Part shown: positions 1-64,000 of the stretch, piece by piece
How positions within the stretch are numbered: position 1 is the stretch's first letter
Layout: each line of letters opens with the position of its first letter
Origin: Calliopsis andreniformis
Lineage: Eukaryota > Arthropoda > Insecta > Hymenoptera > Andrenidae
Length of the DNA: 64,000 nt
Assembly (NCBI RefSeq): GCF_051401765.1
Contig: NW_027480432.1
Location: 10,744,501-10,808,500 of the forward strand
Direction: 5' to 3'
The notes under the pieces: generated by a model
Seen by the model: the letters and a program-made list of their open reading frames with translations, nothing else
What the model was told of the DNA's origin: nothing
Database searches by the model: none
Translations under genes and position numbers: made by a program

Positions 1-639
1 ACTAAGAAAATAGATATATTATAAATTCTTTGTTAAAGTGTGAACTCAGGAGACACAATAAACGTAAAGGTCTGTAATAACTTCTAAAACGTGTTTTGAA
101 ACATCTTTGCACTACTTTCTCACTGTAAGTAATAGAAGTTATAAGAAGTAAGAATAATAAACATAAAAATGTTGACAATAGACTAATAAATTATTAATAA
201 TTGTTATCGTTAATATATATATGTAAAACAATATTAAATTTTTACTGCGGTAAACTTGTACATAAAATTACATAAACTATTATACCTAATTTAAAGAAAG
301 TTAAGAACAATTATATAAATAACAATTTCCATATTTTCTTTAATTTCCTACTCGTAACAGTAAATATGGAAGAAATGTTTTACTGCAATTCGAAATTTCT
401 TTAAATTTTAATTAGAGTTTGACCTTCCCTTTAGTAATCAAATTCCAGAACTTTTTATCAGCACTACTTTATACATATTCAATAATATCCATATTTAAAT
501 CATTTCTAGTTCACACAAGCGACTTCGTATAATTCTTACCTAAACACTTTAAACACTCAAAATAAATCATTTCTTAACAGGTTCAACTTTCAGAAAAGTA
601 AAAAAAAATATGAAAAGGTTGTGCTAAGTGAATCATCAA
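1..639. other. non-coding A+T-rich DNA
   Basis: Nothing recognisable. Confidence 0.5.
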
Positions 640-960
640 ACAGTTTTTACATTTCCGTAGCTCCATTCAAAAATATACATATATGCCTCCAAGGAAAGAC
701 AGTTATAATGTCTTCGCGAGGCAAAAATATGCAAACGCGTCGGCGTACGCGCAGACGCTAGCGAGAATGAGAAATTCGTGCGCGTATACCACGTGTCACC
801 GAAAGATGTCACAGAGAACAGAAAAACGATGATGATCAACGCCGATCCACCTTTTGGGATCAATAAAATTCGATGTTAGTCGAACGTGTTTGACCACTCG
901 TCACTTTCGCCCACTGAATTACTTTCCTCGAAATCAAGTATGCAAACCGTACTTTCACCG
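640..960. promoter_or_regulatory. small CpG-rich island
   Basis: A block at about 710-860 is rich in CG dinucleotides, including runs such as GCGTCGGCGTACGCGCAGACG. No credible protein is seen on either strand, so it is possibly promoter or enhancer DNA. Confidence 0.25.
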
Positions 961-2079
961 AAAACGGGCTGAGTTACACCTGTCCTATCCGTTAAAACAA
1001 ATCAAATAGATTCCTTCTTCTGCGTAATTTTTCTGTATTCGCCTAATTCTTAGTTAACTCGATTCAAATTGGCGAAGAATCCTTACTCCAAGCGATTACA
1101 TATTTAGCAATATATTGAAAGGCAATAATATTTCAGTTCTACTGAAATGTCCACATGTTAGTGCAAAAGGGTCACAGTAAGATGTGATCCAATTTTGAAA
1201 AAATTAAATTTCTGTGAAGAGTTCCTTTATAAAATAGCACTAATTTACAGTGGCTTACTTAATTTTGGATGACTGAACTACATTCGCTGGTAATTACGAA
1301 AACTGTAGAAGTGACAAATTTGAAAAAGTTGAAATTTTTTCACTTATTTTGTAATTTAAATCGATGAAATATCAAATATGTGATAAATTCAACTTTTCTA
1401 ATTATCGACTTATACCATTTTCATAATTATTAACACAAATTTTTTATTCGTTTTGAATGGAGTAGGTATACTTAAAATTATTTTTCAAATCTAATGAAAT
1501 AAAATTAAATACAGAAATACACACGTGTTTCCTTACTAAAAATGTGACATATTTCGTATACATATATACCTGTCTATAATTTTGCATTCATGTTTATCAA
1601 AAACAATGTTTTAGTGATAGAACAGAACAAATTTCAATTTCTATAATTGTAAAATATCAAAAATAGTTTGTAAAAGTACTATTCTCAAAATCTCAAATAT
1701 CTTACACCATTTTTGAATTTGATTCAGTTTTCCTCCTTCTCTTTACCTTCAACAGAACTTCAATTTTAAATTTCTTAAATTAAAATACTCATATAACATT
1801 GGTATGATGCAACAAACCCATAATTTCTTTTTCCTCGCTATTAGTTTAATAACTCCAACATTAGAAACAAGTAAACTCACTGAAAATATGCAACAGGCTA
1901 AAATCACAGCCACAAGGAGCACAAACCGACTTCTCTTTAACTACGTAACTTCACCGCCAATACGTGGCCCACTTCTTCACCATTTTCCAAAAGAATGGTT
2001 CCACAATACGACACCAAAACGAAACGAGGGAGAAAATTTCTCCAATTTCTAGCTTAGGCCAGTTTCATAATTCCCGTCA
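961..2079. other. non-coding A+T-rich DNA
   Basis: The small plus frame at 1804-2052 has no motif. Confidence 0.5.
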
Positions 2080-2640
2080 CAGAATCGGGGTCTTACCTGA
2101 ATTAACGATCCATTTAGCCACGCAAGGTCGACGAATTCAGCGGAAGCACAGAGTCAACACGCACCGAAACAAAAATCTTTCCCGTTGCTTTCACTTTCGA
2201 CAGCCGGAGAACAATCCCTCGGACGAAGAGTTACGATCGTCGGCGAACGGGAGTGGAAAAAAGTGTCGTGGCGTCTCGCGGTGGAATCGGGAAGGACGAA
2301 ATCCGCGAAAACGACACCAAGGGACGATACACGTGGTTGCTCGTGCGCGATACCACGAGCAGCTCGTCGAAGTCGCCGGAGGCTCGCGTGCGTGACACCG
2401 CGCGAAACGATACGTTAGCGAGCGACAACTGAAAGAGAAGCGTTTTAACCGACCGAATAGAATGGGGATAAAGAGAGGTGTCCCTCGATCATGAAGAGTA
2501 GCGCAGCCTGCAGGTCCTCTCTCACTTTCCGCTCTTCGATGTCCCTCTCTTCTCTCTCCCTACTTCGCACCGTCGATTCCGATCGTCGCTTTGCGTTTTT
2601 GTCGCGGATAATTATTCCACGAATTTAACAGTTTCCCGTT
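2080..2640. promoter_or_regulatory. GC-rich island, promoter-like, gene not identified
   Basis: There is a local rise in G+C and CpG (2180-2430) followed by pyrimidine-rich CTCTCT tracts (2510-2570), within very A+T-rich DNA. Overlapping open frames on both strands have no recognisable domain. A non-coding first exon or promoter is the likeliest reading. Confidence 0.35.
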
Positions 2641-4498
2641 ATTTTCCTCCGCGAAAATGCGCGACCTTCAATAATTGATAAATACATTCGTCACTTTTAT
2701 GCCCAGATGGAGATTCACCGCTTACTGATTTTTTATATTTAAATTCTTACTACGCTGTTGTGTGGCACGTTATTGATTTATATTACGTCGCGTTATTCGT
2801 GATTGGTCTGTGGTTTTGTTACTTAAATTAAATTTTCCACAAAACAACCTTAGCAAGGTAACAAAATGCTAATATGCGCATCTCCTGCAAGAATTATTTG
2901 CTTACAAAAAACTGATTTTAGTTGCGAAAAGCAACTTAAAATATTAAGGCAAGTAAATCCATTGAAATTATTGGAAACTGTAAAGTACAATAATACAACT
3001 CTCTTCAAAAGCTTTGCCAATAATGTGGTTCCAACAAATATTACTTTTAATCCTATTTCAATTACTACAGTGTACCTCCTACAAAAAATACTTTTGATTT
3101 TGAGCTGTTTTAGAAAGTGTAAGTTCACTTAGAATATTATGGAAATTAGAAAAATTAAACACATGTCTGTATACATTTGCTTATCAAGTTTTATAAAAAA
3201 AAGGATTTCAAATTTTAAATAATCTCCAAAGTTTTCAATTTTAAAAGACTTGAATAAACACTACATAAATATATGTAGGTACAATCAAAGGGACATTATA
3301 ATAAAAATACATTACGTGGAATAAAATTTTAAATATTAGATTATTTTAGATACCAAATTATGAATTATATAAAAAGTCTTAAATTTAAACACCAATTTTT
3401 TATATTACATATATTGCACAATTTTTTTGAGCAAATTAAAACTTTTTCCGAAAAATGTTTAATGCATTTAAAACGTCAATTTCTTCAACTATGTATTCTA
3501 CAATTTTCGTATGAAATATTAATTATGGTAGTCATTGTAGAAATCAGTGTGAGAGGTCTGGGTTAGGATGTGAACGCGAGGATGTGTAATTTTTTATTGC
3601 AAATTCTGAACTAAAAAATCATGGTATTTCCTTAAACCCTAAGATAGTTGCTTCAGCTACACACACAGATTAAAAAAAGAAAGTTTATTATGACATGATA
3701 GAACCTTGAAGAAAAAGTATCGAAAAAGTGCAACATTTGCAAGAACTAATTATTTAATCGAAAGTTCCTTATATGTGAGTAAAATTGAAACTCAAGAAAA
3801 TAGTATCAGGAACCAATACCCAAAATTAGAAGTAAATTAGATGAAAATTAACTGACTTATTGATACAGCCAATTTCAAAACACGGTTTCGAGAAGAACAT
3901 ATTTCAAGTTTAAAACGGTCAATCTGAAGCATTAAATACATTACATTTAATAAAGATTCTGTAATTTTATCATTTTTGTGAATTTTATTTGAATATTCTA
4001 AGGTGCCATTTTTGAATCTCAAAACATTAAAAAGAGATAAAAAAACATTTTTGATTGTTTCCAATCCATCATAGTGGTTTCCTTCTTAAGCTTCGAAAAC
4101 TGGCAATTTAAAAGTCTCTCAATTTTCAAAATCGAACTGTCTGAACCAACGAATTCAATCCTAAATTGCACAACCGCGGTGACAGACATAGAACATCAGC
4201 AAGGTTACAGAGATCTATAGAACCTAAACGATACTACTTACTTACGTTCTACTCGCGTATCTAACTACATACATTAACCACCAACAAATTAGCGTTACAT
4301 GCAATAAAAAATAAACTAACACCACACACTCTTTCAAACATTCATAAAAACGCAATTCCCATAGTGAATCCAAATCATGGGCTATTAATTTCTCCTCTAA
4401 AAAGCCTACAAACCTTAGTTATACCAATTCCCTAACATTCTCACGTCAAAGAACAAGTCTAGACATTTACAACACCCCAGCCAATACACTGAATTCAT
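2641..4498. other. non-coding A+T-rich DNA
   Basis: Both strands are open across about 2850-3130, with no motif on either. Confidence 0.5.
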
Positions 4499-4681
4499 TT
4501 ACTCCAAGAACAAAAAACCCAGCGGAACTAATTTAGCGAGCAAACATTCTAACGCTACAGCCAACGAATTGTCATCGTTCAGGACAGGCTGTTTGAAGGC
4601 TAAAATGAAGTCAAGCATGTAACATGGTAGAGAGACTGGAGACAATAAGGCAGCCACAGCGAGTACTGCAAAAGCATTCAC
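4499..4681 (-). CDS. candidate 60-aa peptide with signal-peptide-like N terminus
   Basis: The frame starts at an ATG immediately next to the 4.7 kb GC-rich island and begins MNAFAVLAVAALLSPVSLPC, which looks like a secretory signal. The rest (KQPVLNDDNSLAVALECLL) is mildly acidic. I recognise no family. Hydrophobic starts arise easily by chance, so confidence is low. Confidence 0.2.
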   Translation of the reverse strand: MNAFAVLAVAALLSPVSLPCYMLDFILAFKQPVLNDDNSLAVALECLLAKLVPLGFLFLE

Positions 4682-5270
4682 TCTAAATTGTTATTCGGCC
4701 TAGCGCGGCTAAAAGCGTCGCTATTTGAATCGCGGCTGCTAGCAGCGTTTAAAAGCGATCGGCCTGTTCGAGGGCATTGAAGGTTCGTTTCCACGTATAA
4801 TACAATTCTCTCACGTGTGCCTGTCTCGCAATTCGGTCTCACGGGTGCGCGCGACGAAGAAAGATCCCCACGGGCTGCTGGCTAGATGAAAGAGAAGAAA
4901 GAGAGATAGAGAGAAGAAAGAAATCACGACGCTGAACTGTATCGCAACGGGCAATTATTACGCTCCTATTACGTGGCCGCCGTCATTCTGTGCGTCTTTT
5001 TCATGCTTAAGGTTCTTCTCTTTCGAGCGACATTTTTATGGTCTACCGAGTGCCTTCTCCTCTCGAATCCCTGGATGCACCGCACTCCGGAACCTTTCAT
5101 TTCTCGGCATGCTCAATGGTATAACTGTATCAGGATCTCTTGCCGGCCCACCTACGTTCACCTTCTTTGTCAAGAGATACGTACTTTGATCCACGAATGC
5201 TAATAATCTTTACTGGTTTCGATGCGTTTCTGAGCAACTGCGCGGCCTGGGAGGACCGTTTGCTGATTTC
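4680..5270. promoter_or_regulatory. GC-rich island, promoter-like
   Basis: CpG-rich DNA at 4695-4870 contains repeated GCGGCT/AAAAGCG motifs, followed by a purine-rich GAGA tract (4888-4922) and moderate G+C to 5260. GAGA tracts are common in insect promoters. No exon can be assigned. Confidence 0.35.
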
Positions 5271-5559
5271 ATTTTAGGCAGGGAATTTTTACTCGTTCAT
5301 TGGAAATTTATAGTTTTAATCGTTTTATTTGTAGATATAATATTTAACACTTTGTGAATTAAATGAGACATGTGTCGAGAAAGCAGTTTTGGTAATAGGT
5401 AGATGTTATTTGAAATACATTTTTTTTAAATGCTATTGTAATGTGTGATGCATAATGTGATAAAGCAAGTGTTAGCACCTGGGCGATTGGAAGTCTCCTA
5501 TTGACTCGCTGACTAGAAATAATGAGAGTTAGTGTTTTTAGATATTGTAGAAAATATGT

Positions 5560-5817
5560 TTTCTAGAGACGCCTTAAAAATGTCTTAGAGACATCCAGTA
5601 AAGTTCTAAAAATATTCAAAAGACGTCTCTGAAGTGTCCATAGTTACAAATCGAACGTCCATACAGTGTGCTTTTAAAACGTCTTATGGGTGCAAATTTC
5701 GGAAGTCTTTAAGACGTACGCTGCTGGATGATTTTAAGACGTTCAAATTATGTTGTAAGACACTCAGGCATAAAATGGATATAAATTAGACGTCTTCAGA
5801 ACATTGGTGCTGTCTAG
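5560..5817. repeat. AAGACGT/GACGTC-rich repeat family, copy 1
   Basis: About 255 bases contain many variants of TTTAAGACGT, ACGTC and ACATCCAGTAAAG. It aligns throughout with copy 2 (14112-14485) and in inverse with copy 3 (26537-26712). It ends GTGCTGTCTAG, matching the GTGCTATCTAG end of copy 2. Confidence 0.75.
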
Positions 5818-5829
5818 GTTATACATATA

Positions 5830-8800
5830 CATATGAGGTCGTTGTTATTACTGCAGAATGGACAGTCTCATATTTTATTATAAAATATATTTCATTCCTT
5901 ATTTCAGCTTCCTATCCACATTTGCGTATAAATATTTCAATGTATATTTAAAATACATTATATAATTTTTCCGAAATATTTAACAAAATACTCTGTTTTA
6001 AACTGTTATTGTTTAAGAGTTTAAGTGAAACACATAGTGACAATTTTACTTTTCAAACAAGACAACTAATAATTGTGTCTAAAAAAAAGTTATGGAATAC
6101 ATGAACCAAGTTTATTTGTAAGTCTTGTAACTATAAACTGATGTGCTCAATAAATGTACGAAACATCTGTCTGCGATTAATTGGTGCATCAACGATTTGT
6201 AATAGGGATATAACAAATAGAATAAATGATATATTTAGATAGAAGCTATTTACACTAAAATAAATTAACATGCTAATATTTCACCAGGACAGTAACTGGT
6301 ATTATAGCATATATACTGATAGAATTAAAGTGTTGAGGATGTTTGCATATCTATGCAGATGCAGATTGACATCATTTAGAAGTAATCATCCAATTAGCAA
6401 TTGCTTTATTTTATTAATAACACAAATCGCAATTTTTAACTTTCATTCTACTAAAGCGGAATCAGTCAAAACTCAAGTAGATACCAAGTTTCAAGAATTG
6501 GAAACCAGAAACGAGAACAAATGAACACATAAAGACATCGACGATTTAATAGTTAAAAATTGTTCATTTTGGGGAAATAATAATATTAAGGTTCCTGGAC
6601 AACCCCATTTCGGTATGTTAAAAATTAATTTTCCCTAACTATTTAGCGAGTCACTATGTAGTATTCCGACATGCTCTTACAAATATCACATTCCATTGAA
6701 GCGAATACATATAGGTATAGAGAAGTGTCCCAGTTTTGAGTTACGTCTGTCGAGTTTGCGAGCAAAATTTTTCTAGTTACTAATTAGAGGCAGACGAATT
6801 TGTTCCAAGTCCCGAGGATAACAGAACGAGCTGTAGTGAGAGCAAATGCGACGGAGGAAATAATAAAAATGGTAAAAATATCTTAATTATCATCTGAGCT
6901 GGAATACATAATTATAACCTGGCACCTCATTATCAATAATTACCTAAATGAAGTAACCAATGAGAAGCTGGCAAGACTCTTTTTTCTATTTAATGAAATT
7001 TAATATTTGAGGAATTAATCTTTAGCTTTAGGGATTCTGTTGATGCCTCGTTATGGCACTTCGTATCATGACCATTCTTTTATTATGGAATATTATTATA
7101 TCTTTGTATATTTAGAGAAATTAAACTACAACACCAAAATCATTATAAATTTGCAATCCTCAGTAATCATAATTTTATTTCAAATTATATTATTTACATT
7201 TTTATTTACATTTTTAATGATTATTAGGATTAGGTAAATGAATGTATGATATTATGTTTCCCTTTTTTGCTTTATTAATCTGTTGATCTAATAATCATAA
7301 CAAAATTCGAGAACGGAATGCCGAATCTTATAATTAGTAATAAATAGCTATAAATACAAAGTATGCAATACTAAAGTCGCAATATTCGATCCAGACAAAC
7401 ATTTAAATAAAAAATACTAGTGAATATTTATGTTAAAAAGCCTTAATTATATTATCCTTTATTATCGAAATAAAGCAAATAAATTACCTGTGGCGGTAGG
7501 ATATGGACATTGTAACGAAAATGAAGAAATAATTTATTTTAAATAACATATTAATAACAAATATAAGACTCTCTAATAAATAAAATACGAGTTAAAATTT
7601 TTCCACAGTTCAATAAAAATCCTGGCGTTCTGAGCGTAGCTTATTGTACACCTTAATTGCTCGAAGGAACAAATTATATTATTTCGCCAAAGAAAAGAAA
7701 CAAAAAAGTAGTCCTGTAGCCATGTCATACAAAAAATTGTCATGCTATAAATTATTGTAAGTGCCCGCCAGTTCTAACTATCAAGCTCATTTACATCTGT
7801 CGGAAGCAATAACATAGTATGATAACTACGACACAACATTATAGAATGCTCGTGTAAATTACGATCGTAAAAGAATATGATTATGAAAGAGAACAAGAGA
7901 CAATCAAGAATAAGTTAAGTTCGTAAAATGGGGTTTCAAGACATAAAGATATGTATCCTTTTTACAGTCAATTCCGTGACATTATTCTAAAAAAGGAATT
8001 TGCATAACAATTTTGGCACGACGTTGATACGAAAGAAATATTGATAAGCATCGAATTATATCAAAGAACTTCCTGCTAACACTCACTCCACCCACTCGAC
8101 AAGGATTTTACTTGCCTCAGGCGTGTCTGTTGCAGGAAGCCGTGATCGTGCAGAAAAACGATCATTATTCTACCACATGTTACTGTATCACTCGTAAAGG
8201 TATTCAATGACTTGATCGTTACATGAATTTTACAAACCATTTTTTCACGATAACTGGAACGATTACAGTCAAGTACTTGACGTTCAGCTGATTGAGATTA
8301 TTTTATTTCAGGAAACTGGAAATTTGAATTAATTAGTAGAACAGGTAGATTGAGTAATTTGTTAATGAAACATGATCCGTGACAAAGTTTTTGCGAAGTC
8401 TAGGAGTCATGAAAGTAAAGCAATATGCATGGCATCAAATTAGATGATCTAAACTACATAATTTCTTAGACTGATCGTTTCTTATTTTTCTACTGTTTAT
8501 AGCGTATGTAAGTTACACGAATAGGATAGTTTATTAAGTGGGCAAAAGTGAGATATATTTACATTAAGAAACAATTAGATTAAATATATTTATTTAACCT
8601 TTAATTACTATTGTTGGTCTGTGAGACCACCATTAATTATTTATTTGTATCTATTTCCCTTCCTTCATTATTGATGTGCAAAGCAAGATCAATTGATTTT
8701 GATTGTTTACTTGTCATTTTTATGATAATAATAATATGTATAAGACCGCTAATAGTGGTTACGTAAGTTTTAATAGGTGTAGTTATTAAGTGTTAAATAG

Positions 8801-9380
8801 TCAAGTGAACAGTGTTCCACGAACTCTACAGGATGGTTCACAATTTTCAAATTTTTCCAGATTATATTATTAATATTTGCTGATTATTTAACTACAACTC
8901 AGATATTGTGATCGATTAGAGCTTTTGAAGAATAGTTCCCATTATGCTACATAAGTAACTATTTTATCATAATTCACGAAATCCCGTAGGCAATCTATAT
9001 CTCATGGAACTAATGTCACGCAGGCGCGCGTCGAAAGGCAAAAGTAAATTATCGCTCGATTGTTGTTTACTAAATGACTTTAAGTGGTTATATCTCATCA
9101 ATTCTAATATGCTAACATATTAACAAGTATATATATATATATATGACACAACACAGGTAAAAAGGAAGATGAACACTCAAAAGACAACATTAAATGTTTA
9201 TAATGTTAGAAGAAGTAACTAGTGCATGTATCCTTCATTCGATCACTACCCTTTGGACTTAATATATTCTTTAAATTAAATTCTTAACCCCAGGGCAATA
9301 AGCAAAAAGTAGATTAAAATTACTTCACGCATATAAAGTAATTATGGATTATAACCTTCTGGCGCCTATTATGTACATGT
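5830..9380. other. non-coding A+T-rich DNA
   Basis: Only short, low-complexity open frames are present. A (TA)n tract lies at about 9127-9145. No gene, RNA or clear repeat is recognised. Confidence 0.6.
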
Positions 9381-9382
9381 AT

Positions 9383-9660
9383 ATACAGGGTGGAAATTAT
9401 AAAGCGTTACAGACGAATATCTCCAAAAATACTGATTATACGCAAAAATATTTCAGATGAAAGTTGTTCAGCACCGAGGGGAATATCATGTGGTTGGACT
9501 TTTACTTTTCCTGGTGGACGCGTAAAGGTGAGGTGAAGGTCACGACCATTTTTCCAAATGGTATAATCGAACGTTTAGGTATTGGTCTGCTAGGTTATGA
9601 ACTAACAAAGATAAAAGAAACGAGAGTTCTATGTTCTTCCACGTGAAAAAACATTGATTA
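9383..9660. mobile_element. probable transposon-derived fragment starting TACAGGGTG
   Basis: A TATACAGGGTGG end is of the kind bounding several inverted-repeat elements in this window. The following 280 bases are more G+C-rich and partly open (plus frame 9464-9646). No partner end is clear. Confidence 0.35.
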
Positions 9661-10134
9661 TAGTGAAACTGAAAAACCAATTCAGTGGTTTCAAAGATGA
9701 TGAACGGAAGGTATGGCGTTCCGCCTTACTTCACATCTTGCTAACAAAAAAACTGACGGCAAAAAAGCAATTATTCTCACTAGAAGTGGACCTTTAACTA
9801 TGAGAAAATGAGATTTAGTGTTACAAAAATATTTGGCTAGAAAGAAAAATGATTCTCCAAAGATATTGAAATATCACTCTTGCTCAGAGGATAGGATAAA
9901 CTAAACACGCACTTTAAATTGTCTAAAACTGTAAAATCTTTATTTTTATAAAATAAAAACTATTAATTTATAGATATAAAATAACTGTAAATATAAGTTT
10001 TTTATATAACTAAATATAACACAACGTTATAGATGTGTAATTTATTGAAGGTTACTATAAATATTAAAGTAAGAAGAAATTCAGGGATAGGTAGATGAGG
10101 TTATCTTTCTTTACAATCAGTTCGCTGTATATTT

Positions 10135-10689
10135 TACAGGATATCCCAGACTTTAACTTTCAAACTTTGTCAGTATATTCTAGGGGTCTAAATAAGAAGA
10201 AAATGCTATATAAACATAGGTCGTTTAGAGCTTTACTGAAAAGTTATAACAGAAATACGAAACATGAGAAAATCATAACATGGGGTTGCTGCATTACAAT
10301 GTAGGAATATAGCAACACCAAAATTTACATTTAGTCGGTCTTTATCTAGCAGTAAGCTGTATTTACTCTCTGAACTTTGGGGTCATTATTTTCGTTAGTA
10401 CTGTTAATAAGTTGTTAGACCTCATCAAAGAGACATTTTGAAATGCTAAATTAATCAATCCTGAAAAATGGCTAAAAATATCGTAACACTTTTAATAACC
10501 TCAAATAGTACTATTTTCTAGCTTAGATAAAGATAGACTAAGTGTAAATGAAATCATATTTCGTTTTTCTACATATAATAACTTTTAAATATAGCTGTTA
10601 ACGAACTATGTTTATGCAACATTTTTTTTTATTTACACCCATAGAATATACTGACAAAGTTTGACTGTTTAAATCTGGGACATCCTGTA
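10135..10689. mobile_element. fold-back element A (long terminal inverted repeats)
   Basis: The left arm from TACAGGATATCCCAGA (10135) pairs with the right arm ending TGGGACATCCTGTA (10689). Arms match for at least 55 bases (AACTTTGTCAGTATATTCTA on the left) and in weaker form for about 150. It is about 555 bases long, with no transposase, so it is a non-autonomous MITE type. Confidence 0.75.
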
Positions 10690-10694
10690 TAATA

Positions 10695-11095
10695 ATGTAT
10701 AGGGTTTTCGACAACAGGTGTCAACAATTTTAAATGGCGATTTTACATGACAAATAGGACGAAGATTAAGAATAACAAAATTACATTTAAAGTTTCATTT
10801 CAGAGTTATTAGTTATTATTAGGAAAACACCTAAAATACGTGTGGAATGCGTTTGACTTGGGTCGTAGATATTCCACTGCCGACGCGAACTAGCCAAGTC
10901 AGACACAGCAAGGACACTAAAGTAAGTCCCAAGTCAGACCATCTCATACAAATTTCAATCGTTTTCTCAGCAATTAATAATCCTGAAACGAAATCTTAAA
11001 TGTATTTTTATTATTCTTAATTTTCGTCTTATTTTAACGTACAGAATCACCTCCTTAAGATTTCTGACCACTTTGTATGTACTCAAGAAGTTTTA
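10695..11095. mobile_element. fold-back element B, abutting element A
   Basis: Arms at about 10752-10815 and 10975-11040 are inverted copies (AGGACGAAGATTAAGAATAA and its complement on the right). The right-end sequence (CAGAATCACCTCCTTAAGATTTCT) reappears diverged at about 51395-51430. No protein is coded. Confidence 0.6.
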
Positions 11096-11099
11096 AGTA

Positions 11100-14000
11100 C
11101 TGTTCAAGTACCATGCTTTATGATTGTTAAATCAACAGTGTAAAACATTAGGACAATGCAGTAGCTGTAGCAGTAGCTAATCCTGAATTGAGATCGTTAA
11201 GATCTTATGTTATAATGTGTCGTGGACATTGCTCTCACTGCAGATATTAATGTTTTGGTCCCACAAATCCCGTGGTAACAACAATGCAGTAATAAAATAC
11301 GATCATAAATACGGTATGTGTCAAGTGCATCGAAAACGTCAGAACCAGAAACGTGCATGCCGCGTGAATCGACACACGCCAGTGAACCCGAAGAAAAGAC
11401 TGACAATGAAAGGGGGTCAGATGCATGGCACACGCGCAACACTGAATAATTTTGCACTGTGTGTTTTTTAACTTCTGCCGCCAATTTAGTGAATAATTAA
11501 ACGTGTTACAAAACTATAAAAAGTTGAACTGATAATATTATTCTCTTATAGTTCTGATGTCTTCAAAATATGTACTGCTGCCTTATTGCTTAGTGTTCTT
11601 AGTGTTCTAATGTCTGAATTTTTTCAAATCTTCATTTTCGAAGTTGACTAATAAGATTGTGCAAAAATCAATAAAAGAATCAGTTTCAAGTTTTGTAAAG
11701 AAGTTATATTAGAGTGTTTTAAAGTTATGAAGCATTTCAGAGGTAATTACCTCCTGTTTGAGTTTGTTGCTATTGTATTAATACTAAAATTAAATTGATG
11801 TTAAATTTATACTGAATAAAACTAGAAAAATTAATACTTGTCATTTATTTTTCGTTTGATGAGGCGACTTTTTTTTATAAAACTATTTATATCAGCTTAT
11901 ACATAGATACATATTCAAAAGTATCTCATATAGTTATTAAAAATAAAATTGTAGAATTTAATAAAATATACAGAAATAAATCGGCCAGTATCCAAAATAA
12001 CTAATTGAATAGTTTATAATGTAATAACATAATATACACCAGCATAAAGAAATCGATTTTATAAACATTTATTAGTTTTTTCAGAATTTGCTTCATATTA
12101 TCACTAATGATTTATAGGTACAAAAAGATACATTCCATAAAATCAGGCTATCCTTTTTAACACAATTTTCCTTATTTTCTGATAATTAAAACATATTTAG
12201 CCATAACATAATTAGCCATAACATAATTTTAATAAATTATCATATTATAATAAATTAGGGTATTAAGAACTAATGTTGAGAAAAACACTAATAATGTTAA
12301 CAAATACGTTTCTTGTACAATTAATTTAATAATGTATTCAAGGCTTTCCTTTTGCCAGTGTATCATAAAACTTTTAAAATTCAGTGTCATATAAATGGAC
12401 CACATGTTTACATTGACACAGATGCGATCCTTTGAAAAGAACTCAAATTTCATGTGGTCACCTCTCGGATAGCGTATTGTAATATTCAATATGATTGAAA
12501 TATTATCACATTAATTCTTGTGTCGATATAGACTGCATGGTATGCATAATTCCAGACCACCGTAATTTTTAAGGTCCTCGAAGTTTGAAGGAATGATCAC
12601 AATTACAAATATTAATTCTCACGTAAGAAAGGATAAAATTTAAGTACATGTGTAATAAAACGAAGTTGCTCCATTAATTTACACAATACTATGCAATATG
12701 TACAAATTAACGATTTCAGCTTATCAGAAAGTTTAAATTCAAGAAATCGCGTTTCAACTTGTTTTATTGTAAAATTATTTCACGTTTCTTTAATGATCCA
12801 AGTAACTATATGTATGTATAAAATGAGAGAGCAGAATTATTTTCTGGACTGAATAGCAGGTTCTTAAAAGTGCACAATTTTTTAACACCTCAGGACTAAC
12901 AACTATTACTAGATGGAATTTGTAAGAAAACATTTACGAGTGTAATACATATTTATAAAACAAGATATTGTACTTACAATAAAATTGTCATACCTCAATT
13001 CCATCATAATTTAATATTGATATTAGTATGAATTCAGCACTTGAAGTTTGTTGTACCAAATATTGCAAAACAACGTTTCAATTATGTACATATAGGTATC
13101 ACGATAAATTAACGTTTTACATAACTCAGTAAATTAAAATTCTGAAACAGAATATGCACAATCTAACATCAGGCAATAATTAATAGTTTTTACGATTTTA
13201 TCTGGAATAAATATAAACATATTAAAATTTATTTAAATAATGTATATGAATATAATAAAACCAAAACTCTTTGATAGTACTAAATACAGTATTTACACGT
13301 TATAAAGCTCGTTGCTGTCTCTGTTGCCCCTACTCTTTTCTCTGGATGATCTACTAATTTCTCTGAGTGTCATCCCTAATAAAACAACTCCAAATCATTG
13401 ACATATGCGTCACACATGTCTTGTGCCCTATAAAATATAAGTCGTGAGACTATAGCGAGTAAAGACTGTATTTAGTGAAAGGGAAAGTCAATAGTTCTCT
13501 ATCACTGAGATCAATTTGTTTTCCAAATAACCTGTTTTCAACACAACCAGGCCAGAAAAAATTTACCTATATTTACTCTGGAATCTTATTAATAGGTTGA
13601 GACATACTAGATATATATGCAAACAAAATTTATTTGTAATTGTATAGAAGGGAGGATCTTGGAAATAGTCTTTCTGTCAAATACACAACTACTAATGTTC
13701 ATCCCATCATGCACAGAATAGTAGCACACTATGAAACCTGTTGTATGTACTTTACTTTTAAGTAAAGATCTTAAGAAGAATGAAATTCTTTCTAAGGATT
13801 TATAAGAAAGATTGTTAACTATATAGACAGTACAGGCTTTCAGATTAAGAAATGTGTATCGGTGCTCATAGTTAACCGTAACCTAGTAGAAAAGGCTAGA
13901 AAGGGAATCAGACTCTAGCGGTGTAAGATCTACGATAGATTTTATGCACATACGTGCACTCAGCTCATATGATTCTAGTGGTGCTATGATAAGTGCTTCG

Positions 14001-14100
14001 TTCCAATTATAGGCAGTTGCAAACGTTTAGAATCGATTCCACGCGGTACTTTTATGGAAGAAATGGAAGAAATCAGATAAATAATAGGGGAAGATTGGCG
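11100..14100. other. non-coding A+T-rich DNA
   Basis: No convincing exon is seen. Both strands are open across 11197-11484, with no recognisable domain. A tandem duplication of TTAGCCATAACATAA lies at about 12197-12228. Confidence 0.55.
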
Positions 14101-14111
14101 AATTTGAACTG

Positions 14112-14485
14112 GACCTAGGTTAAAACGTCTTAAAAACATCCAGTAAAGTCCTAAAAATGTCCAAAAAATGTCTCTGAGACGACCAATGTTACAAATCACT
14201 ATGTCTTTAGGACATCTTAAGAAACATTTATAAGACGTTTTAGGAACGTCCAAATTATGTATATAAGACGTTCAGACAAAAATTAGACGTTTTTAAGACG
14301 TCTAAAAGCGTAAGTCTTTAGGATATCCATATAGTATGTCTTTAAGACGTTTTATAGATATAAACTTTGCAAGTCTTTAAGATGTACGCTCTTGGATGTT
14401 TTTAAGACGTCTAAATTATGTTGTAAGACGTTCAAGCATAAAATGAACATAAAATAGACGTCTTCAAGACGTTGTGTGCTATCTA
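14112..14485. repeat. AAGACGT/GACGTC-rich repeat family, copy 2
   Basis: This is the longest copy. It carries more than ten AAGACGT or ACGTCTT motifs, with CAGTAAAGTCCTAAAAATGT near the left end and GTGCTATCTAG at the right. The open minus frame 13984-14253 is a by-product of the repeat. Confidence 0.8.
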
Positions 14486-14532
14486 GAAATGTATAAACAA
14501 TTTGTGCTATGATAAGCAATACATGTTGGTTA

Positions 14533-15410
14533 TACAGGGTGAGTCATTTAACTCTTTCACCAAAATTTACGTGTAAACTATATTCTGCATAAAAAAATGT
14601 TTCGAACGAAAGTTCTTTGGAATAAAGAGGACCATAAAGTGCAATAATTAGTTATTTGCTGTTTTACTTTTTTATCAAAATATGAAGGTCAAGTTGAGTT
14701 TCTAAGTCTTTTTACTATAATATGTAGCATTTGATCATGTCAATCGTATGTCTAATGAATATCGAATAAAAAACTATTAAGATACATGGGGAAAAAATTA
14801 ATAGTTATCTAGATATTCTTTAGTTAATTTTTAATGCAAGGAATGTTCAAAATGTTGTCCATTAGAATCAATGAAAGCGCGAAGAAGATCAAGCAGTATG
14901 AGCGATACATGTATAAGTGTTTCTGGAGTTATAGCGTTACATGCTTTGATGATGCTATCCCTCATATTTTTAATGGTCGTAGGTATTTCTCCATAAAACC
15001 CATTTTTTAGACAGTAGTTTTTTAGACAGTAGCTACTTTAGACATTTTGTAAACGTTGAAACTGAGACAAACGTGTCGATTCCTCAAGCACAAGAGTTCC
15101 ACCAACCTTCACTGGAGAATATCTCAGTAATTATTCATTTTTGATCCCATGTACCTTAATAATTTTTTATTCTCTATTCAATAGATTTCATATTATAGTA
15201 TAGTATTATAGTATAGTTAAAAAACATATTATAGTAAAAAAACTCAAGTTGTCATTCACATTTTGATAAAAAAGTGAAATAGCAAACAACTAATTATTGT
15301 ACTCGATGCTCCTCTTTATTCCAATCAACTTTTCTTCGAAACAGTTTTTTATACAACATATAGTTTACAAGTAAATTTGGATGAAAGAGTTAAATGACTC
15401 ACCCTGTGTA
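14533..15410. mobile_element. fold-back transposon with ~300-bp inverted arms and a transposase remnant
   Basis: The ends TACAGGGTGAGTCATTTAAC (14533) and its complement (GTTAAATGACTCACCCTGTGTA, to 15410) begin inverted arms. The arms can be followed inward through GGAATAAAGAGGA and TTTTTTATCAAAAT for about 300 bases. The roughly 170-base centre encodes a transposase tail on the minus strand (see 14831-14998). It is a non-autonomous derivative of a larger element. Confidence 0.8.
14831..14998 (-). pseudogene. transposase C-terminal fragment inside the fold-back element
   Basis: An open frame of 55 codons ending in TAA includes NMRDSIIKACNAITPETL and SNGQHFEHSL. These resemble the C-terminal end of insect transposases of the IS630-Tc1-mariner superfamily, with the common ITPETL and NG..FEH motifs. 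The catalytic domain is absent; it lies between the inverted arms. Confidence 0.6.
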
Positions 15411-15649
15411 CTAAATTAGTTACTGCAATATTCACTATCATGCAATACCACTTGATGTTTAGATAAACAAACGCAAACTGTTTTAACAACTGGGAATCTA
15501 ATATTGTAGCATTCGACTGTAAGCTGTCCATTTTTTCTAAAGTATGTAGTATGACTTTCAACTATGTATATAGAAAGTACATCTATTAAGCTAAAATTTA
15601 TTGTATTTATTTTCAAATTTTAAGCTAAAATTAATGTTTTAAAAAAAAC

Positions 15650-16269
15650 ATCCCCGAATACAGGAGTAGAATCAAATTCTATGGAATTTGACGAACCAAC
15701 CATATGATCAGCAGAACGGGGAACCTGCAACCGGGATCAAAAACCTGCTGATCATGCAGACCACTATGCTCTATCAACACAACCATAGAGCACAACCAAG
15801 CTATATAGACGAGGAAGGAGATCCTCAAGAAGATATTTAGAACTTAGCTACCAAACCGACTGTTCTTTAAAAGGAAGGGGGATCCTGGGTAGGGGGTGAA
15901 AACGTGACCTTCAACTTCGATGCTTTTACCTCCTTTGACAGTCTTAATCTCAAAATCTCTACAACACAATAGAGAGTATACCACAGGGTTGGGATTCAAT
16001 AAAGGGTACCAGCATAAAATCACTTGTCACTGTCTCTCAGGGAGGGGGGAGAGCTTTCGTGACTCACGGTAGCAGGGGAAGGCGAAGAGAAACATTTCGA
16101 CGAGTCACGTCAAACGCTCTGACTGGATGTGATAATGTTCAATAATCCGATTATTGACTTTGTCCCGAATCGGTAACACGTCTTTGGAGGAAGTCAGTAG
16201 GCTCGACAACGAGAGGTTCGATGATCTTAGTAGTTTCACTACAAGTTATAGTTCTAACTAGATGGACCT
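15650..16269. other. moderate-GC non-coding block
   Basis: It is less A+T-rich than its surroundings. Open frames are short and no domain is recognised. It may be old transposon sequence adjoining the TIR element at 16270. Confidence 0.4.
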
Positions 16270-16720
16270 ATACTTCGTTCACTGGGAGAACGCAGTTGTC
16301 GGTTGGCTCTGTTAGCAAATAAAAATCTTCTTGAATATCGTCTCTGTCGACCGAAAACGTACTGGTACTAGTCAGAATTCTTACTGCGTTGCAATACCAT
16401 AAACGACCCTAGATTTCCCGTGTCATAAACTACCTGGTCGCATCGAACATTTTGTAGGAAATCTAGGAAACAGTTCTACCGTTGCTGTTTCTTTATAATC
16501 AAATAAGCTGTGGATTCTTATACATTGATATCTCAATAAATATTGTTTCTTAATAGATAGAAACATTTGTTTCATTTGGACACTAGGTATACAGAGTAGA
16601 AAGAAGCAAGGCGTGTCCTTTTAGGCTCTTGAATCCTTCACCAATCTCAGTGGAAAAGTCAGTCGGGGCAATGGAAGCCATCTGCGTAAAACGACTGCGT
16701 TCTCTCAGTGAACGCAGTAT
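16270..16720. mobile_element. TIR element with hairpin termini, short copy
   Basis: The left end ATACTTCGTTCACTGGGAGA and the right end, read on the other strand (ATACTGCGTTCACTGAGAGA), form about 30-bp TIRs. Each TIR also folds on itself: ACTGCGTTC and GAACGCAGT flank a 7-base loop. Flanks suggest a TA or TATA target duplication. It is an inverted, internally deleted version of the copy at 56185-56866. No protein is coded. Confidence 0.8.
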
Positions 16721-18010
16721 AGGAAGAAGGACAAGAAGTATTATAGAAATATCTCACTGCCGACGACTCACTGCACAACACAAACCAAACGCGCCCCTTT
16801 AGAGTCGTAGCGTCTTAAAGATCGTTTGGACCCAATGTAATGGCACGGTCCCAGCGATAGACGCGCCCTCAGGAATAGGGCTACTATCCACATAGCCCAC
16901 GCTATGTAGAAGGATAGTTGTGAAAGCGGAGTAGAACTAAAATCGGGTTATGCTCATGTATCCTTCCTGGAGGGGCGGAAATCTGAGAGTTACCTCTAAC
17001 AGGGCCTGGATACCGGACCTCCGTTGTTCCCTCGCATCTTTGTGAATCACTAATCACTAATCACTAATCACTAGGGAATCGGTTGCTTTGAATGGACTGA
17101 TGTTATAATTCACCGCAATAAAAAGTTGGACCATTTCTGATTATTTAATTTTTGGAGACATTAAGTTTCTAAATTTTTGAGGTTCTTTGTTTGAAATTTT
17201 ATTTACCAATAAAAATTGTTTACATAGGCTATACAGAAATCTGTAATTTGCACCGCCTTTAAAAATGTTGTTTAATGGTTTATGGTTTTCCTTTTAGCAA
17301 CCAATGTTGCTAACATTGAATTATTTGATGCTTTACACCATTCATGCACTACATTTACTCTACTAAATTTCGATAGGCATCTATTTATAATTTCATAAAC
17401 TTGTATCCGAATGTGTTTAGTCTTCAAGACATTTTCAGGATTTAAGAAACTTAAAGAATTTAAAAACTTTTCATTAAAAGGGATTCCTTAAACTACAGTT
17501 CGATTTTCTGGAGTTAAGCCCTAGTGGCAAGTCCTCTAACTTGCGATGTTGTCGCTTCTCTAACTGGTGAATGGTGATTCTTCACGCGACGCACGACCTA
17601 CACATTGGGCCTTAACCAATTATCTACAAATACTTAGTCATGGGTCTTCATAGGTCCTTACTTATACTGTCGTCTCTCCTTCTCAGCGGGGTCACCTACC
17701 GCTATTTCAATGGCGTTTGACAAGGGTGTCGAATCCTATTGGCAACTTAGGGAGGCTCGTGTCGCTCAGAAAAAATGGCGGACAACTCGATTTCATTTAA
17801 CTCAAACTCAAAACAAGTTAAACAATGTCTTAAACTTCCTCGCAACTTCTTGCAGGCCCGTATAATGTTAAATCGGTATCAGAATCCCTTACATTGATAA
17901 ACGAATATGAAAAATGTAATCAATTTAGCATGGGGTGTCCTAAAAATGAGGAAATTTGCTTTGTTGAGTCACTGAGAAAGACGCATTTGCTGTTAAGGAT
18001 AGAAAGAGAG
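16721..18010. other. moderate-GC non-coding block with a 7-bp tandem repeat
   Basis: Four exact AATCACT units stand at 17045-17072. The rest shows short open frames without a recognisable product. Confidence 0.45.
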
Positions 18011-18013
18011 ATT

Positions 18014-18140
18014 ACACAATCTGACAACATTGCTTGAAATACGCTGTTAGCGTTGAGTCCCTGACGGGCTACGTATTGGCCACTTAACACGTCCAGGGAA
18101 CAACTCTGGAAAATGGCACTGTACAGTTGCTCTGACATTT
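18014..18140. repeat. direct repeat flanking the 5S-like copy, left
   Basis: About 125 bases (CACAATCTGACAACATTGCT to TCTGGAAAATGGCACT and beyond) recur diverged at 18607-18730 in the same orientation. Most differences are transitions. The 5S-like sequence lies between them. Confidence 0.75.
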
Positions 18141-18287
18141 AACCAATCAAATTAAAAAAAACCGCATCCTACCTTTCCCCACTTCTTCAAACGGAGATTC
18201 AGTAACCTTTTCTAGCAATGCTGCTTGTATAATAGATTGTTAATAATGACATAACTCCAATTTTACCCTCTTAGAGAAAAGAGACTC

Positions 18288-18407
18288 GTCAACGTTCACA
18301 TTACGTTAGAAAATACCGGTTCTCGTTCGATCACCGAAGTCAAACAGCGTTGGGCGTGGTTAGTACTTGGATGGGATGACCGCCTGGGAATACCGCGTAA
18401 TGTTGAC
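18288..18407 (+). rRNA. 5S rRNA-like gene copy, probably degenerate
   Basis: Exactly 120 bases align with insect 5S rRNA. GGTTCTCGTTCGATCACCGA, GGTTAGTACTTGGATGGG and GACCGCCTGGGAATACCGCG are near-perfect, and the ends GTCAACGTT/AATGTTGAC form the terminal stem. A T8 run follows at 18411, a Pol III terminator. Departures are AAGTCAAACAGCG where the promoter box A normally has a TAAGCA core, one inserted base in GGATGGGATGACC, and an extra base in the 5' arm. Many changes are C-to-T or G-to-A. It is more likely a dispersed pseudogene than an active copy. Confidence 0.75.
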
Positions 18408-18528
18408 ATATTTTTTTTATTTTATACCATTTTTATGTATCTTTTTCTTAAATAAACGATATTAACAGAAGAAGCGTCAATCTTATAAATTTTATATCTA
18501 TATTGTTATTTAATAGGAATAAAAATTG

Positions 18529-18605
18529 TGTTACGAATAATGTTTCTGAATTTTCGATAAAGTAGAATTGCCACGCATATATTACACTTTATATAAAATG
18601 AATAT
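18529..18605. repeat. dispersed 77-bp repeat, copy 1
   Basis: TTACGAATAATGTTTCTGAATT to ACTTTATATAAAATGAATAT recurs at 19784-19860. In the second location its last part has been amplified as a minisatellite. Confidence 0.7.
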
Positions 18606-18606
18606 A

Positions 18607-18730
18607 CACAATCTGACAACGTTGCTTGAAATACGCTGCTAGTATTGGGTTCCTGCCGGGCCATGTGTTGGCCGCTTGACACGCCCAGGACTCAACTCTG
18701 GAAAATAGCACTCTAGTTCCTCAAACATGA
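18607..18730. repeat. direct repeat flanking the 5S-like copy, right
   Basis: This is the second copy of the 18014-18140 unit, about 590 bases downstream and diverged mainly by transitions. Confidence 0.75.
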
Positions 18731-19783
18731 TTTTATAAAACCTCTATACGTTCTCATAAAATTGTATAATTTTGGAACTTTGGCGATTTACCGTCTCTTT
18801 AAGTTCATTTTGTATGGTTTCGCAATCTGGTATTGCAATCTTTAACATTTCACAAAATGATGAAAAGAATACAAATTTCGGTAGTTCTTAATAATGTCTA
18901 ATACATATCTCAGTTCTAACTTCTTTACATCCCTTTCAAGATTAGATAGTCTAGCTACACTTTCTTCTTGTAAACGTCGCATATTTACTTTATGCACAAC
19001 TGATGATGCATATGCATCAAAACTACTAGATATTGCCACAAAAGTCACGTGACAGATCTTGCATCTGACTTCAAGTCTAGTTTCACATTTTTCCACCCAT
19101 AGTTTGTAGTTGAGATTTTATACCCAATTCTCGTGGAATCCATGGAGGAAAACTTTTTTTTACTATAGGAAAAAAGGTCTCGCTGCTTTCAGAGCTGATA
19201 TCTATTAATACAAAATTCATAGTTAGTCCACAAATTTACTCTCCATCTACTACAAAAGGAAACATGAAAGACTAATTTGTTTAATATAATTGAACAAGAG
19301 ATGTACTTCTATTTTTCAAAAAAGTACTAAACATTTATCTAACCTGATTTCTCGAACATACTGCAATCTTTAAAATTATCTGAAACTCCACAAACAAAAC
19401 AGTTTCCATAAATTTTACTACGCAATTTACGCATCTACGAGTCCTCGCGAGTAACGGTTTCAGCTTTGGCGTTGAGCCGCGTGGCTGATTGTGGCGTCGC
19501 GTCGCATGGTGTAGGCTGCCCCACTCCTTTCCACCTCGTGACGTCACTGTGCAGTTGGTTTCGTATGCCAACCTACCAATACTGCTCCCATGCGTAGTAA
19601 CCAAACGTGGAGGGAGTGAAGACGCCAGAGAAAGAGGTGTCCTTCAACCGACTTGCGCGGCTGGCTCTGACTATAGTTGCTCTAATATTAGAACAATTAT
19701 GTTAAAATATCGCTTTTATTTATGTTATAGATTCTTGACAATGACTCAAGTACAATGCCATTTTCTTAGATAGGGACTACTTT

Positions 19784-19860
19784 TGTTACGAATAATATTT
19801 TTGAATTTTGGATAAAGTAAAAATTCTACTCACATGTTATACTTTATACAAAATGAATAT
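19784..19860. repeat. dispersed 77-bp repeat, copy 2
   Basis: It is similar throughout to 18529-18605. Its ACTTTATACAAAATGAATAT end runs directly into the 37-bp tandem array. Confidence 0.7.
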
Positions 19861-20050
19861 ATAGGAATATATAGGGTACTTTATACAAAATGAATATATA
19901 GGAATATATAGGGTACTTTATACAAAATGAATATATAGGAATATATAGGGTACTTTATACAAAATGAATATATAGGAATATATAGGGTACTTTATACAAA
20001 ATGAATATATAGGAATATATAGGGTACTTTATACAAAATGAATATATAGG
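19841..20050. repeat. 37-bp minisatellite, about 5.7 copies
   Basis: Units start ACTTTATACAAAATGAATAT at 19841, 19878, 19915, 19952, 19989 and 20026 (the last partial). Copies look identical by eye, implying recent expansion or homogenisation. Confidence 0.95.
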
Positions 20051-20523
20051 TTATATGAAACGAAAATTAAATAATGCTACTGAGAGCTGAGAAAATTGGG
20101 AAATAAATGAATTTGTAGACATTTATTTTTTCTATATGACAATTAGGTCCCTTATTTTAATTTAAACTATAGATAATATAAACATCACACATCTCGTATT
20201 GAATTATATGAATGCAATAAGATGTTCGAAAGATTTCTTACATTTTGTATTTGTAATCATGCCTTGACTGAAAGGATGATGGTTTTGTTTAGATTAAAAT
20301 CAAATTAGAGCGTAAACAAATTGAGTTGTTCATATTTTTCTTTTGTTTCACTTTGTGGTCAGGAAAACAGATTCGTGGATCAATAAACGCTTTTTTGACA
20401 AAATGTAAGGAACCTCTTGAATCCCTTTTGTATTAAATTAAGCGAGATAGTATTACTGTATTCTTTACAATATAAAACACACTGACAAAGATTGTACGGA
20501 TACTTGTAGAACACTCTACACTC

Positions 20524-21104
20524 TACAGGATGTAACAAGTATACGTTGAAATATTGTAAGGGGTAGTAGGGGAGTTTAAATAGAACACAATGTTCGATTG
20601 TGTTCGATTGTGATCAATGTAATGTTCGATTCCGTTTTGCAATAATAATGTCTTCAAGTTAACATAAGTACATATATTCTAACCTAACAATCAAAGAGTT
20701 TTGTAACGTAGCAGATACATTGAGGGTCAGAAATAGAGGGAAAAGGTCTTAATACATTTTGTTGTATCTCTTAGGATTTAACTTTTATAAAGTTTTGAAA
20801 ATCCGATATCCATTTCCTACAAACATCTTGAATTTTCAAAGCTTTAAACAAATTAAACCATAACAGATACAACAACATTTATTAAAACTTGTTTACTCTC
20901 CTTGTACCTCTCAATGTGTCTGCATCATTACAGAATTCTCTGACTGTTAGTTTAGAATATAGGCCTGTTAACTTCATGGCATTGTTATTTCATAATAGAG
21001 GCAGATTGGATATTACGTCATAGAACATTTTGTGTTCCATTTGAGCACCCTTGCCACCCCTCAGAATATTTCAACGTATACTTATGTACCTCTTACATCC
21101 TATA
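20524..21104. mobile_element. fold-back element C
   Basis: The left end TACAGGATGTAACAAGTATA and the right end TATACTTATGTACCTCTTACATCCTATA are inverted. Arms run about 290 bases each to a centre near 20815 (GAAAATCCGATATCCATTTC, then AATTTTCAAAGCTTTAAAC). It is almost all hairpin and non-coding. A half copy lies at 44812-45200. Confidence 0.78.
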
Positions 21105-22780
21105 GGGTGTATAGGTACATATGCGTCATAAGTGTTTGCGCATTAAGTCGGAGACCAAGAATGAAATAAAATTACTTCTTAGAAACTAGATAAGTAGGAT
21201 AAGAAATAAATCGTCAGCTTATCGATATTAGAAATTTTGGATTTTCCCAGGTACGTAGACACCTCATTCCAACGTGATCAATAGATCAAGCAGAGAACAG
21301 TAAATGTAACCGGAACCAGGTCCTCATTAAAAGAATAAGAAAGAAAGAGCACGTGCACGTGGCACAGCGACTTAAGATTTCGTAATTCCTCGGTTACATG
21401 TTGCACTTGTGCGACAATTCTGTGATTCACGCATGCTTATGCACGCGTAACGGTAGCGATAAATGATTATCTTACACCTACAAGATGTTTTATTATCCTT
21501 TAGTAGATAACTTGAATGGATGCATCAAGATCTTAAATAACATTTTCATCCCATAAAAATTGACTACTAGATGAATGGAAAATTCTCCTGTAAATTAATC
21601 CTGTGTCATTTAAACGGTTAGCAAGTTTTATTGTAGCATATATCAACATGCATGATCGATTCTCCAGCAAATGCTCGTTTAGTACTACCTCTATTTAAAT
21701 GTCTATTTATAGTAAATCGTCCAGCTTTTTTTCATCTATTTCTGAATGACTGGAATTCGAAGGTGACAAGCACCGGACCAACGCCCACATACTTCAAGTA
21801 TCCTGCTGACCATAATGGACATTGACGTAGAAGAAATTTACTTTTTTTCTGTGTCTGTTAAACCTATTATGCAATTATCGCTTATAATAGAATATTTGTG
21901 AAAAGGAGATGTAAGAGATAAGTTAAAAATACCACAGTGTTACAAAAAACTATTATTTCCCATTTACTGTTACATATATACCTGTGTAGGAGTGGTGATA
22001 AGAATTCCCTTAAAATAAATCAGTATTAGCAACAGTGTTATACTTATTTTTTCTAATACCACTGTACATGCAAAAGTGTACCGGTGATTATAAATTCTTG
22101 TATTCGTTTGAAGATGCATCATCATTCGCGTTTGCAAATTTTTAAAAAGATAATATTTTTTGGTATAAAACGAATCATTATTAACAATACATATCCTTAT
22201 AATCTATGTCTTTTAAGAGATCATAGAATTTCACGAATAGTTTTTAAATGTTTACTTTTTGGTACCATAAGTAATTGTTCGAACAGTTACAAAGTTAATG
22301 ATGAATAAATAAAAACAGCTTCAAACAAAAGGATGTCGACATCTCATAACACAATAATTAATAAATATACACACAGTAATTTATATTTTACAGCTATAAC
22401 TACGTTCTATATTTACAAGAATTTTGCGAGAAGATTGTTAAAGTGTAAGTAATTTAAATCACTATTGCAATAAACATAAAATGAATACATTTCGATCTCT
22501 TTTTACACAGCACTTATTTAGATGATTAACATTTATACAGATTTGTTTACACGTTATACTTATTTTTACGTACATACTTTAAGTAAGACAGACGTCATCA
22601 AAATTGACACAAAATTATAAAACATTCTGTTCCAGTATCAATTAAAAAAAATTATTTTCCTCAGTTTCCTCAACAAGTTAACTTTTCTCTTATGTGTTAA
22701 TTAAGTAGAACGCTTTAGCGAATATGCATTTTCATATTAAACATTTTTTGTCTGGTTTGTATAAATTTAACACAAGTTTT
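21105..22780. other. non-coding A+T-rich DNA
   Basis: No credible exon. The open frame at 22084-22308 is Ile/Lys/Phe-rich and looks like chance. Confidence 0.55.
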
Positions 22781-22787
22781 ATACTGA

Positions 22788-22998
22788 GTTATCTAAAAAA
22801 GTCGTGTTGATTTTTAAGTAAAATAAGAAGCCTCATATAATATTTTAATATGTTACTAAAAACGCTGACGTCTTTTGGAAAATGGAAGTTTAGAAAAAAT
22901 GGTGCATGTCAAACTGAATAAAACATAAATGTATTAGAAAATATAAAACTTCTTATTTTACTTAAAAATCAGCAAAAACTTTTCGGATAATCGAATAC
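22788..22998. mobile_element. fold-back element D (short)
   Basis: TTGATTTTTAAGTAAAATAAGAAG (22809-22832) is mirrored by CTTCTTATTTTACTTAAAAATCAG (22949-22972), within arms of about 60 bases. No coding sequence is present. Confidence 0.6.
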
Positions 22999-23572
22999 TT
23001 TATTGCAAATCAATTTTTACATGAGTTTTTTACAGGGTATACGATGTAACAAAAGACTCAGATACATTGTAGTATAGACTAATTAACACAAAGTAAGTGA
23101 TTAATATAGTTTTCCTGAATTTTTATTTTAACTACTTTCGTGATTCTTGACATATGTACTTGTGGCCCAAAAAAGCATAAGACACATTTTTATTTTAAAA
23201 CTATTAGCCTTTCTAAATGTCAATTCTGTGTTATATGTTCGTATCTTACTGTATTCTTGTTAAAAAAGAAAACAGTTACTTTATTTTACATTTTATCAGT
23301 TAAAAACTACAAATTCTATTTCCTGCATTCTAATTAAGGTATAAATTGAAATTCTTTGAAAATATTACAGATGATTTGTCTGATGATCGTAGATAGAAGG
23401 TAAAATTGCCCCAGTGTACGGTATCAAACAATACTAAGGTAGAATAAGTAGATTCAGTGAAGATTCTTGTAAATGTAGTAGATTTTATGATGATAGTGCA
23501 AAACTGATACTAATTATACATATAGTAAATTTTGTACAACTTCAGTAACAGAATACCTCTGATTAGAATAAC

Positions 23573-24293
23573 TTAAGGAGGTATTGCTGTCTAGATTATC
23601 ATGTTTGTGACCTTCTTTGTGATTTTTTTTATAATGGCGACTAGACTGTTTTGTACTGAGATTTTGCAGATATATGTTTTCATCTTATAAGTATATACTG
23701 TATTCTTTTCACCCAAAAATATTAAAAATCGTGGATGTTATAATTTTTTTAATGACTCATTTAAAAAGGGTGCTCCACTGGCTTCCATGATATCTCAAGA
23801 CCTAGTTGACTGATTGTCTTCAAATTTGGAAAGAATCTTCAGCAGACATTCCTTTATCGCCAGGACTAGAGATTTGATAAAATATAGTGTTTTACTATTT
23901 TTTAAAATATTTTATAGCCAAAAACGGAACTAAAAAATACTAATTTTAAATTTAAAGTGCTGTCATTTTTTTAATTATCGAAATTTTGATTTCTCCCTAG
24001 TTCCTGCTATAATTATGCTCTTTCTTATAAAGATACTTTTCCCCTTCTGTTTCAGATTAGCCAATCGGCTGGAATCATGGAATCCAGTGGAACACCTCTT
24101 TTAAAAGAGCTATTAAACAGAAATTTAAAACACCCACAATTTTTAATACTTTTGGTTGAAAAAAATACAGTATATACTTAGAAAATGAATAAATATATCT
24201 GGAAAATCCAATACAAAGCAACATATCCACCATCATAAAAGAATCACAAAGAGGATCACTAAAATGATAATCTAGACAGCATAACCTCCTTAA
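23573..24293. mobile_element. fold-back element E
   Basis: TTAAGGAGGTATTGCTGTCTAG at the left matches CTAGACAGCATAACCTCCTTAA at the right. Arms continue inward through TTCTTTGTGATT, ATATACTGTATT, and the GGTGCTCCACTGG region and its mirror GTGGAACACC. They are about 300 bases each, with a small A+T centre. Confidence 0.75.
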
Positions 24294-24849
24294 ATGAGAC
24301 TACGATTGTTATAGGGGATGGGTTTTCTGGCGAACTGATATTCTGACGAATATACCTGAACTATTTACTGTTCGAACGACAAATTCACTCGTCGTGAGAA
24401 GATCAGTTCATCAGACAGCGCATTCACTGTAACCACAGCCTGCATCAGAAAACATTCTAAATTACCAATGGTCATGAATAGACAGCGAATGTTTCTGCAA
24501 ATTCCTATTTTTATACACAAAATTGGAGAAGTGGAACCTACTTAAAGACTTGTTTCATGCTTCAAATATTATAAATCGTATTCATCTTTAGATCATTCCT
24601 ACATCTTTCCATATTATATAGACTCTATATTCATCCCACATTGAAATTTCCCCTGAAATACATAAAAAATCCACATTATTTATGAATATGACTTGGGCTC
24701 GCAGTGTAGGACACTCAAAACTTAACCAAATGAAAAATGATACATAAACAGATGTGGCTGGCAGTTTCGCGGGACAGAAAGGATTAAGCCATTATTTGAA
24801 GAAAATATTGCCATATCTTAGTGTATCCGGGCATGAGAACCACACCCGT

Positions 24850-25200
24850 AGTACTAGAATACCAGCGGTGCCAAGATAAGACTCCGTAAACGTGTACTAG
24901 TACTCTGCAACGCAACGGCAGAAACACAATAGCGTTTATCGCCTTTCGAGCATATCCATTGCTTGTGTGGCAACGCGATATATTCGTCGTTTTTAAGGTT
25001 CACGCTCGTTGCCGATGCACGAAAGAACGACCATCGCAGCGTAGACATAAATACGGTCACCGTGAAGTGGCGTGTTTTTTTTTTTTCAGGCAATTTCAGC
25101 GAACTCTGCACACAAACTTCGTTTACGATAGTTACGTGCGAATTTATGACGAGTCGTAAGACGAAATATCCTGGCGGTTACACTTCAAACAATGTTTAGT
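24850..25200. promoter_or_regulatory. small GC-rich island
   Basis: It has raised G+C and CpG with all-frame openness (85 aa minus, 78 and 66 aa plus) but no domain. It is probably regulatory or a 5' exon. Confidence 0.25.
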
Positions 25201-26440
25201 TCAATGCTCCGGAAATATTACTTCCGCTTGATGTTTTAATGTCAACACTGGGACACATTATTTTTATCAGTGAAATAATTTGGATTACACGAATCGAAAT
25301 ACGATTCCACAAATGATGTTGTCTAGGACTTAGAGACAAATGTGAAGATTTATTTTGATTATAGGTGTTGGATTTTGGTTCGATAATTGTTTAGTGATTA
25401 TGTTTATAATATACTTGATGCTGTATCTGATTGTATTATGTGAAACTATAATTTTGCAGACTGATGTACTTTATGAGATATTTTTTAATTATCGAAAAAT
25501 CTAGTATTTAAAAGAAACAGTTTCTTTTATGATCACTTCAAAAAATCGTTACGAGCACAGTTAAACTTTAATTTTTGTAACATAACATTTGATTTCATTT
25601 AATAAAGTAAAAGAGTAAAGTATTTTTTGATATTATTTGATAATGACAGAATACATTCGCAATATGTTACATCGTATTTATCTATTTCAATTTTGCATGC
25701 AGCAAGAGATACTTCTTAATTACCTACAATCAAAAATATCAAATATTAAATACTTTTTCATACTTTACATAAAACATTTCTTAATAAATGAAGAAATATT
25801 TTTATAGTGAAAATCCAAGAGACATTGTTGCATATAAGCATTAATTAATAGCAAATTAAAAGGCATTAAATTGTGCACGAACTTCGTGCAAATATTAAAT
25901 AGATATTTATTTTATTTATCATATGCATCTATATTAAGTAATAACTAATAAACCCGAAAAGTTTATCAAACCAATTTATCAATTACAATTAATAAGCAGT
26001 ACACTAAATAATATCGTTGTAAAGAAACTCAAACATAATTACTAAGTTAAACAGAAGGGCAGTGAAGAAGTCTAAAAGAGACATAAGTATGTACATGTAT
26101 AAGTACATATATATCCATGTATTGTTATATTTCACAACGCCGTGATATGAGGGCCGTTATAGCACCAAAGTGATAGCTGTTGGCCTTCAGTCATGGGGGA
26201 GTGATCAACTTTTCTCAAAGTGGGTATATGTGTATCGATAGTAGAACCACTTGTTCTTACAAAAGCATTCCGGAATACATTAATTGTATTTGTGACTCAA
26301 AACACAATGCACAGTTCAACATTTGCCATTCACACATTCTGATGTTACCTATAAAGTGACTTCGGGTAAATACTGTATCAAAACAATATTAACCCTTTCA
26401 CACTCGATGTTGCAATATTGTATTGAAGCTCACAAACACT
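25201..26440. other. non-coding A+T-rich DNA
   Basis: Nothing recognisable on either strand. Confidence 0.55.
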
Positions 26441-26446
26441 AAGCAA

Positions 26447-26536
26447 TTAATATCCCTCAACTACGGACACCCAATTTTCAGATACGGAGACTTTGATTAA
26501 AATCTGTTGATATTAAATATTTATAAAATTAACGTA
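26447..26536. repeat. dispersed repeat, inverted relative to 53617-53705
   Basis: CCCTCAACTACGGACACCCA and the following GATATTAAATATTTATA recur on the opposite strand at 53617-53705. The GACGTC-rich copy 3 begins exactly where the similarity stops. Confidence 0.65.
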
Positions 26537-26712
26537 TCCTAGATAGCACACGACGTCTTGAAGACGTTTATTTTTGTCTGAACTTCTTATAGAAGTTCAT
26601 TTGAACATCTTTAAGACGTTTTAAAGACATACTAATTTGTAACTTCAGATGTCTCAGATATCTTTTGGAGATTTTTAGCACTTTACTGGATGTCTTTAAG
26701 ATATCTCACGTG
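26537..26712. repeat. AAGACGT/GACGTC-rich repeat family, copy 3 (inverted, short)
   Basis: It begins CTAGATAGCACACGACGTCT, the complement of the right end of copy 2, and continues with the same motif series in reverse orientation, more diverged. Confidence 0.7.
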
Positions 26713-26719
26713 AAGTCTA

Positions 26720-27769
26720 TCCAAATCCATATCAATAATTAAAGGGTATGTTTGTTTTTGGTGAAGTTGCGTATATACAATATTGGTCCTCGAATAATAC
26801 TAAATTTAAAGATTTACAACCATCAAATTTTATATAAAGCTTCTAATTTAGACAATTATTGTTAAATAAATGGTAAAAAAATTATCTCTCACAGCTCGAA
26901 AATATCCTAAAAGGGTTAAATGGTAGACAATATTGCAAGTATTTGCCTTTATTATTTTTTATATACATATAATTTGATGACATAAATAACATAATCTATT
27001 TCTAAGTCTCATAAGGTCAATTCAACTTGTTGTGCTTTTAATAAAATATTATCGATTTGATTAGCATCACGAAAGAATAAAAAACAAATCCAATAGTACC
27101 GTTTGTAAGACAGTCTGCTTTTAAGAAGACTTATGACAATTTAGAGTTCCAAGTTTACGTCTTTGAATTTAAATGCTTGTAATATTTTGTAAAATTATCA
27201 ATGGATCACGTAAGTCGATATAGTGAGTTCTTCTTATAAACATGATTTGCGCTATGCGTTGTAATCTTGCCGCAATCCCCTCCACCTCGTGTCGTTTCTC
27301 ATTTTCATTCCCTCTCACTCGTTTTATTTAACATCCATAAAATGAGAATGAGTCACTATATACAAATCTCTTAAAGAGTATTTGTTTTATTATACTAACC
27401 TATTGTTATTTGACCAATTTCGCAAATATAATGTACATATTTTGTTAATATTTCTCTGTGAATATATTATAACTAATATAGAAACACAGAAATGAAATAT
27501 AATATTTTATTAGCAGGAATGGTATGAAACCTGCTGTCCACTGATGCCACGAGGTAGAGGGTGAACTTTTCGAATGATGTAGGGATTCTTAGTAATCACT
27601 GAAAAGTATCCTTTCTAATGTACAGAAAATTATTAATAATTATAAATACAACAGTACACTGCATTGTAAGGCAGGACGTGGAAGGAGAACAAATTTTAAC
27701 TGAAACTGATGAACTGTACGCAGAAACTGTACGCAGAGCATAGCGTAACAATACCTATCATGATAGGAT
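26720..27769. other. non-coding A+T-rich DNA
   Basis: No exon recognised. Confidence 0.5.
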
Positions 27770-28440
27770 AGCAAAAACAAAGTCGTATATTTTTAAAATC
27801 AATAGAATTAAGCGGATCAAATTTGCAAGAAAACATATAAATTGTGACCAAAATGTTTGGAATAACGTAATATTTTTCGATAAGGTTAAAATTAATTTTT
27901 AAAAATAGTTGTATAACGGAAACTAAATACGAAATTTAAAAAATATAATACGGTTCCAACAGTAAAATACAGTGGGGGTTCGACAATGTTATGAGAATGT
28001 ATGACAGCAATCGGAGTGAGAAATATCAAATTTATTGAAACTACCATGGACAAAATAAAGTATTTAGATATTTTGAAAAAAAAAAAAATTTAATCTTCAG
28101 TTGAAAAATTACAAATTCCATCCACGTATTACGTTTAACAGGACGACGATCCTGAACATTCAATGTACGTTGTTAAGGAATGGTTACTGTATAATACATA
28201 AAAATTATTAAATACTCTACCATAGTCACCAGATATTAATTCAATCGAGCACTTGTGGCAGGAATTAAAGTCAATGTTAAGTAATTGTACAATTACTGAT
28301 AAAGAAGATGTGAAACGGAAAATTACTAAAATATGGAAAAATATTCCGTGTTTGACGATTTAAAAATTAATCGAATCTATGCCGAGACGCTTAAAAGCAG
28401 TTAAAGATGTATATGAATTTGCGACAAAATATTAGAATGA
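27770..28440 (+). pseudogene. Tc1-like (DDE) transposase relic
   Basis: Conceptual translation gives Tc1-family signatures in order: RIKFARKHINCDQNVWNNVI followed by FFDKVK (the first catalytic Asp region), QDDDPEHSMYVVKEW near 28138 (second Asp), and SPDINSIEHLWQELK near 28226 (catalytic Glu), about 32 codons apart in one frame. Stops (TAA, TAG) interrupt it, a poly(A) run near 28077 breaks the frame, and the N-terminal DNA-binding part is not recognisable. It is a dead element. Confidence 0.85.
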
Positions 28441-29733
28441 ATTTTACCAGTTTCTATGTAATTTTATTCTGTGTACGCTCAATTGTGTGACAGTTAAATA
28501 AGTGAATTTTTTCTTTTCTTATTAAATGCAGATAAATAGTACATTTTATTTAAAATTTTGTTCACGAATCATCTGTTAAAATATACGAATAATATATGTA
28601 TTATGTTTTTATTTTTAAATATGTCTGTTTATATTCATTTTCCCTTCATTTTCCATTACCAGCGTAGATGTACGTTCAATTTTTAGTAACTGTACTTAAC
28701 TTAAAAATTCCCATGGAAATCTTAACAAAAGGTGCATAAATAAACACTGTCAATTTAGACATATTTTCTGTAGTATTCTCTAGAATAACGTTCTTTTATT
28801 TGGTTGAACCATTTTGCATAGTGTATAATACCATCTAGTAGATACAAAAAATAAATGTACATTTGGTAAATCCATACAGTTTCAATATGTTATAGTTCAT
28901 GAAACTGATCCAATAGACATCTTTTTAATTATTCTACCATAGGCTTACAAATATTTTATTCTGTAGTGGATCCTACATCCTAAGTTATAATATATTTAAA
29001 GATATGTTTGCATCTGTCATAATTGCAGTAAAGCTCACACAACTATGTACGTATTCTTAAAACTATATGTATATGTCCTCACATTAAGTCGGACTTTTAA
29101 ACTTACTCAAAAGTCAGTGATAATAATAAATAAAATCATATAAAAATTAAAGTTTTTCAAAAAGCCACTTTATATGGTAGATTTAATACTAATTAATATA
29201 AATCACATGTATGAAAGGAGTTTAATAATTAATCTTTAATATCATCCTTAACAAATAGTAACAACTACAGATTTCTTTTAAATTAATTAAATTTAAAACT
29301 GTCTCTTACTTGACGTATTTAATTGCAGTACAAACATGATTAACAAATTGAAATGCAGTCTGAGATTGATAAATAATATCTTCAGTATTTATCATGCAGC
29401 TCATTTGTAAAGAAAAATATGAAACTAATTTATAAAAGTTATAGTTTCTGTACATTATATATCAATATAGATTAAAATACGTAATATCTATCATTAATTT
29501 ATAACACATAGAGTTTCCTATAGGAAAACTGCATATAATGAAATTGGCAATTTTTTCTTTCTATCATAGGTTAAGTTAATTAAAAACTATTATAAAAGAA
29601 TGTAAAGTTATTACAGTAAACAATTTCTAAATTTGTTTATAATTACAATAACAATGCTAACTAAGAACTTTGATTACTTTTACATTCAATCGATTGCATA
29701 ATACTTATTCGAACTATACGGCCAAGGGTTTCA
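28441..29733. other. non-coding A+T-rich DNA downstream of kelch
   Basis: It may contain an extended kelch 3' UTR. No other feature is seen. Confidence 0.45.
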
Positions 29734-29739
29734 TTTATT
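29734..29739 (-). terminator. candidate kelch poly(A) signal
   Basis: An AATAAA hexamer on the minus strand lies about 400 bases past the ORF2 stop. It is the first canonical hexamer I found there. In A+T-rich DNA this is weak evidence. Confidence 0.3.
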
Positions 29740-30141
29740 AAATTTGTAAATATAACTAGCTAAGGATATTAAAGCACATATGAAGCAATCTTATTGTCAA
29801 TACATGCGCGAGCTCGCTTCAAATATTTATAACATTTTTCAAATAGAGATCTTAATGTAAATTATACAACTCAACAACTATTGGTATGGTTATAAAATAT
29901 TATTCAATTACGTTTCAATAAAGTGAATATCTCTATTAAAAAAGAACAATCTAACGCGTTATTCTATCAAATATCACACATTACAATTTCTTCTAATGAA
30001 ATGTAAAAGAACACATATTGATTTTTGTGGTATTTCAATATTCCTGATTCGAAAATATCATTGGTATCGTAATAAGTAAATCGATATTTCATGATTTTAA
30101 GAAAACCTTCACATTTCAATACTATAGATGAACTTTCAAGT

Positions 30142-31743
30142 TCAAGCATCATCGCTATCACTCTCATGCTGATCTTGAGGCTCTTCTTCCATTGGAGGAA
30201 CGGTGTCCATGTTTCTGTCAAAATGGTGCGGATTCCATGGTGGAAGCCATTTATTTATAAACCACCAATGTACAGATAATCTTCCATGATTACATTCTGC
30301 TCTTTCACATCTACCAAGGAATTGAGAGATACCAGTAATATTTCCACTGTGATTTCTAATGCAAGAATCGTCACATGTATGTTGACGTTCCGCTGAACGA
30401 TTAGTAGAACAAAGGGAAGCGTGCGAAGTAGAAGGATTACTTGGAGAAAACATTGGCCTGGAATTCGAGGATGTATTGGATTCATTAATTGTCGACGCCG
30501 AAACATTTGAGGTTGAAGGGCCAGGATCTATACTATTAGGTAAATTTCCTCCGGCTGCTACGTTGCCAAGAGCCGAAGGACAAGGTCTACCAACATGAAT
30601 CGTAGCGTAAAGTGGATTATTAACTGATGGACCAGCTCTATTAATCCAATCGAGATATCTACCAATTTGAGTGGCCGAATTACAGTTAGAGAGAATTTTA
30701 CACCTGCAAGAAGAATTATTCGGACTTCTACAGTGACATTCCATTCTCAACGATTCTGTATGCCGACAAGATGTAATGGGCAGTTTCACGTATGAATATT
30801 CACCACGACAGAATGGACACTTGCAGTTCCTTTGCAGTTGATATATGTAGTGCCTAGAATTACTTGCAAGTCCATCTTGATAACGTAATCTGTTATGAAT
30901 ATTGTGACAATAATGACAATACTTTGTATCTAAATGTCTACAAAACCAGCACATGCAATTGTAACCAAGTGGATAAATTGTACGTCCAGTTGATGCATAC
31001 GCAATATTTTCGGTAGAAAAACAATTGCGACCCAATCTACCTAAGCGAGTTTGACAAAACTGGCTAGATAATCGTGACGAATCTAAATAAATTTGTCTAG
31101 GTTGATCGTAGTGGCTTAAATTTCTAGATTCCGCGTCATTTAAGAAATTCGGTATAGCAATATGATTCAGAATATGATATCTATAACAACGAGAATACGT
31201 TCTACCACTGCAAGAATATCGGTCATCTATTCTTTCGTATGTGTGATCCGCGTTATTCTGGTTATTTTGCACTTCGTTACGACCAACTTCGACGTTGTTT
31301 TCAACATTTTCATCGTCATCATCATCTAGTCTTTCGTAAATATTTTCCTCTGGTTCGTGTAGTTGTCGGTTATTATTATAATGATGCACTAAATCCACTG
31401 GATTTTGATAATTCGGATTAAGGTTTGGGTATAATTGAACCGAACCACTGGGTCGGTTTTGGAAATTGCGCGGACCACGGCCTGCATCCTGATGGTTGTC
31501 GTCTCTTTCTTGACTATTTCTGTTCTGATTCATAACTACAGCAGCCAACTCTCCGTTTTCGTACCTTTGACACACGCAATGTGGGCCTTGACAGTTATGG
31601 CCAGCGCCGCGATAATGCTGAAGTACATTTTGGTCTGCATTCTGAACTTGCACACCGCTGGGCCCGGCTTCCCGTAAATGATCCGACGTTTCAACACTCG
31701 GATCTGTGTTCTGCTCTGTCGTATGCCCAGCGGATTGCAACCC
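30142..31743 (-). CDS. kelch: kelch ORF2: 533-codon in-frame readthrough extension downstream of the ORF1 TGA
   Basis: The frame continues uninterrupted from the codon after the ORF1 TGA (31746-31744) to a TGA at 30144-30142. The first in-frame ATG is about 71 codons in, so independent initiation at the junction is unlikely, and a chance open frame this long in A+T-rich DNA is implausible. Drosophila kelch has the same ORF1-UGA-ORF2 structure and makes a long protein by tissue-regulated readthrough; applying that here is inference. By extension residue I see: an N-terminal Asn/Gln-rich part; Cys cluster CQGPHCVC near 51-58; YERLDD near 136 and YERIDD near 169; a Cys/His-rich core about 262-354 with CMCWFC, YCHYCH, CKCPFC and CHC patterns; NPLY near 376, a possible PTB-type motif; a Ser/Asn/Thr-rich stretch about 400-445; CDDSC and CERAEC near 457 and 479; a Trp/Pro-rich patch near 492-503; and an acidic end (EEEPQDQHESDSDD). 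I recognise no named domain. The predicted readthrough product is 621 + 1 + 533 = 1155 residues. Confidence 0.88.
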   Translation of the reverse strand, partial: GLQSAGHTTEQNTDPSVETSDHLREAGPSGVQVQNADQNVLQHYRGAGHNCQGPHCVCQRYENGELAAVVMNQNRNSQERDDNHQDAGRGPRNFQNRPSGSVQLYPNLNPNYQNPVDLVHHYNNNRQLHEPEENIYERLDDDDDENVENNVEVGRNEVQNNQNNADHTYERIDDRYSCSGRTYSRCYRYHILNHIAIPNFLNDAESRNLSHYDQPRQIYLDSSRLSSQFCQTRLGRLGRNCFSTENIAYASTGRTIYPLGYNCMCWFCRHLDTKYCHYCHNIHNRLRYQDGLASNSRHYIYQLQRNCKCPFCRGEYSYVKLPITSCRHTESLRMECHCRSPNNSSCRCKILSNCNSATQIGRYLDWINRAGPSVNNPLYATIHVGRPCPSALGNVAAGGNLPNSIDPGPSTSNVSASTINESNTSSNSRPMFSPSNPSTSHASLCSTNRSAERQHTCDDSCIRNHSGNITGISQFLGRCERAECNHGRLSVHWWFINKWLPPWNPHHFDRNMDTVPPMEEEPQDQHESDSDDA

Positions 31744-31746
31744 TCA
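31744..31746 (-). promoter_or_regulatory. kelch: TGA readthrough (recoding) stop codon of kelch
   Basis: The codon context is ACA TCG ATG TGA GGG TTG CAA. The 12 bases after the stop (31743-31732) form an imperfect palindrome that could pair with itself using one G-U pair. UGA is the stop type most often read through and the one used in Drosophila kelch. Readthrough itself is inferred from the 533-codon open frame. Confidence 0.8.
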
Positions 31747-31934
31747 CATCGATGTTGTAGAAGGTATTGGTTTGTCGATTATTGCAACTCCTGCATAGCT
31801 ACGGCCGATTCCCATACAAGTTGGAAGAGTTGTCCACGTATCAGTTCTTGGAGAATATACTTCTACAGATGCTAAACTCGATGAACCGTCATCACCTCCC
31901 ACAACGTACAAAAGGCCGTTTAGAGCGACAACAC
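31744..31934 (-). CDS. kelch: kelch coding exon 9, ORF1 part (last Kelch blade and TGA)
   Basis: The acceptor is TTTATAG|GTGTT after a T-rich tract. Residues 559-621 carry [20 protein letters not shown] and [13 protein letters not shown], which close the propeller. The exon runs on unspliced through the TGA into ORF2. Confidence 0.93.
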
Positions 31935-34810
31935 CTATAAAAAAAGACAATATTCCGTTTTCGATTTTAATAAATGCAATACACTATACATCATCATTAC
32001 TGTTTCTGATTATTATTAACAGCACTTTTCATTTAGTTTTCTTCAAACTCAGAAATAAAATTAATTACCAGCATTTCTGCGACAAAGAGCCATATCACTA
32101 ACTGGAGTCCACTGATTAGTATCTGGATTGAAAGCTTCTACACTTTTTCTAACCAAAGGACCATCGTGACCTCCTACGGCGTAGAGAATTCCTTCTAAAA
32201 CACCAACACCGGCGCCACTACGACGTGCAGACATATCAGGTACTGGTTTCCACTGATCTTTTTCGGGATTGTAACATTCAACAGTAGATAAGCACTGCCG
32301 AGATGCTCCATCGTAACCACCAACCTGCAGTAATGTAATTTTATATTAAAAATTAGAAATTAACTTTTTAAAATGTTTTACAACTAAACTTACAGCATAT
32401 AGTAATCCTTTAACGACGCCTACGCCAACACTACTTCTTCGAGTTGACATAGGTGCGATTAATCTCCATTCATGAGTTCTTGGGTCATACACTTCAGCGG
32501 AATTTAAGCCAGTTGAACCATCAAATCCACCCACCTATTTTTAAAAAAAAAAATTTATGTCAGTACACGTATCGCGAGCTCAACGAAGTTAGCAGCCTAC
32601 TTTTTTCATTACTTGTTTAGGCAACGAGATTAAACACGTCACACCGTTTGCTTTATTCTCTAAGTAGGCTGTTATTTTATTTATAAGAAGCAGTTAGTAT
32701 GCCAAGATTGGTTATGTTTAGTCGAACACGGAATGATCGCAAATAATTAATTTCAATTTAAAGATAAAACAAAAACACGAAAGTAGTGTGCACATATATT
32801 TTATGAAAATAAGCGTCAGTGATATAATTATGGTGAAATAAGAGAAACTCTATAATAGTATAAATATTTAAGTGTATGGAATAAGAAATATGTACAGCAT
32901 AAATGCAGTTTCCAAGGACAGCTACACCAAGTGTTGATCGTCTTGCTTCCATTTCTGGGCAAGGAGACCACTGATCTGTAGCTGCATCATAAATATCAAC
33001 TGTTCGCACTCTAAGAGACCCATTAAATCCACCAACAGCATACACACGACCACCAAGGACAGATAAACCTGTATATTATAAATCATTTCATGGAAATGCT
33101 TAGAAAGATTAAATTACTTAAATAAATTTCAAACGTATAAGTATTTTTACCAGCTCGACAACGACGCGTGGGTAATTCAGATACTTGATACCATCGTTCT
33201 TCCTTAAAATCATAACATTCTACGCTCCTAATTGCTTTTGGTGCTTGTCCACCAACCACTAATAACACTTTAGGTAATCCTCTGGGTTGTCTCGGTTTTG
33301 TGCGAGGTGTTTTGAATAACGACTTTTGTTCTCCTTTAAGTAAATGATACTTCAAAGCTTCAATCAAGAAATCCTTACCTGAATACATGAAAAGAAATAT
33401 AATTTAAAATTGGTCTATATTAAATTACAGTAAGTGTGATTTACAAAACACATATTTCGTTATTTACATTGTAAATTTGCTTTAAGAAGAGGTTCTTCTT
33501 CCACACGTTGTACTAAATACTCTTGTGATAATAAAGGTAAGCGTACATGTTCCATTAATTGAGCTAAATGAGTTTGTCTTTTATCCAAATCATGATGTAC
33601 CCAAGATATCACACATTCAAAAACTTTTTCTTCTGAAGGTACCATTAAACGATCACTACAAATTAATTTAGCAACTTGCTGTGGTGCCAATGTTAAAAAT
33701 TCTTCACCATCTACTACTTCTCTGTAAGTAAATAATTTGTTGTTAGGACAAAAAATGCTTTAATATGTAAAAATACAAATACCACGAAAGAAACTAATAG
33801 TTATCTTACGAAAAATGTTGTTCAATGTAGCTATCTGCATGTGATAATAATTCTAAACAACCATGAAGATCAGCAAATGCTCGAATTCCCAAACAATTCG
33901 ATGGATGCAATTGAGCTTGTAAGAAGTCACAACAAGCATCACGTACATCAGTCAATTGTAAAAGATTTGCAGCTGGTAATAACACTTGTACATTATCTTC
34001 AGTTACATGTACCTCCGCAGAATATACATAGTCTACTAATAACTCAAGTGCAGAATAATCTACTCCTTGAAGTGTTATTCTCTCTTGATCTCGTTCCTCG
34101 AAACTTGTGAACATAGCATAGAAATAAGGACTACAGGCAGCAAGGACCATTTTATGTGCAGGTACTTCCATACCACCGTCTGCCACCAAAATCACGTCAC
34201 ATAATAAATTTTTCCTAGTAAACAATTTTTCATTTTACACCTCAATTTTAATAGAGAAACAAAAGTAAAATAATAATATGGGTAACTCCGAAACAGACTC
34301 TGAAATCATTTTTTCTGTTCAGGATACAAGTAACCTTATAGTTAAATAAGTTCTTATTCTAAAATATAACAAACTTATCATAAAAAAACATATTTCACAT
34401 CACATGACATACTTTCGCATCTCATTGATGACATCAAAAGCTCGATTTGTATGATGATGATTCCTATACGGTGGCTTATCTTTTCCACTTTCACGAGGTA
34501 TGTGTTTTTGCGAACTCTCGTCCAAAGAATTCTGACTAGCATATCGAAGTAACAGACAACTAGAAAGAAGAACAAATTTTGTTCGTGTAATAAGTAATGT
34601 TATAAACAAAATATATATTATCATATGAAAATATTTAATATATTACTGTGTACATTGTACTGTTAAAGCACATAAACTACGCAACGAACAAAGAAGAATT
34701 AAACAATTTGAAATAAGTTTGACAGAACTCGAATCTCACCTTCCCTTGTTTTCGGAGTTGTCTGTATTATTGGAAGTATTTTGCACCTGACCTTGTCCCG
34801 CCGACTCCAT
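31744..34810 (-). CDS. kelch: kelch ORF1: BTB-BACK-Kelch adaptor (ring canal kelch / KLHL type), 9 exons, 621 aa to first stop
   Basis: Proteins of this family dimerise through BTB, bind Cullin-3 through BTB/BACK and present substrates on a six-bladed Kelch propeller; in Drosophila Kelch organises actin in ovarian ring canals. Exons (minus strand): 34810-34740, 34559-34413, 34214-33810, 33721-33468, 33378-33151, 33068-32896, 32534-32394, 32324-32069, 31934-31744. Each junction is GT-AG and phases agree, giving 1866 nt including the stop. BTB is about residues 70-190 ([29 protein letters not shown]), BACK about 195-300 ([22 protein letters not shown]), and six blades follow, each marked by a GG motif: VVGGQAP, AVGGFNG, VGGFDGS, VGGYDGA, AVGGHDG, VVGGDDG. 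The C terminus ([13 protein letters not shown]) closely resembles the end of Drosophila Kelch ORF1, which favours kelch over the relative diablo/KLHL20. The start ATG at 34810 is the first in the frame of exon 1; the N terminus is the least certain part. The stop is TGA followed by G and is continued in frame by ORF2. Confidence 0.93.
32069..32324 (-). CDS. kelch: kelch coding exon 8 (two Kelch blades)
   Basis: The acceptor is CTGCAG|GTTGG and the donor GTAATT. Residues 474-558 carry [31 protein letters not shown] and [16 protein letters not shown]. Confidence 0.94.
32394..32534 (-). CDS. kelch: kelch coding exon 7 (Kelch blade)
   Basis: The acceptor is AAATAG|GTGGG and the donor GTAAGT; it is a phase 0-0, 47-codon exon encoding residues 427-473 ([17 protein letters not shown] to GLLYA). 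A blade-sized symmetric exon could be skipped without a frameshift. Confidence 0.94.
32896..33068 (-). CDS. kelch: kelch coding exon 6 (Kelch blade)
   Basis: The acceptor is ATACAG|GTTTA. The donor GTACAT is non-optimal but sits exactly where the IYA|VGG blade junction requires it. Residues 369-426 carry [17 protein letters not shown] and [12 protein letters not shown]. Confidence 0.92.
33151..33378 (-). CDS. kelch: kelch coding exon 5 (end of BACK, first Kelch blade)
   Basis: The acceptor is TATTCAG|GTAAG and the donor GTAAAA. Residues 293-368 carry [13 protein letters not shown] and then blade one, [21 protein letters not shown], with the family WYQ and RRCRAG motifs. Confidence 0.95.
33468..33721 (-). 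CDS. kelch: kelch coding exon 4 (BACK domain)
   Basis: The acceptor is TTACAG|AGAAG and the donor GTAAAT. Residues 208-292 hold the BACK domain with [25 protein letters not shown] and [14 protein letters not shown]. Confidence 0.95.
33810..34214 (-). CDS. kelch: kelch coding exon 3 (BTB domain and start of BACK)
   Basis: The acceptor is TTTACTAG|GAAAA and the donor GTAAGA. Residues 73-207 hold the whole BTB/POZ fold, including [11 protein letters not shown], the [13 protein letters not shown] core and [15 protein letters not shown], then the first BACK helices ([19 protein letters not shown]). Confidence 0.95.
34413..34559 (-). CDS. kelch: kelch coding exon 2
   Basis: The acceptor is TTTCTAG|TTG and the donor GTATGT. 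It encodes residues 24-72, ending [12 protein letters not shown], the helix that precedes the BTB core in KLHL proteins. That match fixes the frame among three open ones. Confidence 0.85.
34740..34810 (-). CDS. kelch: kelch coding exon 1
   Basis: Residues 1-23 plus two bases of codon 24. The start is ATG at 34810-34808 ([10 protein letters not shown]), and the exon ends before a strong donor (AAG|GTGAG). It is Asn/Gln/Ser-rich and outside any domain. The 5' UTR continues upstream; no TATA box is obvious. Confidence 0.75.
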
Positions 34811-35310
34811 TTCAGCTGTTCAAGAAAGCCTTCCACAAAGCCGGTATAACACGTTTTAATACAGTTTTATAATATTGATACAAAATGAATCCGAACTTAT
34901 TCGCTTATACAGACATCATTTCACTATCGACATCAGCTGAGCGAAAGAAACGAAAACGACGCTACCGACTTTACGCTGTCTATTTTGATGCGTCGTTATG
35001 TTGCAGTGAGATAGACCCTGTCTGATATTTTCTGCATAAAATGCGAAGTCAAAGTTCCGTATCTACAAACTGCATAAACGTTAACAATAATATTGTAACG
35101 ACGTACACAAGTCCTACATCAAGTTTCTCTCTCATTAAATCGCCAAACGTTATTTACTGCTTCTATCTGCCTTCCTGAAAGAAAACACACGCCGCTGTCG
35201 ACATCTACAGGTTATTTTAGGTACTGTATTGTCTCTTTAAATTTGTAATATTTGTGATTTTGTGTATAAGGCTTATCATCAATAATTACTTTTAAGTGCA
35301 GCAGTTAGCC
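34811..35310. promoter_or_regulatory. kelch upstream region, possibly a shared divergent promoter
   Basis: This 500-base gap separates the kelch start codon from a candidate plus-strand exon. It is less A+T-rich than its surroundings around 34930-35210 and contains several CpGs. No TATA box or clear initiator is visible, so promoter function is inferred from position. Confidence 0.4.
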
Positions 35311-35794
35311 ATGATGCTGGAAAAACAGACAACTTTTTTCAACACACGGAACTTGTTAGACAAATTACGGTATGTAATAAGTTTTCTCGTTACTGACCAC
35401 AGTATTTACATTAATACATATGTATATCTCTAATTCATATATCTCTAGTAAACAAATATTGATATATATCTAAAAGACAAAATCTAAAGTTCGTTTTACT
35501 CTGTTATTGAAGATCTTAAAAACGTATTTAAATATACATATGCATTTATGTTAGTATTAAATATACTGCAAATAATTTGTATATTTTCTAAATGAAATTT
35601 TAATAAAAAATTGAAACTGTACAGAATAAACAACAATGATTAATATTCCAATACAAAATTATACGTGCACGTATATTACATATCTTAATACGTGCATATC
35701 TAATATCTGCAGAAAATTCTTGATGAATCGATCAGTTGTTACATCTGAAGATAATGTTTCGTTCGAAATGATGTGCAATTATTTAATTTTATGA
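35311..35794 (+). CDS. candidate two-exon small gene (46 aa), unidentified
   Basis: An ATG at 35311 opens a 59-base exon (MMLEKQTTFFNTRNLLDKL) ending at 35369 before a good donor, GTATGT. A CTGCAG acceptor at 35712 restores the frame and gives KFLMNRSVVTSEDNVSFEMM before a TGA at 35792-35794. The consistent splice signals and position next to the kelch promoter are suggestive. I recognise no family, and a further donor near 35773 could extend it, for example to an acceptor near 36419. It may equally be a non-coding divergent transcript. Confidence 0.22.
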
Positions 35795-36083
35795 TTCCAA
35801 TACCGAAGATAATAAATTATTGCGTAATTTGGGTATGAATACCATTTACATTTTTAAATTTCTTTACTATATAATTTATTGATTATTAATGCTTATTACA
35901 TATTTTTGAACATCAAATAGTCATTACAAGAATAAATTATCTAGACTTTTTTAATATAAGACAATACTAAGCAAAATTATACTCCAGTCATTGAATTGCA
36001 AGTAAAATATTTAATGTTTGAAGCAAGTTATTCGCAAAGTTGTTTAGGTAACTTAATTCTCACACTAACACTTATGTCGTCTG

Positions 36084-36332
36084 TTACATAAGCGTTTGTA
36101 ACATATTTCGTTGTGAAGCAAAGTGCAAACTTATGTCATCGTTCCGCAGCATATTTTGTATCGCAAAATGTATTAAAAAATCTTCAGCATTCAGTTCGAC
36201 CTTTTCTTGTATTCCTCGTACACTTTTAGTGATATGTTCGTATGTCGAGTCATATACTTGGCTTATATTTAAATTAAAAACATTATTTTTATACAATCGA
36301 AACATTCTTGTGGAAAGTAATGTAACTGCCAC
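36084..36332 (-). CDS. coding-like minus-strand frame, unidentified
   Basis: The frame is balanced and charged (YEHITKSVRGIQEKVELNAE, FLIHFAIQNMLRNDD), unlike the Leu/Ile/Lys-only frames typical of this A+T-rich DNA. An internal ATG at 36302 or a CAG acceptor near 36325 could begin it. I recognise no family and found no upstream exon. The opposite strand is also open, so this may be chance. Confidence 0.22.
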   Translation of the reverse strand: MAVTLLSTRMFRLYKNNVFNLNISQVYDSTYEHITKSVRGIQEKVELNAEDFLIHFAIQNMLRNDDISLHFASQRNMLQTLM

Positions 36333-36599
36333 AATTGGAAAATGTTATTTACTAAAAAACTGTTATATGTGCTACATAGAAAAGTTTTTTAACAAAAGAT
36401 ACAATTTTTCAATTTTAGCACTCACGCTACTTTGCCCAAGAACGTTTCAATTATTTCAATAGAATAGCATATTTTATTAATTTAAGCCCGTAATTGAGAA
36501 GTAAAAATCGCTCATGGCATCGAAATTTAAAAAATATGATTTTCAAATTAGTTTAGGTCATTCTATGTGCATTTTATGTATACTTTCTTTCGTCACGTG

Positions 36600-37350
36600 A
36601 CTCTCGAGAGGCATCTAAGTAAAGAAGCTCCAACTTATTCCGCAGTTCAACACATCCCCAGAAAATTACGGCATTTTGATGACCCTCGGCAAGTATTTCG
36701 TTCGGAAGTTGGAAGACATGCTCGGAATTAGGAGTGTTTGGAAGTTCGAGGCGCCAGGTGTCGCAGCTTCAGTGCTGGCTATAGGCGCGATACGGCTCGT
36801 CAGTCAGCCGGCAGCTCACTGCGGGATTGTGTCGTTTCGCCGTGATTGGCGTCGATGCGTTCTCGTTCGATTTGTTCAATCACCTTTTCGCCGCGTGAGA
36901 ACTGGCGCCTCTTGAATTTCAAAGTTCGTGGAACCGCGAGGACGAACCCGTGCGCGTGGTGCATGGTCGACCTAACTCGGACACCTTCGACGCGAGAAAA
37001 ACCGCCAAGGAGCCGAGGAGGAAAGGATTCCGCGTTGATCGTGAAAGTCGATCCGGTCTTCCAGCCGCGGAACCCTATCGGCGAGGAGCAGCCTCCTTGT
37101 CGCTTTCCTCGTTTTCGTTTCTCCAAAAGGTACGTCGATCCTATGCAACTGTTTCGTTACCGGCGACTCCTGTTTATTTGTTCGTATTCGAATCGCGAGC
37201 CCGCTTTTTCGCGCTTCCCTGGAACCTCCAGTTCACGCGGTGTCGTATTAAAAGCGTTTTAAGCGGGGGATGTCGTTACTACAGAGGATGCCTCGAGCCG
37301 ATCTTGCGCTCGCGAGTAACTCGGAACAACCGTTAACTCCAATTCTTCGC
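36600..37350 (+). promoter_or_regulatory. CpG-rich promoter-like block with probable non-coding first exon
   Basis: The base composition rises sharply in G+C and CpG relative to both flanks. All frames are long and open here (up to 138 codons plus, 108 minus) because stop codons are rare in G+C-rich DNA, so the ORFs are not evidence of protein. A TCAGTCAG initiator-like sequence lies near 36800, and a good donor (CCAAAAG|GTACGT) lies near 37128-37136. This fits a plus-strand 5' exon followed by a long intron. No downstream exon was found in the window. Confidence 0.45.
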
Positions 37351-37970
37351 AATTTTTGCCTCTCTGCGAGATACGCTAGAAATAATGTTTAATCGTTTGC
37401 AAAGTGATTTCAGTGCTGCTATTTATATCTGTACGTTGAACAGCCGTATCTTTTAATCGCTTTACACGATGTTTTACGGACGTCCAATCGATTGGAGTAG
37501 GCCGTGATAATCCTGAATCTCTGGGGACTACGATAGGGCAGGTGGCCGTGTAATGTAACGCTGAGAATAGGTGTTTTTGAAAAATTACTTATAAAGTTTC
37601 ACCTCCTCTTGCATATTTCTCGCAATGCACGTGGCTTGGTGTTACATCGAGAGCGTGGAGAGTAACGCTATCTCCAAGGAGCCAGTTTGTTTTTATTTCT
37701 ACTGGTTTCGTCGGTATAATCACATTCCGCGTACGCTTTCGTGTTCTTGTTGCAAACTATTTTCACTACATCGTTTAAAAAGAACGGTGAAGGTTGTCTA
37801 GCTCATTCTACGAGGAAATATTGGATGTTTCCTTAGAGAGAACAAGTTTTGTTGAATCTGAAATTTTTCTTGCTTGAAAGGTGTTCATGGGAAAGTGATG
37901 GCTACTTTTAGAGACACACGTTTACCACTTGCATGTTATACATATATAGTATCATATACATATATTAGTA
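37351..37970. other. moderate-GC sequence downstream of the 37 kb island, probably intronic
   Basis: It continues the island at decreasing G+C with no open frame of note. Confidence 0.4.
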
Positions 37971-37974
37971 TCTG

Positions 37975-38330
37975 TTAGAAATTCGAAGGAAATTTCTACA
38001 AGAACTTTCTCATTCTGAGGATCTGAAAGAAAGGCTGCGAGGTTCGCCACAAAAGGCATTATTTTCACCACTCCGTAGCTAAATCCTTTAGGAACACTAT
38101 TTTTATTCTTTAGTAATGGTCTCGAGTCACTTGTTATCACCAAACACTCCCCTTTCTTGTAAACAATCAATTCTACGACACTCGATAGCCGGAAGACCCA
38201 ACGTGGTTACCAGCCATCACCTGCCGGCAGAACTGTTCAGTCTCACTTACTTCCTTTTTAAGCCACTCACGTTCTAAGACCCTGTTATAAATCCATCGAA
38301 AATAAGCCATCACTATCAGGGTCAATCTGA
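37975..38330 (-). pseudogene. unidentified coding-like repeat, copy A
   Basis: On the minus strand this matches the plus strand of 41890-42230: GGATTTAT, GATGGCTGGT.ACCACGTTG, TATCGAGTG, GTGTTTGGTGAT and AAAGAATAA are shared in order. The frame 37952-38170 (KKGECLVITSDS, LLKNKNSVPK) aligns with a frame in copy B (KCLVIPKRFD, LKNKNIVLK), so the ancestor may have been coding. Copy A has a stop just upstream. Family unknown. Confidence 0.5.
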
Positions 38331-39900
38331 CTTGCTTTACACATTGGTAGTCTTCGATATTTAATTACGACAACCAGAAAATCAAATTCAGATTTATTCA
38401 GCGAATAAAATCATTCATACTAAGACAACAGCGTTACGCTAAACGCAATTAGGTAATTACAACAGCGATTATCGCCACAGATACCTTATACTATAATGCT
38501 CCTCGGCGTCGTGATCTCCACAACTCTGTACTTACCTCTTCACGGTATCTCGTCACAGTTACTAGTTATGCTTAAATTCTAAAATTCTTGAGCGTAATTC
38601 TCTGGTACATGACCCATTGAATCGTGTTTTACAGAGCCCATAATCGTCCCGCATGCCACCTTCTGATACAGAATATTTTATGGATGTCTTTTTATGGCCA
38701 TGTCATATAATGGGCATATTTATACTACCCTTCCTAAGCATCTTGTTTTCCTGCGTTTTATTGAATATATGAGCCACCCAGATGCCAAACTGATTAACTC
38801 CATAAAACAGAAAGCAGAGGAAAGTGACGATACGAGAAACAATTTATTCTAAGATTTACCTTGAAGTAAAGAATTAGAGTTATCTACTATAGTAAATTGT
38901 TTCAGAGATAATTGGTTTTGTTCCTAAAATATTGAATTCGTGACTTAGATCTTGAAATCTGCCAGAATGACTTCGAAGATATAATAAATGTTATTTACCA
39001 ACCATACATAATTTTATTATTTCATGACAGTAAACATAATTATGCAGGTAAATTTTTCAGTTTTTAAAACATTGACCATTAGTTACGTGCTTTTACGATA
39101 AAAATGAAATTTTTGTAAAAAGTGAAATCGATCAGTTTAGCTCTTAAAAACTCAACTTCGACTTATACATTACCTTCGCTTCATTGCCTTAACTATCAAA
39201 TATGCTTGTTTATAACGTACTAAATAGAACTGCTACAAACAACACTCATGTGCAATACTCAGCACCATTGTTTTGTAAGAAAATAATTTATTTATTCTAA
39301 GCAGGCACTTAGCATTACTTAAAAAAATACTCAAAGGACAGATAAACGTAATTAGTCACTAAGGAGTTGAAAATTATAGAAACTAAGCGCAAAATACAAA
39401 TTAATAACAAAAGTAATTAAATACGAACTAATAACAAATATGATATATAAAAAAAAAACAAGAACTAGTATCGTAATATAAAAAAAGATGTAGTATAATA
39501 TAATAATATACGCCAACACAAGGCAGCCATTGCGTTCTCGTCACTCATGTTACAGTCGCCCGCTCATTCTTCATCGGTCTGGGCACCGTCTACTGTTTAC
39601 TGGATTTATCTACAATGTCATAACAATACATAATTCGTTAAAAGTTCCGTCGTAGTAAAGGATCCATTGTCCATATTTATTATATAATTTTTATCGTCTA
39701 CCATCAATCGATCTTAGAAAAGTGGTATCGTCTTTTTAAAGAAGATCCTCTCGATGTTTTTTATTAAATTTAGTTTCTTGATAAACAATGTTGTTGACTA
39801 ACTTTTTAGCAGCTATGTCCCTATCATGATTCAGGTTTGCCTTTTTATTTACGTATATCCGGTAGCTCCACCTCCGCAAGTGTTGTATTATTTGTTCGTT
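38331..39900. other. non-coding or decayed sequence
   Basis: No intact frame. Part of it may be decayed retroelement continuing from the integrase relic. Confidence 0.4.
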
Positions 39901-40069
39901 GCAGCAGTCAAAATAATGAATAGAATGGGGTGAAAACCTAGTTGATTTTTGTATAATTATGTTCTAATTTTCCAACCTGTTGAGCCATTCTACATTTTTC
40001 TGAATTGTTTAAGAAACCGTACCGTGTGAGCAAGCTGTTACAGTTATCAATGAAATGAATTGTACATAT

Positions 40070-40367
40070 TTTGCGAAAACATAAGCTATTAATAAAATAT
40101 GTTAAGAATCATCTTTAGAAAATTCAAAAGATCTTGTACAATAAAAATGTACCGTTTCAAATAATATCATTTTTTCGGAATTGAATGCGAATAACTCTGT
40201 TTAGGTCCGATGTGTCGCTTGAAAACAATGTATGGAATATAATGGTCTATGTATTCCTTTATGAATACTCGCATTCTTGGAAACTAATATTTCTGAGCTA
40301 TCCGATCGAATGTCTTATCATAACCCATGTGACCATTCTCATCGCGATAAAGACGTAACAATCCAAG
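40070..40367 (-). pseudogene. Ty3/gypsy-type integrase relic (zinc-binding and start of catalytic core)
   Basis: The minus frame from 40367 reads LGLLRLYRDENGHMGYDKTF, then a TAG at the position of the usual Trp in the YYWP motif, then FPRMRVFIKEYIDHYIPY, and ends SHSIPKK before TGA. This is the H2C2 segment of LTR-retrotransposon integrases, with most zinc ligands lost (one His to Arg, both Cys to Tyr). Further on, in another frame, ILLIAYVFAKYVQF recalls the start of the catalytic core. It is clearly dead. Confidence 0.7.
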
Positions 40368-40775
40368 TCTATTTTCATTCGAAACAAAGCTTTCTTTGCT
40401 ATCGAATCTCCTGAGACTGGTATTTGGGAAAACTTGGAAAATAACGACATTTTACAGTTACTTTGTTTGATGTCTGGTAGCTTACATACATGCGATCTTA
40501 ACCACTCTTCTTTCTTTTGCAAGGATCATTAGGGTCACAAATGGAGAGATACTTTCACGTCATTAATTATCAAATCGGTAATTATTTTGTGTACCCTTTC
40601 TCTCCTAATACAAGATAATTGTAGTAATAGCAACTCACCACTTAAGCTTCCTTAATAACTATCTTCATCTGGCCAGTACTTACATACCATAATTTAGCGC
40701 TTGTCGCTATTACATGTTCCTATCGCTTTAGAAGCTCCTCCAACGTATGTCGCGTGTTGTTATCCAGGTTGTCGG

Positions 40776-41201
40776 TCACGTAACAACGTGGATCTGTTCC
40801 ATTCTCCGACACCCCTTGAACACATCGTTGCAACCTGTCCCATTCGTGTTAGTGATTATTTGCATCTCTGCATTCGCTAAAACATTCTTCCCCGCTAGAA
40901 TTTTATATTCTCGTCTTACATCCGTCTTCTCCTTATCATCAAGCTTCTTATTTCCTGCGATGCTTATGAGCAACTCGAATATCGCCTCGTATCTGGTGCC
41001 TAAGATCGCTTGACGTAGATTGGGATCCATAATAGTATTCATGATTAACTCCACTAATTCTGACGGTGTAAACACCGCGCGTATTTGCTTCAAAGACGTC
41101 AGCTTTGTGCGAGCAGATCGTGCGTAAGACATAGCTAATTCATTAATACATATGCTAGAGAGCTCGAAGTGTCTGATGGTGCAGTTTTTTCTCAGATACA
41201 A
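40776..41201 (-). CDS. unidentified 141-codon frame, possibly retroelement gag or endogenous viral remnant
   Basis: The minus frame has good coding character (MSYARSARTKLTSLKQIRAV, FTPSELVELIMNTIMDPNL, ELLISIAGNKKLDDKEKT). Coding-like sequence continues upstream to about 41440 and downstream to about 40640 only across stops and frameshifts, so it is a decayed gene. It lies 5' of the integrase relic on the same strand, where gag would be, but I do not recognise a gag motif. An endogenous nucleoprotein of a negative-strand RNA virus is an alternative. Identity is uncertain. Confidence 0.4.
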   Translation of the reverse strand: MYLRKNCTIRHFELSSICINELAMSYARSARTKLTSLKQIRAVFTPSELVELIMNTIMDPNLRQAILGTRYEAIFELLISIAGNKKLDDKEKTDVRREYKILAGKNVLANAEMQIITNTNGTGCNDVFKGCRRMEQIHVVT

Positions 41202-41889
41202 AAACTATGTACGTCCTCGCAGACTTTTTCCAGGTGCAAGGGTGAACTTCCCACGTGGCATATGGGTTGCGAGTTTCAATCGTTGATGTGGCACATGCTT
41301 AGCTTAGTTCCTCGACCTTATTATACTGTATCATATTCGTGCATCATGGCTAATCCCCGAATTAATGAATTCTGGACATTATTCCTGGATGTAATTTTGT
41401 TCCTGAATTTTCCAATAGTAGCTTGACACACGGTATCTGCTATTTCCCATACTAAAAACCTAGACACACATGGCCGACAATTTCATTGGTCTAAAGGTCG
41501 ATTACAGGCTTAATAAATTTTATATATCGATTACTTTCTTGATCATTAAATAGAAAAAGGACTGTTCAGTCTGTAAGCCTTTAGTTAGACTCATAAAATT
41601 ATCAGTCGTGTGCGTCCAAGCATATGTTTGTCTATACATATATATACAGTAATAAATCACGTAAAATAAAAATAAAAAATGGAACATTTATATCTAACAC
41701 GTAGGAACGTGGCATCACTTGCTCTCAAAGTTAAGTGATATAGTGTTTAAGTCTCATAGTTTCGCACGTCAGGATTCCACGTCTAATGCTAGTAATTTGA
41801 AAGAAATCACCACGATTTTCAAGATCTTTTTATTCCAAGGTTCCAGGGTAAATGTTAGGATTCATGTATCTTACTAGTTATTAGCAACG

Positions 41890-42230
41890 ATTTATTTTTT
41901 ATGGATTTATGTTAAACTCGAGTGGAAGTGACTGAGACTATACAGTCATATTGACTGGCGATGGCTGGTGACCACGTTGAGTCTTTTAGATATCGAGTGA
42001 CGTATGGTTAATTGTTTAGAGGAAGAGGAAGTGTTTGGTGATTCCCAAACGATTCGACACCATATTCTTAAAGAATAAGAATATTGTTTTGAAGGATTTA
42101 ATCATAGAATGGGAAAAACAATGTCTTTTGGTAAGAGAAGTGCGATGATTCTTACAGTATTTACCCCAGAACCTCGGAGCGAGAAACTTCTTTGGAACCC
42201 TAGCGATTTCCCTCAAATTTCTAGCATATC
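41890..42230 (+). pseudogene. unidentified coding-like repeat, copy B (inverted relative to copy A)
   Basis: See copy A (37975-38330). Copy B has several stops in the shared frame. Together the two copies form an inverted pair enclosing the retroelement-like relics at 40.0-41.45 kb. Confidence 0.5.
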
Positions 42231-44811
42231 TGTTATTAGTTCGCTATGAAATAGGTATATCTCCCCTAAAGGTGTGCGCTTTAAAATATACCTCTTCTAA
42301 ATATAACAACGCTTCCACTTGCAGATTTGCTAGTATTTGAAGCTTATGAAAATCACTGAAACCTCAACGCTTTTCTATCTTCATCTTAAACTTTTTCTTT
42401 GCCTTATAAAATTGCGCTTGTATGAACATTAATTACAGAAGTGGATGGTAAATAATGTATAATTGCGTTGTACAATTTTCTTCTGAATAATTTCCTGAAA
42501 GTACAGACCGTAAGAAATTACACAGCATGCACTTAATTAGAACTTCTTATTTTGCAAATCGTACGATAACGATCAACCACGTGTTCATTGAATTTCAATG
42601 CGAAGCGTAAACACTTTTAAATTCTAAAGTATGAATTTACTTTGTATTTACTACGAGATTCTGGAAATTGCTTAAAGCAAACAAATTTACTTGTTACATA
42701 CTGTCACGTGTATTTTTAATGTAACCAAACTAAACTGTCAGCACAGAGTTGACTTCGGAGATATCCTCACTATAACATCCCCATTTAATACAATGACTTT
42801 TCTAAAATATAATTTTTTTGATTACAAAATCATTTCGTTCGGGTAACAACTAAACTCTGAATTAATTTCCACAACTTTAAATAGTGATTTGAAAATGACT
42901 GATTATGTTATTCCTATAAATGAGTTTTATTCACTACTACCAATAACCTCGAACACATCGAACCTAAGTTACTGTAACAAACATTGTTACATCTTCTTGT
43001 GGTTAACAAATATCTAAAAGGAGAATTTACAAGATAGAAATAGTTGTAGCCACTGCTACCTGAAACGTGCCGATGTGACGGCGAAGAGCGAGTTTTTCTG
43101 GTGTACGTGCACCATTGTTACAAGTGCAAGGTTACATGCAACGTGCATTGTGTATCTGGACGATTATTTTCTCACTGTAAACGACCGTCGATTCGCTGTT
43201 TGCACAATATGAACGGTTCTTTCCAGGCTGTCGCCGTTCGGTTTCTTATCACGAGTACCGTCTAAATCATTCAAAGAATAACTTTATCGTTCTAACGCCC
43301 GTAATTCTCTGCACAGGCGGCATTCCAGTGTGTACGTTTGCATTCTCGAGTCCTCTAACGATTCAGGTGGAATCTTTTCACTCTCATCTTATTCGAAATT
43401 GTATTTTTTATAATGTAACGTAACAAGCACATATTGCTGTGTATTACAGTATTATCGTTATCTTTAGATTAGTTGTAAGGTAATTATGTTTGTGATAAGC
43501 AGGTTTCTGAAGTGGGTTATTGTTTTCTTCGGACAGTGTATCAATTTTTCACGAGTTTGATCACGTACACGGAATATAGAATAGATTCTTAAAAATTGTT
43601 CCATAGACTTTTCTGTTTCTGGTACATTTTGGAAGAAATTAATACAGCATACAAAAAGATATAAAAATGATATATTTAAAATTATAATGTACTTATGACT
43701 GATTTCATTTAAAATTCACTTTTCATTGTTTCCAGTAAAGTAATTGAAAAATATGAAGTTGTTAGTTAATTTTCATAAAAATTATACTTCAGTTTGTAAA
43801 TTATCTTCAAATTCTTCAGATTTGAGACACTTTACAAGGTTAGAGAAACAACGAATAGAAAACTATGAGTAGAAGAAAGACAAAACTGAAAACATTTTGT
43901 TATTTTTGCTTTTGATGACTGTTAATAACTTCGTATTTTAAATTTCTGGAAATAAGCACAAGAGCCTTTTACTTGCATATCTTAACTCTGTATAAATTTA
44001 AATGAAACTGAAGTGACGAAAGTAGTAATTTAGGAAGTATCCAAATTTATCAGAAAATGTTACGATAAAAATGCAAGTATTTAAAAAGTAAAAAGTATTA
44101 AACATAAATATTGGTTTTGAAGCATATTTTATACGAATGTATCGTAAAATATGGATTATTTAAAAAATGGAAATATATAATGCCCGAATAATTCAATTTA
44201 TATTAAACCTTTTAATATACAAAATAGTGATCGATTATGTAACACAACGCCTATAAACGTAAACGAAAAATTTCTTTCGTTTCGTGCAATCTGATTTTAG
44301 TCATTTTGGGTCAACGAATCGTTTACTGTTTCTGAAACGACTACTTTTATAGTATTAAGTCCATACTTACTGCCTTTTTATGGGTTTGTGTTGTTTTAAC
44401 CTATCGCGTGCTGCGTCATACATATGTACATATATGAATGACACGTTTCCTGTGGACTCCCGTCATTTAAGTATACATAAGTTATGTGACAGATGTTTTT
44501 TACCAGATAATAATTTCATGCTTTTACAGAAAATACCATTAGCAAATTAACTCCATTTTACTCATCTGGTAATTAGGAGTGAGTATGGTAAAATGGCACC
44601 AAAAAAATCGATTATTTTGCTTTTAGTAAAAAATAACGGAGCTTTAAAATAATTTTGGAGACCCTTTTTCAAAATCTGTATTAGATTTTCTCATTACATT
44701 ACTCATTGGAAGTATTGCATGTATGTAATATCTTATTAAAAACGCATTTAGGTAAATATAAGGAGTTGAAAACAGAAGATACAACTTTTTCATATAATAT
44801 TATACAGGGTG
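42231..44811. other. mostly non-coding, with a GC-richer patch at 43000-43350
   Basis: The patch has raised CpG and could be regulatory. No exon is assignable, and the remainder is A+T-rich. Confidence 0.4.
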
Positions 44812-45200
44812 TAAACAGTATATATGGTAATATTATAAAGGGTGGTAAGGGAGCTCGAATGAAATAAAATGTTAAATATAATAAATCAAGTATAGATCAT
44901 ATAATAATATAAATATAATAGATTAAACATAAAATGTCTGATCTATCTTCGTTTTGTAATAACAATGCCTTAAAGTCAACATACTTATATTCTAAGCTAA
45001 CAATCGGCGAATTTCGTAAATTTGTGGATAAATTAAGAGGCAAAAATAGAGCAAAACAGTCTGAATACATTTTGTTGTATGTTTTACGGTTTAACTTTTA
45101 TACAGTTTTAAATATACGAGTTCCATTTCCTAGCAACCTCTCGGACTTGCAAAGCTTTATAAATGTTGTCTCCATGTATAACTTTTCTAAACGTTTTACA
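44812..45200. mobile_element. half copy of fold-back element C
   Basis: It starts TACAGGGTGTAAACAGTATA and follows the left arm of element C (TTTTGTAATAACAATGCCTTAAAG, ACATTTTGTTGTAT, CATTTCCTAGCAA). The right arm is missing. The open frame 44934-45203 is a by-product of this repeat. Confidence 0.65.
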
Positions 45201-46050
45201 TAAAGATCTGTAATAAAAGATATTTTTTAGTTGGACGAAATGAACATTTTTTAGTCATAAGTTTTCAAAAAACCTATAAGTGAACATCAAGTGAAGTACA
45301 AGTGAACATCACTTCAATAAGTGAACAACCTAATACTTATAATATAAACGTCTCGATTTTTCAATTGTGTTCTGACATCTGAATATATGTATTATTTTTT
45401 GTTTTCTATTAGGTATATATATTAGAATTTAAAGCTAAAATTGAATAAAGCTAGCATTAGTGTTAAGAAATTGAGATACCATCAGTTGTTAGAACATTTA
45501 CCTCGCTTTTGGAACCAGTCTAGGCAAAAATGACCCTTATTTACAGAATATGAATTAATATTGGTAACTGATTAGAAAATTAAAGTTTTCTAGTTACCAT
45601 GTACGAGGGATTGAGGAAGCCATTCTGCCTTAATAACAACATTTGCTACCGGAATTTATATTACATCGCGACAGTGATAATTCACGATATCACTTGGTAA
45701 TCCAATCATGAATTCAAGTATGAACGTACCTTCATACCACCCACGTGAACTTTCTCGAGCAGTAGCCATGAAATTCGTCGGTGGGAAAATTAATCGAGCG
45801 ATGAACCATACAGAATTACACTCTGAACATGAAACCCGCGTTCACATGATCCTGATATCAGTTGTATTCATTTTTACATTAAATGGACTACTAAAATTGT
45901 TGGTATTGAAAATCTAGCTTATTGGCTTTGTCTATGGTGAAGAAAAAGAACATTGAAACTTGATACAGTAGCAATATGTATCATATACGGAGTGTTCTGT
46001 ACAAATTTTGCTAATGAATTCTATGAATGAATGCAAGACTAACAAGGAAA
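45201..46050. other. non-coding A+T-rich DNA
   Basis: AAGTGAACATC-type short tandem similarity lies at 45280-45330. The frame 45708-45917 is not recognised. Confidence 0.45.
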
Positions 46051-46054
46051 CTTT

Positions 46055-46580
46055 ATGATGTATGCACCGAGTTGTTCAATTTTTTTGAGACGTAGGGAAA
46101 AACAAATAAAACACTTTCACAAAGTAGAAACTTTTTTCCCCGTTTTTGGGGAATTAATTATTTGAAATTGAAATGAAAATAACTTTTTTAATTAATCTAC
46201 TCGCTTTTCGGGAAAATAGTTTTACACTTTCTTGTAAGGAACAACCAGATGCAATACAAAATATATGATTCCACTAAAAAAGATTAATATGACACATTTT
46301 TTTTGAATAAAGAAGAATGTTTCGGGAATCTAAATTATTGCAATTTATTAGTGATAAAATATCAATTAATTTTATATATTAATTTCTCTTGTTAAGTCAT
46401 TGGAAACGTTGAAAATCGTGGATGCCATTACATTATACACCCCTACAGAAATTTTCACACTTTCAATAATTAATTTCCCGAAAACAAGGCAAATGTGCTC
46501 CTTCCTACTTTGTAAAAGTACTTTGTTTGTTCTCCCTTACATCTAAATAAAAATTGAACAAAGAACTGGGTGTACACTTC
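46055..46580. mobile_element. fold-back element F
   Basis: Arms at about 46055-46164 and 46464-46580 pair: TTGTTCAATTTTTTTGAGACGT with the mirror of CTAAATAAAAATTGAACAA, AAAGTAGAAA with its mirror, and GGGGAATTAATTATT with AATAATTAATTTCCC. No coding sequence. Confidence 0.65.
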
Positions 46581-46589
46581 GTAAAATTC

Positions 46590-49500
46590 TCTCGTAAGAT
46601 CTGTGTCTGCAAGGTAAAATGACATAAGTATGTCACATTTTCAAAAAATTCGAGTTACGGTCTTGAGATCTATAATGTAGAATTTATATTTTCATAAAGA
46701 AAGGACATTAAAAGAACTTTTTCGTTCAAAAATAAGGATTCAAGAAGACTCAAGACCTTGAGACAGTATTGAAATTGAAAACTTTAAATGCCAATATTTC
46801 GAAAAGAAAAACATTTGTCTTAAATCATTTTGCCTGATAACCACAGAAATTTATATAACAAAAAGTTGATAGATATTTTATTAACAAGTTACGAAGAAGT
46901 TATGATCATGAAACGTGAAGAATATGATAGTATTAGTATTCCTAGAGCAATAAGGGTGAGATGAGATACATAATGTTCATATTATTTGTTGGTACACTGT
47001 TGATTTGCTTGGCTACGTGGATGGTCAGCACATTATGTATGTCAGGTAAAAAATTGGCTTAATGAACACTATTTCCAACAATGAATTGGTCGAAGGGGAC
47101 CAGTCTCCTGACCTAGTTCATCTGATTGCATCTTCAAATTTTAATTTTTGAGACACTCTAAAACAGAAGGTCACATCAATAAAAACAGGTGAAATTTGAA
47201 AATGAAAGTATAGATACTGTGCAAACATCACGTTTTATATTATTGCATTAACTTCTTAGTAAACCATTTATAAACTTTTCTCTTACATGACGTTTCAATC
47301 TTATTTTTACTCACAAAGCACGCTGGCCAAGTTTGTATGTAGAAGAAATTATAGGACACCCTATATATCCGCTGTCAAGACGATAAAATAATGTTTGATA
47401 ACGATAAAGCAACGGTATTTGAAACGACGGGCACTGAAATATTGTTTAACCGATCAATCACCTTTCCACGAAGCTATTTCGGGTTGGTTTGTTTTTCAGT
47501 TTTACCTTGTGCCTTATATCAAAGGAAGAAATAAGAATTCAGTTTTAGGTCGAGTCTCTTCTGGCCCAAATTTTCTATCTGTAAAATAAACGAGAAATAC
47601 ATAAAATAATAAAGAGAGATAAATTTACCATGATTTGTCAAAGATTCGACAAATCGTTAAGCAGTGACGTCGTTAACTTAGCCGCGATGGCCACAAAGCC
47701 GTCAGAAACGAAAGTCGGACGATTTGATTTACGATACCACCGTGAAATTTCTAATACGTGTGCGCACGCGCGATGCTTACCAAACAGGAAACCTGACACT
47801 TGCGGCAGTAGCGCGTGTTTGGCAAAAAACCAGTGGCGTCTATGAATATTTTGGTACCCTGTAATCTGAAGTATGTGTTATAATCGGAAATAATGGCTTC
47901 TAGGGAACAAGGAGGAGCTGACTATTTTAGTAAAGAAAATATAAGATGCATCTGACAGTGACTGTACTGTAGGCCAAAAGTTTGGAACCCCTTGCTAATA
48001 CTTATTAACGTTGTAACATACAGCAAAGTATTTATGATTTAAAGGTACATAGTACGTTCAATAATGTTTACGATGTTCTGTATTTTAGTACAGTGGAAAA
48101 AGTTCATGCAATTGTTTATTGTTTGCATCTAATACACTTGAATTATATATATATTTAATTCAGTAATCTATTATTCTTAATTTACAAAACGATTCTAAGC
48201 TTTTGATCGGTAATGTATGTATGATATTTATCTAGATATTTAATGCTTTCGTTTCCAATTATAAAAATTGTTTTGCATTGTTGTGCAATTATCAACTTTA
48301 CATACCTACACTTGCATTACATCATCATCACTATACGTACCTATATTTACCAGTTTTTTGGATATATAATGATGAATTTAGGAGAGTACTAGGTATATTC
48401 GATTGTGCTTCTAAAAATGAAAATTTTTAGCAGGTTTAAATAGCTGTATATTAAACTCAAATATGTAATCGAGAACTCGTTAATTAATGGACTAAAAATT
48501 TATCTCCATAAAGAATTGTAAAAAGTAAATTTAATAAATCTTATTTTATGCAATTGCAATGCAATGAACTTTTACAAGTTTTAAAATGTTTTGAGAGAAA
48601 TATACGGTTATGAGTTTTAAAAATCGTTGCGAAAATTAATAATTCAAAGAGAAATTTTTATTTATGAATATCATTAAAGAAATGTTGTCAGTAAGATAGA
48701 AAAGTTGAAACACAGACAAGGATTACTTGAAAAGTAAAATGAGCGAAATTAATTGCAGAAATTCTGCAGCATTTAAACTGTGCCATAAAACATAATGTCA
48801 TTGGATAATAAATCAATGATTTTATAGGGATTACTCTTGCACAGGCAAAAGCTCGAATATTTTCTGAAATAAAATTCGAAGTACCTCCACTTGAGTACGT
48901 TTCTGACAAAGAAATTAAATAAATTAATTAAATTAAAATACAAAAATGTATTACAACATAAAAATATATTAAATGTTTTGAATTTGTTAAAGAACGTTTT
49001 CTACGTTTTTTCATGTTCTATAATTTTTCACAGACACATAAATAGTATATATAACACAATCATATATCTATACATAATATACACATACAAACATAATATA
49101 TGTATATATCATACAATACATACATACATGTTATAATTAGGGGAGGAATCAGATAAACGAGATGTATAGATAAAAAAGTTTATGATATAAAAGTTTATGA
49201 TACATATATTTGCACTTGAAGAATTGAACTGCAAGAATGCAGTTGCACTTTGCAAGTACATTATGCACAAGAATGCATAATAGTAATGTAGAAATAAAGA
49301 ACATATAACGCCAGTTAACTTTGACGTATCTATGTCATTGTATTCTACTTGTACTTAATAGTTGTAAAAATGTAACTCTGTCCAATGGGTGAACACTGTA
49401 CATGTATACAATATACATATGTATGTATAAGTATTTTATGAAACATTCGTTTCACATAAATTTAACATTCATGAATTTCTTCGTACTCGTGCGTAATTAT

Positions 49501-51340
49501 TTCATTACATTTTTGAATAATAATATAATCTATCTACTTACAAAATTTTTGTATTCAAGTTTGTATTTAACTTATAATAGTTCATTAAACGTATATACAT
49601 ATTGTATATAATCGTATTATAGCAAAAAATTTCAATATATACTTATATGTATATGAAATTTTGTATTTTATACTGAAATATTTGGTTATGTATATATATA
49701 TATACATATAATTATAATAAAAATTTTCTATTAATTTACTAGTGGAAATTTAGTAATTCACTAAAATTTTAATCTAAATACTTACATGTGAATAAAATTT
49801 GTGCAATTATTATATAATTCTTCAAAGGTAATGAAAGCGATTTTCAAGTATTGACATAATTGAACCAGATTAAACTGAATCAGAAAAAGAGTAAAGCTAT
49901 GTCATGCAATGTACATACAAGTGAAAGAAATGCAAATGGTAAGACACGATTTCTTGAAGTTTGTAAGTACATATTTATACTTCTTGTAGATAATTTCCTT
50001 CGACGTATGACTTTCAATAATTCGTGACCTGTATTTTTAACTTGAAATATTTAACTAAATTTTTATAAATGTAGTTATTTTTCTGTTAGTAATACATACA
50101 TGCGGAATCAAAGTGTTCATTTTTACTGCATTTTTTTACATGATTACATGTATTTTCGAGTTACTTTTATCTTAAGTATTCGATAGCTACTGGGTGTTGC
50201 ATTTTAATCTTTCCATGTGATTCTACAACTGTGTTAGTTAATACTTCAGTGTATTTGTGTTCAAGTTTGCCTTAAGGGGTCTCCTTTTGGTCAGCATAAC
50301 CTTTTTGCGTTGTCAACGTAACCATTTAGTCACATCTGACAATGGAAGATCACTTTTATCTTTTTTAATGGCATCGTGCAGCTTCGAAAGCTCTAAAATG
50401 CTTCTGTTCAAACTGTACTTACAAGTGTAAACAACTTTCTCCACTGTGTTTCCTGTACTGTGATATGGCAGACAGGGGGAGAACAAAGTAGCATAAATTA
50501 GAACGAAGCATCCTGAAGGTTGTCATTAAATGACTGAACATTAAACGTGTTAAATGGCCGTCATTATACATGTGTGTAGTAAAAAAAGTCAATTATAAAT
50601 CAAACGCTTGCATATTATGTTACGTAAGACGAAGTATATAGGGTGATCGGTTGAACTGAAAATGCTCTTAACATTGTAAGTACTGTCATCACAGATTAGA
50701 GAGTTACCAGTTAAACTTGTTTTATGTAAAGTTAATTTTTTGTTTCCGAAATTGCTTTGATATATGATTAAACGAAAAGGGAAAACGAAGTCAAATTTGT
50801 AACATAGTCAAATTCTTAATTAATTATAATTATAATTATATTGTAGTATAATACATAAGTATAATACATAATTATTATAATTATAATTATTAATTATATT
50901 AATTATATTAAGAATAATTGAAACATATAGAGTATTTTCAATTAACTTCTACTATTTGTTGAGATATTTCTCGAATGAAAAAGCTTGAATGAGCCAATAA
51001 AATGTATGTATATTTTATTGTTATACAATGTATACATATACCAATAGAAACAAAAAGTATTGCAAGCTTTTTTAACAGATGAAAATCTTATTTTAATAAA
51101 TAATTTAACACACCTGAATTGACCTGATTTATCAGAACCGTATTTGTTCAAGGAACTATTACTTGTTCAAGTAATTTGTGTTTGAGGTTTCGTTTCCAAG
51201 ATATTAGTTGTCGGGAAAACGTATAAAAGACACGTGAAATATGCCTGGCTGGAGGATCCATTCTACTGATATTACATCTGACCTGGCCAATGCATGCTGA
51301 CAGTAGAATAAGACTTATGTCAAACACAATTCTCATTTTT
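46590..51340. other. A+T-rich non-coding DNA with simple-sequence tracts
   Basis: A sequence resembling a Tc1-type terminus (GGCCAAAAGTTTGGAACCCC) stands at about 47975. A GC-richer patch lies at 47630-47850. TATATG/ATACAT tracts occur at 49040-49130 and 49590-49710, and A+T palindromes at 50815-50910. No gene is recognised. Confidence 0.45.
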
Positions 51341-51440
51341 CACAAATAATAACTCAAATAAAGCCTTAAACACAATTTTCATCTTATTTTAGTATGCAGA
51401 ATCACCCCTCAAAGTTTCTAACAGCTGTTATCGAATACCC
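51340..51440. mobile_element. partial copy of fold-back element B
   Basis: TTCATCTTATTTTAGTATGCAG followed by AATCACCCCTC resembles the right arm and end of element B at 11025-11075. Confidence 0.45.
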
Positions 51441-51539
51441 TGCACACTCTCATTCCCTCTACAAAGTGACTTTGACCACGATGTATGCAGGTACATGCAT
51501 ATACGACATAACCGCTTGAGGGATTAATATCTGGCAACA

Positions 51540-52030
51540 GTCTCAGTAATACCTAAACATTGGCGGCGTAGGTGAGTCAACCAGTGCAACGATCTACCTG
51601 CAAAAGCACTTTAGATAATACTGGATAGGACGCGTATCGTTATCACGGTGTGCTGCGGCGTTATCGGATGGATTCGGGTCAGAAGTTCCGTAAAACCGCG
51701 CGTATAGACAGGTCGAAAACATCTGCGAAAGCCACATCCACTTCTAAATACGACTTACCTTCCCCGCCGGAAACGGTGGTCTGTTTGTCACACAGGAAAT
51801 TCGCCTCCAATGCGCGGTATAAATGAATACATTAACTGCATTCGTTCCTCATTTCGATCAAGGATCGCAGACGTTCGTCGGTGGTAAAATTGGTGTACGC
51901 CAAGGTGCGCTTTCCTTCGGAGATCGATCGGTGAGTCATCTCTGCACATTAATTATCGAGTTTCCTGTCGTACCTGATTATCTTTGCGTTCTGCTTCTTG
52001 CGGGAAATCCATATATCGTTTAGCAACGTC
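51540..52030 (-). promoter_or_regulatory. GC-rich island with a strong minus-strand splice donor
   Basis: Its G+C and CpG are raised. On the minus strand GGCGGGGAAG|GTAAGTCG, near 51750-51760, is an excellent donor, and a TATA-like TTTATA lies upstream near 51820. This suggests a non-coding 5' exon transcribed leftward. No partner exon is identified. Confidence 0.35.
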
Positions 52031-53616
52031 ATGTTATAATTTTTAATTGAATCTTATCGGTAAACGCTACAGATGTCGGTACATACTTGAGCTGCTCAGA
52101 TGCCAAACTGAGATCGAGTCCCTTTTTTGTGTAAGTTTTATTTTTATCACCAAAACAGATGAATAATAGTCAGTTTCTTAAAAATTGAAAAATTTATCTG
52201 CATAATTGCATCTATTATTGTAAAATAATAAAGCTATGTAGGGTTGGTAAATAACATTTAACGAATTTTTGAAGCCATTTCAACAAATTTTGAGTTCTTT
52301 GTTAGAAACTCGATACCTCATGCACAAAACCAATTATTTTTTTAAAAATTCACTATATAGATTATTTTGAGTATTTACTTTAAGCTACATTTTAAAATAC
52401 ATTATTCATCGTACCGTCACTTTTCTCTACTTTTTCGTTTATAGTCTTTATCAGTATGACATTTTAGCGGCTCACTTCAGTAAATGAAATTTACTGATAG
52501 TTGATGGGTTTGCAAATACATACGTATGTATAGGGTGCCTAAAAAGATCGAGACCAATCTTATACTGCGTGTTAATAAGACCAAGTAAATGTAAAAAGCT
52601 CATACAAACTCATGTCGTAAAATGCATTATTGAAGAATAGTAAGCACTCAAAAATTTAATGGTAAAATTGATTTTCTAATTCGTCATATAGAATTTTATA
52701 CGGACACAAATAATTTTTATTGATAGTTATTATTTATGTATTCCGACCTACAGCCTCAAGACTTATCGTCTTGAATCACTCAGTTTCTGTCCATGTTTTT
52801 TAAACGTTATTTAAAAGTAACATAGCATACTTCTGTTACTGAAACTCAGTTAAATATATAGAAATTGAATTCTTTGCCATGTCAAATTGTGTCTGAACTA
52901 CGACCAAAGAGGGTTTGGAAACTACACATCGATTCATAATTTGTATAATATGAGGAAGTATGTAGGTTAAGTCTCTGCAATTTCGATTATATCTACTTTG
53001 CGTCTAGTCAAGACGGAAGTTTATGAAAGCAAAATCCATCTACTTTATTAATTTCAAGTTATGGAGAATTTGTATAGGAAAGAGTTTCTTTACAGCATAA
53101 GAACATTGTAGTTCTGGAAAAGTATTCCACGTTCATATTTTATGTACTGCTATATACATATATTTTAATATCCAATCTGAAGTCTGTTACTCTTTCTATC
53201 TAATGTATGTATAGCAGCGGTAAAAAATACAAACTTTGGCAACAGATAGTAAGACTACATAACTACATACTTCATGTGACTCATATCATTTACATTAGTG
53301 TATTTTTAAAGGTATAAATAGTTTTAAACATAGTGAAGTTTAATCTTTATGTATTTCTCTAAAAAACTATGCTATAAACATCTTCTTGTCAAAATGTATA
53401 AAAATGCATGTTCAGATAAAAGCAAGTTTAAAATTTGTTTTTGTCATGTATCTAAGTGTTAAAGGTTAACACTTAAAGGTTAACTATTGGCACGAAGTTT
53501 AATGTAGTCCACGCAATACACTTTTTAATACTCTCATTTAAATATCGAAAAGTTTATAATAAAAGTTGCGTATACAATATATTATACTTTGTCTCTACAT
53601 TCTAATTATTATCATA
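52031..53616. other. non-coding A+T-rich DNA
   Basis: A short tandem AAAGGTTAACACTT lies at about 53459-53488. Nothing else recognised. Confidence 0.5.
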
Positions 53617-53705
53617 TTAATTGTATAAATATTTAATATCCATAGGTTTTAACCAATGTCTTAGCATCTTAAAATTGGGTGTCCGTAGTTGAGGGTTAAT
53701 AAATT
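53617..53705. repeat. dispersed repeat, inverted relative to 26447-26536
   Basis: It shares TGGGTGTCCGTAGTTGAGGG and TATAAATATTTAATATC with that copy on the opposite strand. Confidence 0.65.
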
Positions 53706-55270
53706 TTATAATAGATATTACATCATACTGGTAACGTTAATCTTTTCTGGAATATGTCCTTCTTTCGTATAGGAAACATGTTTCATAATTTCTTTATGTA
53801 AACTCACGGTGTCTTTCGGTTTCCCTAACCTTTAAAGCTTTCCTTTGTTTGCCATCGTAAGTGCTTATAAAATTCTATATCCACTCGTTGCTACTAAAGC
53901 GTGTGCTACAAAGTGCATTTACAGAAAACTGCACACGTTTGCTACATTTTATATCTTCAATATTACCTGTGTCTTCACATTTGATATTCAAGATTCTCTT
54001 GAAATTTCTTTGAGAAAATATTCTTATGTTTTGCAAGCATTGTTTTACGTAACGATGATGCATCTTGAAGTGAAAACGATGGCAGATAATCCATCACTAC
54101 ATATTTCACTTTCAATAGTTTTATGGTTGGGACTTAGAATGAATAAGAAACTAGCCAGTAAACATGTAACTGCAGAATCTGTATGTTTGGTGATGGCTGA
54201 CGATTTCAAGTTACGTAGCCAGGTATATAGTATCTGTTAGCAGGTATGAAAACTTTAAGATGTAGTAGGCAACGTAATGGTATTATCCTAAGGGAAGATA
54301 ACACGTAGAATACATGCACTATCTTCATTTTATTACAATTTTATGGTTTGACGTATTTTCTTTCGTCTTTACTTTATTCTCGCTGTTTGAAAGAATTTAA
54401 ACAACTCTGAAAAAGATGTAGGTTGAAAATGTATATTATTAAAAGGTATACAGGCTTCCTGGCGCTCCTTTTCCTGGATGGTTGCTCAGAGAACGCCTGT
54501 AGATTATATTTGAAGAGAGAAAATGAAAATATGTTAATAGCTATCTGATACCCAAGAGGGTTTCCAAAAATTTAAAAAGTAAAAAGTAAAGTAGTGTCAT
54601 GTGATATTTCGGAAGAAAAATCAACTTTCTTTCTTCATAATTCAAAAGGAGGAATTATATCGAAAAAAGTTGTAGTTGCTACGTGCGGAATTTTATAATG
54701 AACCTACACACAATATTTGAAGTCGATTAGTTGAACGTAATCCTAATTATTAGGGTCACTGTATTGAAAAATATAGACCTGAGAAAAACGCATTTAAATC
54801 TTCTGTATAAGTTGCTGGATTATGTGCATCGTTTTGTCCAAAATTGTAGAACTTCGTTAATTCTCTGAATTTTATCACGAAACTTTTTTGAGATATTCTT
54901 AAAATGTCAAATTTAAACATGTAGGAGCAAACTGATTTTTCTCGGATATTTTAAACAATTATCTCTGCTAAACGTCTAATAGTGGGTCTTCTTTAAGTAA
55001 TTAGAGACATATCTAGATATTAACAGTACTTTGTTTATGTTCTTCCCTAAATTAAGATAATTTTTGATAGAAATGAGATATTAATATTGGGTCGATAAAA
55101 ATAGCAACATTTTAGAATTAAAATAACAGAGATAGTGGAAGTAGATATAATTGAAAAGCTATTAATATTAATTAATTTTAATCCAAAAATCGAGTACAAA
55201 TCGCAATGTAAATTGCAAAAAAAAAAAAGAGAGAATTTGAGAACAATAACACCGACAAGGTGTTTCGTAT
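53706..55270. other. non-coding A+T-rich DNA
   Basis: The 131-codon plus frame at 53845-54240 has no recognisable motif, no splice context and hydrophobic A+T-type composition. I treat it as chance. Confidence 0.45.
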
Positions 55271-55645
55271 GTAGGGTATCCCAGAAAAAATAATATTAGT
55301 TTGGGAATGGTAAGTCTACATAAAAAGATGAATTCAAAATATAGAATAAAATTTTTTGATATCGCGCCTTGTTTTGAAATTGAGCTTCAATTTTGTTCGA
55401 ATACGAGTGTACGGAAGTAAGTCTCAGGAGCTTGAGAAGTATACGATGTTAAGGGAATACTCGTAGTCTGACTACTGACTGTATCTATTATAAACTAGAA
55501 GCGTTTCCTTGTACGTGTCTTTCAAGCGCTGGAAGCTGTACTTTAGTTCAAGGGTACTCACCTGACCTTCCAGGTCATTTATTTTAAAAACAAAGCGCGG
55601 TATCAATCAATTTTATTCTATATTTTCAACTTATTTTTTTAGATA
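55271..55645. mobile_element. fold-back element G
   Basis: It begins GTAGGGTATCCCAGAAA. Arms at about 55326-55381 (AATATAGAATAAAATTTTTTGA, ATCGCGCCTTGTTTT) and 55581-55635 (AAAACAAAGCGCGGTATCAA, TTTTATTCTATATTTT) are inverted copies. Confidence 0.68.
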
Positions 55646-56184
55646 GAATTATCTAAGTTCTTCTATACAATTCAAAACTTTGTAATACAACTAAAAGTAA
55701 GTATAATAGAGACTCTAGTGTTCGAACTAATGTAAGCACAAAAGTAGCCAGATAATATAGCAATCACTTTCTTTTATATTAAACTTCATTTGCTTAAGTA
55801 AAAATTAATAGTAAATAAAATCGATAATTTATTTCGCTGTTTAAGGATCCCATATCTTTTTAGTTGTTATGTTGCATAAACATGTAGTTTTCATTATTAC
55901 GTTTCTGTTTTTGAATGCCTGAGATTATAGATTTCATCTTCATAGATTGGAGATTAAGGTTTCATTGGCCGAACACAGGAAAATGTGTATTATATTATAT
56001 GTAAACATCGATATGAAACGATAATATCCGAATAATAAAGTGGTCGGATATTAGAATATGAGGATAATGGAGGTTCATATACGTGTCTTCATTGTATAAC
56101 TGAAAAACTGTTTCCAGGCGTATATGTATTTAAATCTTTTTCGTTTTTTGTGTCTACCTAGAATCTATCCTCCAAAACTGTCTC

Positions 56185-56866
56185 TATACTGCGTTCACTG
56201 AGAGAACGCAGTCGTTTCACGCAGATGGCTTCCATTGCCCCGACTGACTTTTCCACTGAGATTGGTGAAGGATTCAAGAGCCTAAAAAGACACGCCTTGC
56301 TTCTTTCTACTCTGTATACCTAGTGTCCAAATGAAACAAATGTTTCTATCTATTAAGAAACAATATTTATTGAGATATCAATGTATAAGAATCCACAGCT
56401 TATTTGATTATAAAGAAACAGCAACGGTAGAACTGTTTCCTGGATTTCCTACAAAATGTTCGATGCGACCAGGTAGTTTATGACACGGGAAATCTAGGGT
56501 CGTTTATGGTATTGCAACGCAGTAAGAATTCTGACTAGTACCAGTACGTTTTCGGTTGACAGAGACGATATTCAAGAAGATTTTTATTTGCTAACAGAGC
56601 CGCATTAATACTTTCGGAGAAAACTAAAATCTAAAAGAATATCGTTTGCTTGCTCAAAATTTCTTTCACACCGTTTATGCGCTAACACTTGAAGAAGTGA
56701 CTTTCTTTAGAAATGGTAGGACCTCCAAGGGCCCAACAAGGGGTTCATGGGTAGGGATGTGCTCGGGAGTGACAGAGCCAATAACTAATGAGCGTAGGCG
56801 TGAACTGCGCAAAGGGTACGAAAACTCGTCAACCGACAACTGCGTTCTCCCAGTGAACGAAGTATA
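56185..56866. mobile_element. TIR element with hairpin termini, longer copy
   Basis: Its TIRs match those at 16270-16720, in inverted orientation. About 330 bases from the left end are nearly identical to that copy (TCTTTCTACTCTGTATACCT, GGGAAATCTAGGGTCGTTTA). About 220-230 further bases near the right are absent from the short copy. The frame 56646-56867 lies in this extra part; I see no transposase in it. Confidence 0.8.
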
Positions 56867-56869
56867 GTT

Positions 56870-59819
56870 TTAATCATTCTTCACGCGGCCTGAGTCAGTG
56901 CTTTACGCGATACAAATTAGCTTATATCTAAAAACTAAGCATTTTTCCTTCAAAAATGTCTCCAATGATGATCCTATACTGTACAGAGCTGATAAGACTG
57001 CACTTGGGACACATTTTGACATGGTGGTAATTTTCCCTACATAGGTGACACGTCGATTCAGTTAGTAGTTATTAATAGTTTGGCCAATAAAATGCTACAT
57101 CTGAAAGTGCGTGTGAAATCAGACAATTGTGTCTACTCTAACCATGTGGATCCACATTTTTCCAGATGCAACATTAGTCACTATGGACAGTAGGTATGTG
57201 GACAGGATAGGCGTAGCATAATGGCGTAGCACAGAGAGAGGGAGGGCAAATTTGTTGTGTTCCTCGTTCATAAATTACAATTGTTTACACATTATCTCTC
57301 GCGATTTACAGCTATAGAATAGTGATTAATGAACGGTCGTTTTTGAAGAGAAGTTAGTTGGTACTCCGATATCGATCAGGTTTAATAGATAGAAGCATTT
57401 AATTGAAGATTTCTTCAGCTTTTTATATAACGATTCTCTGTACAGGGACGATTAAGATTGTATGAATCCTATGATTAGAAGCTTTTTTGATAAGACTTCT
57501 TGGGGGGAGGAGGAAGGGTAAAGTAAGGCTGATGATACTATACTAGAATATTCTATACTTCTTGGGAGGATTTTGTAAGAATTTGCGAGTGATATAAATA
57601 AAAATAAAAACGTGCTATTCAAGTGTACATAAAATTAAGTTTAATTAAAAGATTTTTTTCCTTAATTTCACTTTAGCAAATTGACTTGTTAAATCGTCAA
57701 AATTAATTGATTAAGCGATTCGTTTTTTAGAAGCTTGAATTCAGTTTCAGTAACCAGGCTTGTTAAAAATAATTATACTTGTGAGAAATTTAAAGAATAT
57801 TTCAAAATTCGGTAATTCTGGAGAATTGACTGGATAATCGTAGAATACTTTTAGAAAGGGATAGGCAATTTTTAAAAATGTAATGAAATTCAACAACCTT
57901 TTCAAACATTTTGAATTTCGTTCGAAAACAAATTTCATTGCGGCATTTCAGAAAAAAATGGCTGTTTATAATATCTTAACATTAATATCGAAGTGTAAAA
58001 TATTTATTTGTAAACGTCTTTTCAAAATTTTACAAAATGAGACATACACTTTCACAAAACTCGTTTTTCTGTTCCTTTACAGCGGTTACATGTGTGCTCC
58101 AGTATTACGTTTTGACATGCTTCAGTTTTTGGAGAGTTACAATGAAAAGGATTGATTTTTAATCAAACGACAAGTGTTGCTTTGACACTGAAACTAGAAG
58201 CTTTAAATTCTTTTTAATTAATTTATTTTTTGATATCAAAAAGCATTCATATTAATTTGTACTTACAAGATACATGCACAAATACATATGATAATATAAC
58301 AGCACAATAAGGACGCAATAATCGCATTAATAATCGAGATAAGATCGACGTCCACTCTATTGATACATGTTTTCAGGGCGCACATCGTTAATTTTATTTT
58401 AGCGCGACTTGGGGATTGACACAAGGGGGTTGATTTGTAGTTTTATACCACATTAATAAAATTACATAAATTATTCTTTGGTATACCTCTTCAATTATAC
58501 GAAATACATAAAATTTTGAGGTAGGCAGGTATAATTTATAGTTCAAAAAGATTATCCAAAGACAAAAATTTATTGAGAACAAGATAACAGTACATTTCAA
58601 AAAAATATATTTTAGTACAATTTAGTTTTTTTCATTATCATTTTTCATATTATGCATCGTATTTATTTATGCATATAATATAGTAAACATTTCTATATGA
58701 GATTTTCTACAAAATTTTCTTCACTCTAATTTTACCCTTTACTTAACATAGTTAAAATTTAAATTTTCTAAAAAAATTCGTTCATACACTTTACACGTGT
58801 TTCTTTGCTCGCAAAATTGTAAATTATTTATTCATAACTTGTCTACAATATTGTTTTCTTACAGAAACTATACTATTACCAAATAAAAAAATATGTTTCC
58901 CGATGAAAAGGGAAAGTTAATTTTATCAGAAAATGCAAATAGATTGTTCTATTAGTGTTTCTTGTCTTCGATTGAAGATTGTCATTTGCTTTTTAATTTA
59001 GTCTCTAGTCACAATGAAAAGATTTTGAAACTTCTGTGTGATATAGCCAGCCAAAAATATGGGACCATACCTTATGGTGACAATGTAAACATTAGTTATT
59101 GAATGTTTATTATCTAATAGAGAACGTAATGATGAAGTAGCCACCACATTAAATGTAGATAAAGACCAAATTCTTGTAGGATCAAATCACACTGGCCATC
59201 AGCATAAGAAACAATGAGAAGTGGTGGTCTCGTACTTTCTCATTTTTCGACAGTGTATTTCAAAACAATCATTTACGAATTACTGTGCAAATATTTTCGA
59301 AAGTATTATCTGTGAATAGAACGATGCTAATGGAGAATATTGTACTCGAATGTTTGCTTTTAACTTCCACATGCGGTAAACAAACAAAAAGGGAGAGGAA
59401 TGAAAGGCGATTGACTGCGGCGCCAATGAGTTTTATTCATTATGTATGATGACATTTTTCTTCCTTAGGCATTGTTTTTCCCTTTTCTTTTGATTGTACA
59501 AGTGTCTCAAGCCGATAAATCAATCGGCGACAAGATCGATCAGTCCCTGGCAAATGGTTGCGTATCCGCGATAAAATATGACCTGAGGAGGCGACACAGT
59601 TGTGTCTTGAGATGCAAAAATGATGCGCATTAATATCTTCATGGACAACTGTAGATGCTATACTTTTCACAATCTCTCAAGTGTAGTAACACTAACATTG
59701 CATTACGTGTGTAGAAACATTATTAAATATACATTGACAATTTTTTCTGAAAAATATTTTAATTTCATGTATCAGAAAACAGAAGTATAATTCTTTGGTA
59801 CTACATTATGATATTACTG
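56870..59819. other. non-coding A+T-rich DNA
   Basis: No exon recognised. CAGCCAAAAATATGGGACC near 59048 vaguely resembles a Tc1-type end. Confidence 0.45.
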
Positions 59820-59926
59820 CTATTATATTTGCTATTATAATAGTATATATATTATATTATAATAGTATATATATTATATATATTATATTATAATAGTATA
59901 TATATTATATATATTATATTATAATA

Positions 59927-59973
<47 letters not shown>

Positions 59974-60000
59974 TAATAGTATATATATTATATTATAATA

Positions 60001-60049
<49 letters not shown>

Positions 60050-60480
60050 TAATAGTATATATATTATATTATAATAGTATATATATATTATATATATTAT
60101 ATACTATTATAGTATATTATATTATATATTATAATAGTATATTATAATACTATTATAATACTATTATAACAGTATATTATATACTATTATAATATACTAT
60201 TATAATAGTACAGTATACTATTATAATACTATTATAATAGTATATAGTATATACTATAATAGTATATTATAATACTATTATAATAGTATATTATAATAGT
60301 ATATTATAATACTATTATAATAGTATATTATAATAGTATATTATAATACTATTATAATACTATTCTAATAGTATATATATTATATATATTATATACTATT
60401 ATATTAATGTATATTTATTATATACTATTATATTAATGTATATTTATTATATACTATTATATTAATGCATATTTATTATT
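59820..60480. repeat. palindromic A+T satellite with (TA)n cores
   Basis: Units of TATAATAGTATAT and their complement alternate, interspersed with pure TA runs at about 59930-59967 and 60003-60042, and end in TATATTAATGTATATTTAT repeats. There is about one C or G per unit. It could form cruciforms. Confidence 0.95.
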
Positions 60481-60772
60481 TTATTACGACTTTACCGTTT
60501 ATGTAGATTTATCATAAAAAGTGTAATTATAATTCTCTTGAATTCGAAGTCCATTCAAGTCCAAAGTGTAACTCCTATAGTGTAAACAATGCAAATCTAA
60601 TACATACTTTTTCATTTTTACAAAAACACACTTTAGAAACAAAATTACTTGATTGATTTATATTAGCTTTATTAAAAAGAAATTATTTAAACAGAACTAA
60701 ATTTGTTAGTCCTAGCAGTTACTATGATTAATGGAACAACTACGAAATATGTGTTAGTTTTTGTCAGTAGTA

Positions 60773-61012
60773 CTAGCATTTCTTAACATATTCAGTGATG
60801 GGTTGATACATGTATTGACGAAAAGGCTGTGTTTCATCTCCACCCTGCACTGAACGTGTAAATTTACAATTAGCATTTTCATTAGGTAAGAGTAGCAAAC
60901 TACATGTTATAAACTCTCTTGCCTCCGGCAGCAAACTACATGTTATAAGCTCTGAAGTTTCTAAAGTGTCCAAATTCAACAGCGTTTCGTCTGAAGAGTT
61001 AACTAAGTAGTC
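60773..61012 (-). CDS. coding-like fragment with a 12-codon in-frame duplication, unidentified
   Basis: This is an 80-codon open minus frame ending in TAG. It contains ITCSLLPEAREF followed at once by ITCSLLLLPNEN, from a 36-base spacing of AGCAAACTACATGTTATAA (60894 and 60930 on the plus strand). It continues with SVQGGDETQPFRQYMYQPIT. There is no ATG at its start, so it would have to be a terminal exon or a relic. Family unknown. Confidence 0.3.
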   Translation of the reverse strand, partial: DYLVNSSDETLLNLDTLETSELITCSLLPEAREFITCSLLLLPNENANCKFTRSVQGGDETQPFRQYMYQPITEYVKKC

Positions 61013-64000
61013 TCAGCGTCTTTCATTAGACTGAACATGTTAAAGATAAAAAACAAGGGACGCAAGAGTATCTATCCTCTAATTTCTTAAGTTGTTAGTC
61101 AAAGTAATTAACGATGAATCTAAGAGAATTTAGAATTCTTTGCATTAATTAGATGAGCACAATCTATGAATTAGCAAACAGCAATCAACCAGCTTTTATT
61201 TGTTAACTAACAACATTTATATTCCACACTCCTAGGAAATAAGGACCCAGGTATTCAATTACCATTAAGTTAGCTATGAAAGTAATTAAGTTCTAAAACA
61301 GTTTAATTTGGAATAAGTACTTTCTTATCGATAGGTATTCATTGTCAATTAAAATGCTGTTGTCTAAGTCAATTTCAAGTTGAATTAGTTTGTGTGATTC
61401 TTAGTATGCTTAAATATATAGACATAGTTATTTGTCTAAAAGAGATTTCATAAAAAAACGAATTAAACTTTCGTAGTTTATTCTACATATTCATACTGCG
61501 AGCAAACTAGTACAAAATATACATAGCTAATAGTACGACATACGACAAAATGGTTCAAGCTACTTCCTCTCCTAGACGTAAACACTTTTTCTTCTGCTAA
61601 TTACATGGTACAGTGAAGTAATTACATTGATAACTAATAATTATCTGAAGCAGTAAACACGTGCAAGGTATCATAAATTTCTTGATAAAATTGTATTTAA
61701 ATTCTAAATGTAACTTAGAAAATTCAAATTTAATAATGATCGCATGTACAAGGGATGTGAAAAACAATTACATTGCTGATTTACGACTCTCAGTCGTAAT
61801 ACGATTGTTTAATTGCTTCTACGATTCTTCAAGTCTTTAAAACTGTAGCATAACTGTAGAACTGTAGTTACAGCAGTTCTACTAGGGCACTCACAGGGAC
61901 ATCAATTAAAGTCTACAAATTGAAAAGAATTATTCTGTATAGAGGTCACAGTGACAAACATTTTCTTGGCACTAATTAATTTTCCAAACTTGAACCTCAA
62001 TGAAGATATTGGGACACCTAAATACATGTATAAGCTCTTATTTATTAGCTAGCTACCTTTAAAACGATAAGAAGAAATGGGAGTAGTTAATTATTGGTCG
62101 AAATTGTAAACCACATCGTATAACTGTGGGTAGTTCGCTTCATGTCCATTGCACAATGTTGGAAAACTGATTCGCAAAGGGACATAGGGACAGAAGGAAC
62201 ATTTTGTTGTGCCTCCCTTCGCTATTCGTCTTTAGGGACCCGTCCAGCAATGAGGAAAATAAATAGACACATGGGAAAGTGAGTGATTAAATAGGTGAAA
62301 GAAGGGTGTGATAGTAGGGTCCTGTGGCTCTCGATGGAACAGAAATTCATCACCCCTAGATTAACCCTCAGTTACTATAGTATGTTTGTAAGATCATTCC
62401 TAATTTTTTATTCATCCTTATTTCCCTTCCTGCATGACTATGAGCTATTCATCTAATGTACCTTTGAATTCGGTAACTGTATGTGCGTAATAATGTAGCT
62501 AATAAGTGTTGCGAACGTTGAAGTACGTGGTTCTGCATCACATTAATATTGCACATTTATTTGTTTAAAACCTGTATTTATTTATGTCAGTAAAAATATC
62601 TTTATGGATATCGAAATATACAGTGCAAGAGTTGAACAAAATCTAACGAAATTACGCAAGATATACAAAGGTAGGTTATGGCTAAATTATATAAGCTAGT
62701 TCAGTGTGTAGGAGGATAGACTAAAATTTTACTACTGGTGGAATTACATCAAAGGGTAGATGATGGCATTACCCTGCTTCAGAAATCTTAACGTAAAACG
62801 AGAAAGGGACAATCGTCATAAAAATTGCTTTCTACATGTAAACGTGTAGCCTCAACATCTATAGTACAGTCGTCTAGGACTGTGCGCTTTTACCGAAAGT
62901 TATGACCCTTTGACTCTTCGATGTGAAAATCTACACAATAAGATAAAATATGTGACAATAAACATTGGCGATCTGTGAAGTCGCCTATAATAATTAAGTG
63001 TTTCAATGTCTGTAGTAGTGAAGGGTTAACCCTGTCTGGTGAGGTCTTGGTCCACTATGACCTATATAATATTTATATCACAGTTGGAAACAACAGGTAC
63101 ATAGTCACAGACATAACATATCTACACAGGTTTATTCGATGTTCAAAAATCCATAATCGTCCAATTTAGACTTTTTGTTTACTTCCAATAGTTTCCAATA
63201 TATCAAGCGAAATGTGTTTCTCGCTTCTAACTTTGGGAGTCGGTTTTCAGTCCTCTAGGTCGGCTTCAGAGGAGTAGCTTTTTATCCCACGTCCGTATGT
63301 CTTTTATTGTTACTTTCAATTAGGAAAAAAAGGGAAGACATACGAACACACAGCAAAATCCTGTTCGTCTGAAGCAGGTCTTAATGACATATCTGCTCCA
63401 TGCGTAAGAGCCAAACAAAAAGAAAATGGAAATTATCACTTAGGGTAGTTCCATTGTTAGTGTTCTTAGGGTGGTTACAAACAAATGCACGTGGGTGATG
63501 GTTGTTTAAGCTCTCGTAAATACCACACATGTTTTGTTTAATTGAGCTGAAGTTGGTTGAAATTTGAAATTTCAGTTTGGATTAGGTTTGGGCTAGGTTT
63601 CTTTGCGATAGGTGTATCCAGTTCAGTTGTAATTAGTCAGTTTGTAATTAAATTTAATTTAACCTCTATGTCAATAACCGGGTACCTAGGTATCCTTTTA
63701 CACATCTTCTTTAAAGATCAACAATTTTAGTTATTGATATAAGGGTTAACTAACAAAGGGCTTCTTTAAAATTACAATCACAGTTTCGAAAAAGGTTTTC
63801 ATTTAAAATCTTTATGATAATATTCAAAACGTTTTCTCTCTATTAGAAAACAATTATCTTGAATAATGTAAAGAAGATAATGTTAAACTTTTAGGTATGA
63901 AACACATTGTATACGCTTTTTTACTTACTTTCGCTACAATAGTGGAATTCTGCTACAGTATGCAGCCAAAATGCGAGTGTCGAATGTAACTGTATAAGGT
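61013..64000. other. non-coding A+T-rich DNA
   Basis: No exon, RNA gene or clear repeat recognised to the end of the window. Confidence 0.5.

Follow-up and report, generated by a model that had tools for sequence, protein, structure and literature searches.

A predicted RNA hairpin at the kelch UGA and probable stop-codon readthrough into a conserved extension in Calliopsis andreniformis

The kelch gene of Calliopsis andreniformis (Hymenoptera: Andrenidae) lies within the window analysed here—64,000 nucleotides of contig NW_027480432.1 in RefSeq assembly GCF_051401765.1, positions 10,744,501 to 10,808,500 of the forward strand—and consists of an intact first open reading frame (ORF1), a UGA and a second long frame in phase with the first (ORF2). 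We consider this arrangement very probably best explained by hairpin-stimulated readthrough of the UGA, making a second, long protein. Readthrough of kelch is already known in flies, and an initial annotation of this DNA had predicted it here; that annotation was right on the anatomy of the gene and probably right on the mechanism, and to it we add a predicted RNA hairpin at the UGA and conservation of the ORF2 protein from sawflies to bees.

The gene could be rebuilt from the sequence alone as nine exons on the minus strand, with all eight introns (69–361 nt, 71–83% AT) bounded by GT..AG. Its parts, in window coordinates, are:

34740..34810, minus strand: kelch exon 1, with the ATG at 34810 (GT..AG boundaries, in-frame splice)
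34413..34559, minus strand: kelch exon 2 (gene model)
33810..34214, minus strand: kelch exon 3, most of the BTB domain (gene model and Pfam)
33468..33721, minus strand: kelch exon 4, BACK region (gene model and Pfam)
33151..33378, minus strand: kelch exon 5 (gene model)
32896..33068, minus strand: kelch exon 6, kelch repeats (gene model)
32394..32534, minus strand: kelch exon 7, kelch repeats (gene model)
32069..32324, minus strand: kelch exon 8, kelch repeats (gene model)
31747..31934, minus strand: kelch exon 9, ORF1 portion, with the last kelch repeat and the C-terminal ...SM (gene model)
31744..31746, minus strand: TGA, the proposed readthrough stop codon, in the context ATG TGA GGG (sequence)
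30145..31743, minus strand: ORF2, 533 sense codons in frame with ORF1 and in the same exon (relatives in Hymenoptera)
30142..30144, minus strand: TGA closing the extended frame (sequence)

Ahead of the first TGA, the rebuilt ORF1 encodes exactly 621 amino acids, as the initial annotation had described, and ends ATG TGA GGG; the base 3′ of the UGA is G. Exon 9 runs without an intron from the end of ORF1 through the TGA and the whole of ORF2. Pfam searches placed BTB (PF00651), BACK (PF07707) and six stretches of kelch (PF01344) in ORF1, which has the make-up of a kelch or KLHL2/KLHL3-type Cul3 adaptor and shares 86% identity over 618 residues with the kelch part of a protein from Aphidius gifuensis (P0053). 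In the PDB, the best matches to ORF1 after the SAKe proteins, which we take to be designed proteins, were the kelch domains of KLHL2 (2xn4) and KLHL3 (4ch9); we know of no ORF2-like tail in either of these.

Beyond the TGA, the stop-to-stop frame (30142..31743, minus strand) comprises 533 sense codons, the first in-frame ATG falling at codon 71 after 70 codons without one, in agreement with the in-frame extension and the ATG-free beginning of about 71 codons reported by the initial annotation. From the stop-triplet frequencies of the window, 533 open codons have a probability of 1.0e-16 to 2.1e-16, depending on the strand used, and from those of ORF2 itself one of 1.5e-11; 16 to 56 stops fall in each of the remaining five frames of this stretch. 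ORF2 is open for longer than chance would have it and provides the long in-phase frame by which readthrough genes are recognised. Codon scores likewise single out this frame, both across ORF2 (0.122 vs −0.307 and −0.162 in the shifted frames) and in the part before the first ATG (0.418 vs −0.296 and 0.152). Synonymous codon choice in ORF2 is unlike that in ORF1 (−0.054, or −0.14 before the first ATG, vs +0.098), but still scores above the shifted frames.

A protein database search with ORF2 (E ≤ 1e-3), covering proteins of up to about 930 amino acids, returned 53 matches, one of them the window’s own protein and the other 52 at 37–86% identity. An organism name was attached to 24 of the 52 and to none of the remaining 28; all 24 named relatives belong to genera that we take to be Hymenoptera, with four groups represented:

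Bees: Colletes, Anthophora, Megalopta, Osmia, Melipona, Ceratina, Nomia, Habropoda
Ants: Ooceraea, Temnothorax, Atta, Linepithema, Dinoponera, Harpegnathos
Wasps: Odynerus, Belonocnema, Venturia, Microplitis, Microctonus, Diachasmimorpha, Aphidius
Sawflies: Cephus, Athalia, Neodiprion

Among these named relatives, 23 are annotated as ‘uncharacterized’ or ‘hypothetical’, and the Microplitis protein (P0048) bears a kinase name. ORF2 was aligned using MAFFT with 44 of the 53 proteins, giving 45 rows; P0001 (the window’s own), P0010, P0019, P0022, P0032, P0046, P0047, P0048 and P0053 were left out, most of them because they are short, partial or fused. Thirty-six columns are invariant, with ENIYE, YER and CDDSCIR among them. 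At the protein level, ORF2 is conserved in frame within Hymenoptera, across named sawflies, wasps, ants and bees.

Conservation extends into the part of ORF2 that precedes its first ATG: weighted mean identity is 74% over codons 45–70 and 58% over codons 71–533. Translation should thus enter upstream of codons 45–70, because this block is well conserved and no ATG comes before it. Conservation of this protein-coding kind between stop and first ATG, as judged from the aligned proteins, is what a readthrough gene should display. Closer to the stop, column identities in the MAFFT alignment (27% for residues 3–7, 34% for 8–26 and 58% for 27–32) are unreliable, because most rows begin later and gaps scatter; at face value, they do not mark the left arm of the hairpin described below as conserved.

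The public annotations imply a different reading, in which ORF2 is a separate protein made from its own transcript, by internal initiation or by reinitiation. Labels such as ‘hypothetical protein’ or ‘uncharacterized protein LOC...’, mostly on records that open with Met, are what such a protein would carry, and an M aligned with codon 2 in sawfly rows is perhaps a real ATG; eight of the 53 rows start at the codon aligned with ORF2 codon 2. Yet in Calliopsis the first ATG is codon 71, even though codons 45–70 are better conserved than the rest, and ORF2 sits in the last kelch exon with no intervening intron. Start codons differ among the public records and are often non-homologous, as artefacts of start-picking would be. 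A start at a non-ATG codon ahead of the conserved block is possible, but a separate ORF2 protein as a whole seems to us exceedingly unlikely.

The mRNA that begins at the UGA is predicted to fold into a stable hairpin, with these elements:

31643..31746, minus strand: predicted RNA hairpin starting at the UGA, minimum free energy −44.8 kcal/mol (folding)
31725..31733, minus strand: main stem, left arm CCGCUGGGC, in the codons for SAGH (folding)
31655..31663, minus strand: main stem, right arm GCCCAGCGG, in the codons for GPSG (folding)
31736..31740, minus strand: outer helix, left, UUGCA (folding)
31648..31652, minus strand: outer helix, right, UGCAA (folding)

The main stem sets in 10 nt after the UGA and spans +14 to +92. 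Folding of the 117 nt from the UGA gave −44.8 kcal/mol (z −4.34), a value equalled by none of 200 shuffles, and when ORF1, UGA and ORF2 were scanned in 336 windows of 110 nt, the one with the most stable fold began 3 nt upstream of the UGA. In a scan of 258 windows of 105 nt, running from ORF1 through 0.5 kb past the final stop with 60 dinucleotide shuffles each, the UGA window had the lowest z of all (−5.78, against a mean of −0.09 and sd of 1.10), and an equal-length stretch after the final stop scored +0.19. When the 35 codons after the UGA were recoded synonymously, none of 5000 versions equalled the stability of the real sequence (mean −21.4, sd 3.6). The recodings were on average poorer in G+C (49 vs 58 of 105 in the real sequence), but none of the 52 with a G+C count no more than 2 below that of the real sequence matched it, and neither did any of 2000 versions in which the existing codons were permuted between identical residues. 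Because shuffles, recodings and permutations all fold worse, the mRNA is predicted to be structured beyond what its composition and protein code would bring about, and so to carry in this one species a stable 3′ structure of the kind that stimulates readthrough.

Pair probabilities for the main stem (CCGCUGGGC with GCCCAGCGG) were 0.95–1.0 in four contexts of up to 600 nt, and those for the outer helix (UUGCA with UGCAA) 0.80–1.0, although the first pair of that helix fell to 0.27 in one of the contexts. A search for the pattern of the two 9-nt arms at a spacing of 40–70 nt found a single instance in the window and none in 100 shuffles.

The position of the stop at the foot of a duplex also suits A-to-I editing, in which UGA would become UGG (Trp) within the hairpin and the edited mRNA would be translated ordinarily into a fusion: duplex RNA is the kind of substrate that ADAR needs. 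The W that the sawfly-like protein P0046 has at the stop position would fit as well, although a genomic TGG or gene calling with code 4 gives the same residue. Pairing of the UGA itself is unsteady, however, with a probability anywhere from 0.0 to 0.76 depending on context, and with helices of 9 and 5 bp the hairpin would be a short substrate for ADAR; we regard editing as very unlikely. An in-frame UGA followed by a hairpin could equally be read as a selenocysteine codon, a reading that we consider extremely improbable: no Rfam family, and hence no SECIS family, was found at E ≤ 1 in positions 27500–35000, and Hymenoptera are not known to have kept selenoproteins.

Traces of the hairpin arms were sought in the relatives by way of the residues they encode. 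Data before CQRYENG are present in 35 of the 53 rows, and the counts at the arms refer to these 35, all holding RYENG and chosen without regard to the arm motifs. Ten reach the left arm: eight show AGH—the bee-like P0003 and P0004, the sawflies Athalia (P0038) and Neodiprion (P0044), the sawfly-like P0040 and P0043, P0039 and Microplitis (P0048)—while P0046 shows AGQ and Aphidius (P0053) aligns there with ORF1 residues instead, because it is without that stretch. The right arm is reached by 18 rows, with PSG in 17 and absent from P0053; P0052, which starts near this arm, shows PGG by eye.

In the nine rows with both arms, the residue preceding AG is S, T or A and the arms are separated by a variable 17–21 residues. 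The four-fold codons for these three residues always have C, the pairing base, in the middle; an AGY serine would not pair. Pairing implied by protein in this way is a weak test, as 13–20 other places per row pair equally well, and 71 in P0046, among rows picked by motif. In the small number of homologues that extend to the arms, SAGH and GPSG are for the most part preserved, which is agreement rather than covariation.

Two of the records that reach the arms join kelch to ORF2. P0046, of 588 amino acids, runs from the last kelch repeat into ORF2 with a W at the place of the stop, corresponding either to TGG in the genome or to TGA read with code 4. P0053, of 818 amino acids, is annotated in Aphidius gifuensis as a kelch–ORF2 fusion without the stretch that the left arm and loop of the hairpin encode; to judge from its sequence, the fusion may be either a gene-model artefact or a real splice.

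Splicing of this sort is itself a rival to readthrough, the UGA being removed by alternative splicing and ordinary translation of the spliced form making the fusion. In-frame sites for it exist in Calliopsis, where a donor (AT|GTGAGG) lies over the stop and an acceptor (CCCAG|C) at ORF2 codon 29, and together they define a candidate intron:

31658..31747, minus strand: candidate rival intron, 90 nt, in frame, 43% AT (GTGAGG donor over the TGA, CCCAG acceptor)

Its 90 nt would be an ordinary length, since the kelch introns run from 69 to 361 nt, and P0053, which joins ...TTTI to GLQEQQQ... without the AGH..PS stretch, would fit an intron at equivalent places. The candidate is nevertheless unlike its neighbours in composition (43% AT, against 71–83% in the eight kelch introns), and its acceptor tract is only 0.38 pyrimidine, although one of those eight is as low. 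Moreover, the stretch that would be removed is predicted to fold into a tight hairpin, and it stays open and can be aligned in the nine homologues that show it; in most named relatives, among the proteins of up to about 930 amino acids that were searched, ORF2 is a model of its own rather than part of a fusion. On balance we think splicing unlikely as the source of the fusion.

We would give no more than an outside chance to the idea that both processes share the element, with one hairpin holding the readthrough UGA over the GTGAGG donor together with the in-frame CCCAG acceptor in its right arm as a two-way switch. Unspliced mRNA would then yield the short kelch and some readthrough, spliced mRNA would always yield a fusion, shorter by 30 residues than the protein made by readthrough, and some lineages, such as Aphidius, may have moved from readthrough to splicing.

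Under hairpin-stimulated readthrough, which we favour, most ribosomes would halt at the UGA and release the 621-residue BTB-BACK-kelch adaptor, while in a fraction of them a near-cognate tRNA would decode the UGA. The hairpin, the main stem of which would face the entry side of the ribosome, probably raises that fraction, and the ribosomes that read through would continue to make a 1155-residue protein with the ORF2 tail. Conservation of ORF2 in frame, conservation ahead of its first ATG and a hairpin at the UGA are what programmed readthrough predicts, and the readthrough forecast in the initial annotation gains support from all three, the hairpin surpassing 5000 of 5000 recodings. Set against it are the G after the UGA, the synonymous codons of ORF2 that are unlike those of ORF1, the small number of homologues at the arms and the donor-like GTGAGG over the UGA.

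In Drosophila melanogaster, kelch (ring canal kelch) has a BTB-BACK-kelch ORF1, and like the gene described here it continues through a UGA into a long in-frame extension with a 3′ structure. Readthrough of the fly UGA extends a 76 kDa product to 160 kDa; its level is commonly about 5% but higher during metamorphosis in imaginal discs, and stimulation by a 3′ structure is cited (PMC4132726). The kel 3′ region is linked to readthrough in PMC13170385. Kelch is counted among experimentally shown cases in PMC3840789 and PMC13170385. One table, in PMC4999894, lists fly KEL as 689/316, which is hard to square with an increase from 76 to 160 kDa. The nervous system is described in PMC8417969 as having higher readthrough rates than certain other tissues.

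Unlike its fly counterpart, readthrough in Calliopsis is inferred from sequence only; ORF2 here has 533 codons, and G follows the UGA. Tissue dependence in this insect would be an extrapolation from the fly. According to PMC5100048, C is the base that most often follows the stop in the ancient cases of mosquitoes and flies (63% and 55%), readthrough of hdc is triggered by a 3′ structure, and candidates are generally classed as splice variants or dicistronic only if the stretch to the splice site or ATG scores as non-coding. The protein conservation seen before codon 71 would place kelch on the readthrough side of that rule in spirit.

A stem-loop close after the stop and within a coding extension also likens the gene to Drosophila headcase and drifter/vvl (dfr), which are other genes with other extensions. 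For dfr, which has been tested with luciferase reporters, a predicted stem-loop at +9 to +59 is reported to mediate readthrough (PMC13170385); the hairpin here is a prediction from sequence, and its main stem lies at +14 to +92.

If our reading is correct, readthrough of kelch would go back to the ancestor that sawflies and bees share, might be shared with flies too, and would here be accompanied by a 3′ hairpin. A set of ‘uncharacterized’ hymenopteran proteins would prove to be the tail of kelch, with an annotation that can be corrected, and would allow tests, by comparison across a deep phylogeny, of how readthrough is governed by an RNA hairpin and by the context of the UGA.

As to the extension itself, 27 of its 533 residues are Cys, so that the initial annotation’s label of ‘Cys-rich’ is fair; its description of ORF2 as structured found no support. 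AlphaFold2, run on the 45-row alignment, gave a mean pLDDT of 40.9 and a pTM of 0.20, a PDB search with ORF2 found no match at E ≤ 1, and a Pfam search with the window’s ORF2 matched no family; with the ORF2 alignment, eight weak families appeared, each matching one of the 45 members. The tail is long and conserved and, as far as these predictions go, probably mostly disordered. It retains Cys pairs and tyrosine motifs (NPNY, NPLY, EENIYERLD and HxYERI), located in ORF2 as NPNY at 109, YERL at 136, YERI at 169 and NPLY at 376, several residues of which are invariant or nearly so in the alignment. NPxY is a docking motif, and it is a guess to apply that to ORF2; by the same token, we would only guess that the tail may bind partners or Cul3 substrates.

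Two further frames in the window were observed. Positions 28226–28410 on the plus strand, 3′ of kelch and past ORF2, hold a degraded frame with SPDINSIEHLWQELK and following residues; it resembles the end of Tc1/mariner transposases, although a 45-residue piece of it found no match in Pfam. On the minus strand, positions 40779–41204 form a 142-codon open frame that matches no Pfam family and is possibly an exon of a neighbouring gene.
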